Assembly (NCBI GenBank): GCA_031082125.1
Contig: JAVHLM010000016.1
Location: 1 to 64,000, forward strand
Direction of reading: 5' to 3'
Source of the DNA: Candidatus Eremiobacterota bacterium
GTDB lineage: Bacteria; Vulcanimicrobiota; CADAWZ01; Ess09-12
DNA length: 64,000 nucleotides
A program made the translations under genes and the position numbers. Under the pieces are notes generated by a model. The model was given only the letters and a program-made list of their open reading frames with translations, searched no databases and was not told the origin of the DNA. Position 1 is the first letter of the stretch, and every line of letters begins with the position of its first letter. Below are positions 1 through 64,000 of this stretch, in pieces.

Positions 1-468
1 AAGAATCAGCGAGGTGAAGAAGCTCCTCTTCATCAGGTAAAAGGCATGAGTGAACTTGACAGAGATCAAACGTATCCATATATCAATTGTAACATATCGG
101 GCTGAAAAAAGCAAAGAGAGCATACCTCAAAAAGCCCATAATGAAGAGGTTCTGAGGCTGTCGCCAGATGGCCGCCAGAGGGCTGAAAAGGGGCGAAAAG
201 GTCAAAAATGACCCTGAAGGTTCTTAAAGAATCGCCACGGCCTGTTTCTGCGCTCTCCCGGCCATTACCCATGCCGGCAGGGCCAACGGGTGCCCCTCTT
301 GATGCTGCAGAAATTAATTTTTCGATGTGGAAGCCCTCCTGGCCAACTGGACTGCCCCGGGAACTCAGACTTGATGAGCAATTCTAAATTTTTGCTCTTG
401 AGCAGAACTACCGAGGAAAACTTGATCCGATATAGGGCATGAAAGGGGAGGACTTTTTGCCACTGATG
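1..468. other. Stretch without a supported gene upstream of tRNA-Leu
   Basis: No reading frame here has a ribosome site, family motif or convincing composition. A short open frame on the plus strand that enters from the left edge and stops at 38-40 could be the tail of an upstream gene, but a dozen codons cannot prove it. Minus-strand open frames in this area run straight through the tRNA gene and are chance frames. Confidence 0.4.
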
Positions 469-477
469 TGCTATAAT
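469..477 (+). promoter_or_regulatory. Extended -10 promoter of tRNA-Leu
   Basis: TGCTATAAT at 469-477 is a perfect -10 hexamer with the extended TGn element, 13 bases before the first tRNA base. No good -35 hexamer is seen at normal spacing, which fits an extended -10 promoter. The same extended element occurs on the minus strand at 24071-24079. Confidence 0.6.
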
Positions 478-490
478 AGAAGACACCTTG

Positions 491-574
491 GCCGAAGTGG
501 CGGAACAGGCAGACGCGCTGGTCTCAAACACCAGTTCCCGCAAGGGAGTATCGGTTCGACCCCGATCTTCGGCA
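491..574 (+). tRNA. tRNA-Leu (CAA anticodon)
   Basis: A complete class II tRNA. The 7-base acceptor arm GCCGAAG pairs perfectly with CTTCGGC at 567-573, followed by discriminator A. The anticodon stem CTGGT/ACCAG encloses the loop CTCAAAC, giving anticodon CAA, which reads the Leu codon UUG. A long variable arm precedes the T-arm with its GGTTCGACCC core, as expected for tRNA-Leu. The 3' CCA is not encoded. A promoter and a terminator frame it as a single-gene unit. Confidence 0.97.
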
Positions 575-580
575 CTCACA

Positions 581-615
581 AAAAGCCCCGTGGTTACAGG
601 AAAAAGCGGGGTTTT
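581..615 (+). terminator. Rho-independent terminator of tRNA-Leu
   Basis: AAAAGCCCCG at 581-590 pairs with CGGGGTTTT at 607-615 around a 16-base loop, with a T run at the end. It lies seven bases after the tRNA and ends its transcript. Confidence 0.8.
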
Positions 616-1500
616 GTCTTTCGGCATTGCGAGGTAAAATTCGCGTAAAAAAGCACTCATTTTCTGAAAACTTGGCAAGATTTTGATACACCCAGAACAG
701 GATAAATCCCATATAATAAGCCATTTTGGAAAATGCCCTGTCCCAAGTATGGAACATCCCATCTCGGACCATGGCAGTTTTCAAGCCGTCCTCTCTTCAA
801 GCTCGTGGATAATAGAAAATGATGAGGTGAAGCCGGTAATTTCCTTATCACGGCAAGCCTATTCAGGTGTGCCACTTTTTGTGAAACAAGGGTGAGGATC
901 GCCATCTCCATGATAAAAAGAACAAGCCCCCGTTTCCAGGAGCTTGCTGTCCGTTTCCAGCGCTGCGGTGATATATAGTCTCTGTTTATAGTGTTCTCTG
1001 TCTTATGATAGGTTTATTACTGGCACCAAGTATTTCTACTTGATAGCAGGCGTGCGGAGAACTACTTTCCATTGACCGGTTTTGTTCATCCAAAAGCCCA
1101 AATTTCCATGCCCTGTAAGGCAAAGCATGAATTTTGAGAATTTTCCAGAGAGGTATTGATGGCAAGCCCAGCTCAACAATGAGGGCAGCTTGTCCCAGGA
1201 GATGAAGGCGAACAGGAGAGGGTGATGACGGCAACAGGGACAATCAGGAGAATGGATGATAGGGACAAGAGAGAACGTCATCACAGGGACAGAGGACAGC
1301 CACGGCGACGGCAGGAGGGAACTCCACCTACCCCAGGCACTCCCTACCCCGGGGATACCGCCCCGCTCCCGCCTGAATATATATACACCCCGCCCCTCAC
1401 TATAAAAAATTTGAAAAAATTTAAAAACCATAACGGCTTCACTATGGTCTTTCAGAGGACAGCCGTCAAGTGAGAGGCCCAGTTCTGAGGAATAACTTCA
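616..1500. other. Non-coding stretch with a short degenerate repeat
   Basis: No frame in these 880 bases has a ribosome site plus protein-like composition. Around 1220-1295 the heptamer AGGGACA occurs three times at 24-25-base spacing (1236, 1261, 1285) in loosely similar contexts. An AT-rich segment at about 1378-1440 precedes the ankyrin gene and could carry its promoter, but I see no clear hexamers. Nothing else is recognised. Confidence 0.4.
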
Positions 1501-1938
1501 ATGGAAACGAACTACTTCATGGTGGAAGAAGTTGCGAAGAAAGAGGAAAAGAATATGTTTAGTGGGGATATATTTGACGCTGTAATGTCAGGCAACCTCC
1601 AGGCAGTGAGAGATTGCATTTCCCAAGGTGCGAATGTCAATGCAAGAGACAAGGATGGCTGCACCCCTTTGCGCTGGTCAAGCTTCAAAGGTCATAAAGA
1701 GATAGCCGAGTTGCTCATCTCCCAAGGCGCAGATGTAAATGCAAAGAGCGCAAGCTTCATTACCTCTCTGCACTGGGCAATCTTTGGAGACCACAAAGAG
1801 ATGGTCGAGTTGCTCATTTCTAAGGGCGCAGATGTAAATGCAGGGGACATACATGGCGATACCCCCCTGCGCTATGCAATTTGCTTAGGCCACAAAGAAG
1901 TAGCCGAACTCCTCATAGCCCTCGGTGCGAGGAAATAA
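1501..1938 (+). CDS. Small ankyrin-repeat protein
   Basis: 145 residues. After a charged N-terminus of about 25 residues come consecutive ankyrin repeats of 33 residues, with the hallmarks GADVNA, TPL and GHKEIAELLI. The last repeat is capped by GARK. Ankyrin repeats are protein-binding scaffolds, so a binding role is likely but the partner is unknown. There is no signal peptide or membrane segment, so it is probably cytoplasmic. A GAGG element lies about ten bases before the ATG. An internal ATG six codons on is an alternative start. It stands alone, between non-coding sequence and apparent gene remnants. Confidence 0.85.
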   Translation: METNYFMVEEVAKKEEKNMFSGDIFDAVMSGNLQAVRDCISQGANVNARDKDGCTPLRWSSFKGHKEIAELLISQGADVNAKSASFITSLHWAIFGDHKEMVELLISKGADVNAGDIHGDTPLRYAICLGHKEVAELLIALGARK

Positions 1939-2042
1939 CTCTCATTGACCTCCTCATGCCTTCCCACCCATTGCCATGATGGAATCCTTACTATTTTGAT
2001 AGAGTTTGCCGATCCATGTGGATCCCCCTCATTGACTTCCTC

Positions 2043-2290
2043 ATGTCCCCAAGTAAAAAAGGTTCTGCTCTTCGGGAGGAACTGCGGCGAGAGCGAAATA
2101 TTCCATGCTCAAGGCTTAAAACCGCTGCAGGCGCTGCAAGGTCATAGAACTTGCGCGCCTGATTATAGAGACAGAGCAAGAGCTTACACCGCACTGTAGG
2201 ACGGGGCCTTACAGAGATGCCTCCAGGAACTCTTACAGAAAAGATACCTCTGGACTGATAGATTTCCGGGGCGCCGGGGGGTTACAATAG
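2043..2290 (+). pseudogene. Possible frameshifted gene remnant
   Basis: An open frame from ATG 2043 gives a charged helix-like 34-residue stretch (SALREELRRERNIP and on) and stops at 2145. The frame shifted by one base continues from about 2138 with equally protein-like sequence (IELARLIIETEQELTP) to a stop at 2288-2290. The two halves together look like one small coding sequence broken by a frameshift. No family is recognised and there is no clear ribosome site. The rest of the interval 1939-2443 holds nothing I can name. Confidence 0.25.
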
Positions 2291-2443
2291 AAATAGGACG
2301 ACATCGTAGGGCAGAGAATTCTGGACGCATGACTTCAGAAAATTAGAAAGCCGCGGACGATTAACAGGATCCCCGATATACAAGGCCATGATTGCCTGAG
2401 TGAAGACTTTCACCCGGGCATTATTCTTAAGGAGGGCATTCTG

Positions 2444-2773
2444 GTGGTGCTTGAAACAAGAACAAGAAATGACGCATTCTCGGATTTCCTGGAGCAGATC
2501 CTTTCAAGCTACAGGCTCAGGGTGGAGAATGTCGCACAACTTATGAAGGAAGTGCTCTCGCTTCTCGTGGAGTATATTTCTGCGGAGGCCGACGGAGACC
2601 GGGGGAACCGAAATCTAGCTTCCTCGCGTGCCCAGATAAGCTCAAGTCAGCTTGCCGTTGAAAGTCCGCTCAGGGTAAAAGTCAGGCTGCCCTGTAGCAA
2701 CCACCCGATGTCAGGGGCAATCCGAGCATCGAAGCGGTGTCATTGCGACCCCGCAGTCCGTAACATAAAGTGA
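2444..2773 (+). CDS. Hypothetical protein, possibly a truncated gene
   Basis: A strong AAGGAGG at 2429-2435 sits eight bases before GTG 2444, so translation probably starts here. The first 50 or so residues look like real helical protein (FLEQILSSYRLRVENVAQLM). After about residue 55 the composition changes to Ser/Arg/Cys-rich sequence of the kind read from non-coding DNA. The 3' part may therefore be a replacement tail after a deletion or frameshift. No family is recognised. Confidence 0.4.
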   Translation: MVLETRTRNDAFSDFLEQILSSYRLRVENVAQLMKEVLSLLVEYISAEADGDRGNRNLASSRAQISSSQLAVESPLRVKVRLPCSNHPMSGAIRASKRCHCDPAVRNIK

Positions 2774-2885
2774 ACCCTGCCGCATCGTAATAGATTTCCC
2801 GAAAGGGATACAGAGGGTGCCGAGCCTGACAGACTGGGGTGTACCGAACCTGCTCTTTACTCTACTTTACTAAAAGGAGGAAAAC

Positions 2886-3092
2886 ATGGACGCTTTTAAA
2901 TGTCCGAAATGTGGAAAAACAACGGGTGCGGACGAAAAGTTCTGCAATGAATGTGGTCAGCCGCTCGACATTCCATGCCTCGCATGTGGCAAAATCTGGC
3001 GATTTTTATTCGATTACAAGTTTTGCCCCGAATGCGGGCATAATCTGAAGAAAGGGAGTGCAAATAAACCGTTACGAGAAGAAAAAAAATAA
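2886..3092 (+). CDS. Small double zinc-ribbon protein
   Basis: 68 residues, with AAAGGAGG eight to ten bases before the ATG. Four cysteine pairs are visible: CPKC and CNEC near the N-terminus, CLAC in the middle and CPEC near the end. They form zinc-ribbon knuckles, with a Lys-rich tail. Proteins of this type usually bind zinc structurally and act in protein or nucleic-acid contacts. The function here is unknown. A weak hairpin follows at 3101-3118. Confidence 0.8.
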   Translation: MDAFKCPKCGKTTGADEKFCNECGQPLDIPCLACGKIWRFLFDYKFCPECGHNLKKGSANKPLREEKK

Positions 3093-3100
3093 AGAAAAGT

Positions 3101-3118
3101 TAAGGGAATTCTCCCTTA
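3101..3118 (+). terminator. Weak hairpin after the zinc-ribbon gene
   Basis: TAAGGGA at 3101-3107 pairs with TCCCTTA at 3112-3118 around a 4-base loop. The tail is only moderately T-rich (TCTCTTTAT), so termination is uncertain. Confidence 0.35.
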
Positions 3119-3235
3119 TCTCTTTATAGCGGCAATGGTGATTGCAGTGATATCAAGAAGGGGCAGACTGTGTGGGTCCCCGCGCCGATAAAAGCATTCT
3201 TGGCCTGAAATAAGTGATGAAATGTCTTTTGCTGA

Positions 3236-3469
3236 AAACATCCCTCTTCTCCCTGTGGCAGTGAAGGGAATGATATTTTTCGCCGTGAAGACGCTCACCC
3301 TGATATTGGGCTGGACATGAATGCCAGAGCAAAAATGGTGAGGGAGTTCCGGGCTGTCAATAGTGACGCAAATGGTGTATAATAAAAAAGAGATAAGAGA
3401 TAGATTTTTGAGAACCTCAAAAGGGTGGTGACAGAAATGTATGATGATGAGGGCAAGGAAAACGAATAA
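3236..3469 (+). pseudogene. Possible decayed coding remnant between zinc ribbon and kup
   Basis: One plus-strand frame is open for 48 codons (3236-3379) with protein-like sequence (LDMNARAKMVREFRAVN). It hits stops at 3380, 3383 and 3398, then continues in the same frame from 3401 with another protein-like stretch (FENLKRVVTEMYDDEGKENE) to a stop at 3467-3469. There is no start codon with a ribosome site. It may be an old gene broken by in-frame stops, or chance. The remainder of 3119-3487 shows nothing recognisable. Confidence 0.25.
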
Positions 3470-3487
3470 AGCGCGGCCTCACCATAC

Positions 3488-5332
3488 TTATATCTGCACC
3501 CTGGTGATGACACCGTGGAGCTTCTGCGGCGTGAGGTTATAGAACTGCACTATGGCAGGTGACAATGCCTTGATGAGGGCGAAGAGCTTCCACGCAAATT
3601 TCCCCGTGCCAATATCCTCGATGCCGTAAAAGACCGCTTTTCCGTCAATCCCGTGTTCCTTCAGGACTTCCTCGACGTTCACCACTTCCATGTAGCCATG
3701 GTGTATCTCGAAGACCCTGAGGCTCGGCGCCAGGTCCCGGGCAAAGTGGCTTTTGATGCCGTAAGGCTTGTCTTTTATCGATATTGAGAGAATGATGTTG
3801 TATTCATAGAGGATGCTGTGGGAGAATATGGTGTTCACGATGTAGGGCGAGATGTGGTTTACATCGCGGAGAAGGAAAATAGCCGTCCCCTTGATCTTGC
3901 TCGCCGTCTTGTACATCTCGTTGTAGCGCTCCATGAAGGGCGCGAGGGGCATGGGCCTGAGGGCGATATAGAGGCGCCGCTGCCCTGCCTTGTAGAGAAG
4001 GATCACCAGCAGGGGGATCATGGCCATGATGAGGGACCAGTAGCCGCCATGGGGAATTTTGTTGATATTTGAGAAGAGGAAGGCAAGGTCGATGAAGGTG
4101 ACCATTACCGAGAGCGCCATGAGCAGCCTTGACTTATGGAGAGAGTATATCCAGATAAGCATTATCGCCGTTATGGTCATGGTCACATTCACGGCGAGAC
4201 CGTAAGCCAGGGCCATCTTGCTTGACTCTTTAAATATGAGCAGCATCAGGATAACGCAGGCAAAGAGAAACCAGTTCACGAACCCGATATAAATCTGCGT
4301 GGACAATTCCTGTGAGGTGTGATCGATCTTAAGCCTCGGCATGATACCGGTGTTGATGCCCTGGTAGACAATTGAGAACATGGCGCTTATCATGGCCTGC
4401 GAGGCAATGACGGTGGCGATGACGGTGAGGATCAAGAAGGGGATATAGAGGAGCCTTGATTCCCGGAATACCATGTCAAAGAGGATTGAGCTTGAAGTCG
4501 TGCCGGACACGGCGCTCATATGCGCCCCCTGCCCAAGGTAATTGAGTACGAGGCAGACAAAAACGAAGTTCCAGGCTTTCCTGATGCTTTCCTTGCCCAG
4601 GTGTCCCATGTCGGCATAGAGTGCTTCTCCACCGGTAATGGTGAGTATCACTTCTGAGAGCACAAGGAACCCTATGAACTTTCTCTTGATGAAGAACAGC
4701 ACTGCATAATGTGGCGAGAGCGCTTCCAGTATGGCAGGATACTCGCAGATGGCTACTATTCCTGAGAAGGCCAGCGCGAGAAACCACATGATCATTATAG
4801 GGCTGAAGTACGCAGAGACCTTGTCGGTGCCACGTTTCTGAAAAGCGAAGAGAAATATTGTGATGATTATGGAAATGAGAAGCACGATGAAAAGAGGGGT
4901 GCCTTCGAGTCCCGGTATGAGCTTCAGGCCCTCCACCGCGCTCAGTATGGAGATTGCCGGCGTGATGACGCCATCCCCGATGATGAACGAGAGTCCGATA
5001 AAAGATAAAAGAGTGATAATCCGGATCTGTTTTTTATGTCTGACGAGCGTGGAAAGGATCTCCTGCAGGATGATGATCCCGCCTTCGCCCCTCATGGAGA
5101 GGTTCATGGCAAGCCATGTATACTGTATGTAGACCACCAGGATCATTGACCATATCATGAGAGAGAGCACACCGAAAATATCGGATTTATCCATTGGCTT
5201 GAGAAAAAGAAACACGACAAAAAGCGTATAGATGGGGCTCGTGCCGATATCGCCGAAGACGATGCCCAGCGGTCTTATTATTTCCCGGGCCTCATGGATC
5301 AGGTGTTTTCTCTGGAGGGTGACCATAGGCAT
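3488..5332 (-). CDS. kup: Potassium uptake protein Kup
   Basis: 614 residues, close to the 622 of E. coli Kup. It opens with the family signature GDIGTSPIYTLF (from residue 27), followed by about 12 hydrophobic membrane segments to about residue 440 and a soluble C-terminal domain. Kup/HAK/KT proteins are proton-coupled potassium importers in the cytoplasmic membrane. AGGA lies six bases before ATG 5332, and an ATG two codons later is an alternative. The gene is last in line after the KdpE-type regulator and KdpD-type kinase and is separated from them by 116 bases that hold a direct repeat and a promoter. It is therefore probably controlled by that two-component system rather than simply co-transcribed. 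Confidence 0.95.
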   Translation of the reverse strand: MPMVTLQRKHLIHEAREIIRPLGIVFGDIGTSPIYTLFVVFLFLKPMDKSDIFGVLSLMIWSMILVVYIQYTWLAMNLSMRGEGGIIILQEILSTLVRHKKQIRIITLLSFIGLSFIIGDGVITPAISILSAVEGLKLIPGLEGTPLFIVLLISIIITIFLFAFQKRGTDKVSAYFSPIMIMWFLALAFSGIVAICEYPAILEALSPHYAVLFFIKRKFIGFLVLSEVILTITGGEALYADMGHLGKESIRKAWNFVFVCLVLNYLGQGAHMSAVSGTTSSSILFDMVFRESRLLYIPFLILTVIATVIASQAMISAMFSIVYQGINTGIMPRLKIDHTSQELSTQIYIGFVNWFLFACVILMLLIFKESSKMALAYGLAVNVTMTITAIMLIWIYSLHKSRLLMALSVMVTFIDLAFLFSNINKIPHGGYWSLIMAMIPLLVILLYKAGQRRLYIALRPMPLAPFMERYNEMYKTASKIKGTAIFLLRDVNHISPYIVNTIFSHSILYEYNIILSISIKDKPYGIKSHFARDLAPSLRVFEIHHGYMEVVNVEEVLKEHGIDGKAVFYGIEDIGTGKFAWKLFALIKALSPAIVQFYNLTPQKLHGVITRVQI

Positions 5333-5373
5333 AATCCTTTATTTCAGAAAGGCTCAATAAATATGATAAGGCG

Positions 5374-5400
5374 ATTATATTATAGGGCAGTGCCTGTGAA
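5374..5400 (-). promoter_or_regulatory. Candidate kup promoter
   Basis: On the minus strand TTCACA (5395-5400) and TATAAT (5374-5379) are separated by 15 bases. The spacer is short, which is typical of promoters needing an activator. A second TATAAT overlaps at 5379-5384. The element is about 45 bases from the kup ATG and directly downstream of the GGATATAAAGAT repeats. Confidence 0.45.
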
Positions 5401-5402
5401 GA

Positions 5403-5435
5403 GGATATAAAGATATTCTGCCGGGATATAAAGAT
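5403..5435 (-). promoter_or_regulatory. Direct repeat, candidate KdpE-type operator for kup
   Basis: The 12-mer ATCTTTATATCC (minus strand) occurs twice, exactly, at 5424-5435 and 5403-5414, with a period of 21 bases (two helical turns). It abuts the -35 element of the kup promoter. OmpR/PhoB-family regulators bind as head-to-tail dimers on direct repeats, and the E. coli KdpE site contains TTTATA, which is present in both copies. The KdpE-type gene is next door. The repeat is seen directly; binding is inferred. Confidence 0.55.
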
Positions 5436-5448
5436 TTTGTATAGTCTT

Positions 5449-6144
5449 CTAGGAAAGCGAGAAGCGGAACCCCACACCGGGCTCGGTGAGAATATACCGC
5501 GGCACCGCGGGATGGGGCTCGATTTTCTTGCGCAGGTTGCTTATATGGACGCGGAGCGTCTGGATGTCCTCGTACTCCGGTCCCCACACCTGGGCAAGAA
5601 CCATCTTGGAGGTGACGACACAGTCGGCATTCTGGGCAAGGTAGGCAAGAATGTCAAACTCGATGGGGGTGAGGGACATCTCGGTGCCACCGCTTCTCAC
5701 CTTGCGGCGGGGAATATCAATCTCAAGCTCTCCCACAGTGATCACCGGCACAGGGGTGATCCTCAGATAGGAGCGCCTGAGGAGGGCTCTCACCCTCGCG
5801 AGGAGCTCCCCTGCGGAGAAGGGCTTGGTGATATAATCGTCGGCGCCGGTGTCAAGGGCTGCAATCTTGTCCGTATCGGCCCCCCGTACGCTCAGTATGA
5901 GGATGGGCCCGGTGAACCACGTCCTGAGCTCGCGGCACACTTCAAGACCTCCCATTCCCGGCATGGACATGTCAAGTATTACAAGGTCGGGCACCGCATC
6001 AATAGCGAGGTCGAGGGCCTCTTCGCCCTTGGAGGCCACGATGACCTCGTAGGATCGTGAGGAAAGCATCGATCTGAGGGCGCGGCGGATCTGCTCCTCA
6101 TCGTCTACGATAAGAATTTTCACTTTTTTCTCAGTAGTGCTCAT
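5449..6144 (-). CDS. kdpE: KdpE-type response regulator (OmpR family)
   Basis: 231 residues from ATG 6144, chosen because AGGAAGGAG precedes it; a longer frame exists upstream but overlaps the kinase gene more. The receiver domain (about 8-120) has the acidic pair DD at 14-15, phospho-acceptor D58 in LVILDMSMPG, and the KPF switch Lys. A C-terminal winged-helix DNA-binding domain follows, with the usual RRKVRSGG and LTPIEFDIL signatures. The start lies 14 bases inside the end of the kinase gene, so the two are translationally coupled. The output is probably potassium transport, as kup follows and its promoter has a TTTATA-containing direct repeat. Confidence 0.9.
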   Translation of the reverse strand: MSTTEKKVKILIVDDEEQIRRALRSMLSSRSYEVIVASKGEEALDLAIDAVPDLVILDMSMPGMGGLEVCRELRTWFTGPILILSVRGADTDKIAALDTGADDYITKPFSAGELLARVRALLRRSYLRITPVPVITVGELEIDIPRRKVRSGGTEMSLTPIEFDILAYLAQNADCVVTSKMVLAQVWGPEYEDIQTLRVHISNLRKKIEPHPAVPRYILTEPGVGFRFSLS

Positions 6145-7735
6145 GAGACTCCTTCCTGAGGGGGAGGGTGATGACGAACTTTGCCCCATGGGGCTTTACG
6201 GCCTCAAGGGCAATCGTTCCCCCGTGAAAACGGACTATCTCCTTCGTGACGGCAAGTCCCAGCCCCGTTCCTGATGATACTCCCTTTGATGAGGAGCCCC
6301 GGTAGAACTTCTCAAAGACAAGGCTCCGTTCCTCGGGCGGGATCCCCGGCCCCGCGTCTTCAACCCACAGGACCAGTTCGCCATTCCCTGTCTTTGCCCC
6401 TATGGTGACAGGGGAGCTCTCGGGGCTGTAGGCGAGGGCATTCTCCACGAGATTCTGTATTCCTCTCGCCCACTGGACAAAATCCACCTCTATGAGGGGA
6501 AGATTCTCCTCAAGGGCGAAAAGGATTCTTCCCTTCTTTTTCTCCGGGATGTTGGCAAGAACGGAGCCCAGGATCTCCCCGAGCTCATAAGGCTCTTTCC
6601 GCGGGATCCATGAGGCATCCTCAAGGCGGGAGAGATCGACCAGGGAGCCGATGCTCCTGTTGAGGCGCTCAAGATCGGACTTGACGGTCTGCAGCTCATC
6701 ACGGACCTGCAGGGAATCCCATCTGGTATCGCCCTCAAGCATGCTGGTCACCGTGGCATTTGCAGAGGCAAGAGGTGTTTTCAGCTCGTGGGAAACCGAT
6801 GAGATGAGTGTTGATTTGAGACGGTCAGTCTCGCGGAGAGCATCAGCCTGGATAGAGATGTGCTGGAGCCTCTTTCGCTCAATAAACACTGCCGCCTGGT
6901 AGGCAATTGCCATAAGGAGGCGGATTTCCGGGAGGGAATGAGGCTTCCCGTCGCTTCGCTCGCCCACATAGAGCATTCCGGCGTGCTGCGTAGTCGTGAG
7001 GAGGGGAAGAAAGAGGTCCTGGGGCCGGGTTATCCTGGAGGGATCGGAGAGCTCGCTCAATGAGGGAAAGCCTGAGGACTTTGATTCCAGATAGGCTGAT
7101 TCGGCTCTCCTGAAAAGCGTTTCCCTGGTTTCTCCGGCGAGAGCGGGAATGGAAAGCACCTCGCGGACCATGCCCTTCTCGTCGAGAAGATAGAGTGCCA
7201 CCGCCCTGGCGAAAGTAATTTCAGACACCTCTTTGATAAGCACTTCCGCCATCTCCTCGATGGATATCTCCGATACGATACGGGCGCTGAAGCGGTTCAG
7301 AAGGGCTGTCTCCTTCTCCCTGGAAAGGGCGTGGCTCTCCCTTTCCCTCAGCCTTCCCGTCTGGAGCCCCATCAATATCCCCACGGTAAGAAATACAATA
7401 AGGGAGAGCCAGTCCTTGGGGTCGGTGACAATAAGGGTATGGTAGGGCGGGAGAAAAAAATAGTTCCATGCAAAGAACGAGAGGACTGCCACGAGAAGGG
7501 CGGGTTTATAGCCTGAAAGGGCAGCGACGAACACGACGATGAGCAGGTAGAGAAGGGCCCACTGCTCCTTTCCGAAATAATCCTTTCCCGGATAGAACAG
7601 CGCCGTTGCCGCTATCACGGAGAAGACCGCAAGGAGGTAGCCATATCTTGTGGAGAGAGTCCTGGTGGTTCTCATGGCATGCCCTTTCACAAAGTTCCAG
7701 GGGAGCTCTCCTTTAAGACTACGCGGGAGGGCCAT
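6131..7735 (-). CDS. KdpD-like sensor histidine kinase lacking the KdpD N-terminal domain
   Basis: 534 residues from the first ATG; a start at 7675 (MRTTRTLST) is equally possible. Four membrane helices of the DUF4118 type occupy roughly residues 30-120, followed by a GAF-like domain, a HisKA domain with the H-box SVSHELKTPLAS, and a HATPase domain with DAGPGIP and GTGLGLAVTK. This is the membrane and kinase half of KdpD, which is about 890 residues in E. coli. The cytoplasmic KdpD and Usp domains that bind ATP or cyclic-di-AMP in other species are absent. It phosphorylates the coupled regulator downstream. Kdp transporter genes are not in the window. Confidence 0.88.
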   Translation of the reverse strand: MALPRSLKGELPWNFVKGHAMRTTRTLSTRYGYLLAVFSVIAATALFYPGKDYFGKEQWALLYLLIVVFVAALSGYKPALLVAVLSFFAWNYFFLPPYHTLIVTDPKDWLSLIVFLTVGILMGLQTGRLRERESHALSREKETALLNRFSARIVSEISIEEMAEVLIKEVSEITFARAVALYLLDEKGMVREVLSIPALAGETRETLFRRAESAYLESKSSGFPSLSELSDPSRITRPQDLFLPLLTTTQHAGMLYVGERSDGKPHSLPEIRLLMAIAYQAAVFIERKRLQHISIQADALRETDRLKSTLISSVSHELKTPLASANATVTSMLEGDTRWDSLQVRDELQTVKSDLERLNRSIGSLVDLSRLEDASWIPRKEPYELGEILGSVLANIPEKKKGRILFALEENLPLIEVDFVQWARGIQNLVENALAYSPESSPVTIGAKTGNGELVLWVEDAGPGIPPEERSLVFEKFYRGSSSKGVSSGTGLGLAVTKEIVRFHGGTIALEAVKPHGAKFVITLPLRKESHEHY

Positions 7736-7818
7736 AATTTCCTGTATCGGGAACCCCGGGTTTTCTCAGGTCATGGAAGAGCAGGGAGGCGATATTCAGG
7801 AAAAACACTCTTAACGGA

Positions 7819-7858
7819 ATCTTTATCCGGGTGAGAGCGAAATTTACAGGTTCTTTAT
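7819..7858 (+). promoter_or_regulatory. Two TCTTTAT half-sites upstream of the kdpD-like gene
   Basis: TCTTTAT occurs at 7820-7826 (as ATCTTTATCC) and 7852-7858 (as TCTTTATAG), 32 bases apart, or three helical turns. The core matches the exact repeat in the kup promoter. The position, between the kinase gene and the divergent gene at 7936, would suit autoregulation. The match is short and could be chance. Confidence 0.25.
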
Positions 7859-7935
7859 AGACAAGGTGCTATCATCAAAGTGAAAGTATTGCTGCAAGGG
7901 ACTGCTTGTATTCAGCATGAAAGGAAGAGCACTCC

Positions 7936-8217
7936 ATGCTTCTTGACCCTGTGAAGGAAGGCCTTGAAGAGCACTCTGCCGAGGAAGATGCCTTCCCCCC
8001 TGTGATATATCCCAGAGAGCCTTATGGAAAGATTGATGAGAAAACGTGGAAGATGAGAAGGCTCAAGATAATGCTGCTTGGCGTCCTGCTTGCCGTGTTC
8101 ACAGGAGTTCTTGCCACCTCGGGCCCCAGTTTCTCCTACCCGGGATGGCCTCTCTGCTACATGGGGCTCCTGGCTCTGCTCATGTGCCTCTTAGCCCTTT
8201 TTATTGTCGCCACATAA
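7936..8217 (+). CDS. Small membrane protein of unknown function
   Basis: 93 residues. An acidic N-terminal 40 residues is followed by a basic patch (KMRRLK) and two hydrophobic segments, about 45-63 and 72-92, separated by a short Gly/Pro/Ser-rich loop. The topology is probably two transmembrane helices with the N-terminus inside. GGAAG lies upstream at suitable spacing. No family is recognised. It is divergent from the KdpD-type kinase gene and is the first of a series of plus-strand genes. Confidence 0.65.
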   Translation: MLLDPVKEGLEEHSAEEDAFPPVIYPREPYGKIDEKTWKMRRLKIMLLGVLLAVFTGVLATSGPSFSYPGWPLCYMGLLALLMCLLALFIVAT

Positions 8218-8335
8218 GGGTTCTATCCTGGTCTCTCCCCCGCTCCCCCCCAAGAAGTGCTAATTTTTTCCCGAAAAAAGGGCTGAGGGCAGGAGCATAG
8301 AAATATTTAGAAACTATAAGGGGAAGGCCTGTTCT

Positions 8336-8659
8336 ATGGAGATACGCTGGGGCATCGAAGACGATCACAAGGGAGAGCTTCTCAGCAGGGATACGGTCCG
8401 CATTGCCGGAGAAGCCCATCCCCTCCCTCCATCCCCTGAAAAGGCTCCGGAAAAAACCTCTTTCGCTGAAGAGACGGGTGATCTCAGCAGTGAGCTTCTC
8501 CGCCTGAAGCGCCTTCTGGAAGAGAGGGATGAGAAGATAGCCCATCTGGAGAGACACATAGAGGAGATGCAGTCCCACCGCTCGCTCCTGAAGGGCGAGC
8601 TGGAAAGGCTGAAGATGGATATTGAACAGGCAAAGAAAAAAGGATGGTGGAAACGCTAG
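8336..8659 (+). CDS. Coiled-coil protein of unknown function
   Basis: 107 residues. The first 45 are charged and Pro-rich. From about residue 48 to the end runs a heptad-patterned helix (LLRLKRLLEERDEKIAHLER and on), very likely a coiled coil, ending in a basic KKKGWWKR tail that could touch membrane or nucleic acid. GGGGAAGG precedes the ATG. It lies 15 bases before an exported-protein gene. No family is recognised. Confidence 0.65.
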   Translation: MEIRWGIEDDHKGELLSRDTVRIAGEAHPLPPSPEKAPEKTSFAEETGDLSSELLRLKRLLEERDEKIAHLERHIEEMQSHRSLLKGELERLKMDIEQAKKKGWWKR

Positions 8660-8674
8660 GAAAGGAGATTCTGG

Positions 8675-9139
8675 ATGAAATACGCAGTCATGTGCGCACT
8701 TGCCCTCATCACCGTCTTAGTTGCGGTGATGCCCTCCGCGGCGGTCGACTTTGAGAAAAAGGGCTTCCGCGTCACGTATGAGCCTTGGAAAGAGGTCGAA
8801 ACCGTTGACATACCGAATTCCACTTATACCGACGGAGCAAATCATCAGCAGAACAGGAAGAAAGCGACTCTTCACCTCTCTCTCACGGGGGCGGTGAGGA
8901 ATGAATATGCGAGGAATATCACCACGATGAGCCTCGTTTTCGCCATAGCCTACCCTGATGAGGGAAGGAACGAGCAGGCAACGGTCACGGTAAGCTCGCT
9001 GGGCCCCCAGGAGCGGCGCGATTTCCGCCAGGCACTCCGTGACATCCCCGACGGGTCCACTTCTTTCCAGGTCCGGGCTGACCTGGTGAAGCTCCAGGTA
9101 GTGTACAAGGACGGAACGACCGAAGAGATAAAGCCCTGA
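8675..9139 (+). CDS. Exported protein of unknown function
   Basis: 154 residues. A classical signal peptide (Lys, then a hydrophobic run VMCALALITVLVAVM and an Ala-rich cleavage region near residues 22-24) is followed by a domain of alternating hydrophobic and polar residues that suggests a beta-sandwich. AAAGGAG precedes the ATG. It probably shares a transcript with the coiled-coil gene 15 bases upstream. No family or catalytic motif is recognised. Confidence 0.7.
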   Translation: MKYAVMCALALITVLVAVMPSAAVDFEKKGFRVTYEPWKEVETVDIPNSTYTDGANHQQNRKKATLHLSLTGAVRNEYARNITTMSLVFAIAYPDEGRNEQATVTVSSLGPQERRDFRQALRDIPDGSTSFQVRADLVKLQVVYKDGTTEEIKP

Positions 9140-9216
9140 GAGAAAGACGATCCGCATTTTCACTACGGCACCGGGGCTTTGCCTCAGGTCATGGCACTCG
9201 AGAAAGGAAGCAGCCG

Positions 9217-10257
9217 ATGAAGAACAGGGAAAAACAGATTCTTTTCCTCTCCCTTGAAGACGTGGTTGCCTGCGGGGGCGCCGACGTTGAGCTCGCCGCC
9301 GCCGATATGGAGCGGGGATTTACCCTTCTCCATCAGGGGAAGATAGTAAATCCCATGAAGACGACCCTGAGGGCCCATTCGCACCACCATGAGCATAACA
9401 TCGGCCTCGTGAATTTCCTCCCCGCCTATGTCGATCTCGGCGAGGAAGAGATAATCACCTGCAAGCTCCTGGGCGCCATGCCTTCAAATGCCGATATCGG
9501 TCTGCCGAGGGCCACGGGGCTCATTGCCCTTTTTGACACTGTCACCAAGTCGCCGATAGCCATCCTGGACGCGCAGGTGATAAGCGCCACGAGGACAGGC
9601 GGAGTGTCGCTCATTGCCACCAGGAGGCTTGCCAGCCCTGATACTGAAGAAATAGGGCTTGTGGGGGCAGGAGTGAATATGCGCACCCAGCTCCTGGGCA
9701 TTCACAAGGGGCTTCCCTCACTCAAGAGGGTGAGGGTCTATTCCCGTGGGGATACGAAAAACCTCTTTGCCCGCGAGATGGCGGAGCGTACAGGCCTCGC
9801 CATAAAGCCCGTGCAGAGTGCTCATGAGGCGGTAGATGGAGTTGATTTCTATGTCACCTGCCTTCCAAACGTGGCAGTTCCCGTGGTACAGGCAAAATGG
9901 GTGAAGCAGAAAGGTGTCACCGTCTATAATATAGGCTGTTATGAGAATGAATCAGTCCTTCTCAAGCGCATGAACCGCGTTATTGCCGATATGTGGGAGC
10001 AGGGAAAGCACCGCGGGGTCCAGACCCACGCCATAGCCGTCCGTGACGGCATTATCCCCGAGAGCCTCATTGAGGATTTTGCCCCCGTGGTGGTAGGGAA
10101 AAGGCCCGGCAGGCAGTCAAAGGATGAGAACATCTTTTTCAATCCTACGGGGCTCGGCTTTGAAGATGCCATTGTGGCCTGGCGCGTATACAAGGAAGCG
10201 AAAAAACGCGGCACCGGCACGTGGATTACCCTATGGAAGTCTACGAAATGGATATGA
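9217..10257 (+). CDS. Ornithine cyclodeaminase / mu-crystallin family dehydrogenase
   Basis: 346 residues. The fold is recognisable by the substrate-domain motif LDAQVISATRTGGVS (about 113-127) and the NAD(P)-binding Rossmann motif GLVGAGVNMRTQL (about 148-160). The family includes ornithine cyclodeaminase, alanine and imine dehydrogenases, ketimine reductases, and SbnB, which makes 2,3-diaminopropionate precursors for siderophores. The exact substrate cannot be told from sequence. AAAGGAAG precedes the ATG. A circularly permuted ATP-grasp-like gene starts four bases after its stop, so the two enzymes probably act in one pathway. Confidence 0.85.
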   Translation: MKNREKQILFLSLEDVVACGGADVELAAADMERGFTLLHQGKIVNPMKTTLRAHSHHHEHNIGLVNFLPAYVDLGEEEIITCKLLGAMPSNADIGLPRATGLIALFDTVTKSPIAILDAQVISATRTGGVSLIATRRLASPDTEEIGLVGAGVNMRTQLLGIHKGLPSLKRVRVYSRGDTKNLFAREMAERTGLAIKPVQSAHEAVDGVDFYVTCLPNVAVPVVQAKWVKQKGVTVYNIGCYENESVLLKRMNRVIADMWEQGKHRGVQTHAIAVRDGIIPESLIEDFAPVVVGKRPGRQSKDENIFFNPTGLGFEDAIVAWRVYKEAKKRGTGTWITLWKSTKWI

Positions 10258-10261
10258 GCCT

Positions 10262-11653
10262 ATGGAACTGAAAGAAGAACGCTTCCAGGAAAAGCTCCGC
10301 TCTCTTGACCGGAAGTCCCGCAGGGAATTGCTCTCAGAGGCAGCGCGCCTTGCTTACCGGGAAGAGCTCCAGATCGGCGGCAGGGCCATCCTTTTTTACC
10401 CCCTTCCCATGGTGCTGGATACTGAGAAAGTGCTGCAGGTCTTCGGAAAGCTTGATTTCTTTCTTGATGCCCTCATAAGGCTTGAAGACCATGCCTATTC
10501 TCCCGCGGGAAGGCCGCTCCTTGAGCGCCTCATGGCCTCTCTCACCCCTGGGGGAAGGCACCTTGTCTCCCAGTGCTCTTATGAGGCCCCTTCCTCGATA
10601 AGGAAGCGCCAGCGTCGAATCGACGGCTTTTTTCACCGTGAGAGCGGCGAGTACCGCATCATTGAAGTGAACCAGGCGGCGCCTCTCGCGATCCATTACC
10701 ATGACGTGGGGCAGCGCATCGCCTCCCTGGTGCTCGGGAGGCTTGGATTTCACTACGAGCCGAGGCTTCTCGCGCCCCATATCCTCCAGTGGTTTTTTGA
10801 CGAGTATAGAGACCGCTTCGGGAAAGGACTCCCAGAGGTCATTGCCCTGGTGATTGAGCATGGCTACCCGCCCAAGTTCACCGATCTTCCCGCAATGGCC
10901 CGGGCCTGCGAGAAGCTGTCCCGCGAGAAGTTTAATCACCCCCTCTCCATCAGGGTCTGCTTCCCTTTTGAAGTGAAGCGCCGCGGGTCTGAGATAACCC
11001 TCAACGAAGCAAAGGTCGATATGATATGGAGAAATTCGGTCTATATGACGGCTTACCGCGAGCAGGGCATTGACCTGGAAGACTACGAGTCAATCCTTTC
11101 CCATCCCGACGAGTTTCTCATTGTCAATTCCACGCGCTCCTGGCTTACCCGCTCGAAAGAGGTATTCGCCCTCTGCTGGGACGATGCCGTGATGAGGGAA
11201 GCAGGCTTTCAGGCCGGGGAGATAGAGCATATCCGCGAGGTAGTGCCTCTCACAGTGAACCTTGGGAGAAACGGGGAATACCGAGGGCGCATCTTGAAGG
11301 AGCGGGAGCAGTGGATATCAAAGCCTACGGACTCAGGCTTCGGGAAGGGAGTGGAGTTCGGGCAGTCCCACCGCAGCGACTCATGGAAGAGACTGCTTGA
11401 TGATCGGACCTGTGACGGCTTCGTGTTCCAGCGCGAAGTGGAGTACCCCCGCTCATCGGTGACCGCCATCGAGGGGGGCGGGGACCTCTCGGAGAAGCTT
11501 GTGGAATATGATTTCTGCCCCCACCACGTGAACGGCGCATTTCCCAGGACTGCCCTGATGCGGGCTAATATCACAGAAGGTCCCGGCGGCGGGCGAAGCA
11601 CCATGAACCTCGCATCAGGCGGCATCATGATCCCCCTGGTAAGCTCCTGGTGA
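10262..11653 (+). CDS. Circularly permuted ATP-grasp-like enzyme
   Basis: 463 residues from ATG 10262, chosen because it follows the cyclodeaminase-family stop by four bases; the frame extends further upstream inside that gene. The C-terminal third has the order expected of circularly permuted ATP-grasp ligases: a nucleotide-binding Lys in WISKPTDSGFGKGVEFGQ, a QREVEYP segment, then the RANITEGPGGG and ASGGIMIP glycine-rich end. Such enzymes form amide or peptide bonds with ATP. Substrates are unknown. Coupling to the preceding dehydrogenase suggests that its amino-acid product is ligated. A beta-lactamase-fold gene follows after 16 bases. Confidence 0.6.
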   Translation: MELKEERFQEKLRSLDRKSRRELLSEAARLAYREELQIGGRAILFYPLPMVLDTEKVLQVFGKLDFFLDALIRLEDHAYSPAGRPLLERLMASLTPGGRHLVSQCSYEAPSSIRKRQRRIDGFFHRESGEYRIIEVNQAAPLAIHYHDVGQRIASLVLGRLGFHYEPRLLAPHILQWFFDEYRDRFGKGLPEVIALVIEHGYPPKFTDLPAMARACEKLSREKFNHPLSIRVCFPFEVKRRGSEITLNEAKVDMIWRNSVYMTAYREQGIDLEDYESILSHPDEFLIVNSTRSWLTRSKEVFALCWDDAVMREAGFQAGEIEHIREVVPLTVNLGRNGEYRGRILKEREQWISKPTDSGFGKGVEFGQSHRSDSWKRLLDDRTCDGFVFQREVEYPRSSVTAIEGGGDLSEKLVEYDFCPHHVNGAFPRTALMRANITEGPGGGRSTMNLASGGIMIPLVSSW

Positions 11654-11669
11654 GAAGGATGAGAAGACC

Positions 11670-12764
11670 ATGACAAAAAAAAACATGCTGGTGATCCTGG
11701 GGCTGCTGGCTGCTCTCATGATAACGGGCGCAGCCGGGGCATTTCCAGCACCGGCTGCTGATCCCTTCCCTGCTCTTGAGAAAAAGCTCGAAAGCCTCGT
11801 GAAAAAGAAGGATGGCATGCATATAGGCCTGGCCTTCTGCCACGTGGAAAAGGGCTCATTTTTTTCCATGAGGGGTGATGAGCTTTTCCCTCTTGCCAGC
11901 GTCTTCAAGGTGCCCCTCCTTGTTGCCGTCCTCCAGAAGATTGACAGGAAGGAGGCGTCCCTTTCCTCTCAGCTCGTGATCCATGAGCATGACAAGTGCA
12001 TCGGGAGCGGCTCGCTTCAGGATCAGGCCGCCGGCTCAAAGGTCACCGTGGAACGGGCCATGGAGCTTATGATAACGGTCAGTGACAACACGGCCACCGA
12101 TATCCTCTGGGAGTTCACCGGCACAGAGGCTGTGTCTGGCGTTATGCCCGGGCTGGGCCTTGTGCATAACGCCATTTACCTTCCCAACAGGCCGGGCTAC
12201 CTTATCTCCCTGGGCCTCGGGAGCGAGTGGAAAGGGAAGTCTGCAGGGCAGATAGCCGCCCTCTGGGGGAAGAAGTCAATGGAGGGGCGGAAAAAGTCGA
12301 TCCGTGCCGTGCTTGAGGAGAACAGAAATCTTACACGCTCGCGTTTCCAGGCCGCCGAGGATGCCTCGGCAGCCCGTCAGACCGGCGCCTCTTACTATGA
12401 CGACGTGGCAGTGGCCAAAGCGCTTGACAACATGTGCTCACCTGCCGACATGGCGCGCCTTCTCGAGAAGCTCTTCAAAGGAGAGATCCTTTCAAGACAC
12501 TCCACAGCTCTTGCGCTCGGCGTGCTCTCCAGGACGAAGTTTAACACGAGGATCCCGGGAAACCTTCCTTCTTCGGTGAAGGTCTTTCACAAGACAGGGA
12601 CTATCTGCGGCATTGTAAACGACGCGGGGATTATCGAGGTGTCAAAGAATTCCCACGCCGTGCTGGTGGTATTTATCTGTGACATTGAAGAGGGAAGAGC
12701 GGGGGAAGCAGGCCGGACCATTGCACAGATTGCCCGTATGGTCTATGACAGCTGCCCCAGGTAA
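11670..12764 (+). CDS. Exported class-A beta-lactamase-like serine hydrolase
   Basis: 364 residues with a signal peptide (hydrophobic 6-24, Ala-rich end). The catalytic motifs of the beta-lactamase/transpeptidase fold are present: SVFK (Ser77, Lys80), SDN at 138-140 and KTG at 308-310. The SxxK-SDN distance matches class A enzymes. SDN to KTG is about 170 residues instead of about 104, and the extra 60-odd residues fall where the omega loop and its ExxLN motif should be; I cannot find that motif. Hydrolysis of beta-lactams is therefore not safe to assume, and a role on peptidoglycan or on another amide is possible. It overlaps the convergent hemY by 22 bases. Confidence 0.8.
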   Translation: MTKKNMLVILGLLAALMITGAAGAFPAPAADPFPALEKKLESLVKKKDGMHIGLAFCHVEKGSFFSMRGDELFPLASVFKVPLLVAVLQKIDRKEASLSSQLVIHEHDKCIGSGSLQDQAAGSKVTVERAMELMITVSDNTATDILWEFTGTEAVSGVMPGLGLVHNAIYLPNRPGYLISLGLGSEWKGKSAGQIAALWGKKSMEGRKKSIRAVLEENRNLTRSRFQAAEDASAARQTGASYYDDVAVAKALDNMCSPADMARLLEKLFKGEILSRHSTALALGVLSRTKFNTRIPGNLPSSVKVFHKTGTICGIVNDAGIIEVSKNSHAVLVVFICDIEEGRAGEAGRTIAQIARMVYDSCPR

Positions 12765-14131
12765 TGAAAGGCTTTCCCCGCAGCTTCCTCGCCTTCCCTT
12801 ATACAGTCGCCTATCCCGATGCCTCGGTAAGCGCTCCCCGCAAGGTAGAGCCCCTTGTGGAGGACCGCCAGCTCATCGATCCTTGCCATGGCAGCTTGAT
12901 GGCCCACGACATACTGAGGCATGGCATCCTTCCAGCGGTAAAGCCGCCTGAGAACGGGGGTGGCGCTGATTCCCATGATGTCGCGGAGCTCCTCACCGAT
13001 CATCCGGTAGATTTCGTCATCGTCCATCTGAGTCCATTCTCCATGGTGGGTACCCCCGAGGAACACGCGCAGAAGCGCGTGGCCCTGCGGCGTCCTGTGG
13101 AGAAACTTCGAGGAGGTCCAAGTGCAGGCCATGATTCTTCTCTCTTCCCTGCGCGGAATGACAAAGCCATAGCCATTGAGGCGGTGTGAGAGGTCACTCT
13201 CCCTGTAACCAAGGCTTACCGTGGCCGTCGAGGTATAGGGGATGGCGCTGAGCTCCCTTGCGAGACCTGTGTCAAGCCCCTCGAGGAGGCGTGAACTCTC
13301 GTAGGCCGGCGTGGCAAGAATCACTGTCCGGGCCTCCAGGTGCTCCCCCCCTTCAGTGGCAATCTCGTAGCCCCCCTCTTTTCCCGCCTTGAGGGACCTC
13401 ACTTTTGTGGCACACCTGACGCTCTCAGGGGGAAAACCTGCCGCAAGCCTGGAGGTGAGCTCGCCAAGCCCCTCCCTGAAGGACATGAAAAAGGAAAGCC
13501 CTTCAGGGAGGATGGTGCTCCTTTTCCTCACGAGCGCTCCCCTGATAAGGCTCCCGTGCTTTTCCTCCATCTCCACGAAGGAGGGAAAGGCCGATTTGAT
13601 GCTGAGCCTGTCGGGGACGCTCGCATGAATGCCGGCGATGAGCGGCTCGGCAATCTTTTCCAGGGCCTCCCTTCCAAGCCTTCTCTCCACGAAGGACTGG
13701 AGGCTCTCGTCGCTCTTTTCCCTCCTGGGGGGGATAAAGAAATCCATTGCCATTCTCAGCTTCCCGCGGCATGTTATAAGGGGAGAGAAGAGAAGGGGGA
13801 AGAAGCTCGTGGGGACCATCAGAAAGAGGCCCCGGGGGATGGGGTGAAGCCTTCCTCCCGAGAGAATGAAGGTCCTGTTCATATCGGGCCTTGTCATGAG
13901 GGCCTCGACTCCAAGCTTCCGGGCAAGGGCAAGGGTCCAGTGCTTGCTCGCAAGGAAGCAGTCGGGACCCCCTTCCACCAGAAAACCGTCGAGCTGCTCC
14001 GTGAGAATGTTCCCCCCCGTCCGGTCTCTCGCCTCAAGAAGAAGGGAAGGCCCCGGGGAGAGCCCCTGAAAAAAATAAAGGGCCGCCAGGCCTGCAATGC
14101 CGCCGCCTATTACCACGCAGTCCTTTTTCAT
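12743..14131 (-). CDS. hemY: Oxygen-dependent protoporphyrinogen/coproporphyrinogen oxidase (HemY type)
   Basis: 462 residues from ATG 14131, which overlaps the hemE stop as ATGA and gives the standard N-terminus MKKDCVVIGGGIAGLAAL. The FAD-binding GGGIAG motif, ARDRTGGNI, and a C-terminal GLYLAGSAYRGIGIGDCI segment are characteristic of this flavoprotein family. It oxidises a porphyrinogen to the porphyrin late in haem synthesis, using oxygen. Whether the substrate is protoporphyrinogen or coproporphyrinogen cannot be decided here, because ferrochelatase and HemQ/HemN genes are outside the window. It is translationally coupled to hemE and overlaps the end of the convergent hydrolase gene. 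Confidence 0.92.
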   Translation of the reverse strand: MKKDCVVIGGGIAGLAALYFFQGLSPGPSLLLEARDRTGGNILTEQLDGFLVEGGPDCFLASKHWTLALARKLGVEALMTRPDMNRTFILSGGRLHPIPRGLFLMVPTSFFPLLFSPLITCRGKLRMAMDFFIPPRREKSDESLQSFVERRLGREALEKIAEPLIAGIHASVPDRLSIKSAFPSFVEMEEKHGSLIRGALVRKRSTILPEGLSFFMSFREGLGELTSRLAAGFPPESVRCATKVRSLKAGKEGGYEIATEGGEHLEARTVILATPAYESSRLLEGLDTGLARELSAIPYTSTATVSLGYRESDLSHRLNGYGFVIPRREERRIMACTWTSSKFLHRTPQGHALLRVFLGGTHHGEWTQMDDDEIYRMIGEELRDIMGISATPVLRRLYRWKDAMPQYVVGHQAAMARIDELAVLHKGLYLAGSAYRGIGIGDCIREGEEAAGKAFHYLGQLS

Positions 14132-15183
14132 GGCTGGTCCGGGCTTCTGCTGAAGGTATGGACCGCCTCGATCATGCACTTTACGTTCTCAAGGGGAGTC
14201 TGTGGGAGGATCCCATGGCCCAGGTTGAAGATGTGGCCTCCTTTTCCCGAAGCCTTGCTCAATATTTCCCTGACCTTCCCTTCTATCACCTCATGAGGCG
14301 CAAAGAGCGCCGCGGGATCAAGGTTCCCCTGCAGCGCCACCCCATCTCCCACAATTGCTCTTGCTCTGTCAACGGGGATTCTCCAGTCAATGCCTATGGC
14401 GCGGCTTCCCATCAGTGCCAGGGAGGGAAGAAGGTGGGCACTGTCAAGCACGAAGTGGATGACAGGAACTTTCTTCTCAAGAGCCCGGACTATCTGCCGG
14501 GAATAGGGCTCTACGAAGGTGACATAGTCATCATAGGCAAGCACGCCTGCCCAGGTATCGAAGAGCTGCACGGCATCAACGCCTGCAGCCACCTGTGCCT
14601 CAAGCAGGCCGGTGACTGCCTTGGTAAGCTTTTCCATGAGGATCTCGAAAAGGGGGCGATGCTGATAAAGAAGGGTCTTGATAGCCAGGAAATGCCGCGA
14701 GTGGCCTCCTTCCACTGCATACGAGGCGAGAGTGAAAGGTGCGCCCGAAAAACCAATAAGGGGCAGGGATCGGCCGCTCAGCATCCTTATCGCAGTAAGG
14801 ACAGGCAGCTTTTTCTCCTCTGGCTCAAAGGCCTTCAGGCGCGCAATGTCCTCACCTGTCCTGATAGGATTCAGGATAACGGGCCCCTCCTTCTCCTTGA
14901 AGGCCACATCGACTCCGAGAGCCAGCAGGAGAAGGAGTATGTCGGAAAAAATGATAAGGCCGTCAACGTCAAGCTCCCTGAGAGGCAGAAGGGTAACCTC
15001 TGCAATTCTCTCTGGCTCGGTGCAGAGCTCAAGGAAGCTATACCGTTCCCTGAGGTCCCGGTAGTCCCTGAGGTAGCGGCCGGCCTGCCGCATTATCCAG
15101 ACCGGTGTCACTTCAGTGGGCCGGCCTTCAAGGACGTGGAGCAGTCTGTCATTCTTTCGCATGGGATATACAAGGCCTGTCAC
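14128..15183 (-). CDS. hemE: Uroporphyrinogen decarboxylase
   Basis: 351 residues. The N-terminus carries the substrate-binding signature TPVWIMRQAGRYL, followed by FSDILLLLLALGVDV and the C-terminal NLGHGILPQTP motif. The enzyme removes four acetate carboxyls from uroporphyrinogen III to give coproporphyrinogen III in the cytoplasm. A GTG at 15183 overlaps the stop of the zinc-ribbon gene upstream; an ATG at 15162 (MRKNDRLLHV) gives the usual family N-terminus and is also possible. It is coupled to hemY downstream by ATGA. Confidence 0.95.
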   Translation of the reverse strand: MTGLVYPMRKNDRLLHVLEGRPTEVTPVWIMRQAGRYLRDYRDLRERYSFLELCTEPERIAEVTLLPLRELDVDGLIIFSDILLLLLALGVDVAFKEKEGPVILNPIRTGEDIARLKAFEPEEKKLPVLTAIRMLSGRSLPLIGFSGAPFTLASYAVEGGHSRHFLAIKTLLYQHRPLFEILMEKLTKAVTGLLEAQVAAGVDAVQLFDTWAGVLAYDDYVTFVEPYSRQIVRALEKKVPVIHFVLDSAHLLPSLALMGSRAIGIDWRIPVDRARAIVGDGVALQGNLDPAALFAPHEVIEGKVREILSKASGKGGHIFNLGHGILPQTPLENVKCMIEAVHTFSRSPDQP

Positions 15184-15389
15184 ATGGTGATGTCAAGATT
15201 TCTGCCCACATGGGCGCTCCTCCTCAGCTCCTCGACGACCCTCTCCGGGAGCCTTATGGGCTGCCCGCAATGAGCGCAGTCAATGACCCCCAGTTCAACG
15301 ATGGAGACGAGGACGTCATCGGTCAGGAGGACGCTGCAATGGGGGCAGGCAAGCTTTTTCCGGGGGTGAATCTGCCCAAGTTCCGCCAT
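15180..15389 (-). CDS. Small zinc-ribbon protein in the haem operon
   Basis: 69 residues with two cysteine pairs, CPHC near residue 16 and CAHC near residue 39, predicting one zinc ribbon, then a charged helix. AAAGGAAACAGGTGA precedes the ATG. Its stop overlaps the hemE start, so it is the first gene of a three-gene operon with hemE and hemY. The function is unknown; a link to haem synthesis is inferred only from position. Confidence 0.75.
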   Translation of the reverse strand: MAELGQIHPRKKLACPHCSVLLTDDVLVSIVELGVIDCAHCGQPIRLPERVVEELRRSAHVGRNLDITM

Positions 15390-15434
15390 AAGTCACCTGT
15401 TTCCTTTCAGGAAATAATCTTCTACACAGCACCC

Positions 15435-15462
15435 TTGCAATTCCTGTGATTTGGTATAAAAT
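15435..15462 (+). promoter_or_regulatory. Candidate promoter of the two-FHA gene
   Basis: TTGCAA (15435-15440) and TAAAAT (15457-15462) are 16 bases apart. An overlapping TGG-TATAAA at 15452-15460 could act as an extended -10. This would give a leader of about 180 bases before ATG 15652. No other structure was seen in the leader. Confidence 0.35.
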
Positions 15463-15651
15463 AAGAAGTGGAGAGGCCTGTACCCTGTCAAAATTTCTGT
15501 GGGAATGGAAGATTGAGAGGTATTTTCCCCTCAGTGGATAACTATGTGAGGGAGTATTGCAGGCAGAAAAGCCCCGCTCCCGCCTTATTTCGGGGAATCC
15601 CTTTCCTGCCGGCCGTCAAAGAGACTGAAACATCATTCTGGTGAATGCCTT

Positions 15652-17715
15652 ATGGAAAAGCAGGTATTCTGGCTTGAGGTTCTCAAGGGAAGGGAGAGAG
15701 GCCAGACCTTTCGCCTCACTGCCGATATGATAACTGTCGGCCGGCGCCTTGCCGTCAAGGAGAAAAAGCATAACTGGATCCTTCTTGACGAGCCTTCCCT
15801 CTCAAGGATTCATGCGCAGCTTTTATGGGATGACACCGTGAGGAGCTACCTCATTGTCCATAAGTCGAGCGTCAAGCCCACCATAGTGAATGGCAGGGAG
15901 ATAAAGCAGGCGGTCCTCTCCCACCAGGACAGAATACAGATGGGAGAAGTGGCATTCCGCTTCTGGAACGGGCCAGTGGAGAGAAACTATGATTACTTCA
16001 CCGAGGACGATTCTGAAAGTGAGGCTTCACACGAGGCCCCGAACCCCCGGGCCACGTTCCCTCTCTATGAGTTTGAAGCAAGCATCCAGGAGCCGTTGAT
16101 AAGCGAGGAGGGAAGAATGTTCCCCTCTCCTCTCCCTCCGGAGCCCCCCCGGGAAGAGGAGCCTCCGGAGGAAGAGGACGAAGCAGCCAAGGGAAAAGTC
16201 TTTTTCACTGCAAAAGATGACAGGGTCAGGGATGTGAAGCTTCTTAAATTTGCCTCGATCGGCGATTCCCCCGCTTCGAAGAGCGGAAGGGAGGCGGCAT
16301 CTCCCCCGGTGGACAGCGGCAGCGCCAGGGAAGATCGAGAAGCCCTTGTGAAGCCCGTAAACCTTTTGAAAGGCTCACAGGCCTCTGGCAGTGCACAGGC
16401 CTCCCCCTCGTTCACTCCCCTTGCATTCTCATCGGGAAGCGCCCAAACCAGCACCCAGAGCACTCCACAGGCCCCCCAGTTCACTCCCATGAATCTCACA
16501 AGAGGGAAGGTCGCTTCAGGCGGGGGCGTGGCAAAGGGCCGCATTTTCGGGCAGTCTGAGCCGCCGGTGGCTGAGCAGGTTCAGGACAGCGGCAGTGCAA
16601 AGCTTACGGAGTATTACGAGATAAAGGGAAAGGAGCAGAAACCCGCCCCTTCGCCCTTCAAGAACATCGATCTGATCAAAACGGAGTATCCCGGGAAACA
16701 CTTTCCCCAGATGAAAGAGATGCCTCAGGATAAGAAATATGAGCGCCTTTATGAGGAACTCGGCGCAAAAAGCCTGCCAGGTCCTGATAAAACACTGGCT
16801 CCACCGGTGCGCCCCCCAGAGATGCACGCAGATACTGAATCTTATTCAGATGAAAGCAGGTACACAAGGCGCCTTATCAAGGAGGGGGGAGAGGCTGCGC
16901 CCCCCTCTCCTTCACCCGATGAGAGCCGGTTCACCACCAAGCTCAGCAAGGAAGACCTTGAAGCATATCTTTCTTCCGCGAAACAGGCGCCCGAGAAGCC
17001 TCACCCGGAAGAGAGCCGTCATACCAGGCGCCTTCGCAGTGAAGACCTTGCCTTCGAGCAGTCTCTCACGAAACCAGATACTCAACGCCCCCCGGCCTCC
17101 CGGCCTGCCGCTCCCCCGGCTTCCCGGCCCGCCGCTCCCCCCGGAGCAGCCGCTGCATCAAGGCTCAAGCAGGATGCCGTGAGCTTCAGCCCTTACGAGC
17201 AGGGCACGAAGGAAGTGCTGGACTTTCTCACCGGCGAAGGGAAAGAGGCAGCGAAAGTACCCCCCCGGGGAAGTCATCCGCCTGCCCCAAAAGACCCTGA
17301 AGGCCAGGGGAAGCGCCCCCTTTTCCAGAACTGGCAGAAAGAGGCCGAGGAAATGGAAAGCCCCCCGGTAGTGCAGAAGCCTGCCCCCCCTCCTCCCGGT
17401 GCATGGGAAATCCTGGTATACAAAGGCTCCAAGGATATGGAAGGAAAAAAGTACGCAATAAGGAAAGAAAGCATTACCATCGGCAAGGGTGCGTCCAATG
17501 ACGTGGTACTTCCCGATGATCAGCTCGCGGAGAGCCATATCAAGATATATTTCCATGAGGGAAAGTTCCATCTCCAGAAGCTGGTGAAAACAGAGCCGGT
17601 ATTTATCAACGGGAAGATACTCATTTCCGGCTCAGGCAAGCATATTGCCGATGGCGACAGGATCCAGATATCAAGCAAGACCACCATCATGCTCAGGAAG
17701 AAAGAGGGCCGTTAA
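15652..17715 (+). CDS. Two-FHA-domain scaffold protein with Thr-motif repeats
   Basis: 687 residues. An N-terminal FHA domain (about 20-105) has the GRR, SRIHA and NGREI signatures and a C-terminal one (about 600-685) has IGKGASNDVVL, SHIKI and INGKIL. FHA domains bind phosphothreonine peptides. The 480 residues between are Pro/Ser/Glu-rich and probably disordered. They contain three copies of an ESRxT(R/T)(R/K)L motif with the Thr at 405, 428 and 458. These look like candidate phospho-sites that could be bound by FHA domains in cis or trans. A soluble Ser/Thr kinase is encoded at 24237. No membrane segment is present. Confidence 0.85.
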   Translation: MEKQVFWLEVLKGRERGQTFRLTADMITVGRRLAVKEKKHNWILLDEPSLSRIHAQLLWDDTVRSYLIVHKSSVKPTIVNGREIKQAVLSHQDRIQMGEVAFRFWNGPVERNYDYFTEDDSESEASHEAPNPRATFPLYEFEASIQEPLISEEGRMFPSPLPPEPPREEEPPEEEDEAAKGKVFFTAKDDRVRDVKLLKFASIGDSPASKSGREAASPPVDSGSAREDREALVKPVNLLKGSQASGSAQASPSFTPLAFSSGSAQTSTQSTPQAPQFTPMNLTRGKVASGGGVAKGRIFGQSEPPVAEQVQDSGSAKLTEYYEIKGKEQKPAPSPFKNIDLIKTEYPGKHFPQMKEMPQDKKYERLYEELGAKSLPGPDKTLAPPVRPPEMHADTESYSDESRYTRRLIKEGGEAAPPSPSPDESRFTTKLSKEDLEAYLSSAKQAPEKPHPEESRHTRRLRSEDLAFEQSLTKPDTQRPPASRPAAPPASRPAAPPGAAAASRLKQDAVSFSPYEQGTKEVLDFLTGEGKEAAKVPPRGSHPPAPKDPEGQGKRPLFQNWQKEAEEMESPPVVQKPAPPPPGAWEILVYKGSKDMEGKKYAIRKESITIGKGASNDVVLPDDQLAESHIKIYFHEGKFHLQKLVKTEPVFINGKILISGSGKHIADGDRIQISSKTTIMLRKKEGR

Positions 17716-17767
17716 TGCGTATTATGGGCAGGGATTTCTGGTACATTGATTCGAGAGGAGTATGTCT

Positions 17768-18184
17768 ATGAAAAGAGCTATCGGGTTTTTCTGTCTGGCA
17801 GTGTTTTTTGTGGCAGCGGCGACGGCAGCCCAGGCGGGGTGGATCTCCGAGATCTCGGAGATAACTTTTCAGAACGAGGTGATTGAGGCCGATATGCCCG
17901 TGATCGTATGGTTTTTCTTCAATCCCGGGGTGAGCGTCTATGATGCCTTCAGCAACGCCATTGACAAGGTATCGCAGAAAAATGCCATGAGGGTCAAGGT
18001 CCTCAAGATGGACAGCCAGTACAACAGCATCACCGGCGACAGGTACAAGATCAAGAAAAGCAATACTTTCGTGCTTTTCGTCGAGGGCAAGGAGGTTGCC
18101 CGCTCATCGGAGATCAGAGGAGAAAAGGATTTCGGCGCCTTCATTGACTCGTGTCTGGGGCCTCCCCCCAAGGTCACGAAGTAG
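17768..18184 (+). CDS. Exported thioredoxin-fold protein without active-site cysteines
   Basis: 138 residues from ATG 17768, because GAGAGGAG sits seven bases before it; an ATG two codons earlier is too close. A signal peptide (KRAIGFFCLAVFFVAAATAAQA) is followed by a thioredoxin-like pattern: MPVIVWFFFNPGVSVYDAF, then VKVLKMDSQ, then NTFVLFVEGKEVARSSEIRG. The redox CxxC that should follow WFFF is replaced by NPGV, so it is not a dithiol oxidoreductase. It may be a structural or peptide-binding thioredoxin fold. It overlaps the convergent BadF-type gene by 11 bases. Confidence 0.75.
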   Translation: MKRAIGFFCLAVFFVAAATAAQAGWISEISEITFQNEVIEADMPVIVWFFFNPGVSVYDAFSNAIDKVSQKNAMRVKVLKMDSQYNSITGDRYKIKKSNTFVLFVEGKEVARSSEIRGEKDFGAFIDSCLGPPPKVTK

Positions 18185-18974
18185 CGCTCTTTTCCCCCGC
18201 CATCCTGGCGGCAAGGAGTGCCGCCCCGAGAGCGCCGGTGATAAAAGGATTCTCCGGGACGAAGATCTCCATCTTGAAGATGTTCATGAGGGCCCGGGTG
18301 ACTGCACCGTTCCGTGCCACACCACCCGTGAAGACCAGCGGCTCCTGCGTGCCTGTCTTGCTTGAGAGGCTGAAAATCCTGTGAGCCAGGGATTTAGCCA
18401 CTCCCGCCAGTATGTCGCTCCGGGACCTTCCCTGGGCAAGAAGGCTCACAATCTCCGATTCGGCAAAAACGACGCACATGCTGCTGATTTCACAGGGATT
18501 GTCCGAGCTTTGCGCCACCTCTTCCATGGAGGAGAGAGGTATTTCCAGGATCCTCTCCACCACCTCGAGAAATCTCCCTGTTCCTGCGGCACAGCGGTCA
18601 TTCATAGCAAAATCGCTGACACTTCCCTGGGAAGTCCTTATTACCTTGCTGTCCTGCCCTCCAATATCTATAATGGTGCGTCCCCCCGGGAAAAAAAAGT
18701 GGACACCGGCGGCATGGCAGGCGATCTCAGTGTAACGCCTGTCGGCAAAGGGAAACTGCTCCCTGCTGTAGCCTGTGGCCACTGTTGCCGAAACGTCGCG
18801 GGCAGACACCCCCGCCTCTCTCAGGAGCCTCTCGTAGAGATCCTGCGAGGCTTTCCTGGGATCAGCAGTCGTGTCCCCCCTCAGGGAGCTCCTTATGGCC
18901 TTTGTCTCTGCGTCAAATATGACGGCCTTCACCGTGCGTGAGCCTATGTCGATGCCGATGGTGAGAATGCTCAT
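18174..18974 (-). CDS. BadF/BadG/HgdC-type ATPase (2-hydroxyacyl-CoA dehydratase activator family)
   Basis: 266 residues from ATG 18974, chosen for AAAGGAGAGG upstream. The ASKHA fold opens with IGIDIGSRTVKAVI, has the second phosphate motif TIIDIGGQDSKVI, and the adenosine motif FTGGVARNGAV. Two cysteines at the positions that hold a bridging [4Fe-4S] cluster in HgdC are present (NDRCAAGTGRF and SMCVVFAESE). In the known systems this dimeric ATPase injects electrons into a 2-hydroxyacyl-CoA dehydratase or benzoyl-CoA reductase. No such partner is in the window. Instead it follows a PEP-utilising-domain gene by 19 bases. Confidence 0.88.
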   Translation of the reverse strand: MSILTIGIDIGSRTVKAVIFDAETKAIRSSLRGDTTADPRKASQDLYERLLREAGVSARDVSATVATGYSREQFPFADRRYTEIACHAAGVHFFFPGGRTIIDIGGQDSKVIRTSQGSVSDFAMNDRCAAGTGRFLEVVERILEIPLSSMEEVAQSSDNPCEISSMCVVFAESEIVSLLAQGRSRSDILAGVAKSLAHRIFSLSSKTGTQEPLVFTGGVARNGAVTRALMNIFKMEIFVPENPFITGALGAALLAARMAGEKSATS

Positions 18975-18993
18975 GACCGCCTCTCCTTTGAGG

Positions 18994-20898
18994 TCAATGG
19001 CTGAAAGGACTGTGGACATAAAGCCTCCCCGAGGTCCCGTTCATCGCTATTACGGAGCCTTCGGGGATCCTTTCCTGAGGCGAAGGGATGTTGCCGATGA
19101 CAGGAATGCCCATCTCGCCTGCCATGATTACTGCCGGCGAATGCCGCTGGCCCCACTGGAGTATTATGCCGCCGGCATTGGCCAGGAAGGGTATCCATGG
19201 CGCCTCGATATGGCGGGCGATGACTATCTCTCCGCGGGAGAAGTTCCTGAAATCGGCCGGCCCCCTTATTATGCGCCCTTTTCCCCGTGCAAGCCCCCCC
19301 GCCAAAGGCCTGCCCTTGAGGACAAGAGGGAACTGCTCTCCCGAGGGAATACCTACGCTCGTGTAGTTATAACGGTCGATCACCCCGGGAAGGAGGAGGT
19401 CCCTGGCGGCTTCAAATTCCTCTTTTCTCTGCTCGGCGAGTTCCATGGCCTTTTCCCCGGCGAGCGTTCCGTAGACGAGGAGGGGAAGCTCGCTCCAGGA
19501 AAGATAAAAAATGTCATCGGCGGCCTTCAGCTTTTTTTCCGCCCCGAGGCGCTCCCCGAGCTCCCGCACCGCGGACCTGATGGTACCCAGTTCTCTCAGG
19601 TAGAGGAAAAGGATGTTTTCCCTGTAAGGCCTGTAGCGGCGGGCGGCGCCCAGAAGGCTCAGGAACCTGGCTTTTCTCACGGGGCAGGGCAGAGAGGAGC
19701 AGATGTCCCTTGCAAGGTCCCTCGCTTTTTCCTCGTCGAGGGCTCTCAGTTTTTCAGGTGAAGGCACCCTGGTCTCGGCGTGGGACAGAATAAGGCCCAC
19801 CAGGGAGAGGTGGTCTGAGCGCCACGCCGGCGCCGCAAGCTCAAGCGGTTCATCGGCCATGAAGCCGTATTCTTCAAGAAACCGCTGGAAAAGAGCATTG
19901 AATTCACTGTCGCCCCTGGTGCGCGATGAAGCCGGGGGGAAGCTCCTGAGCCACTTTATTACTTTTTCGCGATCCCGGGCAAGGTTTCCCATGGCCCAGA
20001 GGGCCTGCTCCATGCCAAGGAAGGGATTTCCCTCTGTTCCCCCCATGAGAGTTGCCGCCATGAGGCCCTCGCGGTCATTCAGGTGCCTTGCCGTAAACCG
20101 TGCAAGGTTTGTGGCCGTTTTGTGGGCGAGAAACCTTCCTGTCTCAAGGGCTTTCATAGTATGGCAGGAGGCATGATCCATCATTGAGTTGAGAGCCTCA
20201 AGAAGGCGCTCAGGCGGAAGCTTCCCCGGCGCGATGCTCTCAATCTTTTCCAGGTAGTCCCTGAGCGAGGGGAGGAAGGCATGCTGGCAGAAATGATGAA
20301 ATTCCGCCAGCAGATCGACGAGGGTCATCCTGGTTTTAAAGAAGCGGAACAGATACAAAGGCCATTCCGTAATATTAAAAAGGGCTCCCAGGTCAAGCGT
20401 CGGCCCTCTCACCTCCTCGGAGGAAAAAGGCTCCCCTGAGGACAGGGCTTTTCTGGCGAGCTTCACTGAGAAAGGAAGGCCCGGGAAGGAGACAAGATCC
20501 TGGAGTGTGGCAAGATCGGTGTAGGTCCTGGTGCAGATCGGGGTGAGGACCGTGCCTTCCGGGGGCTTCCCGATTCCCAGGGTGTTGACGTAAGTCCTGG
20601 TGATCCCGCCGTCATCACCGTATGCGCGGTTGTGAAAATAGAGGGAGAGAGGGGTGAGCTGCGGGGGGAGCTCAGGCGAGAAGTGGGAGCAGAGGACAAA
20701 GTCCCTCCTCCGGCTTTTCTCGCTCAATGCCTTGTGCTCTCTCTCCTGCATTTTTTTCAGGAGCAAGTTCTTGCTCTCAAGGGTCATAGGAGTGTCCACG
20801 GTGTTGCCCTCCTGTGTCAATATGTTCCGTCCATGCTCTGTGCTATTTATTTCGAGAAGGAGGTGAAGAAACCCCTCCCTTTCCCGGACAATATTCAT
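18994..20898 (-). CDS. PEP-utilising mobile-domain protein without an ATP-grasp domain
   Basis: 634 residues. The last 90 residues are a PEP-utilisers phosphohistidine swivelling domain: GGLARGKGRII, FSRGEIVIARHIEAPWIPFL, then the active-site segment with His586 (RHSPAVIMAGEMGIPVIG). The helical region before it recalls the middle part of rifampin phosphotransferase and PEP-synthase-like proteins. The N-terminal ATP-grasp domain that phosphorylates the His in those enzymes is missing. It may need a separate phosphoryl donor or have lost catalysis. No ribosome site is clear at the first ATG, so the start is uncertain. The BadF-type ATPase gene follows. Confidence 0.7.
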   Translation of the reverse strand: MNIVREREGFLHLLLEINSTEHGRNILTQEGNTVDTPMTLESKNLLLKKMQEREHKALSEKSRRRDFVLCSHFSPELPPQLTPLSLYFHNRAYGDDGGITRTYVNTLGIGKPPEGTVLTPICTRTYTDLATLQDLVSFPGLPFSVKLARKALSSGEPFSSEEVRGPTLDLGALFNITEWPLYLFRFFKTRMTLVDLLAEFHHFCQHAFLPSLRDYLEKIESIAPGKLPPERLLEALNSMMDHASCHTMKALETGRFLAHKTATNLARFTARHLNDREGLMAATLMGGTEGNPFLGMEQALWAMGNLARDREKVIKWLRSFPPASSRTRGDSEFNALFQRFLEEYGFMADEPLELAAPAWRSDHLSLVGLILSHAETRVPSPEKLRALDEEKARDLARDICSSLPCPVRKARFLSLLGAARRYRPYRENILFLYLRELGTIRSAVRELGERLGAEKKLKAADDIFYLSWSELPLLVYGTLAGEKAMELAEQRKEEFEAARDLLLPGVIDRYNYTSVGIPSGEQFPLVLKGRPLAGGLARGKGRIIRGPADFRNFSRGEIVIARHIEAPWIPFLANAGGIILQWGQRHSPAVIMAGEMGIPVIGNIPSPQERIPEGSVIAMNGTSGRLYVHSPFSH

Positions 20899-21012
20899 TG
20901 AGGATCAATATTCCCGGCGGGGAGCGGAAAGCTCCGCTCACATGAGTTTTCCTGGAGGAAATACCCCCGCTCTGGGAGAAGAATTAAACAAATCATTAAG
21001 AAAGAGCGTGTG

Positions 21013-21267
21013 ATGGCCAAACTTCAATACCATTGTCCCAGCTGCGGGAGCCGCCTCAAGCTCGAATCCCGCGTTCCTGCAGCCCCCCAGTCAGTGATGG
21101 GAACCCTCAGGTGTGGTGAGTGCAATTCAATCTCCTATCTCTATGCCACAAGGTGCCCTCACTGCGGTGAGATCAATTTCGGGATGACCACCATCCACAT
21201 AGCCTCAACACAGCTGCAGATGATGTGCAGCACCTGCAGGAACGCTTTTTACTGGGTAACTCCCTGA
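21013..21267 (+). CDS. Small double zinc-ribbon protein
   Basis: 84 residues from ATG 21013 (GTG 21010 is immediately upstream). Cysteine pairs CPSC, CGEC, CPHC and CSTC are spaced as two zinc ribbons. There is no membrane segment. It is divergent from the PEP-utilising-domain gene and lies about 60 bases before a PilZ gene on the same strand, so the two may be co-transcribed. Function unknown. Confidence 0.75.
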   Translation: MAKLQYHCPSCGSRLKLESRVPAAPQSVMGTLRCGECNSISYLYATRCPHCGEINFGMTTIHIASTQLQMMCSTCRNAFYWVTP

Positions 21268-21327
21268 GTTTCCCCCGGGACTTCATATATATCCCGGTGG
21301 TGAGTATGACGAAGTGGGAGGGAATTG

Positions 21328-22506
21328 GTGTATTACAAGGAAATTCCCCCGGTGCTGCTGGAAAAGCTTCAAAAGCCTCTTGAGAGTGTCACCGAGGAAG
21401 CTGTCAAAAAGCGGCTTGATTCCCTCTTCAAGGGAGCCTGGAACAACGAGAATACCCATACGCAGCTTTTTGCAATGACCATCCCCCTTATCAACCCGAG
21501 GGGAATGGAGATACAGACCACCATCTCTCTCTGGCTCGTCAAGAACACCATCACCATCACCCCTCCAAGGGAAGAGTCCCTCTCCAGGAGCTCCTATCTC
21601 ATCTATCCTCTCTTTGATGAGGAAACGAAGGCTGAGAACGAGAGGCTCGCCTTTCTCAATACGGCGCTGCGTGGTCTTGCAATCGGATCCGATGACGGGA
21701 GGCTCCGCACCTACAGTCTTGAGAAAGACGTGATTGCACGGAGAATTTTCCTCTCAGAGCGGGTAAATGATCATATCTTTGATACGGAAGCGATCAAAGT
21801 GATTCTTTCCAGGGCTGATGAGGAGTCCTCAGAGCGGCGCACAGCCCCCCGCAAGATGCTTCCCCTGCTCCAGAGCATCCCTGCCGTGGTCACCATGGAG
21901 AGAAAGGTCACCGACATCGAGCTTTTTATCCTTGATTTCTCATCGAGCGGCCTGAAAATAGTCTCATCCTTTGATTTCCCGCAGAACAGGCCTTTCACCC
22001 TTACCCTCAGGCTTGCAGAGCCGGTATCGCTCTGGTGCGAGGTGGTCTGGAAGAGCTCGCTCTGGGAGCAGTTTCACCATGTGGGGATCAAGTTCGTGAA
22101 GCTCCACCTTGACAAGTTTGAAAAGCTCTGCCGGTATGTCGAAGAGCATCTCCCAAGGAGGGACGAGGGCGAATTCAAGATCAGCAGGATGCTTCCCGTG
22201 GAATTCTCGCTGTGGGAGCATCACAAGAGGCTTCCCACCTTTTTTTACAGCCTTTCGCCAAAGGAGATGAGCATTATCTGCCCCTCCTTTCTCGATGAGG
22301 GCACGAGCGCCACCTGCCGCATCTTCCCGTTCTGGAATCTCCCTCCCATCGAGGGAGAAGTGGAGGTTATCTCGTCAAAGGTGCTCAATGAGGGCGGCTG
22401 CCAGGCGGCCCTCAATTTTATCAGGCTTTCCGGTGAAAACCGTGAGCGCATCGAGAGCTTTCTGCAGAAATGCGCGATAGAGGACCGGCACAACAAGAAA
22501 ATGTAA
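21328..22506 (+). CDS. PilZ-domain protein, probable cyclic-di-GMP effector
   Basis: 392 residues from GTG 21328, since GGAGGG lies six bases before it; a TTG one codon upstream is too close. The central region has the PilZ binding signature: RRTAPR (about 173-178) and, after a strand, DFSSSGLKI. The C-terminal half (about 290-390) repeats a PilZ-like beta-barrel pattern but without the Arg motif. The N-terminal 150 residues are unrecognised. Such proteins bind cyclic-di-GMP and pass the signal by protein contact. No GGDEF protein is in this window. Confidence 0.8.
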   Translation: MYYKEIPPVLLEKLQKPLESVTEEAVKKRLDSLFKGAWNNENTHTQLFAMTIPLINPRGMEIQTTISLWLVKNTITITPPREESLSRSSYLIYPLFDEETKAENERLAFLNTALRGLAIGSDDGRLRTYSLEKDVIARRIFLSERVNDHIFDTEAIKVILSRADEESSERRTAPRKMLPLLQSIPAVVTMERKVTDIELFILDFSSSGLKIVSSFDFPQNRPFTLTLRLAEPVSLWCEVVWKSSLWEQFHHVGIKFVKLHLDKFEKLCRYVEEHLPRRDEGEFKISRMLPVEFSLWEHHKRLPTFFYSLSPKEMSIICPSFLDEGTSATCRIFPFWNLPPIEGEVEVISSKVLNEGGCQAALNFIRLSGENRERIESFLQKCAIEDRHNKKM

Positions 22507-22595
22507 AACAGATTTTTATGGCCCGGTGAAAGGAACTTCAGCTGAGTGGATGAATTCTTACGGGAAGACGATATTGCGGAAGGAAGGAAAGGTCT

Positions 22596-23492
22596 ATGCG
22601 GTGTGCAAATTGCGGCGAAGAGAACCCTGAGGGATCGAAAAACTGCCAGCGTTGCGGAGCGAAGCTTGAAACCCGCACCTGCACGAAATGCGGAGGTGTG
22701 GTAAGGGGAAAGAGCAAATTCTGCATTCATTGCGGTGCAACCCTTACCGGTGAGGCAAGCCCTTCCCCGCGAAGGAGGGCTTCGGCGCCCCCTCAGGCGC
22801 CGCCGGTCTATACGCCCCCTCCCCCGCAGCCCTCATATCCGCAGCAGCAGCAGTATCCCTATGCCCCGCCCTCCCAGATGCCGCCGCCTCAATACCCTGC
22901 GCAGGGACAGAGCAGCGAGTGGAGCGAGCCTCCCATGGCGGACCGCGACCGCCAGAGCCTCAAAGACAAGACTATCCTCCTCAAGGAGCAGTTCGGTGCA
23001 GTCATCAAGAAGGGAAATTACCGCGAGGTGCTACAGGATAAGAACCACCCCGCCACCCAGGCCTTTATCGACTTCATTGCCTGGGGCGTGAGCCATTTTT
23101 ACGGCTTTGCCGCCCTTATCGGTGCAATCACCTTCCTGGGAATCTTCCTGGGGGGATGGGGCGTCGTTTTCGGACTTGCCCTTGCCTTTGTCTACGCGAC
23201 CTACAAGAAGGAGATCGACGAGAAAGTCAGGGAGATGAAGTCTGCAGGCGATATGTCCCAGCCGGCTCCGGTGAACCGGCCCAGCTATCGTTACGTGACG
23301 GCCTCGAGAAGGGATCATTATTTCCAGATACACAGCAACTGCACGGGGTGCGGCATATGCGTCCCCATTTGCCCCACGCAGGCGATTTTCCAGATATCCC
23401 AGCAGTTCATCATTGATCAGACGCGCTGCAATCAGTGCGGGGAATGCAGTTACCAGTGCCCTGTCCGGGCCATCATCAAAGTGAGGGATTAA
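22596..23492 (+). CDS. Zinc-ribbon / membrane / double [4Fe-4S] ferredoxin fusion protein
   Basis: 298 residues. N-terminal zinc ribbons CANC, CQRC, CTKC and CIHC (residues 3-50) are followed by a Pro/Gln-rich linker to about 115 and a soluble helix. Two membrane-spanning stretches lie near 165-205 (IGAITFLGIFLGGWGVVFGL). The C-terminus (about 245-295) has two ferredoxin motifs, CTGCGICVPICP and CNQCGECSYQCP, for two [4Fe-4S] clusters. I know of no characterised protein with this order. The fold suggests an inner-membrane electron carrier with a cytoplasmic zinc ribbon. It stands 90 bases after the PilZ gene and converges on another. Confidence 0.75.
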   Translation: MRCANCGEENPEGSKNCQRCGAKLETRTCTKCGGVVRGKSKFCIHCGATLTGEASPSPRRRASAPPQAPPVYTPPPPQPSYPQQQQYPYAPPSQMPPPQYPAQGQSSEWSEPPMADRDRQSLKDKTILLKEQFGAVIKKGNYREVLQDKNHPATQAFIDFIAWGVSHFYGFAALIGAITFLGIFLGGWGVVFGLALAFVYATYKKEIDEKVREMKSAGDMSQPAPVNRPSYRYVTASRRDHYFQIHSNCTGCGICVPICPTQAIFQISQQFIIDQTRCNQCGECSYQCPVRAIIKVRD

Positions 23493-23494
23493 GG

Positions 23495-23944
23495 TCAGGC
23501 ATGCCTTGCGAGAGGTGAGAACTTCTTATGCTGCCCTGCCTTTTCCATCTCTTCCTGGCGGATCTGCTCGAGGTACTGCGACAGGCGCTCCTTGGTCTCG
23601 TCGGTCATGGTGGAAAACTCTATGCCTATCTCGAAGGTCCCCGCCGCTGCCAGTTCTCTTTGCCAGGCCATGCGGGCCCTTGTCTCCACGGGAGGATCGT
23701 TTCTCACCAGGTACATTTTCAGCAGAAAATCCCTGTCTTTCGGCATGCTGAAATGGTTGGTGCATTTAGCGCCGCCAAGGCTGATATCAAGGACGAAAAT
23801 TCTTGCAGGGCGGGTGTGCTCTTCAAGAAGAATCTCGCCGGGGATAATTTTCTGAATACGGGGGAACCGCCTGGAATCCTGAACACCCTCCATCCTCTCC
23901 GGCGGGTGCGCTGCGGGACCGGCTGGCTCTTTATTGCTCATCAA
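23495..23944 (-). CDS. Single-domain PilZ protein
   Basis: 149 residues (an ATG one codon on is equivalent). The PilZ signature is clear: RRFPR near residue 25 and DISLGGAKC near residue 53, followed by the beta-barrel. A basic and Glu-rich helix ends the protein. It should bind cyclic-di-GMP and act by protein contact. It stops two bases from the end of the convergent fusion-protein gene. An extended -10 promoter lies about 130 bases upstream. Confidence 0.85.
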   Translation of the reverse strand: MMSNKEPAGPAAHPPERMEGVQDSRRFPRIQKIIPGEILLEEHTRPARIFVLDISLGGAKCTNHFSMPKDRDFLLKMYLVRNDPPVETRARMAWQRELAAAGTFEIGIEFSTMTDETKERLSQYLEQIRQEEMEKAGQHKKFSPLARHA

Positions 23945-24070
23945 AGATATGCTCCACTAGTCTTGATTGCGTCACTTAGTATTCCTGCAAATCCAGAAAA
24001 ATCCTTCCGGTAATCCCCCCTGACCGGGCGCCTGGCGGCTGGGAGCTTCATTCCGCGGGAGCTATCTCCT

Positions 24071-24079
24071 ATTATAGCA
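24071..24079 (-). promoter_or_regulatory. Extended -10 element, candidate promoter of the PilZ gene
   Basis: On the minus strand TGCTATAAT is a perfect extended -10. The surrounding GTGCTATAATAG is identical to the tRNA-Leu promoter core at 468-479. No -35 at good spacing. The nearest gene downstream is the PilZ gene starting at 23944. Apart from this element, the interval 23945-24236 shows nothing else. Confidence 0.4.
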
Positions 24080-24236
24080 CAAATAGCTCTCTTTGGGGAG
24101 CATGTTGAAATGCTCTGTCATTCCGGTCAGTGCTGAAATTTCAGGACCGGGAGGAGGGATTCCGGTTTTTTTGAGTAATAGATAGGTGGCTTGATAAAGG
24201 GGACGGGAAGCGGCGGCACCTTGAAGGGAGGAAGCC

Positions 24237-25040
24237 ATGAAGGAAGAGGGGACCACCATTCTCGGGAGATACCGGGTGGAGTCTTGTCTGATGAGAACCC
24301 CTGCGGGGAGGGTCCTGAAAGCTCTCGATCTTAATGGGGGAGAGCCGGTCATGGTGAAGGAGCTCATGGCAGACAGCGCCCTTGCCGTCACTCCAGAGGA
24401 AATCAGGGAGCGTTACGAGAGAGAAGTTCTGGCTCTCTCGGCTCTCAAGCATCCCGGGATACCGAGGCTCCTTTACCACGAGGCCTCGTCATCAGCATGT
24501 TATCTTGTGGAGGAATTTTTCACGGGAGAGACTCTTGACGCCCTGTCGATGAAGAGGAACAGGCCTTTCACGGTGAAGGAGGTGGTGGGCTGGGGGGTGC
24601 AGCTTTGCGAGATGCTGGCCCTGTTCCACAGCCACAAGCCGGAGCCCATCATATTCCGCGATGTCACGCCCTCCAATATTGTGGTCTCGGCTCCCGGCGT
24701 CGTCAAGCTTGCGGACTTCGGGCTCTCAAGGTTCTTTAACCCGCTCAAGGTCAAGGACACTTTCGTCATGGGGACTCCCGGCTTTTCGCCGCCGGAGCAG
24801 TATGGAAGCGGGCAGTCCGATGCGCGGTCCGATATCTATTCCCTGGGTGCCACCCTCTATTATTGCCTCACGCTCCGCTCTGTCGATGAGTTTCCGAGGC
24901 AGGTGCCCGGCCCCAGGACTCATAATCCTCTTGTGTCGGGTCCGCTTGACAAGGCGGTAGTGCTCTGCCTTTCCAGGGAGCCCTCAAGGCGACCCCAGTC
25001 GGCAGAGAAGCTCTCTGAAATGCTGAAAAACCTCTTATAA
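24237..25040 (+). CDS. Soluble Ser/Thr protein kinase (kinase domain only)
   Basis: 267 residues, essentially all kinase domain. Visible motifs are the ATP Lys41 in VMVKEL, the alpha-C Glu in YEREVLAL, the catalytic loop FRDVTPSN (the His of HRD is Phe, the Asp and Asn are kept), the metal motif ADFGLS, the activation segment MGTPGFSPPEQY, and the DIYSLGATLY helix. It is a Hanks-type kinase lacking membrane and PASTA domains, so it must get its input from other proteins. AGGGAGGAAG precedes the ATG. FHA proteins encoded at 15652 and 26372 are possible readers or substrates. A CPBP protease gene follows after 24 bases. Confidence 0.9.
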   Translation: MKEEGTTILGRYRVESCLMRTPAGRVLKALDLNGGEPVMVKELMADSALAVTPEEIRERYEREVLALSALKHPGIPRLLYHEASSSACYLVEEFFTGETLDALSMKRNRPFTVKEVVGWGVQLCEMLALFHSHKPEPIIFRDVTPSNIVVSAPGVVKLADFGLSRFFNPLKVKDTFVMGTPGFSPPEQYGSGQSDARSDIYSLGATLYYCLTLRSVDEFPRQVPGPRTHNPLVSGPLDKAVVLCLSREPSRRPQSAEKLSEMLKNLL

Positions 25041-25064
25041 AGTCTTCTCCCCGGAAGGAGCATC

Positions 25065-25835
25065 ATGAAGAAATCCGTCAAGGACAGTATCAGCGGCCCC
25101 TCTGCCATGCTTTCTTCTATGCGGGTGCTTGACAGGGGGACTATCGCGGTGCTTCTGACAATCCCTCTTTTTCTCTGGGCCATCCAGTTTTTCGGCCTCA
25201 CGGTAAATTTTTTCCAGTTTTTCCCCTCGGTGACCAGGAGGTTTTCCCCTGATGTGGCCAACCTTCTCTCCTTCGTGTACTGGTCTGTGTGCTGTGCCGT
25301 CGGGTATGTGGGGCTCCCTCTCCTTGTCATCTCAAGGGTTCTGAAAGACAAGGCCCGGAATTTCGGCCTTCCCGGAAAACCCTCGCTGAGCCACGGATGG
25401 ATTTACTGCACTCTTTATCTCGCCGTGCTCCCCTTCGTGGTTTTTGCCGCCTTCCAGAAATCCTTCCTGTCCGTCTATCCCTTCTATCTCCCCAGCGCCG
25501 GTAAATGGCAGCTCTTTCTGATATTCGAGGCCTTTTATCTTCTCCAGTTCTTTTCCCTGGAGTTCTTTTTCCGGGGCTATATTCTTTTTTCCCTGGAGCG
25601 CACCTTTGGCGTATACTCAATCTTCATCATGACCATCCCGTACTGCATGATACACTTTCCGAAGCCTGCCCTTGAGGCTCTTGCGGCGATTTTGGCAGGG
25701 ATAGTCCTGGGGTGGCTCGCCTTGAGGACCCGTTCCATATGGTACGGTGTCATGATCCACATGTCTGTGGCTCTGACCATGGATGTACTTGCCCTTGTGA
25801 GGGGTGGGTACCTGCCCAGGCTTTTCCTGCACTGA
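25065..25835 (+). CDS. CPBP-family intramembrane protease-like protein
   Basis: 256 residues with about six to seven hydrophobic segments. The CPBP (CAAX protease and bacteriocin-processing) motif 1 appears as SLEFFFRGY, where the usual EExxxR has Leu in place of the first Glu. The His motifs appear as YCMIHFPKP and YGVMIHMSVALTMD. Members cleave membrane-embedded substrates or handle peptides. The loss of one catalytic-motif Glu makes activity uncertain. AAGGAG precedes the ATG, and the gene is probably co-transcribed with the kinase 24 bases upstream. It converges on the ECF S-component gene with a four-base gap. Confidence 0.75.
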   Translation: MKKSVKDSISGPSAMLSSMRVLDRGTIAVLLTIPLFLWAIQFFGLTVNFFQFFPSVTRRFSPDVANLLSFVYWSVCCAVGYVGLPLLVISRVLKDKARNFGLPGKPSLSHGWIYCTLYLAVLPFVVFAAFQKSFLSVYPFYLPSAGKWQLFLIFEAFYLLQFFSLEFFFRGYILFSLERTFGVYSIFIMTIPYCMIHFPKPALEALAAILAGIVLGWLALRTRSIWYGVMIHMSVALTMDVLALVRGGYLPRLFLH

Positions 25836-25839
25836 CTGC

Positions 25840-26370
25840 TCAGGGCGAGGCTTTTTGAGTGACCTGGTGAAAGGCTTTCTCCAGCAGGGGATAGAGTAAG
25901 AGGGAGCCAGCCATTCCAATGATCCCCTGAATGGCGTTGGGGATAACGGCAGAGAGGGCCTTGTAGTAACCCATAATGAGCTGCTCGTAGAGGAAATATC
26001 CTCCCACCATGGCTGAAGCTCCGCAGAATCCTCCCGCGAGGCGGAAAAGATGGCTGTTGCACCTGTTCAGGTCGCGGCCCAGCATGCCGGCACAGAAGCC
26101 CTCCAGCCCCTTGATCACCAGTGTCCCCGGCACAAAGATGAAATGCCCCCCCGAGAGATCGGCAAAGGCAGAGCCCAGGCCGCCTACAAGAGCGCCTCTT
26201 GGGCCGCCAAGCAGATACCCGCAGGCCAGCACAAGCACATCGCCAAGGTTGATGTAGCCGCCGGTAAGGGGCGTTGCAATCCTTACCGTTGCGGTGACAA
26301 TGGCCACAAGGGCGATGAGGAGCCCGTTTGTAGCCATAACCTTGAGAATGTTCCTCGGCCTGGTATTCAT
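25840..26370 (-). CDS. ECF transporter S component
   Basis: 176 residues, six hydrophobic segments. The pattern GGYINLGDVLVLACG, GSAFADLSGGHFIFVPGT and LVIKGLEGF is that of the substrate-binding S subunit of energy-coupling-factor vitamin importers. The ligand (riboflavin, pyridoxine, a thiazole or other) cannot be assigned. The ATPase and T subunits are not in the window and are presumably shared. Its ATG lies one base after the stop of the FHA gene, so it is the last gene of a four-gene operon that begins with an OPT transporter. Confidence 0.85.
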   Translation of the reverse strand: MNTRPRNILKVMATNGLLIALVAIVTATVRIATPLTGGYINLGDVLVLACGYLLGGPRGALVGGLGSAFADLSGGHFIFVPGTLVIKGLEGFCAGMLGRDLNRCNSHLFRLAGGFCGASAMVGGYFLYEQLIMGYYKALSAVIPNAIQGIIGMAGSLLLYPLLEKAFHQVTQKASP

Positions 26371-26371
26371 T

Positions 26372-27592
26372 TCATTCTTCCAGGGGAGTTCCCCGGCGGA
26401 ACAGAATTGTGGTATGGGAGCTGAGCCTCATGACGCTTCCGTCGTGGAGATTTTTCCGTCCTCCCACTTTGATGAGAGCGGAGCCCAGGTAACTGAGGCG
26501 CTGCGACGAGCGCTGCACGAGAAAGAAACTTTTTCGATGGTAGTGAAGAGTCACCTGCCTGAGGGCCACATCCCTGTCGGTGAGGGTGAGGTCATTGGCT
26601 TTTCCCCTTCCTATCGAGGTTATCTCTCTTGAGAGGGAGATGTGCTTTCCCATGTCCTCAGGCTTCCCCTTGATCACGTGAATCTCCCATTTCAAGAGCT
26701 CGGTAAGGAGCTGGTGCTCAATGAAGACGAGGCGCATTGAATCCGTGCTGATCAGATCACCTGTTCTGAGCGGGAGGGATTTCTGAGCCTCTGCAGGCCT
26801 GTTGTTGATCTTGAGGGAGCCTTCCCCGGGAATAATGCTCCAGACGCTTCTGGCGAATGAGAGGATAAAGAGAAAGGTGCCACGTGGAGCGTCGCTCCAT
26901 TTCAGGGAAGGAGTCTTATCCAGGTAAACATAGAACTGCCTTTTCTCGGGGAGATCCCGGTATAAAAAGGGAATTTTTTCGCCCCTGCACTTTCCATAAG
27001 TGCAGATGAGAGAAAAGTCAGGCTTTTCCTCCTCTAGCCTTTTCGGGAGTGTCCCCGTGAACTCCCTTGGGTGCACGGTCCTTTTTTTTTTCACCTTTTC
27101 TCCCTCCTGGATCTCCTGGGGGGCCGTGGTGACAAACTGAGGCGTGATTTTTTTCCTTTCCAGGTGGTAAAGAGGGGGCGATTCCCCGTCATCCCCTCCG
27201 CTCTCATGAGCCTTTTCCTCATGGAGGGGCACGTGCTCGCACTTATCCCTCTGTCCGGGCCCGAGCTCGTCAATGAGCCGGAAGGTGATGGCACCGATGG
27301 TGACTTCATCGCCTGTCGAGAGGAAGGCGCTCTCCTTGAGGGTGCCGTTGATCGATGCAAGGTCATCGTGGGATTTATTGATAAACTTGAAGGCATGAGC
27401 TTCACCGTCCCACTCCATCACGGCATGAAAGCGCGTGATGGAGTGATCGGCAAAGAGAATCCATTTCGCCTTGCGCTCCCCGGGGTGAAACTGCCGTCCC
27501 AGGGGAATGCGCCCCTGGGGCAGTGCGATGATTCTTCCCCTGTCTTCTCCTTCGCAGACTTCGATAAACAAGCCCGAATTGATTTCCCGCAT
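26372..27592 (-). CDS. FHA-domain protein with two FHA-like domains
   Basis: 406 residues from ATG 27592 (a GGAGTGA site precedes it; a longer frame runs into the aminopeptidase gene). The N-terminal FHA domain (about 20-105) shows PLGRQ, HSITRFHAVMEW and SINGTL. The C-terminal domain (about 310-400) shows ITSIGRGKANDLTLTD and LRQVTLHYHR. In the latter the usual SRxH is replaced by LRQV, so phosphopeptide binding may be weakened. A middle segment (about 190-300) has an FHA-like beta pattern too. It resembles the 687-residue FHA protein in its end-to-end domain layout. It lies between peptide-utilisation genes. Confidence 0.8.
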   Translation of the reverse strand: MREINSGLFIEVCEGEDRGRIIALPQGRIPLGRQFHPGERKAKWILFADHSITRFHAVMEWDGEAHAFKFINKSHDDLASINGTLKESAFLSTGDEVTIGAITFRLIDELGPGQRDKCEHVPLHEEKAHESGGDDGESPPLYHLERKKITPQFVTTAPQEIQEGEKVKKKRTVHPREFTGTLPKRLEEEKPDFSLICTYGKCRGEKIPFLYRDLPEKRQFYVYLDKTPSLKWSDAPRGTFLFILSFARSVWSIIPGEGSLKINNRPAEAQKSLPLRTGDLISTDSMRLVFIEHQLLTELLKWEIHVIKGKPEDMGKHISLSREITSIGRGKANDLTLTDRDVALRQVTLHYHRKSFFLVQRSSQRLSYLGSALIKVGGRKNLHDGSVMRLSSHTTILFRRGTPLEE

Positions 27593-27596
27593 AGTT

Positions 27597-28628
27597 TCAC
27601 TCCAGAAGAAATTTTCCCCGCTCCATGAGGGGTGTCCCGTCAACGATGATGGTGGGATTCTTCATGACTCCGTCAACATGGGCCTCGCTGTTCCAGTCGC
27701 TTCCCGTTTTCTCGGGGTATCCATGGCCGATGGCGATATGAATGCCAGGGAATTTCTCATCCTGGAGCAGGTTCCCCACAAGCCTGTCAAGGCCGATATT
27801 GGTGCCGATGGCAAACTCGCCGATGCGGTTCGCGTTTTCATCCTGCTTCATATATTCGGTGAGCTCCTTCAGAAGCTGCCCGTTTTTGCACTGCACGTCG
27901 GTGACCCGGCCGTCTTTCACCTGGAGCGTCACCGGCGTCTCCTCGAGGACGCCGTATTTCTCGCAGAAATAATCGCCGAGGACGCCGTCCACGACAATTT
28001 TCCCCTCGGGGATGCGGTATACGCAGGTGAATACCTCTCCGTCGGGAAGATTGCTCCACTTTTCAGCAGTGATATGGCCGTCACTCACCAGCCACCGCCA
28101 GCCGGGGTGGAACTCTGCCGTGAAATCGGTGCCTGAAGGTGTGGTGACCTTGATAAAGCGGGCCTTTTTTACCATTTCAAAGACTTTCCTGCTGATCTCC
28201 TGCACCTTCGCATAGTCAACAGCCATGCCGGTCGTCATCAGAAGGTCGGTGATATTGGGCATGTGGCCGTGGCGGAGCTTCCGCCGTTCCGCTATTTTTA
28301 TCATGGGAGAGCGGAAGCTTGGGAGCTCCCCCTTTTTCCCCCGGGCGGCATAAAAGCTTACCGTGACCCCTTCCTCTTCCATGGCCTTCGCGATCTCGGC
28401 GGGGAAGTGGAGGGGGGCGCTCCCGTCATCGGGCCTGTCCCCGAAGTCCTCCATGATGAACATCCTTGTGTTGCCGGGAGTCACTGTTTCGAGCTGCCTG
28501 TAGATCTCGCCGGCAATGTGCTTTGTGTCTCTGTCGGTGATGAGGACCACTTTTTCGCCGGGAGCCACTCTGACGCAGTTCTTGACTGCCTGCATCGCGC
28601 CGTATTCCAGCGTGTTGGTAAGAGCCAT
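27597..28628 (-). CDS. M29-family aminopeptidase
   Basis: 343 residues. The C-terminal half carries metal-ligand segments typical of M29 (aminopeptidase T/S): GEFAIGTNIGLDRLVGN, then HIAIGHGYPEKTG and the EAHVDGVM region. These cytosolic dimetal enzymes release N-terminal residues from short peptides. AAGGAGG lies upstream of the ATG. It follows the OPT peptide transporter by 25 bases and is followed four bases later by the FHA gene. The transporter presumably imports oligopeptides that this enzyme degrades. Confidence 0.85.
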   Translation of the reverse strand: MALTNTLEYGAMQAVKNCVRVAPGEKVVLITDRDTKHIAGEIYRQLETVTPGNTRMFIMEDFGDRPDDGSAPLHFPAEIAKAMEEEGVTVSFYAARGKKGELPSFRSPMIKIAERRKLRHGHMPNITDLLMTTGMAVDYAKVQEISRKVFEMVKKARFIKVTTPSGTDFTAEFHPGWRWLVSDGHITAEKWSNLPDGEVFTCVYRIPEGKIVVDGVLGDYFCEKYGVLEETPVTLQVKDGRVTDVQCKNGQLLKELTEYMKQDENANRIGEFAIGTNIGLDRLVGNLLQDEKFPGIHIAIGHGYPEKTGSDWNSEAHVDGVMKNPTIIVDGTPLMERGKFLLE

Positions 28629-28653
28629 GGTAGTTTATCCTCCTTAACAGACT

Positions 28654-30720
28654 TTATTCTGCTGCATTTCCATCCTCAGGGGCAGATTTATGTTCACCGC
28701 GGCAGGCGTACCAATATGTAAAGGCGCCCAGGACAAGGAACATGACCAGGGCTGCCCACCCTCCAAGGTCTTTCTCCGCGATTCCCAGGCTCCAGTTCAC
28801 CTTGTAAAACTTCAGTATGGCGCTCACTACGCCTATGATAGCGCCGCCGGCAATGTAGCCCGAGGCGATGAGGGTCCCCTTTTCCTTTCTTTTCTTTCCC
28901 ACTGCGGGGTCGGGATGGCTTTTCTCTATCAGGTGCGCGAGAATTCCCCCTGCGAGGATCGGCGTGTTCAGATCGAGGGGAATATAGACGCCGAGCACGA
29001 AAGCGAGCGGCGGGATGCCGATTGATTCCAGGATGAGGGTCAGGATGATCCCCACGGCGTAGAGGAGCCAGGGCACCGGGGCATCGGACATGAGGGTCTC
29101 GATCACGGCGGCCATGGCATTCGCCTGCGGGGCGGGGAGCACCTTGTCGGCGGGGTGGCCGGGGCCTTCCACGAAGCCGTAGGTAGTATTGAGAAGCATG
29201 ATGACGGCCGCCACTGCAAATGCCGCGACAAGGGTTCCCAGGAACTTGAAGCGCTGCTGGTTATAAGGCGTGGCGCCTATCCAGTAGCCTATCTTGAGAT
29301 CGGTGATAAAGGAACCCGACATGGAGAGGGAGGTGCAGACCACGCCTCCGATGAGAAGGGCCGCCATCATCCCGTAAGGCCCCTTGAGGCCTGCCTGCAC
29401 GAGGATGATGCTGCTCAGGATAAGGGTCATGAGGGTCATGCCCGAGACAGGGTTCGTTCCCACGATGGCAATTGCCCTTGCCGCCACTGAAGTGAAGAGG
29501 AACGATATGACGATCACCACGAGCAGTGCAATGAGAGCAAGGGTGGTGGCATTCTGCATCTTTGCAAGCACGCCGTTCTGAAAGAAAAAGAAGGTGATTA
29601 TCAGGGTGATGGCGATAATACTGAAGACGTAGATCATAGGCAGGTCCTTCTGCGTTCTCTTCACGGCGCCTTCCGCATCTGCGCTCCTTTTCTGGAAGAT
29701 CTCCTTGAATCCCAGGGTGAAGGCCTGCAGGATGATGCCCGATGACTTGATGATGCCTATGATGCCGGCGCATGCGATGCCGCCGATGCCGATGGTGCGG
29801 GCGTAGTATTTGAAGAGCTCATCTTCTCCCATGGAGCTGATAAGGACCCCCTCGGGAGCCGGGGGTATGGAGACCGGCAGGTAGTGGCCGAAGTGGGCGA
29901 TAAGGGGGATGACTATATACCAGGCGAAAAAAGAGCCGGCGCAGATTATGGCGGCATACTTGAGGCCCACGATATAGCCCATGCCCAGCACCGCCGAGGT
30001 CACATTAATCTTGAACACGAGCTTCCATTGGTCGGCAAGGGCCGCCCCTGCCTTGAGAAGCCTTGTCGAGAAGGTCTCCCTCCATGCCTCAAGGGTGTAT
30101 ACGCAGAACTCGTAAACCGAGGCCACAAGCATGCTGATGCCCAGCACCTTCGCCTGGTCTCCGCCCTCCTCGCCCGTCACCAGCACCTCGGTAGTGGCCG
30201 TTCCCTCGGGGAAGGGGAACTTGCCGTGCATGTCGGAGACAAAATATTTCCTGAAGAAGATAAGGAACACGATGCCCAGGATTCCTCCCAGCAGCGACGC
30301 CATGAATATCTGGAAAAAATTCACGTCGATAATGCCGTACTTGGGGTTTCCCTTCAGAATGAGGAGAGCGGGGAGGGTGAAGATGGCCCCGGCTACGACG
30401 GCGCCCGAAGAAGCCCCGATGGACTGGATGATGACGTTCTCCAGGATGGTGCTTTTCCTCCGCCTGGCCATGAGATAAGAGATTCCCACGGCCAGGATGG
30501 CGATGGGAATGGCCGCCTCGAAGACATTGCCGATCTTGAGGCCCAGGAATGCAGCGGCACCGGAAAAAATGAGGGCCATCAGGACGCCCGTTATCACCGA
30601 GCGGGGTGTCACCTCCTGCATGTCGCTCTCGGCAGGGACTATGGGCTCGTAGGTCTCGCCGGGTTTCAGTTCCGAGTAAGCATTGGCAGGAAGCCCCTTT
30701 GCGCCTGAGGCGTGCTCCAT
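28654..30720 (-). CDS. OPT-family oligopeptide transporter
   Basis: 688 residues with about 16 hydrophobic segments. Family signatures include SVITGVLMALIFSGAAAFLGLKIG at the first helix, FPEGTATTEVL and GTNPVSGMT. OPT proteins import oligopeptides or metal-chelate peptides with protons. The C-terminal GAFTYWYACRGEHKSA is soluble. AAGGATG precedes the ATG. First gene of the operon OPT, M29 aminopeptidase, FHA protein, ECF S component. The region between it and the divergent heptose operon (30721-30915) has no identified promoter. Confidence 0.93.
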   Translation of the reverse strand: MEHASGAKGLPANAYSELKPGETYEPIVPAESDMQEVTPRSVITGVLMALIFSGAAAFLGLKIGNVFEAAIPIAILAVGISYLMARRRKSTILENVIIQSIGASSGAVVAGAIFTLPALLILKGNPKYGIIDVNFFQIFMASLLGGILGIVFLIFFRKYFVSDMHGKFPFPEGTATTEVLVTGEEGGDQAKVLGISMLVASVYEFCVYTLEAWRETFSTRLLKAGAALADQWKLVFKINVTSAVLGMGYIVGLKYAAIICAGSFFAWYIVIPLIAHFGHYLPVSIPPAPEGVLISSMGEDELFKYYARTIGIGGIACAGIIGIIKSSGIILQAFTLGFKEIFQKRSADAEGAVKRTQKDLPMIYVFSIIAITLIITFFFFQNGVLAKMQNATTLALIALLVVIVISFLFTSVAARAIAIVGTNPVSGMTLMTLILSSIILVQAGLKGPYGMMAALLIGGVVCTSLSMSGSFITDLKIGYWIGATPYNQQRFKFLGTLVAAFAVAAVIMLLNTTYGFVEGPGHPADKVLPAPQANAMAAVIETLMSDAPVPWLLYAVGIILTLILESIGIPPLAFVLGVYIPLDLNTPILAGGILAHLIEKSHPDPAVGKKRKEKGTLIASGYIAGGAIIGVVSAILKFYKVNWSLGIAEKDLGGWAALVMFLVLGAFTYWYACRGEHKSAPEDGNAAE

Positions 30721-30915
30721 GGTTTCATCCTTCTTTCTCTCCGTGGCTTTCTAGTGAATACACCACAAATTGCCATTTTCCTTCATGGCCTCCCCGCTCA
30801 CGCCGCGGCGGTCAGTGGAGGGGAAAACAGGTTTTTTTCCTCTGGACAAAGAAATCACCATAAAAGTGCACAAGGCTTCACCGGGGCTTTGGCAGAGGAA
30901 AGAGGAGAGGAATCA

Positions 30916-31878
30916 TTGGAGAGCTATTTTATCGCAGGAGGGGCAGGATTTATAGGGAGCCATCTTGCAAGGGCTCTTGGAGAGGCAGGGAAAGACCTGT
31001 CGCTCGTTATCTATGATAACTTCAGCTCGGGGAGGCGCTGGCATCTTGACAGTCTAAGAGACCATGAAGGGGTAACGGTGGTGGAAGGCGATATCAAGGA
31101 TCTGGAGCGCCTTTCTGATGCAATGAAGGGTGCCACCTGTGTCTATCACTTCGCATCGAACCCCGACATCGCCAAGGCCATGGAAAAGCCCGACATAGAC
31201 TTCTGGGAAGGCACGTACCTTACCAATAACGTCGTGGAGGCCATGAGGAGAAACGGGGTAAAAAAGCTTCTCTATGCCTCGGGAAGCGGCGTTTACGGTG
31301 ATACGGGACTCGTGGAAGTTACCGAGGATCATGCGCCGCTCCTTCCAATCTCCACCTACGGGGCCAGCAAGCTCGCCTGCGAGGCCCTCGTCTGCTCATA
31401 CTGCCATATGTTCTCCATGACGGCTGCCATATTCAGGTTCGCAAATGTCGTGGGCCCCCGGCAGACCCATGGCGTGGGATATGATTTCATCAGAAAGCTG
31501 AAAAGCGATCCCTCCCGGCTCCGCATCCTGGGAGACGGCACGCAGAGCAAATCATACATAGAGGTCTCTGATGTGATTAATGCCATGAGACTCGTGGAGA
31601 AGAGGCTCGAGGGAGGCTATCACTATTACAACGTGGCCACGCTTGACTACCTGACGGTAAAGGAGATAGCCGATATCGTCGTCTCGGCCATGGGACTGGG
31701 GAAGGTCACCTATGAGTTTTCGGGGGGCGCCCGGGGGTGGAAGGGCGATGTGCCGGTGGTGAGGTTTGATTCTCAAAAGATCCGGAGCCTTGGATGGACC
31801 AACCGCTTCACCTCTCGTGAAGCCATCAGCCGCTCTGTCGCCTCCCTCTACCAGGATGCCCTTGAGGGCAGGATCTGA
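30916..31878 (+). CDS. NAD-dependent sugar epimerase/dehydratase (extended SDR)
   Basis: 320 residues from TTG 30916. AGAGGAGAGG at 30901-30910 fixes this start, and the Rossmann motif IAGGAGFIGSHLA then lies at the very N-terminus as in the family; frames beginning further upstream only add junk. The catalytic pair is in STYGASKLACEAL (YxxxK), with Ser-rich YASGSGVYG before it. Such enzymes epimerise or dehydrate nucleotide sugars such as UDP-glucose or GDP-mannose. As the first of nine close-set genes for heptose activation, it may modify the resulting NDP-heptose. Confidence 0.88.
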   Translation: MESYFIAGGAGFIGSHLARALGEAGKDLSLVIYDNFSSGRRWHLDSLRDHEGVTVVEGDIKDLERLSDAMKGATCVYHFASNPDIAKAMEKPDIDFWEGTYLTNNVVEAMRRNGVKKLLYASGSGVYGDTGLVEVTEDHAPLLPISTYGASKLACEALVCSYCHMFSMTAAIFRFANVVGPRQTHGVGYDFIRKLKSDPSRLRILGDGTQSKSYIEVSDVINAMRLVEKRLEGGYHYYNVATLDYLTVKEIADIVVSAMGLGKVTYEFSGGARGWKGDVPVVRFDSQKIRSLGWTNRFTSREAISRSVASLYQDALEGRI

Positions 31879-31895
31879 CCGGAAGGAGTGAGAGA

Positions 31896-32879
31896 ATGAT
31901 TATATCCCGCGCTCCTGTGAGGCTCTCAATGGGTGGCGGAGGCACCGATCTCCCCTCCTTTTATGAGCAGCATGGAGGTTTTCTCCTTGCCGCAGCCATC
32001 AACAAATACGTGTACCTCAGCATAAACAGGCGCTTCAGCGAGTCGATCCGCCTCTCATACTCAAAAACCGAGATAGTGGACAGGGTGGAGTCTATTGAGC
32101 ACAATATCTTCAGGGAGGCTCTCAAGCTTACCAAGATAGAGAGCGGGATTGAGCTGGTCTCCATAGCCGATGTGCCCGCCCAGTGCGGCCTGGGAAGCTC
32201 CTCGACTTTCACCGTTGCCCTTCTGAATGGCCTTTACGCCTACAAGAGGATTTACCTCCCCCTGGAGCGCCTTGCCGAGAGCGCCTGCCGTCTCGAGATA
32301 GGCATACTCAAGGAGCCCATTGGGAAACAGGACCAGTACGCTTCAGCCTTCGGGGGGTTCAATGCCTATACTTTCCATAAGGACGGAACAGTCACCGTCG
32401 AACCGGTGAATATCACCGTGGAGCACCTGCTGGAGCTTCAGAACAACCTCTTTCTCTTTTACCTGAAACGGGACAGGCAGGCAAGCTCGGTCCTCACCGT
32501 CCAGGACCGGAAGAGCAGGGAAGGCGACAGGGGGACCCTCGATCGTCTCCACCGGATCAAGGAGATAGGGATTCATACAAGGAAGATTTTTGAAGAGGGA
32601 AAGCTCCACGAGTTCGGCGAGATTCTCCACGAGCACTGGCTCACCAAAAAAGGCCTCTCTGACAAGGTTTCCGACTCCTCTATCGACGAAGTCTATGATC
32701 ATGCCCTTAAGAATGGCGCCACAGGAGGCAAGGTCGTCGGTGCCGGCGGAGGAGGCTTCCTTCTCCTTTACTGTCCCAAAGAGAGAACCAGGCTTGTAAC
32801 GGCCATGAAGGCCATGGGACTGGAGCCCATGTGGTTCACCTTCGAGCCCGAAGGGGCCAAGATCGTGTTCCATGGATAA
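31896..32879 (+). CDS. hddA: D-glycero-alpha-D-manno-heptose 7-phosphate kinase-like GHMP kinase
   Basis: 327 residues. GHMP motifs are RAPVRLSMGGGGTDLPSF at the N-terminus, the ATP loop PAQCGLGSSSTFTVALLNGL, GKQDQYASAFGG, and GAGGGGFLLLYC near the end. The N-terminal GGGTDLPS form is typical of HddA and related sugar 7-phosphate kinases. It would phosphorylate D-glycero-D-manno-heptose 7-phosphate at C1. GGAAGGAG precedes the ATG. The gene cluster contains the other steps of the pathway (36026, 36629, 35290), which supports this substrate. Confidence 0.88.
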   Translation: MIISRAPVRLSMGGGGTDLPSFYEQHGGFLLAAAINKYVYLSINRRFSESIRLSYSKTEIVDRVESIEHNIFREALKLTKIESGIELVSIADVPAQCGLGSSSTFTVALLNGLYAYKRIYLPLERLAESACRLEIGILKEPIGKQDQYASAFGGFNAYTFHKDGTVTVEPVNITVEHLLELQNNLFLFYLKRDRQASSVLTVQDRKSREGDRGTLDRLHRIKEIGIHTRKIFEEGKLHEFGEILHEHWLTKKGLSDKVSDSSIDEVYDHALKNGATGGKVVGAGGGGFLLLYCPKERTRLVTAMKAMGLEPMWFTFEPEGAKIVFHG

Positions 32880-32906
32880 CATGAGCTTTCCCTCAAGGAG
32901 CATTTC

Positions 32907-33563
32907 ATGATAAGCGTCGCCATGATAACGATGAACGAAGAGGATGCCATTGCTAAAGTCGTTGAAGACATAAGAAAGCATGCTCCCGGAGCGGAGATTC
33001 TTATCGTGGACTCAAGCAAGGACAGAACGGCGGAGATTGCCGAGTCACTTGGCGTCAAGGTAATCAAGCAGTTCCCCCCAAGGGGCTACGGCCCGGCGAT
33101 GGACTGTGCCCTGCGCTCGGCCTCCGGTGATGTCGTCGTGACTCTTGACTGCGATAACACCTACCCCGCCTCGATGATTCCCGAGCTTGCAAAACTTGTC
33201 ACCGAAGAGGGATATGATCTTGTTGACGGCTCGCGCCTCAAAAAGAAGCCCGAGGCCATGCCGCTTATCAATTACCTCGCAAATGCGGGCTTTGCCCTTC
33301 TCGCCTCCATGCTCTTTCTCCGCCATCTGACGGACCTTCACAGCGGTATGAGGGCCTACCGCAAGACGCTTATTGATGAGCTCCGCTACGATCCGAAAGG
33401 GGCGGCCCTCCCCGTGGAGCTTCTTCTCAGGCCCCTCAGGATGGGGCGCAGGGTGAAAGTGGTCTTCATTGATTATTTCGAGAGGGTGGGAAAATCCACC
33501 ATGCGTCCCCTTGAAAGCGCCTGGTGGACCCTGGTGAGGATTGGGAGAAGCCGCTTCCGGTGA
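32907..33563 (+). CDS. Family 2 glycosyltransferase (polyprenyl-phosphate type)
   Basis: 218 residues. The GT-A fold begins ISVAMITMNEEDAI, with nucleotide Asp motifs LIVDSSKDRT and VVTLDCDNTYP. It is short, with one hydrophobic patch (FALLASMLFL), like dolichyl/polyprenyl-phosphate mannosyl- or glucosyltransferases. The gene two positions downstream encodes a GtrA protein, a usual partner that moves polyprenyl-linked sugars across the membrane. AAGGAGC precedes the ATG. The donor may be the heptose nucleotide made by this operon, which is an inference. Confidence 0.85.
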   Translation: MISVAMITMNEEDAIAKVVEDIRKHAPGAEILIVDSSKDRTAEIAESLGVKVIKQFPPRGYGPAMDCALRSASGDVVVTLDCDNTYPASMIPELAKLVTEEGYDLVDGSRLKKKPEAMPLINYLANAGFALLASMLFLRHLTDLHSGMRAYRKTLIDELRYDPKGAALPVELLLRPLRMGRRVKVVFIDYFERVGKSTMRPLESAWWTLVRIGRSRFR

Positions 33564-33576
33564 AAGGAGAAACGCC

Positions 33577-34854
33577 ATGCTGACAGGTATTCTGGGAGGG
33601 GGCCTGAGCGGCCTTGCCCTCCAGCGCTTCATGGCCTCTGAGAGCGAGGTCCTGGAGAAGGAAGAGCGCCCCGGGGGGCTCATGCGCACCTTTCACCGTG
33701 ATGGCTTTGCCTATGACATCGGGGGCCATATCCTTTTTTCCAGGAAAGAGGCCCTGCTTGAGATGCTGAAGGGCTTCCTGGGAAGCAACATGCACTACCG
33801 CATGAGAGCCAACTGGGTGCTCTACAAGGGGCGCTACGTGAAATATCCCTTTGAGAACGGCCTGGGCGGCCTCGACAGGGAGGATATTTTCGATTGCCTG
33901 ATGGGGTTTCTGAAGAATGACTATCCTCCTCCCGCCAACTTCCTGGAATGGATCTACCACATGTTCGGCACCGGTATCGCCGAGCGATACCTTGTGCCAT
34001 ACAACCAGAAGATATGGAAGGAGCCCCTCGACAGGATGGGGATCGAGTGGGTGGAGCGCGTACCCAGGCCCCCTCTCGAGGACGTGGTGAAATCAGCCAT
34101 CGGGATAGAGACCGAGGGGTATGTGCACCAGCTTTATTTCTATTATCCCCTCCAGGGAGGCATTGAAGCCCTTATTAAGGCTGTCGCCGGGGAAAGTGCC
34201 CGCATTGAAACGGGATTCCACGTGAGAGAAATTGAGCGGACCAGGGATGGGTGGCGCATCTCTGACGGAAGCCGTGAAAAGAGCTATGACCGCCTCGTGG
34301 TGACCATCCCCGTCACAGAAGCCCTCGAGGCCCTCAATGGATGCCCTGCCGACGTGCTTGAAGCTGCCCGGGCCCTTCGCCATAACATGGTAAGGATTGT
34401 CCTTGTGGGCGTTAACAATGACGCTCTGATGGATAAAAGCGCGATCTATATTCCCCAGAGCGACGCCCTTCCCCACAGGGTATGCTTCATGGGCTACTTC
34501 AGCGCTGCAAACGTGCCGGAAGGCAAGTCCTCCCTTATCGCCGAGGTGACGACCCACAGGAACCACGAGCTTTATAAAGTTTCCGACGGTGAGCTTACCG
34601 GGAAGGTGGTGGAGGGCCTTCACCGCGCCGGAATAATAGACAGGCATGACGTGGCCGTCACCGAGGTAAGAAATATCGAGTATGGCTATGTGGTCTATGA
34701 CAGCCTTTACCGCGAGCACATGGCGAAAATAAGGAGCTACTGCTCATCACTTGGCCTGGAGCTCCTCGGGCGCTGGGGGGAGTTTGACTATATCAACATG
34801 GACGAGGTGGTGAAGAGGGCGCACAATCTGGCACAAAGCCTCAAGGGAGCCTGA
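33577..34854 (+). CDS. UDP-galactopyranose-mutase/amine-oxidase-like flavoprotein
   Basis: 425 residues from ATG 33577 (GAAAGGAG upstream; the longer frame overlaps the glycosyltransferase). The FAD motif ILGGGLSGLALQRF opens the protein, followed by PGGLMRTFHRDGFAYDIGGHILF. A segment PYNQKIWKEPLDRM follows. The NAD(P)/FAD Rossmann fold and the DIGGH motif resemble UDP-galactopyranose mutase and protoporphyrinogen-oxidase relatives. Ring contraction of an NDP-sugar, or an oxidation, are possible reactions. A paralogue lies at 41105. It sits in the middle of the heptose operon. Confidence 0.8.
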   Translation: MLTGILGGGLSGLALQRFMASESEVLEKEERPGGLMRTFHRDGFAYDIGGHILFSRKEALLEMLKGFLGSNMHYRMRANWVLYKGRYVKYPFENGLGGLDREDIFDCLMGFLKNDYPPPANFLEWIYHMFGTGIAERYLVPYNQKIWKEPLDRMGIEWVERVPRPPLEDVVKSAIGIETEGYVHQLYFYYPLQGGIEALIKAVAGESARIETGFHVREIERTRDGWRISDGSREKSYDRLVVTIPVTEALEALNGCPADVLEAARALRHNMVRIVLVGVNNDALMDKSAIYIPQSDALPHRVCFMGYFSAANVPEGKSSLIAEVTTHRNHELYKVSDGELTGKVVEGLHRAGIIDRHDVAVTEVRNIEYGYVVYDSLYREHMAKIRSYCSSLGLELLGRWGEFDYINMDEVVKRAHNLAQSLKGA

Positions 34855-34859
34855 AGCCT

Positions 34860-35303
34860 ATGCTGGAGAGAATCAAGAGAGAGTTCCTGTCCAGGCAGTT
34901 TGCAAAGTTTCTCCTCGTGGGAGGGATTGCCGCATCTGCCAATTTTTTTTCCCGTTTTCTTTTCAGGTTGTGGTTCCCCTACGTGGTGAGCGTGGGCCTC
35001 TCTTTCACCCTTGGCACCGTCGTGAGCTTTATCCTGAACAAGACCTTCACGTTCAAATCATATGAAGAGTCCACGGCTGTCCAGGCGTTCAAGTTTGCCC
35101 TTACAGGCCTTGTGTACATCGTGCTGGGCTCGGCAGTCGCCCAGGGAATTTACTGGATCACCGGTCATTTCGCCCTTCCCCCCTCCTGGAGGGAGTCGCT
35201 GTCCCATGCCCTTTCCATTGCGATCTGCACAGTGTACAGTTTTCTTGTGATAAAATATTTTGCCTTCAGGAAACTGGAGCTTTCCCGCCATGGCAAGCAG
35301 TAA
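34860..35303 (+). CDS. GtrA-family membrane protein
   Basis: 147 residues with four membrane helices. The family pattern is visible in FAKFLLVGGIAASANFFSRF, LGTVVSFILNKTFTFKS and the C-terminal YSFLVIKYFAFRK. GtrA proteins are thought to flip polyprenyl-phosphate sugars. It follows the flavoprotein by five bases, and the next gene starts 14 bases before its stop. It works plausibly with the family 2 glycosyltransferase upstream. Confidence 0.88.
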   Translation: MLERIKREFLSRQFAKFLLVGGIAASANFFSRFLFRLWFPYVVSVGLSFTLGTVVSFILNKTFTFKSYEESTAVQAFKFALTGLVYIVLGSAVAQGIYWITGHFALPPSWRESLSHALSIAICTVYSFLVIKYFAFRKLELSRHGKQ

Positions 35304-36036
35304 GAGCGCTTTCCCCCTTGATGTCCCCGTGGCCATCCTTGCCGGCGGCCTCGCCACAAGGCTTCAGCCTCTCACCACCATGATCCCCAAGTCCCTCCTG
35401 GAGGTATCGGGAGAGCCTTTCATCGCCCACCAGCTCCGGCTTCTCCGCATGAAGGGGATAAGAAAAGCCGTACTCTGCGTGGGCCACCTGGGGGAGCAGA
35501 TAGAGGCTTTCGTTGGTGACGGGAAGCCATTTGGCCTTGATGTCCTTTATTCTTACGACGGGCCGCACCTCCTGGGCACGGGGGGAGCCGTCAGGAAAGC
35601 CCTGCCCCTTCTCGGGGAGTCCTTCCTGGTGATGTACGGCGACTCTTACCTGGACATGGACATGGCAGCCCTTGTCTCGGCCTTCGGGTGCTCGGGGAAG
35701 AAGGGTATGATGACGGTCCTGAGGAATGAGAACAGGTGGGACAGGAGCAACGTCCTTTTTGAAGCCGGGGTCGTGAGGCACTATGACAAGAAATCACCCC
35801 GGGAGGCTATGAAGCATATCGATTATGGCCTCACGGTGCTCAAAGCAGAGGCTTTTGCCAGTTTCGGCCCTTCTTTTGACCTGGCGGAGCTTTTCAGCGC
35901 TCTCATCGCGGAAGGCCAGATGGGAGGCTTCGAGGCGGCGGAGCGGTTCTATGAGATAGGCTCTCCCTCGGGCCTTCGGGAGACAGAGCACTATCTTTCG
36001 GCACTCAAGAGCAAGGGAGGAAACCATGAGCGGTGA
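35290..36036 (+). CDS. hddC: Sugar-1-phosphate nucleotidyltransferase (HddC-like)
   Basis: 248 residues from ATG 35290, which overlaps the GtrA gene by 14 bases. The activation motif is VAILAGGLATRLQPLT, then IPKSLLEVSGEPFIAHQL with the catalytic Lys, and YGDSYLDMDM with the metal Asp. The family makes NDP-sugars from sugar 1-phosphates. Given GmhA-, GmhB- and HddA-type genes around it, the likely product is GDP- (or other NDP-) D-glycero-alpha-D-manno-heptose. The nucleotide itself is not readable from sequence. The next gene starts 11 bases before its stop. Confidence 0.82.
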   Translation: MASSKSAFPLDVPVAILAGGLATRLQPLTTMIPKSLLEVSGEPFIAHQLRLLRMKGIRKAVLCVGHLGEQIEAFVGDGKPFGLDVLYSYDGPHLLGTGGAVRKALPLLGESFLVMYGDSYLDMDMAALVSAFGCSGKKGMMTVLRNENRWDRSNVLFEAGVVRHYDKKSPREAMKHIDYGLTVLKAEAFASFGPSFDLAELFSALIAEGQMGGFEAAERFYEIGSPSGLRETEHYLSALKSKGGNHER

Positions 36037-36628
36037 TTATGTAGAGCAGTATCTCGCTGAGGCCGCCTCCATCGTCGCGGCAATTGACAGGGAAAGCCTC
36101 AGGAAGATGGTGGACCTTCTCGTAAAGATAAGAGAGAGGAAAGGAAGGCTCTTTTTCCTTGGTGTGGGCGGCGGTGCGGGAAATGCTTCCCATGCGGTGA
36201 ACGATTTTCGCAAAATAGCGGGTATGGAGGCCTATGCTCCTACTGACAATGCCTCTGAGCTCACTGCCCGCGTCAACGATGAGGGGTGGGCAGGGATTTT
36301 TGCCTCATGGCTTGCTACTTCCCGCCTTGGAGAAAATGACGGGGTCTTTGTGTTCAGCGTGGGAGGGGGAAATGCCGAAAAGGGAATAAGCGCCAATATC
36401 GTGGAGGCCCTCAAGTACGCTCAGGAGAGGAAAGCAGCAGTACTGGGCGTTGTGGGCAGAGACGGAGGGTTCACGGCCCGGGTGGCCGACGCCTGCGTGG
36501 TGGTGCCTGCGGTGAACGGCGAAACCGTGACTCCCCACACAGAATCCTTCCAGTCCCTCCTTGGTCACCTTCTGGTGACCCATCCGCGCCTCAAAGCTTA
36601 TGAGATGAAATGGGAGTCTGTGAAATAG
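36026..36628 (+). CDS. gmhA: Phosphoheptose isomerase-like SIS-domain protein
   Basis: 200 residues, a single SIS domain. VGGGAGNASHAVNDF aligns with the GmhA active site and FVFSVGGGNAEKG is the phosphosugar loop. The C-terminal ESFQSLLGHLL aligns with the metal-ligand helix. Compared with E. coli GmhA, ligand Glu appears as Asp and Gln as Glu, so this is a divergent version. It would convert sedoheptulose 7-phosphate to D-glycero-D-manno-heptose 7-phosphate. Overlaps the preceding gene; the next gene begins on the base after its stop. Confidence 0.8.
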   Translation: MSGDYVEQYLAEAASIVAAIDRESLRKMVDLLVKIRERKGRLFFLGVGGGAGNASHAVNDFRKIAGMEAYAPTDNASELTARVNDEGWAGIFASWLATSRLGENDGVFVFSVGGGNAEKGISANIVEALKYAQERKAAVLGVVGRDGGFTARVADACVVVPAVNGETVTPHTESFQSLLGHLLVTHPRLKAYEMKWESVK

Positions 36629-37219
36629 ATGAAGAGAGCGGTTTTTCTCGACAGAGACGGCGTCATAAACCGCCTTGTCTATAATCCTTCCACCGGCGAG
36701 CATGAATCACCCCACGATGAGAAGGATTTTGAGCTTATGCCCGGTGCCGTCGAAGCCCTCAAGAGTCTTGAAGAGCAGGGATTTCTCCTCTTCCTTGTCT
36801 CCAATCAGCCGAGCTTCGCCAAGGGCAAGGCTTCCTTTGAAGCGCTTCATGCAGTCCACGAAAAATTCTGCCGCCTGATGGAGGCCGCAGAGGTGCATTT
36901 CACAGAATATTACTACTGTTATCACCATCCGGAGGGAGTGGTCCCGGAGCTTGCCAGGGTCTGCTCCTGCAGGAAGCCCGGGCCACTGTTTCTCCAGCAG
37001 GCCCGTGACCGCTACGGTCTTGACCTGGCCCGGGCATGGATGGTCGGTGACCGTGACAGCGACGTGGAATGCGGGAAAGCCTGCGGCACAAGGACCATCC
37101 TGATAGAGAACCCGCACTCCGCGGCGAAAAGAGGAAAGAGCAGCCCCGACAGCCGGGCTGCCTCCCTCGCTGACGCCGCCGCTTACATATCAGCTCATGC
37201 AAGGGGGGACATCGAATGA
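36629..37219 (+). CDS. gmhB: D-glycero-D-manno-heptose 1,7-bisphosphate 7-phosphatase-like (HAD-IIIA)
   Basis: 196 residues. HAD motif I is VFLDRDGVINRL, motif II VSNQPSFAKG, and motif III/IV MVGDRDSDVECG. The CYHHPEG ... CSCRKP insertion matches the zinc loop of GmhB. It removes the C7 phosphate from the bisphosphate made by the HddA-type kinase. It starts immediately after the gmhA-like stop and overlaps the transaldolase-family gene as ATGA. Confidence 0.88.
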   Translation: MKRAVFLDRDGVINRLVYNPSTGEHESPHDEKDFELMPGAVEALKSLEEQGFLLFLVSNQPSFAKGKASFEALHAVHEKFCRLMEAAEVHFTEYYYCYHHPEGVVPELARVCSCRKPGPLFLQQARDRYGLDLARAWMVGDRDSDVECGKACGTRTILIENPHSAAKRGKSSPDSRAASLADAAAYISAHARGDIE

Positions 37220-37938
37220 AAAGCATCAAGGCTCTCAAGGTAAAAATTTTTGCCGACGGGGCCAAAGTGGAAGAGATGAAAGAGGAGTACAGGAAAGGCA
37301 TAGTGAAGGGCTTCACTACCAATCCCACCCTGATGAGAAAGGCCGGTGTCGCCGATTATGGCGCCTTTGCCCGGGAGGTCCTGAGGGAGATCCGGGACCT
37401 CCCTGTGAGCTTTGAGGTCTTTTCCGATGAGTTCGCCTCGATGGAGAGGGAGGCAAGGATTATCGCCTCATGGGGGGGGAACGTGAACGTGAAGATTCCC
37501 ATCACCACCACGTCGGGCGAGTCGTCGGCGCCCCTCATCAGGAAGCTTTCCGTTGAGGGCATATCCCTTAATGTGACGGCCATCCTCACCATGGACCAGA
37601 TAAGGACTGCGGCGGAGTCCCTGGCGCCGGAGGCAAGGAGCATCGTCTCCGTCTTCGCAGGGAGGATTGCCGATACGGGAAGGGATCCCGTTCCCATGAT
37701 GAAGGAGGCGGCAGAGTACCTCAAGGGGTTCCCCCATATCGAGCTTCTCTGGGCAAGCCCCCGCGAGCTCCTCAACATATTCCATGCCGATGAATGCGGG
37801 TGCCATATCATCACCGTGACGGCAGACCTTCTAAAAAAGCTCTCCATGGTAGGCATGGATCTCGAAGAGCTTTCTCTCGAGACGGTGAAAATGTTTTACC
37901 GCGACGGGCAGTCCCTGGGCTACCGGATAGAGGCCTAG
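37216..37938 (+). CDS. Transaldolase-family protein
   Basis: 240 residues, a short class I aldolase barrel. Signatures are IFADGA near the start, KGFTTNPTLM, and the Schiff-base Lys93 in VNVKIPITTTSG. The VSFEVF segment has Glu where fructose-6-phosphate aldolases have Gln, which favours true transaldolase activity. Transaldolase can make sedoheptulose 7-phosphate, the substrate of the GmhA-type isomerase. It is the last gene of the operon and is coupled to gmhB by a four-base overlap, so precursor supply is its likely role. It converges on the M24 peptidase gene with a five-base gap. Confidence 0.85.
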   Translation: MKSIKALKVKIFADGAKVEEMKEEYRKGIVKGFTTNPTLMRKAGVADYGAFAREVLREIRDLPVSFEVFSDEFASMEREARIIASWGGNVNVKIPITTTSGESSAPLIRKLSVEGISLNVTAILTMDQIRTAAESLAPEARSIVSVFAGRIADTGRDPVPMMKEAAEYLKGFPHIELLWASPRELLNIFHADECGCHIITVTADLLKKLSMVGMDLEELSLETVKMFYRDGQSLGYRIEA

Positions 37939-37943
37939 GGGCC

Positions 37944-39137
37944 TCACCGCGCCACAAGAAACAGCTCTTTCTGGGGATGGGAGAGGAAGCGGCAGCCCCC
38001 CGGGGTGACGACAATGATCTCTTCCATGGTGAGAACACCATAGCGGGGAAGGGTTACCCGCGGCTCAAGGGTATAGACCTGTCCCTCCTCCACCTTCAGA
38101 AAGGGGAGGAGGCCGTAACGCTCCCAGCGGGGGCAGAGGAGCCCCGCCCCGTCATGAGTCGAGCGCCCTACCTGGTGGCCCAGGCCATGGGGATATTCTT
38201 CATAGCCTGCTGCGGTGATGTGTCCCCTGGCGACTTCATCGACGCGGTAGCCTTCCATGCCCGGCCTTATAAATTCCGCGGCCTTTTCTATGGCTTCCTT
38301 TACGGTTTCAAAGGCTTTCTGCACTTCCTGCGGCGGCCCTTCCTCGCCTTCTTTGAGGAAATACCATGTCCTCTGCAGGTCAGAGCAGTAATCCTCATAT
38401 TTTACCCCGAAATCCACGTTCATCACGTGGCCGCCCTCGATGACCCTTTCGGTAGGCGATGCGTGGGCTCCGGCCGATTCTGGGCCGGTGAAGACCGCGG
38501 GGCAGTGGGCGGTGTCCCATGCCGGCACCACGTTTCGAGCCGCCGTCTCGGCATTGATGAGAGAGGCTACCTCCTTTTCCGTGTAGCCCCTTTTCAGGCT
38601 CCCCGTGACATGAGTGAATATGTCCTCAGTAATGGCGACTGCCTTCTCAATAAGGGCGATCTCCCCTGCTGATTTTCTTCCTCTCAGGGCCGCCATCAGA
38701 TCTTCTGATGAGACAAGCCTCTCTTTATAGGGTGAGCCCTCCAGCATATCCATGAGGAGGCAGTACATTCCATGGGTGAGGCCGTCGCTCATCACATCGT
38801 TCTTCGAGGTATTGATGGCAATCTTTGCGGGATCGTGCTCCCTTAAGAGTTCAATGAGCGGTTCCTTGATGCCGGCGACATACCCCGTCACCCTGCGGTA
38901 AAGCCCCGTGGATTCGATGTTCGCCACGTCAAGGCTCCCCACGATGGCGCATGTGGCCCCTGTTGCAGTAATGACAAAGGCCGACTGCCACGTCACGCCC
39001 TTTCCCAGTATGAGCTGAAGCGCAGGATCCCTGATAGTGTCGCTCTCTCTCACGAAAGTGAGCCAGAGGTCGATGGCCTTTTCCTTCATTATCCCGTGGG
39101 CCTGGGCAATTTTCTCTTTCAGGAGGCTTTTGTTCAT
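37944..39137 (-). CDS. M24-family metallopeptidase (Xaa-Pro aminopeptidase type)
   Basis: 397 residues. The creatinase-like N-domain covers about 1-165. The pita-bread catalytic domain shows the five metal ligands: NVDFGVKYEDYCSDLQR (two Asp), the HGLGHQVGRSTHD His, LEPRV (Glu) and MEEIIVVT (Glu). Members cleave the first residue of X-Pro peptides in the cytoplasm. GGGAGTG precedes the ATG. It is a single gene, convergent with the heptose operon and divergent from the membrane protein at 39289. Confidence 0.92.
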   Translation of the reverse strand: MNKSLLKEKIAQAHGIMKEKAIDLWLTFVRESDTIRDPALQLILGKGVTWQSAFVITATGATCAIVGSLDVANIESTGLYRRVTGYVAGIKEPLIELLREHDPAKIAINTSKNDVMSDGLTHGMYCLLMDMLEGSPYKERLVSSEDLMAALRGRKSAGEIALIEKAVAITEDIFTHVTGSLKRGYTEKEVASLINAETAARNVVPAWDTAHCPAVFTGPESAGAHASPTERVIEGGHVMNVDFGVKYEDYCSDLQRTWYFLKEGEEGPPQEVQKAFETVKEAIEKAAEFIRPGMEGYRVDEVARGHITAAGYEEYPHGLGHQVGRSTHDGAGLLCPRWERYGLLPFLKVEEGQVYTLEPRVTLPRYGVLTMEEIIVVTPGGCRFLSHPQKELFLVAR

Positions 39138-39288
39138 GGGAATTCACACTCCCTTCAAATTCGCAAGATCAAGGGGGAACTTCGCAGGCCCCTGCGCCAA
39201 ATCCTTCAGGGCTTCACCAAGAGAGGAATAGTCTCCCATGAAAAAGAATAGCAGCACATCATAGGCAAGGTTTCCTTGGCAGGCACCC

Positions 39289-41016
39289 ATGAAAGCATCA
39301 GCCCCGGGGGAATACTCCCTCTCTCTCGAGACAGTTCTGGCATCTGCTGCCCTGCTCTATTTCATAAAGTGCAGCCTTGACTTTCCCTTCGATCCCGACC
39401 TGTTCATGATGCTGCGGACGGGATGGGAGATGGTTCACCACGGCCTTCCGGTTTACGACACCTTTGCATGGCCTCCCCTTTCCTGCAAGGTCCCCTGGGT
39501 TGACTATCAATGGCTTGCCCATGTGATAATATACACCGTCTATTCTGTCGGCGGCTTCACGGGTACGGTGATCTACAAGACTATTCTCTACGGTGCAAGC
39601 TTTTTCGTGCTTTTCTGGTGGTCACGGGGCCGATACGGCCTTCTTCCTTCACTGGCAGCCCTTCTGGTAGCCGTCTACCTGGGGCGGTGGTTTCTCTCGC
39701 CCCGCCCCATGGCTTACAGCGCGGTCTTCTTTCCCCTTCTGGCTTATCTGCTCATCGATCTCCAGCAGAAGCCCCTCTCGTGGAGGCATTTCCTGGTCCT
39801 TCCCCTCATGTTTGTCTTCTGGGGAAATCTCCATGGTGGCTTTGTGATAGGCCTTGTCATCATGGGCGCAGGCTTTGCCCTTCTCTCGTATCAGAAGATG
39901 AGAGAAGGAGCCCCCTTGAAAGGCTTCCTGCTCTCCCTTGGCCTGCTGTGGCTTCTCTGCTTCCTGGGCAGCGCTCTTGTCAATCCTTACGGCTGGAAGA
40001 ATTTCAGGTATGTGATAGACTTTCTTTACTTCAGGCCCGTTTTCATGCGATCTGCCAGTGACATGGAATCGCCTTTCCTCCGTCTTGCCTTTAATACCCA
40101 TTATTTTGCCATCATCGCACTGACGATAGCCGCTCTTATCCTTTTCTTTATGCGGTACCGCCTGAAGCCGTCGCCAATGGAGCTCCTGATATACTGTTTC
40201 TGGCTCGTGGCGTCGCTCAGGGCTGCAAGGAACATGCAGCTCTTCAGCACCGCGTCAATCCCCATGCTCTCTTTCATCTTTTTTCACGGAGGCGCCCTTC
40301 TTTCCAGGAACAGGCATTACCAGGAGCTTGTCGCATTTTTCGCAAGAAGGCCCGCTCTCCCCTCTGTCGCCAAAATAGCCGCGCTCTTTTTCATTATTCT
40401 CTCCTTCACCCTGCACTGTGCCGCCCTTGACCTGTCGGGCCAGGGGCTGGAGCATGCCCTTTTCCCCGTGGGAATGAAGGATTTCCTCCTCAGTAACGAT
40501 CTTCCCGAGCGCCTCTACTGCCACGATATCGTGGGCACTTATTTTCTCTGGTATCTCTACCCCCGTTACAAGGTGAGCATTGATGTGAGGTGGAACAATG
40601 TCTATACCGACGCGTATTTCGAGGAGATCCAGCGCTCCTTTTTCGACAGCGCCACGTTTTTCCGATTTGTGGAAAAGCACGATCTAGACGTGGTGGTTGT
40701 CCATTACAAGTATCATCCCGCTTTCATAGAGCGTGATTCCTCATGGGTCCTCCTTTATGAAGGAGAGCGCGCAAGGCTGTTCCTGAGGAACACGGAGAAA
40801 AACAGGGAGATTCTGGGGAAATTTTGGAGAGACGAGCTTGCCTACCCCGATATTCCAGATGTAAACGCTTTTCTTTACCGAACTTTCATTGAAAGGAAAA
40901 ATTACGAGGCTGCGAAAAAATACCTGAGAAGGCTTATCATAGCCTCGCCCGGCGAGGAAATGCTCTGGCGCCACTCTAGAGAGCTCGACAGGCTCATGGA
41001 GAAGGAGGCGCAATGA
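39289..41016 (+). CDS. Polytopic membrane protein, GT-C glycosyltransferase-like
   Basis: 575 residues with about 10-11 membrane helices up to about residue 400 and a soluble C-terminal domain. The first outer loop reads DPDLFMMLRTGWEMVHHGLPVYDTFAW and then VDYQWL. This Asp-rich loop with a following W resembles membrane transferases that use polyprenyl-phosphate sugars. The C-terminal soluble part (about 410-575) has a Rossmann-like and helical character. The donor could be the lipid-linked sugar made by the nearby family 2 glycosyltransferase. The function is not proven. The start has only a weak ribosome site. Confidence 0.7.
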   Translation: MKASAPGEYSLSLETVLASAALLYFIKCSLDFPFDPDLFMMLRTGWEMVHHGLPVYDTFAWPPLSCKVPWVDYQWLAHVIIYTVYSVGGFTGTVIYKTILYGASFFVLFWWSRGRYGLLPSLAALLVAVYLGRWFLSPRPMAYSAVFFPLLAYLLIDLQQKPLSWRHFLVLPLMFVFWGNLHGGFVIGLVIMGAGFALLSYQKMREGAPLKGFLLSLGLLWLLCFLGSALVNPYGWKNFRYVIDFLYFRPVFMRSASDMESPFLRLAFNTHYFAIIALTIAALILFFMRYRLKPSPMELLIYCFWLVASLRAARNMQLFSTASIPMLSFIFFHGGALLSRNRHYQELVAFFARRPALPSVAKIAALFFIILSFTLHCAALDLSGQGLEHALFPVGMKDFLLSNDLPERLYCHDIVGTYFLWYLYPRYKVSIDVRWNNVYTDAYFEEIQRSFFDSATFFRFVEKHDLDVVVVHYKYHPAFIERDSSWVLLYEGERARLFLRNTEKNREILGKFWRDELAYPDIPDVNAFLYRTFIERKNYEAAKKYLRRLIIASPGEEMLWRHSRELDRLMEKEAQ

Positions 41017-41104
41017 AGCGGTCCTTTTCCGCCAGGCAGGAAAAAGGAGGCACCTTGCAGGAATCTCCCCATAGCCACATTTCAGCACTAAGGAGAGGAA
41101 CCAC

Positions 41105-42364
41105 ATGAAAATCGGCATACTCGGCGGCGGTGTTTCGGGCGTGGCGCTTGCCACGAGGCTCAAGGAGAAAGGCATCCCCTTCGTGCTGCTCGAAAAGGAG
41201 AGCACCCTGGGGGGGCTCATGCGCACCAGGGTCGTGAAAGGCTTTACCTTCGATATTCACGGGGGCCATATTTTCAACAGCAAGCATGCTGAAGTGAAGA
41301 GCTTCCTTATGGGGCGCTTTGCTTCAGGAGAGCTCGTTCACACCGTGCGGCAGGCGAAAATCCTCTACCGGGGGAAGGTGGTGAGCTATCCCTTCGAGCT
41401 TGCAATGGGGGAGCTCGAGCCTGCTGATGCCGCTTCCTGCATCATGTCCCTCATGTCCCGCAAAGGCCCGGAGCCGCGGAACTTCAGAGACTGGCTCATC
41501 TGGCGTTTTGGCCGCGAGATCGCAAGACGGTACCTGATTCCTTACAATAAAAAGATCTGGCGCTATCCCCTCGGAGAAATGGAAGTGTTCTGGGTGAAGC
41601 AGGACAAGATACCCATTCCTGACGTGCGGAAAATCATCATAGCTGCCCTTTCCGGTGATGCCTCGGAGCGCATGATGCCCCATTCCACTTTCTTCTACCC
41701 GCGCCATGGCGGCGCCCAGGCCTTTGTGGCGGCCCTGGCGAAAAACCTCGAAAAGGGCGACGTGCTTCTCAATACTCCCGTGAAAACACTTGAGGCTCAG
41801 GGCGGGGGGTGGCTCATCAACGGGAGCATTCAGTGCGACAAGGTTATCTCCGCGATCCCCCTCACCGAGCTTCCCGCCGCGATGCCCTCCCTTCCCGGCA
41901 AAGTGGCCAATGCCATTGCCGATCTCAAGTACAACTCGGTCACGACCTTTCTCTTCGAAATGCCTCCCACGGAAGGCATCTCGTGGCTCTATGTGCCGGA
42001 CCCTGCCCTCCCTTATCACCGTATCTCCTATCCCCGCAACTTCTCGCCCCACACGGTGCCGAAGGGGAAGGAGTCGGGGATAGTAGAGTACACGGGAAAG
42101 GAGTCACCGGCGAAGATCGCTGCGGTAGAGAACAGTATCGGGGCCCCCCCTGTGGACAGGAGCTTCACCGAGCTTGCCTACGTGATCTACGATATGCGCT
42201 ACCGCCAGAAAATGGCCATCATCAACAGGCATTTCGACTCCCTGGGCATCCCCCGTGTGGGGCGCTTTGCCACGTGGCAGTATCTGAACTTTGACGTCTG
42301 CATCCGCGACGCCTTCTCCTGCCTTGCCCGCGAGCTCCCCGGGGCCTTCGCCCCAGGTGCCTAG
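41105..42364 (+). CDS. UDP-galactopyranose-mutase/amine-oxidase-like flavoprotein, second copy
   Basis: 419 residues. ILGGGVSGVALATRL is the FAD motif, followed by LGGLMRTRVVKGFTFDIHGGHIF and PYNKKIWRYPLGEM, which align along their length with the protein at 33577. AAGGAGAGG precedes the ATG. The two are clear paralogues but not near-identical, so the duplication is old or they have different substrates. Its stop overlaps that of the convergent CHAT gene by three bases at CTAG. Confidence 0.8.
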   Translation: MKIGILGGGVSGVALATRLKEKGIPFVLLEKESTLGGLMRTRVVKGFTFDIHGGHIFNSKHAEVKSFLMGRFASGELVHTVRQAKILYRGKVVSYPFELAMGELEPADAASCIMSLMSRKGPEPRNFRDWLIWRFGREIARRYLIPYNKKIWRYPLGEMEVFWVKQDKIPIPDVRKIIIAALSGDASERMMPHSTFFYPRHGGAQAFVAALAKNLEKGDVLLNTPVKTLEAQGGGWLINGSIQCDKVISAIPLTELPAAMPSLPGKVANAIADLKYNSVTTFLFEMPPTEGISWLYVPDPALPYHRISYPRNFSPHTVPKGKESGIVEYTGKESPAKIAAVENSIGAPPVDRSFTELAYVIYDMRYRQKMAIINRHFDSLGIPRVGRFATWQYLNFDVCIRDAFSCLARELPGAFAPGA

Positions 42365-45177
42365 GTCCAGTCTCCCACGAGGATGAAAGGCGCCCAGTGG
42401 AAGGGATGGGGATATTTTCCCATGATCTCGAGCTCGGCCTTGCGGAGGGCCTCGCCCTTGTCAAGGCCCGAGGCGAGGTTGCGGTAGAAGGCCTCCATAA
42501 GGTCCGCCGTTGACTCGTCGGAGACGCTCCAGAGACTCGCCACTACCGACGGGGTCCCGGCATACATGAAGGACCGCGTGAGGCCCACCTGCCCATCGCC
42601 GGGGTAGAGCTTCCCTTTCCCTGTCTGGCAGGCGCTCATCACCACAAGATTTGCTTGCATCTTCTGATCTTGAAATCCAAGAATCTTGTCAACCGATATG
42701 TTTATCCCTGACGAAGTGACAAGGCATGAGTTTTCAGGAGTGTTGTCGTTAAGCATTCCATGGGTGGCAAAATGGAGGACATTCTTTTCCTTGAGCACCT
42801 TGAGCACGTTTGAGAGGCTGAAGTCCTTTTCCTTGAAAACATCGGCGTCTTTATATATTTGTTTCAGTGAGTCCACTTCCCTGTTGGTTTCCGGCAGGGG
42901 GGAGATCCCCTCCTTCTGAATGTTGCCGTAGGCAAAGGCAGCAAGTTTCTGCCCCGGCGCAGTTTTCTTTTCTCTGCAGAGCTTGAGCGTCGTCACCGAA
43001 GGAGCATAGGTGATGGAGAATTTTTCGATGAGGGGCCTGTCCTCACTGTCGAGAAGCGCGTGGAAGGGAAGCTTGTTCAATTCCTGGTGAGGAATAATGA
43101 TCAGGTGCTTTTTCCCCTTGATAAGGGGAAGCACCGGGGCTACCAGAGAGGAGAAAAGCGAAGAGGCCGGGACCTCCCAGTTGCTGCCTTTTTCGCTGTA
43201 GGTTTTGCAAAGGGCGGTAACAGCCTTTATCAGCTCTTCCGGCGCGATATCGAGGGTAAGGACTTTCTGCTCCCTTGAGGTGACCAGGAAAAGGTAGACC
43301 TTGTTTTCGCCTTTCGGTGCCGAAGTCTGGTAGAGGTATTCCAGGATTGCCGTGTCTTCATTGAGTACCTTGAGGGCATCCTGGCAGGAGATTGCCGAAG
43401 AAAGGACAAGATTCCTGAAATCGGGCTCGTCACTCTGGAGTGTCTCATTGAGCTGCTTCTTTATTGCAATGGATTTATTCTTGAGGGCTCCCTCCTGTGC
43501 TTTTGAAGGTGAGGGAGAATCTGCGTTTCTTTTCATATCCTTCTGCGCCATGGCATTCTGGAGTGCCAGCGACTGGAGAGTCTCCTGTTTCTCCCCGGTG
43601 AGCTTCTGTTTCACGATAAGCTCACCCAGGTGGAGCCTCAGGCTTGCCGCCTTCATTTTCTCAGCATATGAAAAGGCTTCCTGTGGCTTCCCCTGCTTGA
43701 TCAGGACCCTGATTATTCCTTCGTAAGGCTCCGTTCTCTCCTGAAAGAATTCCTCCTGCTGTTTGTCAATATAGAGGGAGAGCATCAGCTCTTCAATGTC
43801 TGCCACTGCCTGCTCATATGCTCTCTGGCTTTCATTGAGGAGGCCCTCATGCTCATAGATTTTTCCGAGGAGATTTTCACTTTTCCAGCGGTATTCAATG
43901 AGAAAGGGAGAATCCCCGCAAAGCGTGAGAGCTTTTGTCGCATATTCCCTGGCTTTCTGCGGAGAGCCCGTTGCCAGGACCAGTTCACCCTCACCGTAAT
44001 AGATGCTGGGAAGGATCTGCTGCCTGTAACAGGGAGATATCCTGGTGCAGTCTTTCTCGATTTCTCTCAGGAGTTCAGTTGCCTTGGTGAGGTTTCCTAT
44101 CTTCTGGTAAGTCCTTGCCCGGTGGTATTTGTTGTTAATCAGGAAAATCAGGAGCATCTCCTCCAGATCTTTTCCCTTGAAAGTATTGAAGATGGAGAGT
44201 GTCTGGCTTTTTGTGGAGGGCTCGAGGCTTTCGGCATTCTTGATTGCCGCTTCCTTGATATGGTCAATGGTGGATTTCTCCTTTTCAATATCAAGAGATC
44301 TGATAAAGGCAAGCGATTCTTCAAAGGCTTTGAGAGCCTCAGCATAGTTGCCCCGCGACCTCTCGCACATTCCATGATAATTGATGGCCAGCATCTTCGA
44401 GGTGACATTGCCTATGATCACTTCATACATGAGAGTAATGAGAGGGAGGATGGTCCCGGCGTTGTTCCCGCTCAGCTTTTTACAGGTAGCGGCGAGCAGT
44501 TCAGGGGTAAAAGCCGAGAGCTTTTTTTCGATCTGCCTGTACTGCCCGTCATCAAGTCTCTTAATGACCTCGTCAAGCTTGTTGAGGGAATAGAGAAATT
44601 CAAGATCTGTCAGATAGAGGCTCCTGTATCTGTTATAGACGTCATAATAAATGACCTGCTCACTGTCGCTCAGCTTTGCGCTGTCTACTTCATCAAATTT
44701 TTTCTTGATTTCCTTCAAGGCGTTGAAATAGGTGGTAAAATTGTTATAGTCGTTGATATCCCGGCAGAGAAGCGCATATTCATAGACGATGGTGATCATG
44801 GACTGCATCGAATTCTGGGCTATGGCGAGTTGATAGGCCGTTTTGTAATATTCTCTCGCCTGTTCCAGGTCCCCATCGAACCTCGCGCAGGAGGCGATAC
44901 TCAGGGTGATCTGCAGTATCATCTGGTTGACGCCCTTCTCAATTTCGGGCATTCCTTTCACATTTTTCTTCAGATCAACCTCGATCAGCAGGGCTTCCTC
45001 ATACTCCCTGATTGCCGCCTTGTAGTCATGCTCCTGCTGGTATTTCAGGCCGGTCATCATCTTGTACTGGAGGGCTTTCATCTTTTCCATGATGGCCGGG
45101 AAATCCTGGGCACTGAGCGGCGCTGAGAGCAGAAGCACTCCCAGCAGCATGATCAAAGAGAGAAAGAGCTTTTTCAT
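42361..45177 (-). CDS. Exported TPR-CHAT protein (caspase-like peptidase domain)
   Basis: 938 residues. A signal peptide (KKLFLSLIMLLGVLLLSAPLSAQ) is followed by TPR-type helical repeats to about residue 500. A coiled segment comes next, then a CHAT domain (about 650-935). The catalytic dyad is present: His806 in HFATHGML and Cys850 in VVMSACQTGKG, with the GLTRSFMYAGTPSVVASLW C-terminal signature. CHAT proteins are caspase-HetF-type cysteine proteases, usually cytoplasmic, as in type III-E CRISPR Craspase. An export signal makes this one unusual, with its substrate likely outside the cytoplasmic membrane. TGGAGG precedes the ATG. Confidence 0.9.
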   Translation of the reverse strand: MKKLFLSLIMLLGVLLLSAPLSAQDFPAIMEKMKALQYKMMTGLKYQQEHDYKAAIREYEEALLIEVDLKKNVKGMPEIEKGVNQMILQITLSIASCARFDGDLEQAREYYKTAYQLAIAQNSMQSMITIVYEYALLCRDINDYNNFTTYFNALKEIKKKFDEVDSAKLSDSEQVIYYDVYNRYRSLYLTDLEFLYSLNKLDEVIKRLDDGQYRQIEKKLSAFTPELLAATCKKLSGNNAGTILPLITLMYEVIIGNVTSKMLAINYHGMCERSRGNYAEALKAFEESLAFIRSLDIEKEKSTIDHIKEAAIKNAESLEPSTKSQTLSIFNTFKGKDLEEMLLIFLINNKYHRARTYQKIGNLTKATELLREIEKDCTRISPCYRQQILPSIYYGEGELVLATGSPQKAREYATKALTLCGDSPFLIEYRWKSENLLGKIYEHEGLLNESQRAYEQAVADIEELMLSLYIDKQQEEFFQERTEPYEGIIRVLIKQGKPQEAFSYAEKMKAASLRLHLGELIVKQKLTGEKQETLQSLALQNAMAQKDMKRNADSPSPSKAQEGALKNKSIAIKKQLNETLQSDEPDFRNLVLSSAISCQDALKVLNEDTAILEYLYQTSAPKGENKVYLFLVTSREQKVLTLDIAPEELIKAVTALCKTYSEKGSNWEVPASSLFSSLVAPVLPLIKGKKHLIIIPHQELNKLPFHALLDSEDRPLIEKFSITYAPSVTTLKLCREKKTAPGQKLAAFAYGNIQKEGISPLPETNREVDSLKQIYKDADVFKEKDFSLSNVLKVLKEKNVLHFATHGMLNDNTPENSCLVTSSGINISVDKILGFQDQKMQANLVVMSACQTGKGKLYPGDGQVGLTRSFMYAGTPSVVASLWSVSDESTADLMEAFYRNLASGLDKGEALRKAELEIMGKYPHPFHWAPFILVGDWT

Positions 45178-45384
45178 GAGAAACCTCCACGGAGTGCAGC
45201 ACTTCTAAATATATCCCCGTGATTCTTCATCTTGCTCCCACCCTCCTCTTTGCAGGGAGCCTGCGAGGTGATATTCCCCTCCATGGCAAGGAGGAATCGC
45301 CGGGGCAAGGGAGAATACCCATGGACTTACAAAGAAATCCCTGTGTGGAAAGAAGCCCTGTGAGGGCCCCCAAGGAGGATTCTG

Positions 45385-46296
45385 TTGAAAAAGCTCTGCC
45401 TGACATCGGTTTTGATCATGGCGTTTGTCCTGGCGGCTTCTGTGCCGGGATTCTGCAAGTTCAGGCTCAAGATGCCAAAGATCAGCGTACCAAAGATAAA
45501 CGTGCCCGTCAAGATGGCGCCCCTGCCCCTTGCCGGCTCGCAGGAATCTTCCATGGGAACGGGAAGAAGCGGCGCCGGTCTCTCCATCCCCGCGCTGGAA
45601 AAAAAGCCCTCCCTCGCTCCCATAGAGTGGAGCGGTGAGAGCGCCGCAAAGCCCGAGGCTCCCGAGCCTCCGGTTCCTGAAGACAGGAGGCCCGAACTGC
45701 TGTTCAGCCCCGTGGGAGCCCCCAAGGAAGAGAGCCCCCCGCCCCCCGCGGGAAAAAAGCCGGAAGCCTTCGCCGTGAGAAAGATTCCTGTTGATTTTTC
45801 CACTGTCGTCGAGGGCCATAACTTCCCTGAACAGTCCATGGAGGACCTTGCCGATGTTCACCTTGTGGTATCAAAGCTCAACGACGATCTCTTTGAGAAG
45901 TACAAGGGGAGCGCCACGATCATCACCTCGGCGAACCTGGCTCAGGACCCGCCGGGCCCGCCGATTCTCGATCCCGTGGAGGCAAGCCGGATCGTGGTAT
46001 ACCGCGGATTCAGAATGACCAGGCAGTCTGCACGGTGCTTCCAGTTCCTCGAGCACCTGGTCAAGACACGGTTCCCCGGAAGAAGTGTCATCATCACAAG
46101 CACCACAGGGGGCGTCCATCTTGATCCCAGGCATTACGAGGGGAAGGCGATAGATTTCATCGTGGAGCGCCTTACGGTAGAAGAGTCAAAATCACTGGAG
46201 GACCTCGCAAGGAAATCGGGCTTCATCCCCTTTAACGAGTACATCTATTCAAGCCGCTACAAGACGGGTGATCACATGCATGTCGATCTTCGCTGA
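45385..46296 (+). CDS. Exported M15-type (D-Ala carboxypeptidase/hedgehog fold) peptidase-like protein
   Basis: 303 residues from TTG 45385; AAGGAGG six bases before it decides the start. A signal peptide is followed by a Pro/Lys-rich linker (about 25-130) and a C-terminal domain. Its end shows metal-ligand order of the M15 fold: VHLDPRHYEGKAIDFIVE and, at the C-terminus, GDHMHVDLR. These enzymes cut peptidoglycan peptides in the periplasm. The first His lies in an unusual VHLDPRH context, so substrate is uncertain. It is divergent from the CHAT gene. Confidence 0.72.
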   Translation: MKKLCLTSVLIMAFVLAASVPGFCKFRLKMPKISVPKINVPVKMAPLPLAGSQESSMGTGRSGAGLSIPALEKKPSLAPIEWSGESAAKPEAPEPPVPEDRRPELLFSPVGAPKEESPPPPAGKKPEAFAVRKIPVDFSTVVEGHNFPEQSMEDLADVHLVVSKLNDDLFEKYKGSATIITSANLAQDPPGPPILDPVEASRIVVYRGFRMTRQSARCFQFLEHLVKTRFPGRSVIITSTTGGVHLDPRHYEGKAIDFIVERLTVEESKSLEDLARKSGFIPFNEYIYSSRYKTGDHMHVDLR

Positions 46297-46340
46297 CCTT
46301 CATGAAGATCCTCGCTTTTTGCTTCGAGATCCCGCGTTAA

Positions 46341-46436
46341 CCTGTTATTTACAATTGAAACATCCTGTTTACAATTGAAACAATTTATTAACAATCTGTT
46401 CACTTCCCGTTCATCGCCTGTTCACAATTCTGTAAC
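46341..46436 (+). repeat. Iteron-like direct repeats upstream of a PilZ gene
   Basis: The 15-mer TTTACAATTGAAACA occurs exactly at 46348-46362 and 46368-46382. A CCTGTT box precedes each (46341, 46364). A third copy CCTGTTCACAATT lies at 46417-46429, and CTGTTCAC at 46396-46403 is a partial copy. Box spacings are about 23, 31 and 21 bases, roughly two or three helical turns. The AT-rich block lies between the M15-like gene and PilZ, about 50-140 bases before ATG 46484. It looks like an array of operator sites. Confidence 0.7.
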
Positions 46437-46483
46437 AAAGCTTTATTACCATGGAAGAAGAGAGAGAGGAGAGGAGGAGTGAA

Positions 46484-46936
46484 ATGGGACTCTTGGGATT
46501 CATGAAAAAGTGGCTCGGGGAGCCACCGGAGCAGGTGCCATCAAGAAGGACAAAGATACTTGAGGACAGTGGGCTCTCAAAGGGCCGCAGCCTTCGCAGC
46601 CGCTATTTTGCCGAGAAGAGAAGGTTTTCCCGCTATGCCCACTGCCAGGAGATATTCTGCTACCCTATGACTTCGCTGCCCATGAGGGCCATGGTGCTTG
46701 ATGCGAGTCTTGGGGGACTCCGCCTGAAGACGGCGGAGAACATCGAAGTGAACAGCAATGTGGGGATCACCCTGGAGATCAAGGGCCACATGGCACAGTT
46801 TCTTGTCAAAGTGCTCTGGGAGTCAAAGAGCAGCGATTCCTATCAGTACGGCGTCTGTTTTGAAAAGACAGAACATAATAATAACCGGGAGCTTGTCAAT
46901 TATATCGCTCTTTTAAAGGGAGCGCCGGCATCATAA
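46484..46936 (+). CDS. Single-domain PilZ protein
   Basis: 150 residues from ATG 46484, chosen for the GAGGAGGAG before it; an in-frame ATG at 46451 would add a low-complexity Glu/Arg stretch that is really the ribosome site region. PilZ signature: KRRFSRY near residue 45 and DASLGGLRL near residue 77, followed by the barrel ending YGVCFE. It should bind cyclic-di-GMP. An iteron-like repeat block lies upstream and a terminator downstream, so it is a monocistronic unit with probable own control. Confidence 0.87.
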   Translation: MGLLGFMKKWLGEPPEQVPSRRTKILEDSGLSKGRSLRSRYFAEKRRFSRYAHCQEIFCYPMTSLPMRAMVLDASLGGLRLKTAENIEVNSNVGITLEIKGHMAQFLVKVLWESKSSDSYQYGVCFEKTEHNNNRELVNYIALLKGAPAS

Positions 46937-46964
46937 GTTTATTCTTTCCCATCCTCCAGTTCCC

Positions 46965-46994
46965 AGGGCTGTGATTTCCCGCAGCCCTTTTTTT
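46965..46994 (+). terminator. Rho-independent terminator of the PilZ gene
   Basis: AGGGCTG at 46965-46971 pairs with CAGCCCT at 46982-46988 around a 10-base loop, and seven T follow to 46994. It ends at the stop of the convergent histidine-kinase gene. Confidence 0.85.
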
Positions 46995-48483
46995 ATCTCC
47001 TCGGCGGCGAGTCCAAGAAAGCTATCCTGATAAGAAACCTTGCGCCCCTGCCCCTCTGGGACTCAACCACAATTCCGCCGCCGTGATCCTCGGCAATCTT
47101 CCGGGAGATGGCAAGGCCCAGGCCCGAATGGCCGTATCCTCTGGTGGTAAAGAACACGGAGAAAATTTTCTCGAGGTTCTCCGGGGGAATTCCTTCGCCG
47201 TTGTCTGAAATCTCGACGAATACAAGGCCGCTCTCGGGCTTGAAGGTAATGGCGATCTCCACGGACCCTCCCGCCGGAGGGCAGGCTTCAATGGCATTGG
47301 TGACAAGGTTGAAGAAGCAGCGGTAAATATCCTGGGGTGTCACGTAGCAAAGTCCCGGCTGGCCGTCAAGGGAGGCCGTTATCTTCACTCCCTTTGCTGC
47401 AGCTTCTTCCCTGAGGACCTCCTGCACTTCGCTCATGATGGCCTGAAGGTCGGCGGGAACTAGGTTCTTTTCCTGAGCCCCGGTATAAAAGAGCATATCC
47501 ATCACCAGATTGGAGATGCGGGAAATGTTGGTCCTTACCTGACTGAAGCTGCGCCCGATATTTTCATGATCTTTCTCCTGTATCGCCATATCCAGCATTG
47601 ATGACCAGCCTTCAAGGCTGGTGAGAATGTGCTTTATGCAGAATGAGATATTTGATATGGTCTGTCCCACAGCGACAAGGCGCTCCGACTTTATGCTTTC
47701 CTCGATGAATCTGGATTTTTCAATGGCAAGGCCCGCCTGTCCTGCGATAGCTTCGGCAATTTTCAAGTCGTACTCGTCAAAGAACTCGTTATTGAGCTTG
47801 TTGACCACTTCCAGCACACCGGTTATTCTCTTGCCTGCAAAGAGGGGAACGCAGAGCAGGTTCCTTGTGGTGAATTTCACCGTGCTGTCCACCTTGTCGC
47901 AGAAACGGGGATCCTGCCTGGTATTGTTGACGATGAGGGGCTTCCTCGTGGCCAGCACGTGGCCGGCGATTCCCTCGCCTTTCTGGAGGGTTACTTTCTT
48001 TAATTCCTCGGAGCGGTCACCGGTGGTGACATAAAAAATCATTGAATCCTTGTCTTCGTCAAGAAGTATCAAAGAGGAGCCCTCTGCATAGAGGATGTCC
48101 GTCGAGATCCTCATGATTTCCCCGAGAACTCTATCATGGTCGAAGGAGGTGTTCATGAGGGTGCACATCTCAATGAGGGCACGCATCTCGGTCCTCGCGT
48201 AGGCTATCTGCCGCTCACCCCTCTCTTTTGCCATGTCCTGGCGTTCTTTGAGGACAATCAGCGTGCCGCAGGTGAGGCAGATTTTTTTCCCTTCCACGAG
48301 CTCCCGGGGATCATAGATCCTGTTGCACCGTGAACACTGGACAGGCTTTCGCCGGGCTGAGGCCCTTTTGCGCGGTGGCGCCGTGAGGAAGAATTCTTCG
48401 CCGCACCCGCAGTGGATTGTCAGTGATTCCTGGCCGTCAGGAACGTCGTGGATTGTCTTGCACCGGGGGCATGGGGCTCTCAT
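46993..48483 (-). CDS. Zinc-ribbon/GAF sensor kinase with an atypical H-box
   Basis: 496 residues. N-terminal zinc ribbons (CPRC, CGCG, then CSRC, CLTC) occupy 5-75. A GAF domain follows (about 110-250) with [18 protein letters not shown]. The dimerisation helix reads [22 protein letters not shown]. In related kinases the phospho-His stands where this has Phe (SFC), with a His only four residues later (IKH). The HATPase domain is intact: [31 protein letters not shown]. Whether it autophosphorylates is doubtful. It is coupled as ATGA to the preceding 156-residue gene. No regulator gene is next to it. Confidence 0.85.
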
Positions 48484-48950
48484 AGCAGCGCATCTTTGAA
48501 GCAGTTTTTCCTGTACTGGCAGAGTACGGAGAGAATAATGAGACGATAGAGGATATCGGTCACGGTCTTTATGTTCTCTCCTTTGGCAGTGGCGATGAGC
48601 CGCCTTATCCTCTGGAATGTTGACTGGAAAAAGGTTCTGCTCACGGTGTCCATCTCTTCGCCCTTGAAAAAGAGCTCCGTCACCACGTTCATCCTTGTGT
48701 CCACCCTTTTATGGATCTCGCTGTGGAGGGAGTTTATCTCGTTCCAGAACTCAAGGTGCGGAATGGATTCGAGGTGTGCGATCAGATCTTCCCTGGTTGC
48801 GAAGCCTCGTTTGCCAGTGATGGACTTCACGGCTTCCCTGTAGCAGTTCTGGAAATCCGAGAGGCGGGCGTCCTTGATGTTCTTCTCAAAAAAAAGAGTG
48901 TCCTGGAGCATTTCAATGGTTCTGCTTCTGAGGACCTCATCTTCATTCAT
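48480..48950 (-). CDS. Alpha-helical protein coupled to the sensor kinase
   Basis: 156 residues, all predicted helical, with no membrane segment or signal peptide. Its stop overlaps the kinase start as ATGA, so the two proteins are made together. This suggests a partner or regulator of the kinase, which itself lacks a nearby receiver. No family is recognised. The ribosome site is weak, and the start could be a few codons further on. Confidence 0.7.
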   Translation of the reverse strand: MNEDEVLRSRTIEMLQDTLFFEKNIKDARLSDFQNCYREAVKSITGKRGFATREDLIAHLESIPHLEFWNEINSLHSEIHKRVDTRMNVVTELFFKGEEMDTVSRTFFQSTFQRIRRLIATAKGENIKTVTDILYRLIILSVLCQYRKNCFKDALL

Positions 48951-49032
48951 AGGCCATATATTTCTTTCTTTGCGGAAATTATCCTACCGCCTCCATGAGA
49001 TACTGATGTATAGTCTGCGGCAGCAGAGGCCT

Positions 49033-50085
49033 CTATATGTGATTGATATTCATCCCGTCATTTAAGATAGCCTTTTCAAAGATTTCCTGGTAGCCGCTGT
49101 AGGTGCACCGCGGGCATTTGCTGATGTCGATGGATTCCATGAGCTTGTAGTGCTCCTCGGAGCCCCATTTGGAGATTACCTGGTCAAATCCGTGGGCAAA
49201 GGGTGCGAGGGCGTACTCGCCGCGCCTGTCGCAGCAGAGGTATGCCTTCATATCGGCACCGAAGGTGAGGCGGAGCGGCGTGACCCTGCACTTGGTGAAC
49301 TTGATTTTTTTCTTGAAGTCATGGGTGTATTTGTGATAGATCGAGTAGACCTTGAAGGCGTCGGTCTCATAGATTGTACGGGCGGCATCGAGAAGCTCGT
49401 TGGCTTTCCGTATCTCCTCCATTGACATATGCTGCTCTGGCTGGGTGGTATAGCAGGGACGGGCATGAAAGAGCCTGCACCCCAGGTCGCGGGCAAGCTT
49501 GGCGGCGCTCACGATCTCATGCACATTGTCCTTGTAGGTCAGGAACTTGAAGCCCACCTCTGTCTTGTGGACAATATGGGCAATATTATCAAGCACTCTC
49601 TGGAAGAGCTCCTCATTCTCAGAGATGCCTTTTACAAGGGACCAGACTTTGGCCGTGGCGGCATCGACGCTTATCCCGATAAAGTCAAAATATTCAGGGT
49701 GCTCAAGCCTGTCAAGAAGAATCCCGTTTGAGATCATGGAGGTCTGGATTTTGTTGTCATGGAGGGACTTTATCAGCACATTGATATTCTCGTTCATCAG
49801 AGATTCCCCCGAGCCGCCGATACAGCAGGCCTTCACTCCCCACTGCGAGAGAAAGTCCCCGAAGCGCTCCATGATATAGGCGGGGAGCTCTGCGTCATTT
49901 CTTATAAGATCCTGCTGTGCGTGGCTTTGTATGCACCACGGGCATTTCAGATTGCACCGGTTTGAAGGATCGATGTCAACGGAAACAGGGGGTAGGAGCT
50001 TCCAGTCCCTTATTCCCAGGAGATTCCTGAAGTGGGCAAGCACCTTGACCGAGTTAAACGGATTGTTGTAATTGGTCCATTCCAT
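49033..50085 (-). CDS. Radical SAM protein with SPASM-like C-terminus
   Basis: 350 residues. The radical SAM triad CNLKCPWC (Cys44, 48, 51) follows VDIDPSNR, and GGSGESLMNE is the SAM-binding Gly motif. C-terminal cysteines (CRVTP, LCC near 285, and CPRC at 324-327) could bind an auxiliary iron-sulphur cluster as in SPASM or twitch domains. These enzymes modify peptides, sugars or small molecules by radical chemistry. It begins 12 bases after the SLH-porin stop and so is probably co-transcribed. No small peptide substrate is seen nearby. Confidence 0.87.
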   Translation of the reverse strand: MEWTNYNNPFNSVKVLAHFRNLLGIRDWKLLPPVSVDIDPSNRCNLKCPWCIQSHAQQDLIRNDAELPAYIMERFGDFLSQWGVKACCIGGSGESLMNENINVLIKSLHDNKIQTSMISNGILLDRLEHPEYFDFIGISVDAATAKVWSLVKGISENEELFQRVLDNIAHIVHKTEVGFKFLTYKDNVHEIVSAAKLARDLGCRLFHARPCYTTQPEQHMSMEEIRKANELLDAARTIYETDAFKVYSIYHKYTHDFKKKIKFTKCRVTPLRLTFGADMKAYLCCDRRGEYALAPFAHGFDQVISKWGSEEHYKLMESIDISKCPRCTYSGYQEIFEKAILNDGMNINHI

Positions 50086-50097
50086 TACTGCTTTGGC

Positions 50098-52164
50098 TCA
50101 GAACGTTATCTTGTATTCCATCATGGCCTGGTTGCCGCTCCAGTTTGAACGGGCCACGGCATTGTTGGAAAGAGAGAAGAGACGGTACGATGCCCTTATG
50201 TAGGAATCCTGCCCCAGACTGTAGCTGGCTCCCAGGGAGGGAATGTCCTGGCGGAAGTCTGAGTTTATGATCCCGTAGTTACCCTTGAGAGAGAATACGG
50301 TGTAGCTTGCAAACACAGAGAATTTGTTGGTGAAGGGATAGCTCAGGCCGCCGGAGTAAAAATTCTCGCCGATATTGATGGTGTCAAGCGGGAATGCGCT
50401 AGAACGGGAGATGGTGTAGTTTGAATAGTTGATAAAGGCGGAAAGCTTCGTAGGAAAGGTATGAGATATGCCGATACCCCAGCTGCCTATGGTCCCCAGC
50501 TCGCTTCCCCCGCCCTGCAGCGTGGAGAATATGGGCTCTACATAGCCTATGCTCTGCACATTCGCAGGGGTGCAGGCTCTTACCTGCTGCAGGCTGCTCC
50601 AGTTCGCCGAGAGCATCGTGTCGGGCCACTTGTAGCTCCCCGTGAAGCTCAGCCCCTGCCTGTTGCTCGGGTATTTCAGGTAATCGTGTAACTGCCAGTA
50701 ATCAGTGTAGTAATTGCCGTACGGGAGCACTGTCGGAATGTTGGGAGGCACCTGGTATCTCAGCAGGAAGGGATCAAAGGCTGCAGACACCGAGGAATAA
50801 TAGAGATCGAGTGCGAGCTTCTTCTGGAAGTAGCCCGAAAAGCCCGCTCTCAGCAGGTCGCCTCTCGCCGTGGCATTGAAGTTTGTTTTCGACGTGTCGG
50901 GATTATATTCTGTCGCGGCGTATTCGGCCACGAACTTCACCTCTTTTGAGAGGTCAACATTGGCGCTCGCTCCGGCGGTATTCTGGGCCTGGGGGCCCAC
51001 AAAGCTTCTCAGGGAGTTTGTTCTCGCGTCAAGCCATTGCCTGCGGAGCGGTATGGGGATGATTCCCGCTCCCTGGATTGTGCCGAAAGAGGACATCTCG
51101 TTGACGGTGCGCATGTAGTTGAACGCGATGCGGGCCTTGTCCCAGTTGAGCCCCACATTTCCCACACCCATCCATGTATTGTAATTAAAGACGCCTGAAG
51201 AGTCCTGGGGGACCGTGGCAAAGGCCGCCTCGTAAGAGAGGAGGCGCCCTTTCCTGTAAGAGCTCACTTTTGCCCCGTAGAAGGGAAGGGTATCGGGCCC
51301 ATGGATGTTGGGGTTCTTGGGGCCCGCCAGGACGCTCCTGTCAATGTACTCCGGGGTGAATGAACCGCAGATCACCTTTGTTTCCGTGGGCTTGTGAACC
51401 ATCCAGAGCCGGTCAATGGTGGTCCTGCTCCAGGGAATGTTCAGCAGCGACTGGGTGTACCATTGGGAAGGGTTGGTGCCTGCGGCGAGGTAAGGGTTCG
51501 AAAGGTAAGGGGGAACGATTCCCCAGTAGTTGTTCACATTGGGATCGCCCAGGTTCGTAAAGGAGGCAAGCTCCACTCCCGCATTGATTTCCGGTGCAAT
51601 CTTTGCATCAATGCCCAGCTTTGCAAGTGCCGTCATCCCTGATCCCGACGTGAGAAGACGCCCGGAGCTCCAGTCAACGCCCGGTACTCTGATCGTGCCG
51701 ATAAAGGGGATGTCGCCACCCACGAACTGGCTGACACCGGAAGCCTCGAAGCTCCCGTAAAATCTCACCCTCTCGAGCTCTGTCACGCGCTTGTTGAGCT
51801 TCGAAGTATCTTCCTCGAGGTTGGTTACTCTCACTCCATAGGCCTGGAGCTCATCAAGGTATTCCATGACGAGCCTTCTTGTTTCCTGAAGCTCTGCCTT
51901 CGTGGCGAAAGTGGCGTGCTCCTGGTCATTCTTTGCGAGAAAACGGGCGATGACCATTGCCATCTCATAGCGCGTGCAGGCCCTGTCCCCCTTGAAAGTG
52001 CCGTCAGGGTAGCCTTCAACGATCCCTTTCGCAGCGAGGTTCGCCACTGCATCGTTAGCCCAGTGGGTATCAGGCACATCACCGAAGAGAGGTGCCCCGT
52101 GGCATGCTGAATTGAAACCTCCCCATATGACTAGTATCAATGTGATTATTGCTATTTTTCGCAC
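50098..52164 (-). CDS. SLH-domain outer-membrane porin
   Basis: 688 residues from GTG 52164, chosen for GGGGAGG upstream and because the signal peptide VRKIAIITLILVIWGG then begins the protein. After cleavage comes one SLH domain (DVPDTHWANDAVANLAAKGI, then GYPDGTF), a coiled coil (about 90-150), and about 530 residues of beta-strand-like sequence ending MMEYKITF. The SLH domain binds peptidoglycan-linked polymer and the barrel sits in the outer membrane, as in OmpM/Slp porins. The GTG start and terminal Phe support a real barrel. It is a strong sign of a diderm host. Confidence 0.9.
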   Translation of the reverse strand: MRKIAIITLILVIWGGFNSACHGAPLFGDVPDTHWANDAVANLAAKGIVEGYPDGTFKGDRACTRYEMAMVIARFLAKNDQEHATFATKAELQETRRLVMEYLDELQAYGVRVTNLEEDTSKLNKRVTELERVRFYGSFEASGVSQFVGGDIPFIGTIRVPGVDWSSGRLLTSGSGMTALAKLGIDAKIAPEINAGVELASFTNLGDPNVNNYWGIVPPYLSNPYLAAGTNPSQWYTQSLLNIPWSRTTIDRLWMVHKPTETKVICGSFTPEYIDRSVLAGPKNPNIHGPDTLPFYGAKVSSYRKGRLLSYEAAFATVPQDSSGVFNYNTWMGVGNVGLNWDKARIAFNYMRTVNEMSSFGTIQGAGIIPIPLRRQWLDARTNSLRSFVGPQAQNTAGASANVDLSKEVKFVAEYAATEYNPDTSKTNFNATARGDLLRAGFSGYFQKKLALDLYYSSVSAAFDPFLLRYQVPPNIPTVLPYGNYYTDYWQLHDYLKYPSNRQGLSFTGSYKWPDTMLSANWSSLQQVRACTPANVQSIGYVEPIFSTLQGGGSELGTIGSWGIGISHTFPTKLSAFINYSNYTISRSSAFPLDTINIGENFYSGGLSYPFTNKFSVFASYTVFSLKGNYGIINSDFRQDIPSLGASYSLGQDSYIRASYRLFSLSNNAVARSNWSGNQAMMEYKITF

Positions 52165-52258
52165 TGTTGCCTGCCTCCCCTTCGTGTCACTCGATAGCAG
52201 CAGAAAATCCCATAAAGATTCTTTGCCGGAGGGAAAACCCCTTTTTCCCCACAAAAAT

Positions 52259-53425
52259 TCATCGTACCATGTCGCCTTTCTTCATGCGCTCTGCCTTTTC
52301 CGGGTGGATGAAAGTGCATTCCGAGCGGTTCGTATACACTTTAGTCACATAGATGGGTCCCACTTCCACAAAGTTGAACATGAGAAGGCCCGTAGCGGGA
52401 TCACGGTAGGTCTCCACGTTGCAGGCCATGAACAGCATGCCTCCAGAAACACCCTGCCTGCTTCCCACATTGATGAGGATGTCCTTGCCCTGCACCTTGG
52501 TGATCTCGCCCCTTACGGGCTTTCCCCAGGTAAGGCCGATGGTGCGCGACGAGGTGTTGCCATACATGTCCTTGGCAACCACCGTGAGGGTCGCGTGCTC
52601 TTTTTCCTTGCCGTACATATAGGTGACCGGATAGTAGAGCTTAAGGTTCTTCTTGGGGAACAGCTCCTTTTCTTCACCGTTGACGGAAAGAAAGGTGATA
52701 GGGCTCGAGTCTGTCACCTCCCCGAGGAGAAGTACCACGGTAGAGCGTAACACCTGGGCGTCCTGGGGCTTTCTGATATCAATAAGGGGTGCCTCGCGGT
52801 CCTGGGGTTTTCTGCCCATGGCGGCAAGGAAGCTGCCGGCGCACTCCGTCACCGCCGCCACGTCGATGTCCAGGATCTGCTTCTGCCAGGGGGGAGACTG
52901 GGAATCAAGGTATATCCGCTCCTCCTTGTTCACCGGCACCCTCAGAAGGGGGCTCCCTGTCTTCCCGCTGTAAACGAGCCCCTCAAGTGAAACCTTCCAG
53001 AATTCCTTCAGATGGAAAAATTCGGCTTTTGAGCGCTTCTGGTAGGAGAGAATGTTTCCTGTCACAAGGGCATCAAGCTTGTACTGTTTTGAGAGCCTCA
53101 CTATCTGTTCGGTATCAAGAGGGGTGTCGGGCTCTGTTTCATGATAAACCCGGAAATCGTCACGGTAGAGCATCTCGTTGGTGATGCGGACCACTTTGTA
53201 GTTGGCATCGGTGAGGAGCTTCTCCATCCTCTCGACAAAGAGAGGCGCCAGCTCGAGGCGCCCTGCGATTTCTGTCCTGTTGTAAGGCTCAATGATGCCC
53301 ACAATATAGACTTCATTCCAGTCTGGCTTCTCTGTAAAGGCAAAAGAGGGGCCCACAAGGGAGAGGAAAGCTGCAATAATCAAGGCCAGTGCCGCAAGAT
53401 TCCTCGGAAACGATTTCACCGTCAT
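52259..53425 (-). CDS. Exported protein of unknown function
   Basis: 388 residues with a signal peptide (LAALALIIAAFLSLVGPSFAF). The N-terminal half (about 35-165) resembles periplasmic outer-membrane-associated binding proteins of the FlgT/GNA1162 type (ERMEKLLTDANYKVVRITNE, then ALVTGNILSYQKR). A middle beta domain has Ig-like wording (SSPITFLSVNGEE). The end has a GEITKVQGKDILINVGSRQGV motif common in FlgT-like C-termini. It may be an envelope assembly protein. GGAGGGGGG precedes the ATG. The SLH-porin gene follows after 94 bases. Confidence 0.7.
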   Translation of the reverse strand: MTVKSFPRNLAALALIIAAFLSLVGPSFAFTEKPDWNEVYIVGIIEPYNRTEIAGRLELAPLFVERMEKLLTDANYKVVRITNEMLYRDDFRVYHETEPDTPLDTEQIVRLSKQYKLDALVTGNILSYQKRSKAEFFHLKEFWKVSLEGLVYSGKTGSPLLRVPVNKEERIYLDSQSPPWQKQILDIDVAAVTECAGSFLAAMGRKPQDREAPLIDIRKPQDAQVLRSTVVLLLGEVTDSSPITFLSVNGEEKELFPKKNLKLYYPVTYMYGKEKEHATLTVVAKDMYGNTSSRTIGLTWGKPVRGEITKVQGKDILINVGSRQGVSGGMLFMACNVETYRDPATGLLMFNFVEVGPIYVTKVYTNRSECTFIHPEKAERMKKGDMVR

Positions 53426-53486
53426 TCCAACCCCCCTCCAAAATGTCCGGTTGTAATTCTCCCGAGCTTAAGGAATCTCCTCCATG

Positions 53487-53517
53487 AAAAAAAAGAGAGG
53501 GGCATACTGCCCCTCTC
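53487..53517 (-). terminator. Rho-independent terminator of the subtilase gene
   Basis: On the minus strand a perfect 10-base stem (GAGAGGGGCA with TGCCCCTCTC, 53495-53504 and 53508-53517), 3-base loop, is followed by eight T (53487-53494). It separates the subtilase from the exported-protein gene. Confidence 0.93.
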
Positions 53518-53538
53518 CCTGAACTCTGGTGTTTTCCC

Positions 53539-54879
53539 TTATGCCGGCTGGCTTTCAGGCGGTGCAAGGGTGTTGATTATCTCAAGGGGATCAAGAACGC
53601 CCTTGCCCTGGGTATTTTCGTCAATCTTGGGATCCTTGAGCTTGTCGGCAGAGCCCATGGCGAGGGTCTTCAGCTCTTCGGGCGTGATATCGGGCTTTGC
53701 CTGCACGGCAAGGGCCATCACTCCTGCGGCAAAGGGAGTTGCCATTGAGGTGCCGGACATGGTCACATAACCTTCGCTGGTGGCGTCGGCTGCAGTGATC
53801 TTGACCCCCGGCGTCACGATGTCGGGCTTTACGAGCTTGTCGTATTTCGTGGGGCCGCGGCTTGAGAAATAGGCGATACCGTCATCTTCTCTTTCTACGG
53901 TGCCCTTGTCGTCAAGTGCGCCCACGGTGATGACATGCTCTGCATTGGCGGGAGTGCCGATGGTTTCTTTCCCGGGCCCTGAGTTGCCTGCGGCTACCAC
54001 CGTGATGATTCCTGCTTCAACGGCCTTTTCGACGGCCTGGGCAACGGGATCCTTCTTGGCGGACTGGGAAACGGGCCCGCCAAGGGACATGCTGATCACG
54101 TTGATTTTATACTTGTCCTTGTTTTCTACAGCCCACTGGATGCCCTTGATGACATCGGTGAAGCTTCCTGAGCCGTTTCCATCGAGAACCTTGACGCCCA
54201 CAAGCTTGGCATCGGGTGCGGCACCTTTGAATTTGCCATTTTCCGATGCCTGGCCGGTGCCTGCGGCAATACCGGAACAGTGGGTGCCATGGCCCTGGTC
54301 ATCGTATGCCTCGGTTTTTCCCGCCACCATGTCCTGGAAGCCGATAATCTTTTCCTTGAGGTCGGGATGGGGTGCGATGCCGGTGTCAATGACGCAGATT
54401 ACCACGTCCTTGCCGGTGAAGCCTCTCTCCCACACCTTGTCAAGATTCATGGTCTTTGTCGCCACGTCCATAAGGGCGCCCACTTCGCCCGGCTTTTCGA
54501 TGATGGGATCCGGTATGGTGATTCTCCCGTCAAGGAAGACGCTCACGTCACCGGTGATTTTACTGAGCTCGGGGAGGACGCCGAGAGAATCGGGCGCGAG
54601 CTCCACGGAGAAAGCGTTGATGAGGGGAAGATCTGCCTTTATCTTGTTCTGGGGATTCTGTTCGACAATGGCTTTCTTTATCTTGTCAAGGGAGGCTTTG
54701 TCACCGGACTCGATGATAAGCTCTATTTTTTCCTTCCCCTGGAGCCTGGTGAGATCAAGCTGATCGAGGGGATCAGATGATGCTTTCTCCCCTTTCTCCT
54801 TGAGCGGTGCCTGGGGTGCAGAGCCTGAAGAGGCGGCGTTCTTTATGAAATCTGCGTTGCCGGGTCCAATTCTATCCAT
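53539..54879 (-). CDS. Subtilisin-family serine protease
   Basis: 446 residues from ATG 54879 (AGGAGGACG upstream; an in-frame extension to 54945 has no ribosome site). An inhibitor-like N-terminal propeptide (about 50-120) is followed by the S8 catalytic domain: Asp165 in VIDTGIAPHPD, His197 in GHGTHCSGIAAG, oxyanion Asn in AAGNSGPG, and Ser378 in GTSMATPFAAG. There is no recognisable signal peptide, so it may be intracellular or exported by a non-classical route. A strong promoter and a strong terminator flank it. Confidence 0.92.
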   Translation of the reverse strand: MDRIGPGNADFIKNAASSGSAPQAPLKEKGEKASSDPLDQLDLTRLQGKEKIELIIESGDKASLDKIKKAIVEQNPQNKIKADLPLINAFSVELAPDSLGVLPELSKITGDVSVFLDGRITIPDPIIEKPGEVGALMDVATKTMNLDKVWERGFTGKDVVICVIDTGIAPHPDLKEKIIGFQDMVAGKTEAYDDQGHGTHCSGIAAGTGQASENGKFKGAAPDAKLVGVKVLDGNGSGSFTDVIKGIQWAVENKDKYKINVISMSLGGPVSQSAKKDPVAQAVEKAVEAGIITVVAAGNSGPGKETIGTPANAEHVITVGALDDKGTVEREDDGIAYFSSRGPTKYDKLVKPDIVTPGVKITAADATSEGYVTMSGTSMATPFAAGVMALAVQAKPDITPEELKTLAMGSADKLKDPKIDENTQGKGVLDPLEIINTLAPPESQPA

Positions 54880-54916
54880 ACATCGTCCTCCTGTGGATTT
54901 GTCTTCATGCGCGTTT

Positions 54917-54945
54917 ATTATATCAGATTTCGCCTGGCGAGGCAA
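54917..54945 (-). promoter_or_regulatory. Promoter of the subtilase gene
   Basis: On the minus strand TTGCCT (54940-54945) and TATAAT (54917-54922) are exactly 17 bases apart, and TGA precedes the -10 as an extended element. The -10 lies about 40 bases before ATG 54879. This is one of the best promoters in the window. Confidence 0.7.
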
Positions 54946-54996
54946 TGAACCAAAATGTTAATTTTTGGACAGATAAATCATGGGCTGCTCCGAGGC

Positions 54997-55025
54997 TTTA
55001 CGGGCCCTCCCCCTGCTGGTATAAT
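54997..55025 (+). promoter_or_regulatory. Candidate promoter of the CPBP protease gene
   Basis: TTTACG (54997-55002) and TATAAT (55020-55025) are 17 bases apart, with a TGG extended -10 element. The start codon TTG 55091 is about 65 bases downstream. It is divergent from the subtilase promoter. Confidence 0.55.
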
Positions 55026-55090
55026 GGTGATGTTGTCCCTGCCCCGGAGGACTGTGACGGCATTGTTGATAGTGGCGAGGAGATGAAGCT

Positions 55091-55705
55091 TTGAGGAGAA
55101 AACGGTACAGAAGATTATGCCTGGCTGTCCTGCGCGGCATGAGGGCCCCTTTGTTTCTGCTCTTTGCGATGCAGTGCGCCGTGCTTGTGATAGCCGTCGT
55201 ATGGGGCCTGTGCCGTCGCGTCTTCTGGTGGAACTCCCTTGTTCCCTCTCTGTCACTGCTGTGGGGAGTGCTCCTGGGATTTGCCCTGGCGCTTCTCAAC
55301 CTTCTGCTCTACACGGGAGGGAGGAGAGTCAAAAGCCTCCATATTGAGTGGATTTTTGAGAACCTCTACTTCCCTTTGTTCGGTAGCTCTGGCTTTGCCG
55401 GGATCCTCGCCATTGCGGCTCTCTCAGGCTTCTGTGAAGAGGCCCTTTTCAGGGGCGTGCTCCAGCAGGAGTGGGGTATCGTGGCGGCGAGCGCCTGCTT
55501 CGGAGCGCTCCACATGGGCCACCGCAGGCTCATCTTCGCGGGGATATGGACAGCCCTGCTTGGCGGACTGCTGGGATATTCCTATAGTATGACAGGAAAT
55601 CTCCTCGTTCCTATGGCTGCCCATGGGATCAGCAACCTGGCGGGGCTTCTTTACGTGAGGTATTGCTACAGGCCGTCCTCTGCCTCATCGGCTGAGGGCG
55701 ATTGA
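55091..55705 (+). CDS. CPBP-family intramembrane protease
   Basis: 204 residues from TTG 55091, decided by GAGGAG eight bases upstream. About five to six membrane helices. The CPBP motifs are complete: GFCEEALFRGVLQQE (EExxxR), FGALHMGHR and PMAAHGISNLAG. It should be an active intramembrane protease, unlike the altered relative at 25065. It overlaps the convergent cyclic-nucleotide-binding gene by 21 bases. Divergent from the subtilase gene, which may or may not be functionally linked. Confidence 0.85.
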   Translation: MRRKRYRRLCLAVLRGMRAPLFLLFAMQCAVLVIAVVWGLCRRVFWWNSLVPSLSLLWGVLLGFALALLNLLLYTGGRRVKSLHIEWIFENLYFPLFGSSGFAGILAIAALSGFCEEALFRGVLQQEWGIVAASACFGALHMGHRRLIFAGIWTALLGGLLGYSYSMTGNLLVPMAAHGISNLAGLLYVRYCYRPSSASSAEGD

Positions 55706-56194
55706 GAAGGCCGTGGTGATTTTGAGGAGATCATTCTCCGTCTTCTTAAGCCTCCCGCAGATCTCCTCGGCAATGTTTCTTACCAGGAGATAGCCGAGGC
55801 GGAAATCACTCTCGCAAATCCGCTCAAAATCCTGCCTTTCAATGACCAGGAACCTGCAGTCAGTGAGGGCGGTCACCGTTGCCGTCCTGGTGGCCGTAGG
55901 GTCCACAAGGGCAATCTCGCCGAAGAAACAATGGTATTCGCTGCAGAGAGTGTTGAGAGACTTGTCCTTGTCGGCAAAGGTGTTCTTTCCTGTTTTCAGG
56001 GTGAGCGTATGGGATACTTCCACTCTTCCCTCGACGAGGATATACATCTCATGGCCCGGAGTGTTCTCCTCCAGGATGGTCTCGCCCTTTTTCGCCTCCC
56101 GCTCCCTGAGCACCGAGGCAATGACGCGGAGCTGCCCGTCGGACACTTCGCGGAAGAGCCGGTAATTCCTGAGAATGTCAATTTTGCTTCTCAC
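55685..56194 (-). CDS. Stand-alone cyclic-nucleotide-binding domain protein
   Basis: 169 residues. The domain spans about 15-130, with the phosphate-binding cassette FGEIALVDPTATRTATV (Gly92, Glu93, Arg103) that in active domains holds the cyclic nucleotide phosphate. There is no DNA-binding helix-turn-helix as in CRP and no enzymatic domain. Its ATG overlaps the stop of the RCK potassium-channel gene by four bases. In known CNG channels the same domain is fused to the channel, so this may be a separate gating subunit. Confidence 0.87.
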   Translation of the reverse strand: MRSKIDILRNYRLFREVSDGQLRVIASVLREREAKKGETILEENTPGHEMYILVEGRVEVSHTLTLKTGKNTFADKDKSLNTLCSEYHCFFGEIALVDPTATRTATVTALTDCRFLVIERQDFERICESDFRLGYLLVRNIAEEICGRLKKTENDLLKITTAFSIALSR

Positions 56195-57459
56195 CTGGGT
56201 TTTTCCTTGTCGGTCTGGGAATATATCACTACGGCAAAGTCGTTTTCCCTGATCTTGTAATCGTCAGGAGGGTTGATCATGACCTCCACCTGATCGTCGG
56301 AGGCGCCAAGGTCTGTGCCGGCCTCCTCAAACTTCCTCTTGATGAACAGATCAATGGCAGAGAGATCGTCGGTGAGAAGATCGCCTATGCGCATCCCTTT
56401 CGACACGGAGATTATCCCGAAAAGAATGGCCCCGAGGTCGTCACGGACGTATTCGAAGGTCTGCCTGAATTTCTGCCCGATGAATCTCTGGGGAATCTCG
56501 ATCTTGAGGATCTGATGCTTCTGATCAAGGCTCAAAAGCCCTCCCATCACCGAGAGAATGCCGGGGGAGAGAGCTGAGTTCGCGATAAAGAAGCTTGCGT
56601 ACTGCCCCCTGATCACTATCTCATCGGCACGGGCCCTTCTCAGATGCGCCTCGTTCTCGCGGTCTATGAGCTCCGCCGTGACTCTCACCTTCTCCTGGAT
56701 ATGCTTTATTGCAAGGGTTGCCAGGATGGCCCTTTCATCAGCCTTGGCGCGGTCCTGCCTGCTGGATGTATCTGAGAGGATGATGGCCGAGTGGGCTTCA
56801 GGGATGTTGGCTCTCTCAAGGACACTCTCATTCACAAAGTCCCCCTTGATGAAGGAGATATCCAGGTCCTCACGGAAGCGGTATTTTATCTCGTTTATCT
56901 TCTCCTCTTCAAGATCGTTGATGAGGACGACGGTCTTGGGAGCCTCCTTCGACTGCTTGATGGCAAGAAGCACCTCTGCGGCGTTTTCGTTCCACCCGCA
57001 CATCACCAGATGGTTTACCTGACTGACGCTTTCCAAGCCCTTCTCCTCCCTGATTTTTCTCTCCACAAGGACCGACGCGATGATGGCGGTAATGAGGGAC
57101 ATTACCACAATTCCCGCAAACATTACAAATATGCCGACGGTGCGGCCTCCAAGTGACTTGGGGGCGATATCGCCGTAGCCCACCGTGCAGAGGGTGACAC
57201 AGGACCACCACAGCGAGCTGCCCATTCTTTCAACAAGCGTAGTTCCATACACCGTGGGGTCTTTGGCAGGCATGATCTCAAAGAAATAAAACCCCAGGGC
57301 GCCTATGGCAAGAATTACCAGGCAGATGAGCAGAAGCCTGTGGACCTTTTCCCGCCTGAGAGCCATTGCCAGCTGGCGGAGCGCCGCAAGGGCTTTTGTC
57401 CTTCGGAGTTCCTTCCTGTTCCGTGTGTCTGTTCGCTGCGGCCCCCCCGGCGGGTTCAT
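56191..57459 (-). CDS. Two-helix potassium channel with RCK (TrkA-N) domain
   Basis: 422 residues. A basic N-terminal 40 residues precedes membrane helix 1 (41-62), a pore loop with the K+ filter TVGYGD (92-97), and helix 2 (about 108-130). A cytoplasmic RCK-N Rossmann fold begins NHLVMCGWNENAAEV and includes FIKGDFVNESVLERA. The RCK-C region ends the protein. This is the MthK/Kch architecture of ligand-gated potassium channels. Its ATG lies three bases after the stop of the 632-residue orphan gene, and a cyclic-nucleotide-binding gene overlaps its end. Confidence 0.93.
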   Translation of the reverse strand: MNPPGGPQRTDTRNRKELRRTKALAALRQLAMALRREKVHRLLLICLVILAIGALGFYFFEIMPAKDPTVYGTTLVERMGSSLWWSCVTLCTVGYGDIAPKSLGGRTVGIFVMFAGIVVMSLITAIIASVLVERKIREEKGLESVSQVNHLVMCGWNENAAEVLLAIKQSKEAPKTVVLINDLEEEKINEIKYRFREDLDISFIKGDFVNESVLERANIPEAHSAIILSDTSSRQDRAKADERAILATLAIKHIQEKVRVTAELIDRENEAHLRRARADEIVIRGQYASFFIANSALSPGILSVMGGLLSLDQKHQILKIEIPQRFIGQKFRQTFEYVRDDLGAILFGIISVSKGMRIGDLLTDDLSAIDLFIKRKFEEAGTDLGASDDQVEVMINPPDDYKIRENDFAVVIYSQTDKEKPR

Positions 57460-57462
57460 GGC

Positions 57463-59361
57463 TCAGCGCGGAGCCCCGAGATAGAGCGTTTCCGCGAGAT
57501 CCACAAGCATGCTCTCCTTGTCTTGCAGGCTTTTTCCTGTTTTTTCAAGAAAGTGCAGCATTATCCTCTGCGCATAATGCCGTGAGTCCTCGCCTGATGA
57601 GCGTGCAGGGAGCCCCCCGGGTGTTGCCTGCGGCACCTGCTGGAGGGCCGCTCCAATTCTCAGGATAAGCTCGAGAAACCTGTCCTTCTCCCAGGAGGCG
57701 CACTCTTTCAACGCGAGTGCTGCAGGAAGTTTCGAAAAAACAAGGTCATCGGAGGCTCCGGCATCTTTCGCTGCCTTAAGAAGGGCCGCCAGATCGGGGG
57801 AGAGCGCTTCTGAGGCGAGTTTCCCTCCCTGGCGCTCATACCAGTCGCCTATAGCCTTCTGCACCTCTTGCTGCAGAGCCCCGCCGGCATTGAACAGGGC
57901 CGAGAGCTCTTCAAGGACAAAGAGCTTTCTCCCGGGAAGGGCATTTTTAATGAGGGCCATGAGGTCTGCCAGTTTTTCCCTGAACTCCTGGACAGAGATC
58001 TCGTCACGGTAATCAAATTCCGTCAGGTCCAGCAACTGCGGCAGCCGGACCCACAGAATCTCCCTTGCGTTCTTTCTCGTCTTCTTCCGGCTGAGGAGGT
58101 CAATGAATGCGGCAGGCTTCCCGCCGTCGTTTTCCAGGATATCCCTCACCAGGGGCGGCAGGGCTGAAGCCCATTCGGCAAGTGAAGAGAAGGCTGCCTC
58201 TGCCGAGGAGCTCACCTCCTCCCCGGGGGCGGACTCCCTCACCAGGGCGACGAGATCCTTCAGGAGCGCCATTTCAGCCGAAGAGGCATGCTCATAGGTG
58301 ATCTCTTTGTTCTCCGGGTTTTTCAGCAGATCGATGATGCGGGAGGGTGTAATCTCGACCTCTTTCCTGCTCCCTCCTGAGACCTCGCAGAGCGTGAGGT
58401 TCTCCTGGTGAGCCCTTATGAAGCACCCGATGAGGAGCAGGAAATTGTGGAAAGAGAGGCCGAAAGGCGAAGAGAGGAGCGTAGTATAGAGGCTCACGAG
58501 GTGTGACTGCTTCCTTGTGCCCTTCCCCACGAAGGTGTCAGTGAGGAGTGCCCAGTACTCCGTGAGAGGAGAATCGGGGGGGAGCGTCTTTTCTATCTCA
58601 TACCGCTGGTAGGCCCCGTAATCGACGACCTGTTCGGACACCCTGTTCTTGTGGAGGAACTCCCTGAGGAGCCTGTTCGCCTTGTTGCCGCCGCTTTTCT
58701 GAAAAACGAGAGGCCTTCTGAAATCAAGAAGCATTGAGAGGGCCTTCGGAACGATCTTGTTTTTTTCCGAAGGCGAGAGGCGCTGGGGGAAAGCGATCAT
58801 CTTGGGGAAAAGCCTTGAGAGGACAGAACTGTAGAACTTGTTCTTCCCCTTTTCGCCCCGGGGGAATATCTCGGCGCCTTTCCAGTACCAGCTCATTTCC
58901 TCAAGGGTGAGATAGCGCCTGATCTCCTTCTCAAAGGAGGCAAGCATGCCCACCTTCATTGACTCATCGGCGCCGAGCTCCTCCATGGCATTGAGCTCCT
59001 TGATGAGGTCCTCAAACTCCGCCGGCTTGTGGGGAAGGCCAATGAGAATCTCGCTGTTTTTCCAGAGCTCGTCGCTGAGCTGTTCTTTCAGGTCCTCTAT
59101 CTCCTTTTCATCAAAGGTGATGAGGGCCAATACATCCAGGAACGGTGTATTTGGATAGCCTCCATGGGGCCGCTGCACAATTCTCTCAATTTCCGCCCTG
59201 AGCCCTTCCTTTTCAAAAAAGTGGGGCTTTATAAAAAATGACATGCGGTATTTTCGGGAGAAAAGCTTGGGAGAGAATTTCCTTAAAGGGTAATACTGGG
59301 CCACGATCTCCGAGGAACTTGAGGGTCTTTTCCCCCCCGAGGGAGCCTTGGTGCGCTTCAT
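57463..59361 (-). CDS. Large soluble protein of unknown function in the potassium-channel operon
   Basis: 632 residues, mostly alpha-helical, no membrane segment or signal peptide, and no P-loop, protease or nuclease motif that I can see. The N-terminal 50 residues are basic with Tyr/Phe (YYPLRKFSPKLFSRKY). The protein is rich in Leu/Glu/Lys. I do not recognise the family. GAGGAAG precedes the ATG. It lies 19 bases after a GAF-HD-GYP gene and three before the potassium channel. Its position suggests it belongs to one signalling unit with them. Confidence 0.8.
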   Translation of the reverse strand: MKRTKAPSGGKRPSSSSEIVAQYYPLRKFSPKLFSRKYRMSFFIKPHFFEKEGLRAEIERIVQRPHGGYPNTPFLDVLALITFDEKEIEDLKEQLSDELWKNSEILIGLPHKPAEFEDLIKELNAMEELGADESMKVGMLASFEKEIRRYLTLEEMSWYWKGAEIFPRGEKGKNKFYSSVLSRLFPKMIAFPQRLSPSEKNKIVPKALSMLLDFRRPLVFQKSGGNKANRLLREFLHKNRVSEQVVDYGAYQRYEIEKTLPPDSPLTEYWALLTDTFVGKGTRKQSHLVSLYTTLLSSPFGLSFHNFLLLIGCFIRAHQENLTLCEVSGGSRKEVEITPSRIIDLLKNPENKEITYEHASSAEMALLKDLVALVRESAPGEEVSSSAEAAFSSLAEWASALPPLVRDILENDGGKPAAFIDLLSRKKTRKNAREILWVRLPQLLDLTEFDYRDEISVQEFREKLADLMALIKNALPGRKLFVLEELSALFNAGGALQQEVQKAIGDWYERQGGKLASEALSPDLAALLKAAKDAGASDDLVFSKLPAALALKECASWEKDRFLELILRIGAALQQVPQATPGGLPARSSGEDSRHYAQRIMLHFLEKTGKSLQDKESMLVDLAETLYLGAPR

Positions 59362-59380
59362 AGGAATCTTCCTCTTCTCT

Positions 59381-60475
59381 TCAGTCTGTGGAGTTTCTCT
59401 GCAGAACCCTCATAAAAGCTTCAACTATGACCGGATCAAACTGGATGCCGTTGTATTTTTTCAGCTCAGCGATGGCAACCTCCCTGGGCAGCTTTTTCCT
59501 GTAAGGCCTGTCGCTGCGCATCGCATCGTAAGCGTCTGCAACGCCAAGTATCCTCGCGAAGAGGGGGATATCCTCTCCCTTGAGCTTGTTGGGATAGCCG
59601 TTTCCATCGTAACGCTCCTGGTGGTAAAGGATCCCGTCCTTGACCTTCTGTGAGAGATCGATTGGCTCGACGATTGCCTTCCCCTGTATGGTGTGCTTTT
59701 CCATGATCTCTCTCTCTTCAGGGGTGAAGGGTCCCGGCTTCTTGAGGATCGTGTCGGGCACCCCAATCTTGCCTACGTCATGGAGGATGCTCGATATCTC
59801 GATTTCATTGAGATCATGTTTGGAGAGGTGGAGTTCGTTGGCAATCTCCAGGGAATAGCGGCAGACCCTCTCCACGTGGCCCCTTGTATAGGTGTCACGG
59901 GCCTCAATGGCATTTGCCAGCGCTTTTACGGCGTTCTTGAGGTTTCCATAAAGGCGCGCGTTCTCAACAGCAGTGGCGGCATGGTATGATATGGCAGAGA
60001 GAAGCTGGAGATCGCCCTTCTTGAATACACCCGTCTTCACCCTGTTGTCCACATAGATAACTCCGATTACTCTCTCCTTGTTAATCATGGGAATGCAGAG
60101 TATTGAGCGGATTGAGTGAAGAGACACGCTCCCGAAGGAGTCGAACCTCGGGTCGTCCATGGCGTTTGAGCTCAGGATGGGCTTTTTCTCCTTGACTACT
60201 TTCTGGATGATGTTGCTCGACACCTTGAAGTCTTCGCTCTTTATCGTATGCTTTTCAATATTGCGCGCCACCTTCACCACAAGCTGGTTTTCCTTTTCCA
60301 GAAGCATGATGAAGCCTCTCTCGGCTTTCATGAGTTCAATTACCTTATCCATTACGGCGTTGAGAACCTCGTCTATTTCCAGCGATGAATTAAAGGTTCT
60401 CTCTACTTCAAGAAGCGTGGCAAGATGTATGCTGTCAAGCTGATCGCCTTCACCCTGGGGTGATATAGAATCCAT
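59381..60475 (-). CDS. GAF-HD-GYP phosphodiesterase
   Basis: 364 residues. A GAF domain (about 17-165) is followed by an HD-GYP domain (about 178-364) with HD at 232-233 (SILHDVGKIG), the YHQERYDGNGYP segment (284-295) and the ADAYDAMRSDRPYR segment. The GYP signature is intact; HQE for HHE is a common variant. The family hydrolyses cyclic-di-GMP or related cyclic dinucleotides. The GAF domain probably binds a small ligand. AGGAGGAAA precedes the ATG. First gene of the operon with the 632-residue orphan, the K+ channel and the cyclic-nucleotide-binding protein. Confidence 0.9.
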   Translation of the reverse strand: MDSISPQGEGDQLDSIHLATLLEVERTFNSSLEIDEVLNAVMDKVIELMKAERGFIMLLEKENQLVVKVARNIEKHTIKSEDFKVSSNIIQKVVKEKKPILSSNAMDDPRFDSFGSVSLHSIRSILCIPMINKERVIGVIYVDNRVKTGVFKKGDLQLLSAISYHAATAVENARLYGNLKNAVKALANAIEARDTYTRGHVERVCRYSLEIANELHLSKHDLNEIEISSILHDVGKIGVPDTILKKPGPFTPEEREIMEKHTIQGKAIVEPIDLSQKVKDGILYHQERYDGNGYPNKLKGEDIPLFARILGVADAYDAMRSDRPYRKKLPREVAIAELKKYNGIQFDPVIVEAFMRVLQRNSTD

Positions 60476-60621
60476 GCAATTTCCTCCTACCTCAGTGAAT
60501 CATATCGGAAAGGCCTCATCGTGTGGCTTTACTTTTTTTATATAGATTCGGCAGAGATGGATAAAATCCTATCTCACCCGCCAAGAAGGGATTGATAAAT
60601 CCATGGGCTGCCCGTACGTCT

Positions 60622-62244
60622 TCATTCACCGAGGAGAGCCGTGATTTCGCTCTTGAGCATGGTATAGGCCCCGGCGCATCTGCCGTCACTGCCAAGCTTG
60701 AATGCAAAGGGCTTTTGTTTCTTGCTGTAGGTCTGATACGTGGTAAGAAAGGCTGTTTCGTCGCAGATATCAAGCGAGATCACGGTGCTCAGATGAATAT
60801 GGGCCTTTTCGGCAAGGCTTTTTCTCGCGCAGAGCCTGTTTGATGATGAATAGCTCCTGCATATCTGAGGTCGTGCCTCATAGATTTCACAAAGAAAGAC
60901 GCCTTCAGATTTTTGCCCGAGGAAAATGCAGTCCCGCACTTTTCCCTCACGGACTGTTGCTTTCAGCAGAGCGTTTTCCCTGTTCCAGGAGAATTTCCCC
61001 GGCTCCATGAAACGCTCACGGACCTCCCCCATGGTAAGGCCCTTGTGGTCGGCAATCCTCTCGATATCGGGAGGGGTGATTTCGACGTGAAATATGCGGC
61101 AGCATTCGCCGCATAGGTTGCAGTCGGGCTCGAGGTGGCAAAGCGACTCGAGGTTCGTCCGGCTCACTGCGGCAAGGAGAGATGAGATGAATTCGCGCAC
61201 GGCGAGAAGAAGAGAGAGGCGGCTCTTATAGCTTATCGATATCACCGGGTGGGAGCCGTGTGCTTTCTCCGTGATGATGAGGTTTTCCGGGAAGAGCCTT
61301 ATCAGGTGGTCATCGCGGGATGCTCCGGGACAGTCTCTGCATTCTGCCGTCAGCGAGGTGTCTTCCAAGGGGCGGGGATCCAGGCGACTCTTCTTCATTG
61401 ATTCCGCTTTCTTGAGGAGTGCCGCAAGCGTATCCTGGCGCTTCGGGTTATCTGTTTCAATACAGTCCAGATCATTGATGAGTCCCTCGAGCTCATCATA
61501 GCGTTTCATGAGCTTTTCCTTCCCATACTGTTGAGCAAAATCCCGCCCGAGCTCCTCTATAAGGAGCTGAATGGAGCAGATGATGCGGTCATAGCGATTC
61601 ACTTCAGATTCATTGATGCTTCCAATATATTCCCTTGCTTTCCCGAGGAGGGGGGCTATGGGTCCCTCTCTTGTATCCTTGGCTATCGCTCTCCCGTCGA
61701 TGAGGGTTACTGTGGTCTCATCACCGCTGCAGGCTATCATCTCGATGAGGGGGATAAGGAATTCAGGTCTCTTGTCACAGAGTGCCATGGTGGAGGGAAT
61801 GGACTCGCATGAAAAGGGGCGCACAGGGTAGATGGCGCACCGGTGCCTTGAGCCGGCGGTGGTTTCCAGAAAGGCGCAGGCCCCCCCCTTTTTTTTCACC
61901 AGTCCGTCACAGGCATTCCATGTGACGGCAGGAAGAGTGAAAGTCTCCCGGAATTCAGTTTCAGGCATTGCATCAAAAAAGAGCGAGATGCGTTGGATAT
62001 CGTGGGAGCTGAGAAGAATCTCTCTCTCCCTGCAGCACTTTCCGCATCGGCCGCAGACATCAAAGAACAGCTCGCCGTCAAAGAGGGTGACCGCCTCCTG
62101 TGCCAGAGCCTGTGCCATGTTCCTCAGGTGCTTATGTTCATTGTACCGGAACCGGATCCTGGAGATTTCGCCTCCGTCCCCCTCCGATTTCACATAGAGC
62201 TCCGTGGAATGGAATTCAAGTGTGGCGGTATCATGAAGATGCAT
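60622..62244 (-). CDS. Duplicated YkgJ-type cysteine-cluster protein
   Basis: 540 residues from ATG 62244 (GAGGGGAAA upstream; a longer frame starts at 62310). Two copies of the YkgJ/UPF0153 domain are present, one in each half: CGRCGKCCREREILLSSHDI and CNLCGECCRIFHVEITPPDI, each followed by PxxFxxxxxG and further cysteines. The family has a CxxCxxCC cluster that binds zinc or iron-sulphur. Function of the family is poorly known. A linker of about 150 residues separates the copies. Divergent from the CcdA-like gene. Confidence 0.82.
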   Translation of the reverse strand: MHLHDTATLEFHSTELYVKSEGDGGEISRIRFRYNEHKHLRNMAQALAQEAVTLFDGELFFDVCGRCGKCCREREILLSSHDIQRISLFFDAMPETEFRETFTLPAVTWNACDGLVKKKGGACAFLETTAGSRHRCAIYPVRPFSCESIPSTMALCDKRPEFLIPLIEMIACSGDETTVTLIDGRAIAKDTREGPIAPLLGKAREYIGSINESEVNRYDRIICSIQLLIEELGRDFAQQYGKEKLMKRYDELEGLINDLDCIETDNPKRQDTLAALLKKAESMKKSRLDPRPLEDTSLTAECRDCPGASRDDHLIRLFPENLIITEKAHGSHPVISISYKSRLSLLLAVREFISSLLAAVSRTNLESLCHLEPDCNLCGECCRIFHVEITPPDIERIADHKGLTMGEVRERFMEPGKFSWNRENALLKATVREGKVRDCIFLGQKSEGVFLCEIYEARPQICRSYSSSNRLCARKSLAEKAHIHLSTVISLDICDETAFLTTYQTYSKKQKPFAFKLGSDGRCAGAYTMLKSEITALLGE

Positions 62245-62386
62245 GGTATATTTCCCCTCACCCACATTCTCCTTTTGATGACGATTCCCTTTTACACCCA
62301 TTCCTGCCAAAGGTCCTGCCGGCGGGAGAGCTCTGTAGGAATTGTAATGGGAAAAGGAGAATCAAGCTCTCGGTGATGATACAGTG

Positions 62387-63085
62387 ATGACGATAAGAGA
62401 AGTGATGAACTGTGCCGCCGTCTCTTATAAAACGGCACTTTTTCCCGTTTTTTTTCTGGGGATACAGGGTGGCATGGGCATTTATCAGCTTACCAGAATT
62501 CCCCTCCTGCTCGTGTGTTTCGGAATTGCCTCCCGTGAAAAACGTGATGTGCCCGTGCTATTCTGCACCTTTGCAGCAGGGATGCTGTCGGCATTTGTGG
62601 TCCTTGGCACCGTTCTGGGCCATTTCCCGGGGCTCCTTGTCAAAATGGCGCTCTGGACCAGGGGCATCTACCTGATTCTGGGCTCGCTCTCTCTTGTGCT
62701 GGGAGTGCTTTTCTCCGGCCTTTTTTTCATAGACGGCGGGGACTTGAGAAGGATCCTCTCGGGGAGGAGAATCCTCATGGCAGCTGGAGCCTTTGTGCTG
62801 GGGGTGCTCTTTTCCCTCATTGAGACGCCGATCTGCCCGGGATGCGGCTCAAACCTGAGCCTTCTCGCCGATATCACCGTGGGCAAGGGAAATCACGGAT
62901 GGGGGAGTATTTTTTTCCTGGCATACGCTTCCGGAGAGGCTCTGCCTCTCCTGCTTACTACCCTCATCGCGGCCATAGGCTATGATACCTTGATAGAGAA
63001 TGATACCCGGGAAAGGGAGTTCTTTATGATGGGAGCGGGCTTTCTGCTCTTTTTCTGTTCGGTGCTCTTTTTCTGGACTGCCTGA
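62387..63085 (+). CDS. CcdA/DsbD-like polytopic membrane protein
   Basis: 232 residues from ATG 62387 (an ATG at 62405 is an alternative), six hydrophobic segments. The pattern GAFVLGVLFSLIETPICPGCGSNL resembles the CcdA/DsbD transmembrane domain, where helices carry a Pro-Cys motif. Here the motif is CPGC at one place, a different cysteine arrangement from CcdA's pair in two helices. It may move thiol reducing power or metal. A TPR protein gene follows after 18 bases. Confidence 0.65.
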   Translation: MTIREVMNCAAVSYKTALFPVFFLGIQGGMGIYQLTRIPLLLVCFGIASREKRDVPVLFCTFAAGMLSAFVVLGTVLGHFPGLLVKMALWTRGIYLILGSLSLVLGVLFSGLFFIDGGDLRRILSGRRILMAAGAFVLGVLFSLIETPICPGCGSNLSLLADITVGKGNHGWGSIFFLAYASGEALPLLLTTLIAAIGYDTLIENDTREREFFMMGAGFLLFFCSVLFFWTA

Positions 63086-63103
63086 AAGGAGGAACCTGTC
63101 ACC

Positions 63104-63658
63104 ATGCACCTGAGAAAGAAATATATTCCTCTTCTCTTCCGGTGGAGCGCCTTTCTGAGCATGTTCCTGATATTTTCCCTCATCATGGCCTTTCCTCTGG
63201 CGGAGCAGAATTTTCTGAGAGCTGATGGATTAATGGCTCTGGGGCTCATGGATCAGGCCGCTGAGCATTATAACAGGGCACTCCTCCTTGCTCCCCGTTT
63301 TGATCAGGCATACAGCATGCTGGCCTGGATATATGAATTAAGGCACGATGACAAAAGGGCCGCCGCAGTCTATGAAAAGGGAATTGCCCGCCATTCTGGC
63401 GATGAGATGATATTTCTCCATTATATCGTGTTTCTCTGGAAGATGGGCGACAATGACAAGGCACTGGAGGTATGCCGCCACGCCTATGCTGATTTTCCCG
63501 AGGTGTCCACTGTCCAGAGAGTTTACGCCAATGCCCTTGAAAAGGCAGGGCGGGATCGTGAGGCCATTGAAATATGGAAGAAATTCGCAGAAGACCATCC
63601 CGGCGACCCTTCGGTCCGGGAGAAATTAAGGAAGAGGGAGGGGAAAGGCGGTCTTTAA
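63104..63658 (+). CDS. Membrane-anchored TPR protein
   Basis: 184 residues. A single N-terminal membrane anchor (about 13-31, FLSMFLIFSLIMAFPL) is followed by TPR repeats (about 35-175: ALGLMDQAAEHYNRALLLAP and two or three more). TPRs are protein-binding scaffolds; here they would face the periplasm or cytoplasm depending on topology. AAAGGAGG precedes the ATG. It probably shares a transcript with the CcdA-like gene. It converges on the STAS gene with a four-base overlap. Confidence 0.8.
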   Translation: MHLRKKYIPLLFRWSAFLSMFLIFSLIMAFPLAEQNFLRADGLMALGLMDQAAEHYNRALLLAPRFDQAYSMLAWIYELRHDDKRAAAVYEKGIARHSGDEMIFLHYIVFLWKMGDNDKALEVCRHAYADFPEVSTVQRVYANALEKAGRDREAIEIWKKFAEDHPGDPSVREKLRKREGKGGL

Positions 63659-64000
63659 ACAGTTTTCAGCGATGGCACGCTGAGAGCGGCCTCCCTGGAG
63701 TCAAACATCTGGAAAATCTCGTTCAGCCCCGTCCTGGTGAAAATCCTCAGGATGGCATCATTGGAGCATATGAGCTTCAGGGTGCCCTGGCGGTCCTTGA
63801 GAAGACGCGATATGGCAATGAAGGTGCCCAGGCCCCTGCTGTCGAGGAAAAGAAGGTCATCAAGGTCTATTATTATATGCAGGCAGCCTCCGGTAATGCT
63901 GGAGAGCACCTCGTCCTTGAACAGAGGAGCGCTGTGAATGTCAAGTTCTCCTGAGAGCCTGATGAGCTGGGAATTCTCGGAGAGTACCTCTTTCTCGCTG
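63655..64000 (-). CDS. STAS-domain protein (anti-sigma-factor-antagonist type), partial
   Basis: The frame is open from the stop at 63655 to the right edge, so the start lies outside the window. The visible 114 residues form a STAS domain: IRLSGELDIHSAPLF, then IIDLDDLLFLDSRGLGTFI, where DSRGLG holds the phosphorylatable Ser, and ending FQMFDSREAALS. Proteins of the SpoIIAA/RsbV type bind anti-sigma kinases when dephosphorylated. The GTG at 63909 is only an internal codon. Confidence 0.85.
   Translation of the reverse strand, partial: SEKEVLSENSQLIRLSGELDIHSAPLFKDEVLSSITGGCLHIIIDLDDLLFLDSRGLGTFIAISRLLKDRQGTLKLICSNDAILRIFTRTGLNEIFQMFDSREAALSVPSLKTV

Follow-up and report, generated by a model that had tools for sequence, protein, structure and literature searches.

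Does a potassium channel gene that runs directly into the gene of a cyclic-nucleotide-binding (CNB) protein encode a channel with a detachable sensor, and do the two genes in front of it belong to the same machine? All four genes lie on the minus strand of the window, by which we mean the whole stretch of 64,000 nucleotides that was analysed (contig C16 of a 7.4-Mb genome in 69 contigs). The original prediction read them as one split, nucleotide-gated potassium system. The gene structure that it described, four genes with gaps of 19, 3 and -4 bases in the order HD-GYP protein, 632-aa protein, channel and CNB protein, matches the open reading frames and their junctions exactly. Its domain assignments (GAF-HD-GYP, an RCK channel with TVGYGD and a separate CNB) also agree with Pfam and the translations: the channel carries Ion_trans_2 and Slo-like RCK/TrkA_N domains as well as the TVGYGD motif, and the CNB protein matches cNMP_binding with 67.5 bits vs a cut-off of 27.5. 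The best explanation of the locus, however, appears to be two linked pairs of genes rather than one four-part machine.

Table 1. Genes of the locus and the segments specific to the channel-CNB pair, in window coordinates
Feature	Position	Strand	Description
GAF-HD-GYP protein	59381..60475	minus	364 aa, ATG; Pfam HD_5 3e-43, GAF_2 1e-18
ATPase-less SspC/BrxC-type C-terminal arm homologue (earlier 'orphan')	57463..59361	minus	632 aa, ATG; PADLOC SspC 1.5e-15
2TM K+ channel with C-terminal RCK, MthK/Slo type	56191..57459	minus	422 aa, ATG; Ion_trans_2 2e-14, Slo-like_RCK 1.5e-13
Stand-alone CNB protein	55685..56194	minus	169 aa, GTG; Pfam cNMP_binding 1e-18
RCK C-lobe stretch, ~38 residues, with pair-specific insert KGMRIGDLLTDDLSAIDLFIKRKFEEAGTDLGASDD	56275..56389 (approximate)	minus	alignment of 13 channels
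CNB segment TLTLKTGKNTFADKDKSLN, residues 63-81	55952..56008	minus	16/19 identical to G005
CNB C-terminal tail NDLLKITTAFSIALSR, residues 154-169	55688..55735	minus	13/16 identical to G005

The GTG start of the CNB gene overlaps the channel stop codon by 4 bases, which suggests translational coupling of the two. At its other end, the CNB gene is overlapped by 21 bases by a convergent downstream neighbour, a CAAX-type protease on the plus strand (55091-55705). Rfam gave no match within the 64-kb window. In a scan of the stretch, sigma-70-like and terminator-like sites occurred at shuffled levels, and none of the terminator-like sites was found on the minus strand. Other genes of the window include a subtilase a short way downstream of the operon (53539-54945), a large protein with a TTG start (50098-52254) that by sequence alone looks like an SLH domain with a beta-barrel porin, and a protein of 562 aa that has two metal-chelating CxxCxxCC domains (60622-62310).

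Comparison with known channels may provide some clues regarding the distal pair. The 2TM-RCK channels MthK and GsuK share with the present protein a 2TM pore with TVGYGD and an RCK ring in one chain, and MthK is its best PDB match by sequence. Unlike them, it carries an insert of ~35 residues in the RCK C-lobe, has a separate CNB partner gene and shows an isoleucine at MthK E212; in the sequence alignment, the MthK Ca2+ site D184/E210/E212 corresponds to D, E and I. A single-sequence model of the channel reached a pLDDT of 40 and was set aside. MloK1 and SthK likewise combine a K+ pore with a CNB domain, and the CNB of MloK1 turns up as a fold match of the present CNB protein. However, their CNB sits in the pore chain behind a C-linker and they have no RCK, whereas here the CNB is another gene, the fused CNB is absent and the RCK occupies its place. 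Finally, KtrAB and TrkHA resemble the locus in placing a membrane pore under a separately encoded cytosolic nucleotide-binding ring, but their separate part is the RCK protein, while here the RCK is fused and the CNB is separate. Judged by these comparisons, the locus would work like a ligand-gated RCK channel and would fall outside the cyclic-nucleotide-gated family, in which the CNB is part of the pore chain.

To our knowledge, no RCK channel has a CNB subunit encoded by a gene of its own; the cyclic-nucleotide-gated channels known to us all carry their sensor covalently linked to the pore. The part of the literature that our search covered describes no CNB subunit of this separate kind on an RCK channel, and none of the ten Pfam-annotated homologues checked was a fused CNB-RCK channel. 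The same genome carries a second split RCK channel (G000:C39, L071), in which the gene of a 570-aa voltage-sensor-type RCK channel and a separate 256-aa RCK-only gene overlap by 22 bases (frames at 6043-6813 and 6792-8504).

The order of channel and CNB is kept in one further genome, G005 (JAMDEM010000101.1, locus L094), which belongs to the same phylum but to another family. This contig is labelled Bacillota by NCBI; the same DNA is present in a genome that GTDB assigns to the phylum of the window. Between the window and G005, identity is 52% over the channel C-terminus and 48% over the CNB protein, and the G005 CNB starts just after the channel stop codon. Across the phylum, the G005 protein is the only close relative of the CNB that was found (1.4e-46 vs 1.8e-16 for the next best match). 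The G005 channel reading frame looks damaged near the contig start. Searches of viral contigs with the CNB pair gave no match, and plasmids searched with the channel gave generic channels only, none of them covering 80% of the query.

How much weight can this linkage bear? The genome encodes 35 CNB domains, several of them in short stand-alone frames, and the chance that some channel adjoins a CNB gene in it is roughly 5% (assuming ~6,500 genes). The evidence beyond chance therefore comes from the conservation in G005 and not from the window locus by itself. This conserved linkage is the strongest argument for regarding channel and CNB as a putative unit. Support for the pair is limited in that it consists of sequence comparison between two examples, one of which has its channel truncated at the contig edge.

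The abundance of CNB domains is also in line with the main rival explanation, according to which the channel and the CNB are co-expressed but never touch: the CNB would be a stand-alone cAMP sensor for another target, and the pair would be kept for co-regulation. Six stand-alone Anaerolineae CNB proteins had no channel match beside them, which means that CNB proteins of the wider class are not tied to a channel. Moreover, the fold itself is generic. In an AlphaFold2 monomer model with an overall pLDDT of 79, the barrel of the CNB protein adopts the usual CNB fold, for which Foldseek returns CRP, PKA, PKG and MloK1 at 1e-11 to 1e-9.

Against this explanation stand the segments listed in Table 1, since paired inserts occur in both proteins where, and only where, the two genes are paired. 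Of the 13 aligned channels, 2 have the RCK C-lobe insert, namely those of the window and G005; the 11 others lack it. In the CNB proteins of these two genomes, residues 63-81 and 154-169 are identical at 29 of 35 positions vs 51 of 131 in the remainder (Fisher 2.7e-6), and a best-window permutation placed this clustering of conservation at 1 of 300. The loop and tail are absent from the Anaerolineae CNB proteins, whose segments differ. In the monomer model, the pLDDT falls below 50 at residues 65-77 and 164-169, and the last ~20 residues have a mean of 47-52. Segments that are highly conserved yet apparently unstructured in the protein alone resemble partner-binding segments. Together with the linkage in G005, these pair-specific segments in both proteins indicate that channel and CNB behave as a conserved unit. 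The predicted split nucleotide-gated system is partly supported, as a two-gene unit; the four-part package is not. We consider co-expression without contact rather unlikely.

The CNB protein itself appears equipped to bind a ligand. Its phosphate-binding cassette, FGEIALVDPTATRTA, keeps the Glu and the Arg, and the motif FGExxL...R[ST]A is kept in the CNBs of both the window and G005. A source of ligand exists as well, given that the genome encodes 11 class III cyclase domains.

The model that we prefer is built on the observed gene structure, domains, homology, conservation of the pair, inserts, CNB cassette and cyclases; its ligand, physical contact, gating direction and joint regulation are the parts that we infer. 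The distal pair would make a tetrameric 2TM-RCK K+ channel and, as a second translation product, a CNB subunit. The latter would bind cAMP or cGMP as its cyclic mononucleotide and would dock on the RCK gating ring through three segments: the RCK C-lobe insert, the TFADKDKSLN loop of the CNB and the C-terminal tail of the same protein. Binding of the ligand to the CNB would then shift the opening of the channel. We put the chances at about even that the locus encodes a K+ channel whose RCK ring carries a docked sensor for cyclic mononucleotides, the product of a gene of its own. The fuller version, in which a detachable sensor gates the channel through co-evolved docking inserts and the pore integrates an RCK ligand with cAMP or cGMP, is more tentative. 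If true, it would show how a pore can come under ligand control with no fusion of genes, and gating by docking could be tested in a reconstituted system.

Could the two upstream genes be part of the same system? According to the original prediction, the HD-GYP protein removes the ligand of the CNB, so that all four genes would make up a nucleotide-gated K+ system. The tandem arrangement with short gaps is consistent with this possibility. However, the four-gene order was found in no other genome, either among the 98 searched with the 632-aa protein, the channel and the CNB or among the up to 149 covered in other searches. The original prediction named absence of the order from all relatives as one refutation; this holds for the four-gene block but not for its channel-CNB half, which is kept in G005, where the contig starts inside the channel gene and the upstream half of the order cannot be scored. 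HD-GYP orthologues with 44-53% identity exist in about a dozen genomes, and their neighbours include the SspC/BrxC arm as well as a methyltransferase, LptF/G and others; none of the other genomes examined has a channel beside them. Outside the window, the HD-GYP gene lies directly upstream of an arm homologue in G028 only, where the next gene encodes a methyltransferase. In the genomes of family f12, it is followed by a related methyltransferase and the arm is missing. The G028 HD-GYP frame (L027 9198-10493) opens with a QueG-like fragment that runs into the GAF domain halfway, probably through an assembly join or a frameshift.

The chemistry also speaks against a role in ligand removal. HD-GYP enzymes cleave cyclic dinucleotides, whereas CNB domains of the present type bind cyclic mononucleotides, and ligand removal therefore does not fit. 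A few CRP-type CNB proteins do bind c-di-GMP, a point in favour of the four-gene reading; the 33 GGDEF domains of the genome, however, make a private pool of such a ligand unlikely. The nearest solved structure of the HD-GYP protein is PmGH (4mcw, E 4e-55), which has the same GAF-HD-GYP layout. The HD diad, the GYP and most metal ligands are kept. In place of PmGH Glu185 there is a Tyr, which predicts a two-metal site (PMC4159591), and the protein is probably of the Y/F, two-metal type. At the position of PmGH His277 there is a Gln: the motif reads HQExxDGxGYP (HQExxDGNGYP here) instead of HHExxDGxGYP, and the Gln is found throughout the clade. His277 binds metal in PmGH, and the H277A mutant is inactive (PMC4159591). 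Because of this Gln, catalytic activity seems possible but not assured. Taken with the differing substrate class and with relatives that are never beside a channel in the genomes examined, this Gln leaves the HD-GYP protein unsupported as the enzyme that removes the CNB ligand, and we regard the four-gene system as very improbable.

Two linked pairs remain the better reading, and the proximal one would consist of the GAF-HD-GYP protein and the 632-aa protein, tied to the channel by presumed co-transcription only. The 632-aa protein had been called an orphan. It has indeed no Pfam or NCBIfam match, and no credible match was found in the PDB, searched with the protein alone and with a family profile, nor any match in a scan of a genome-contig collection. 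Nevertheless, it has clear homologues, and the name orphan is not appropriate. These occur in 11 of 98 related genomes; at E <= 1e-6, 136 of 148 genomes gave no match. The PADLOC SspC match covers residues 263-572. Thus the protein resembles the C-terminal part of the SspC and BrxC-PglY (DUF6079) AAA+ scaffold ATPases; unlike them, it has neither an AAA+ domain nor a Walker A motif, and their partners SspB, SspD and PglZ are not seen.

The genome holds another copy, which is full-length (G000:C7, L032 7344-10799). It encodes 1151 aa with the Walker A GSSGTGKS and is called SspC by PADLOC at 2.7e-45. A profile of the short form matches the C-terminal ~600 residues of full-length forms, with E-values down to about 1e-78, and in the alignment the short form begins after their AAA+ part. 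Each of the nine full-length forms retrieved has Walker A, while the short forms lack the AAA+ domain. A full-length paralogue accompanies the short form in 9 of its 11 genomes, which is suggestive of a partnership between the two, in a co-occurrence where many of the positives belong to one family, f13. The arm of the window would thus probably partner the full-length AAA+ paralogue of its own genome. The tree of the arms does not resolve the short forms as a single origin, and the window's copy sits on a long branch.

What might such an arm do? In BrxC, a relative of SspC, the ATPase is followed by a winged helix and an alpha+beta domain, and then by more winged helices and a coiled coil; DNA binding has been proposed for these parts (PMC12839542). 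By homology, the whole locus might then be a defence-like DNA or stress-response operon, in which the arm senses DNA, the HD-GYP protein relays the signal and the channel with its CNB acts as membrane effector through potassium flux. The CNB protein weakly resembles the CNB domains of Pycsar effectors, which is also consistent with this possibility. However, PglZ was not found in the genome, no methyltransferase, SspB, SspD or PglZ was seen among the annotated neighbours at the locus, and the homologue neighbourhoods examined showed no typical BREX or Ssp partner. In addition, none of the other arm-bearing genomes has a channel gene next to the arm. In f13, an actin-family gene resembling FtsA/MreB/PilM comes next after the full-length AAA+ form (L152 9765-11027, L153 4644-5903, L154 4532-6968). 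Given this gene and the missing PglZ, filing the arm as BREX or Ssp defence is not warranted, and we regard a DNA- or stress-response operon as highly unlikely.

The ATPase-less BrxC/SspC arm is a second lead, worth pursuing because the BREX function of that arm is unsettled. RecG- and RsmD-like genes near the arm in three genomes were rejected as a signal, being housekeeping genes. The full-length SspC/BrxC-like AAA+ family (L031, L032, L033, L034 and L150-L154) is seen here outside BREX and Ssp contexts.
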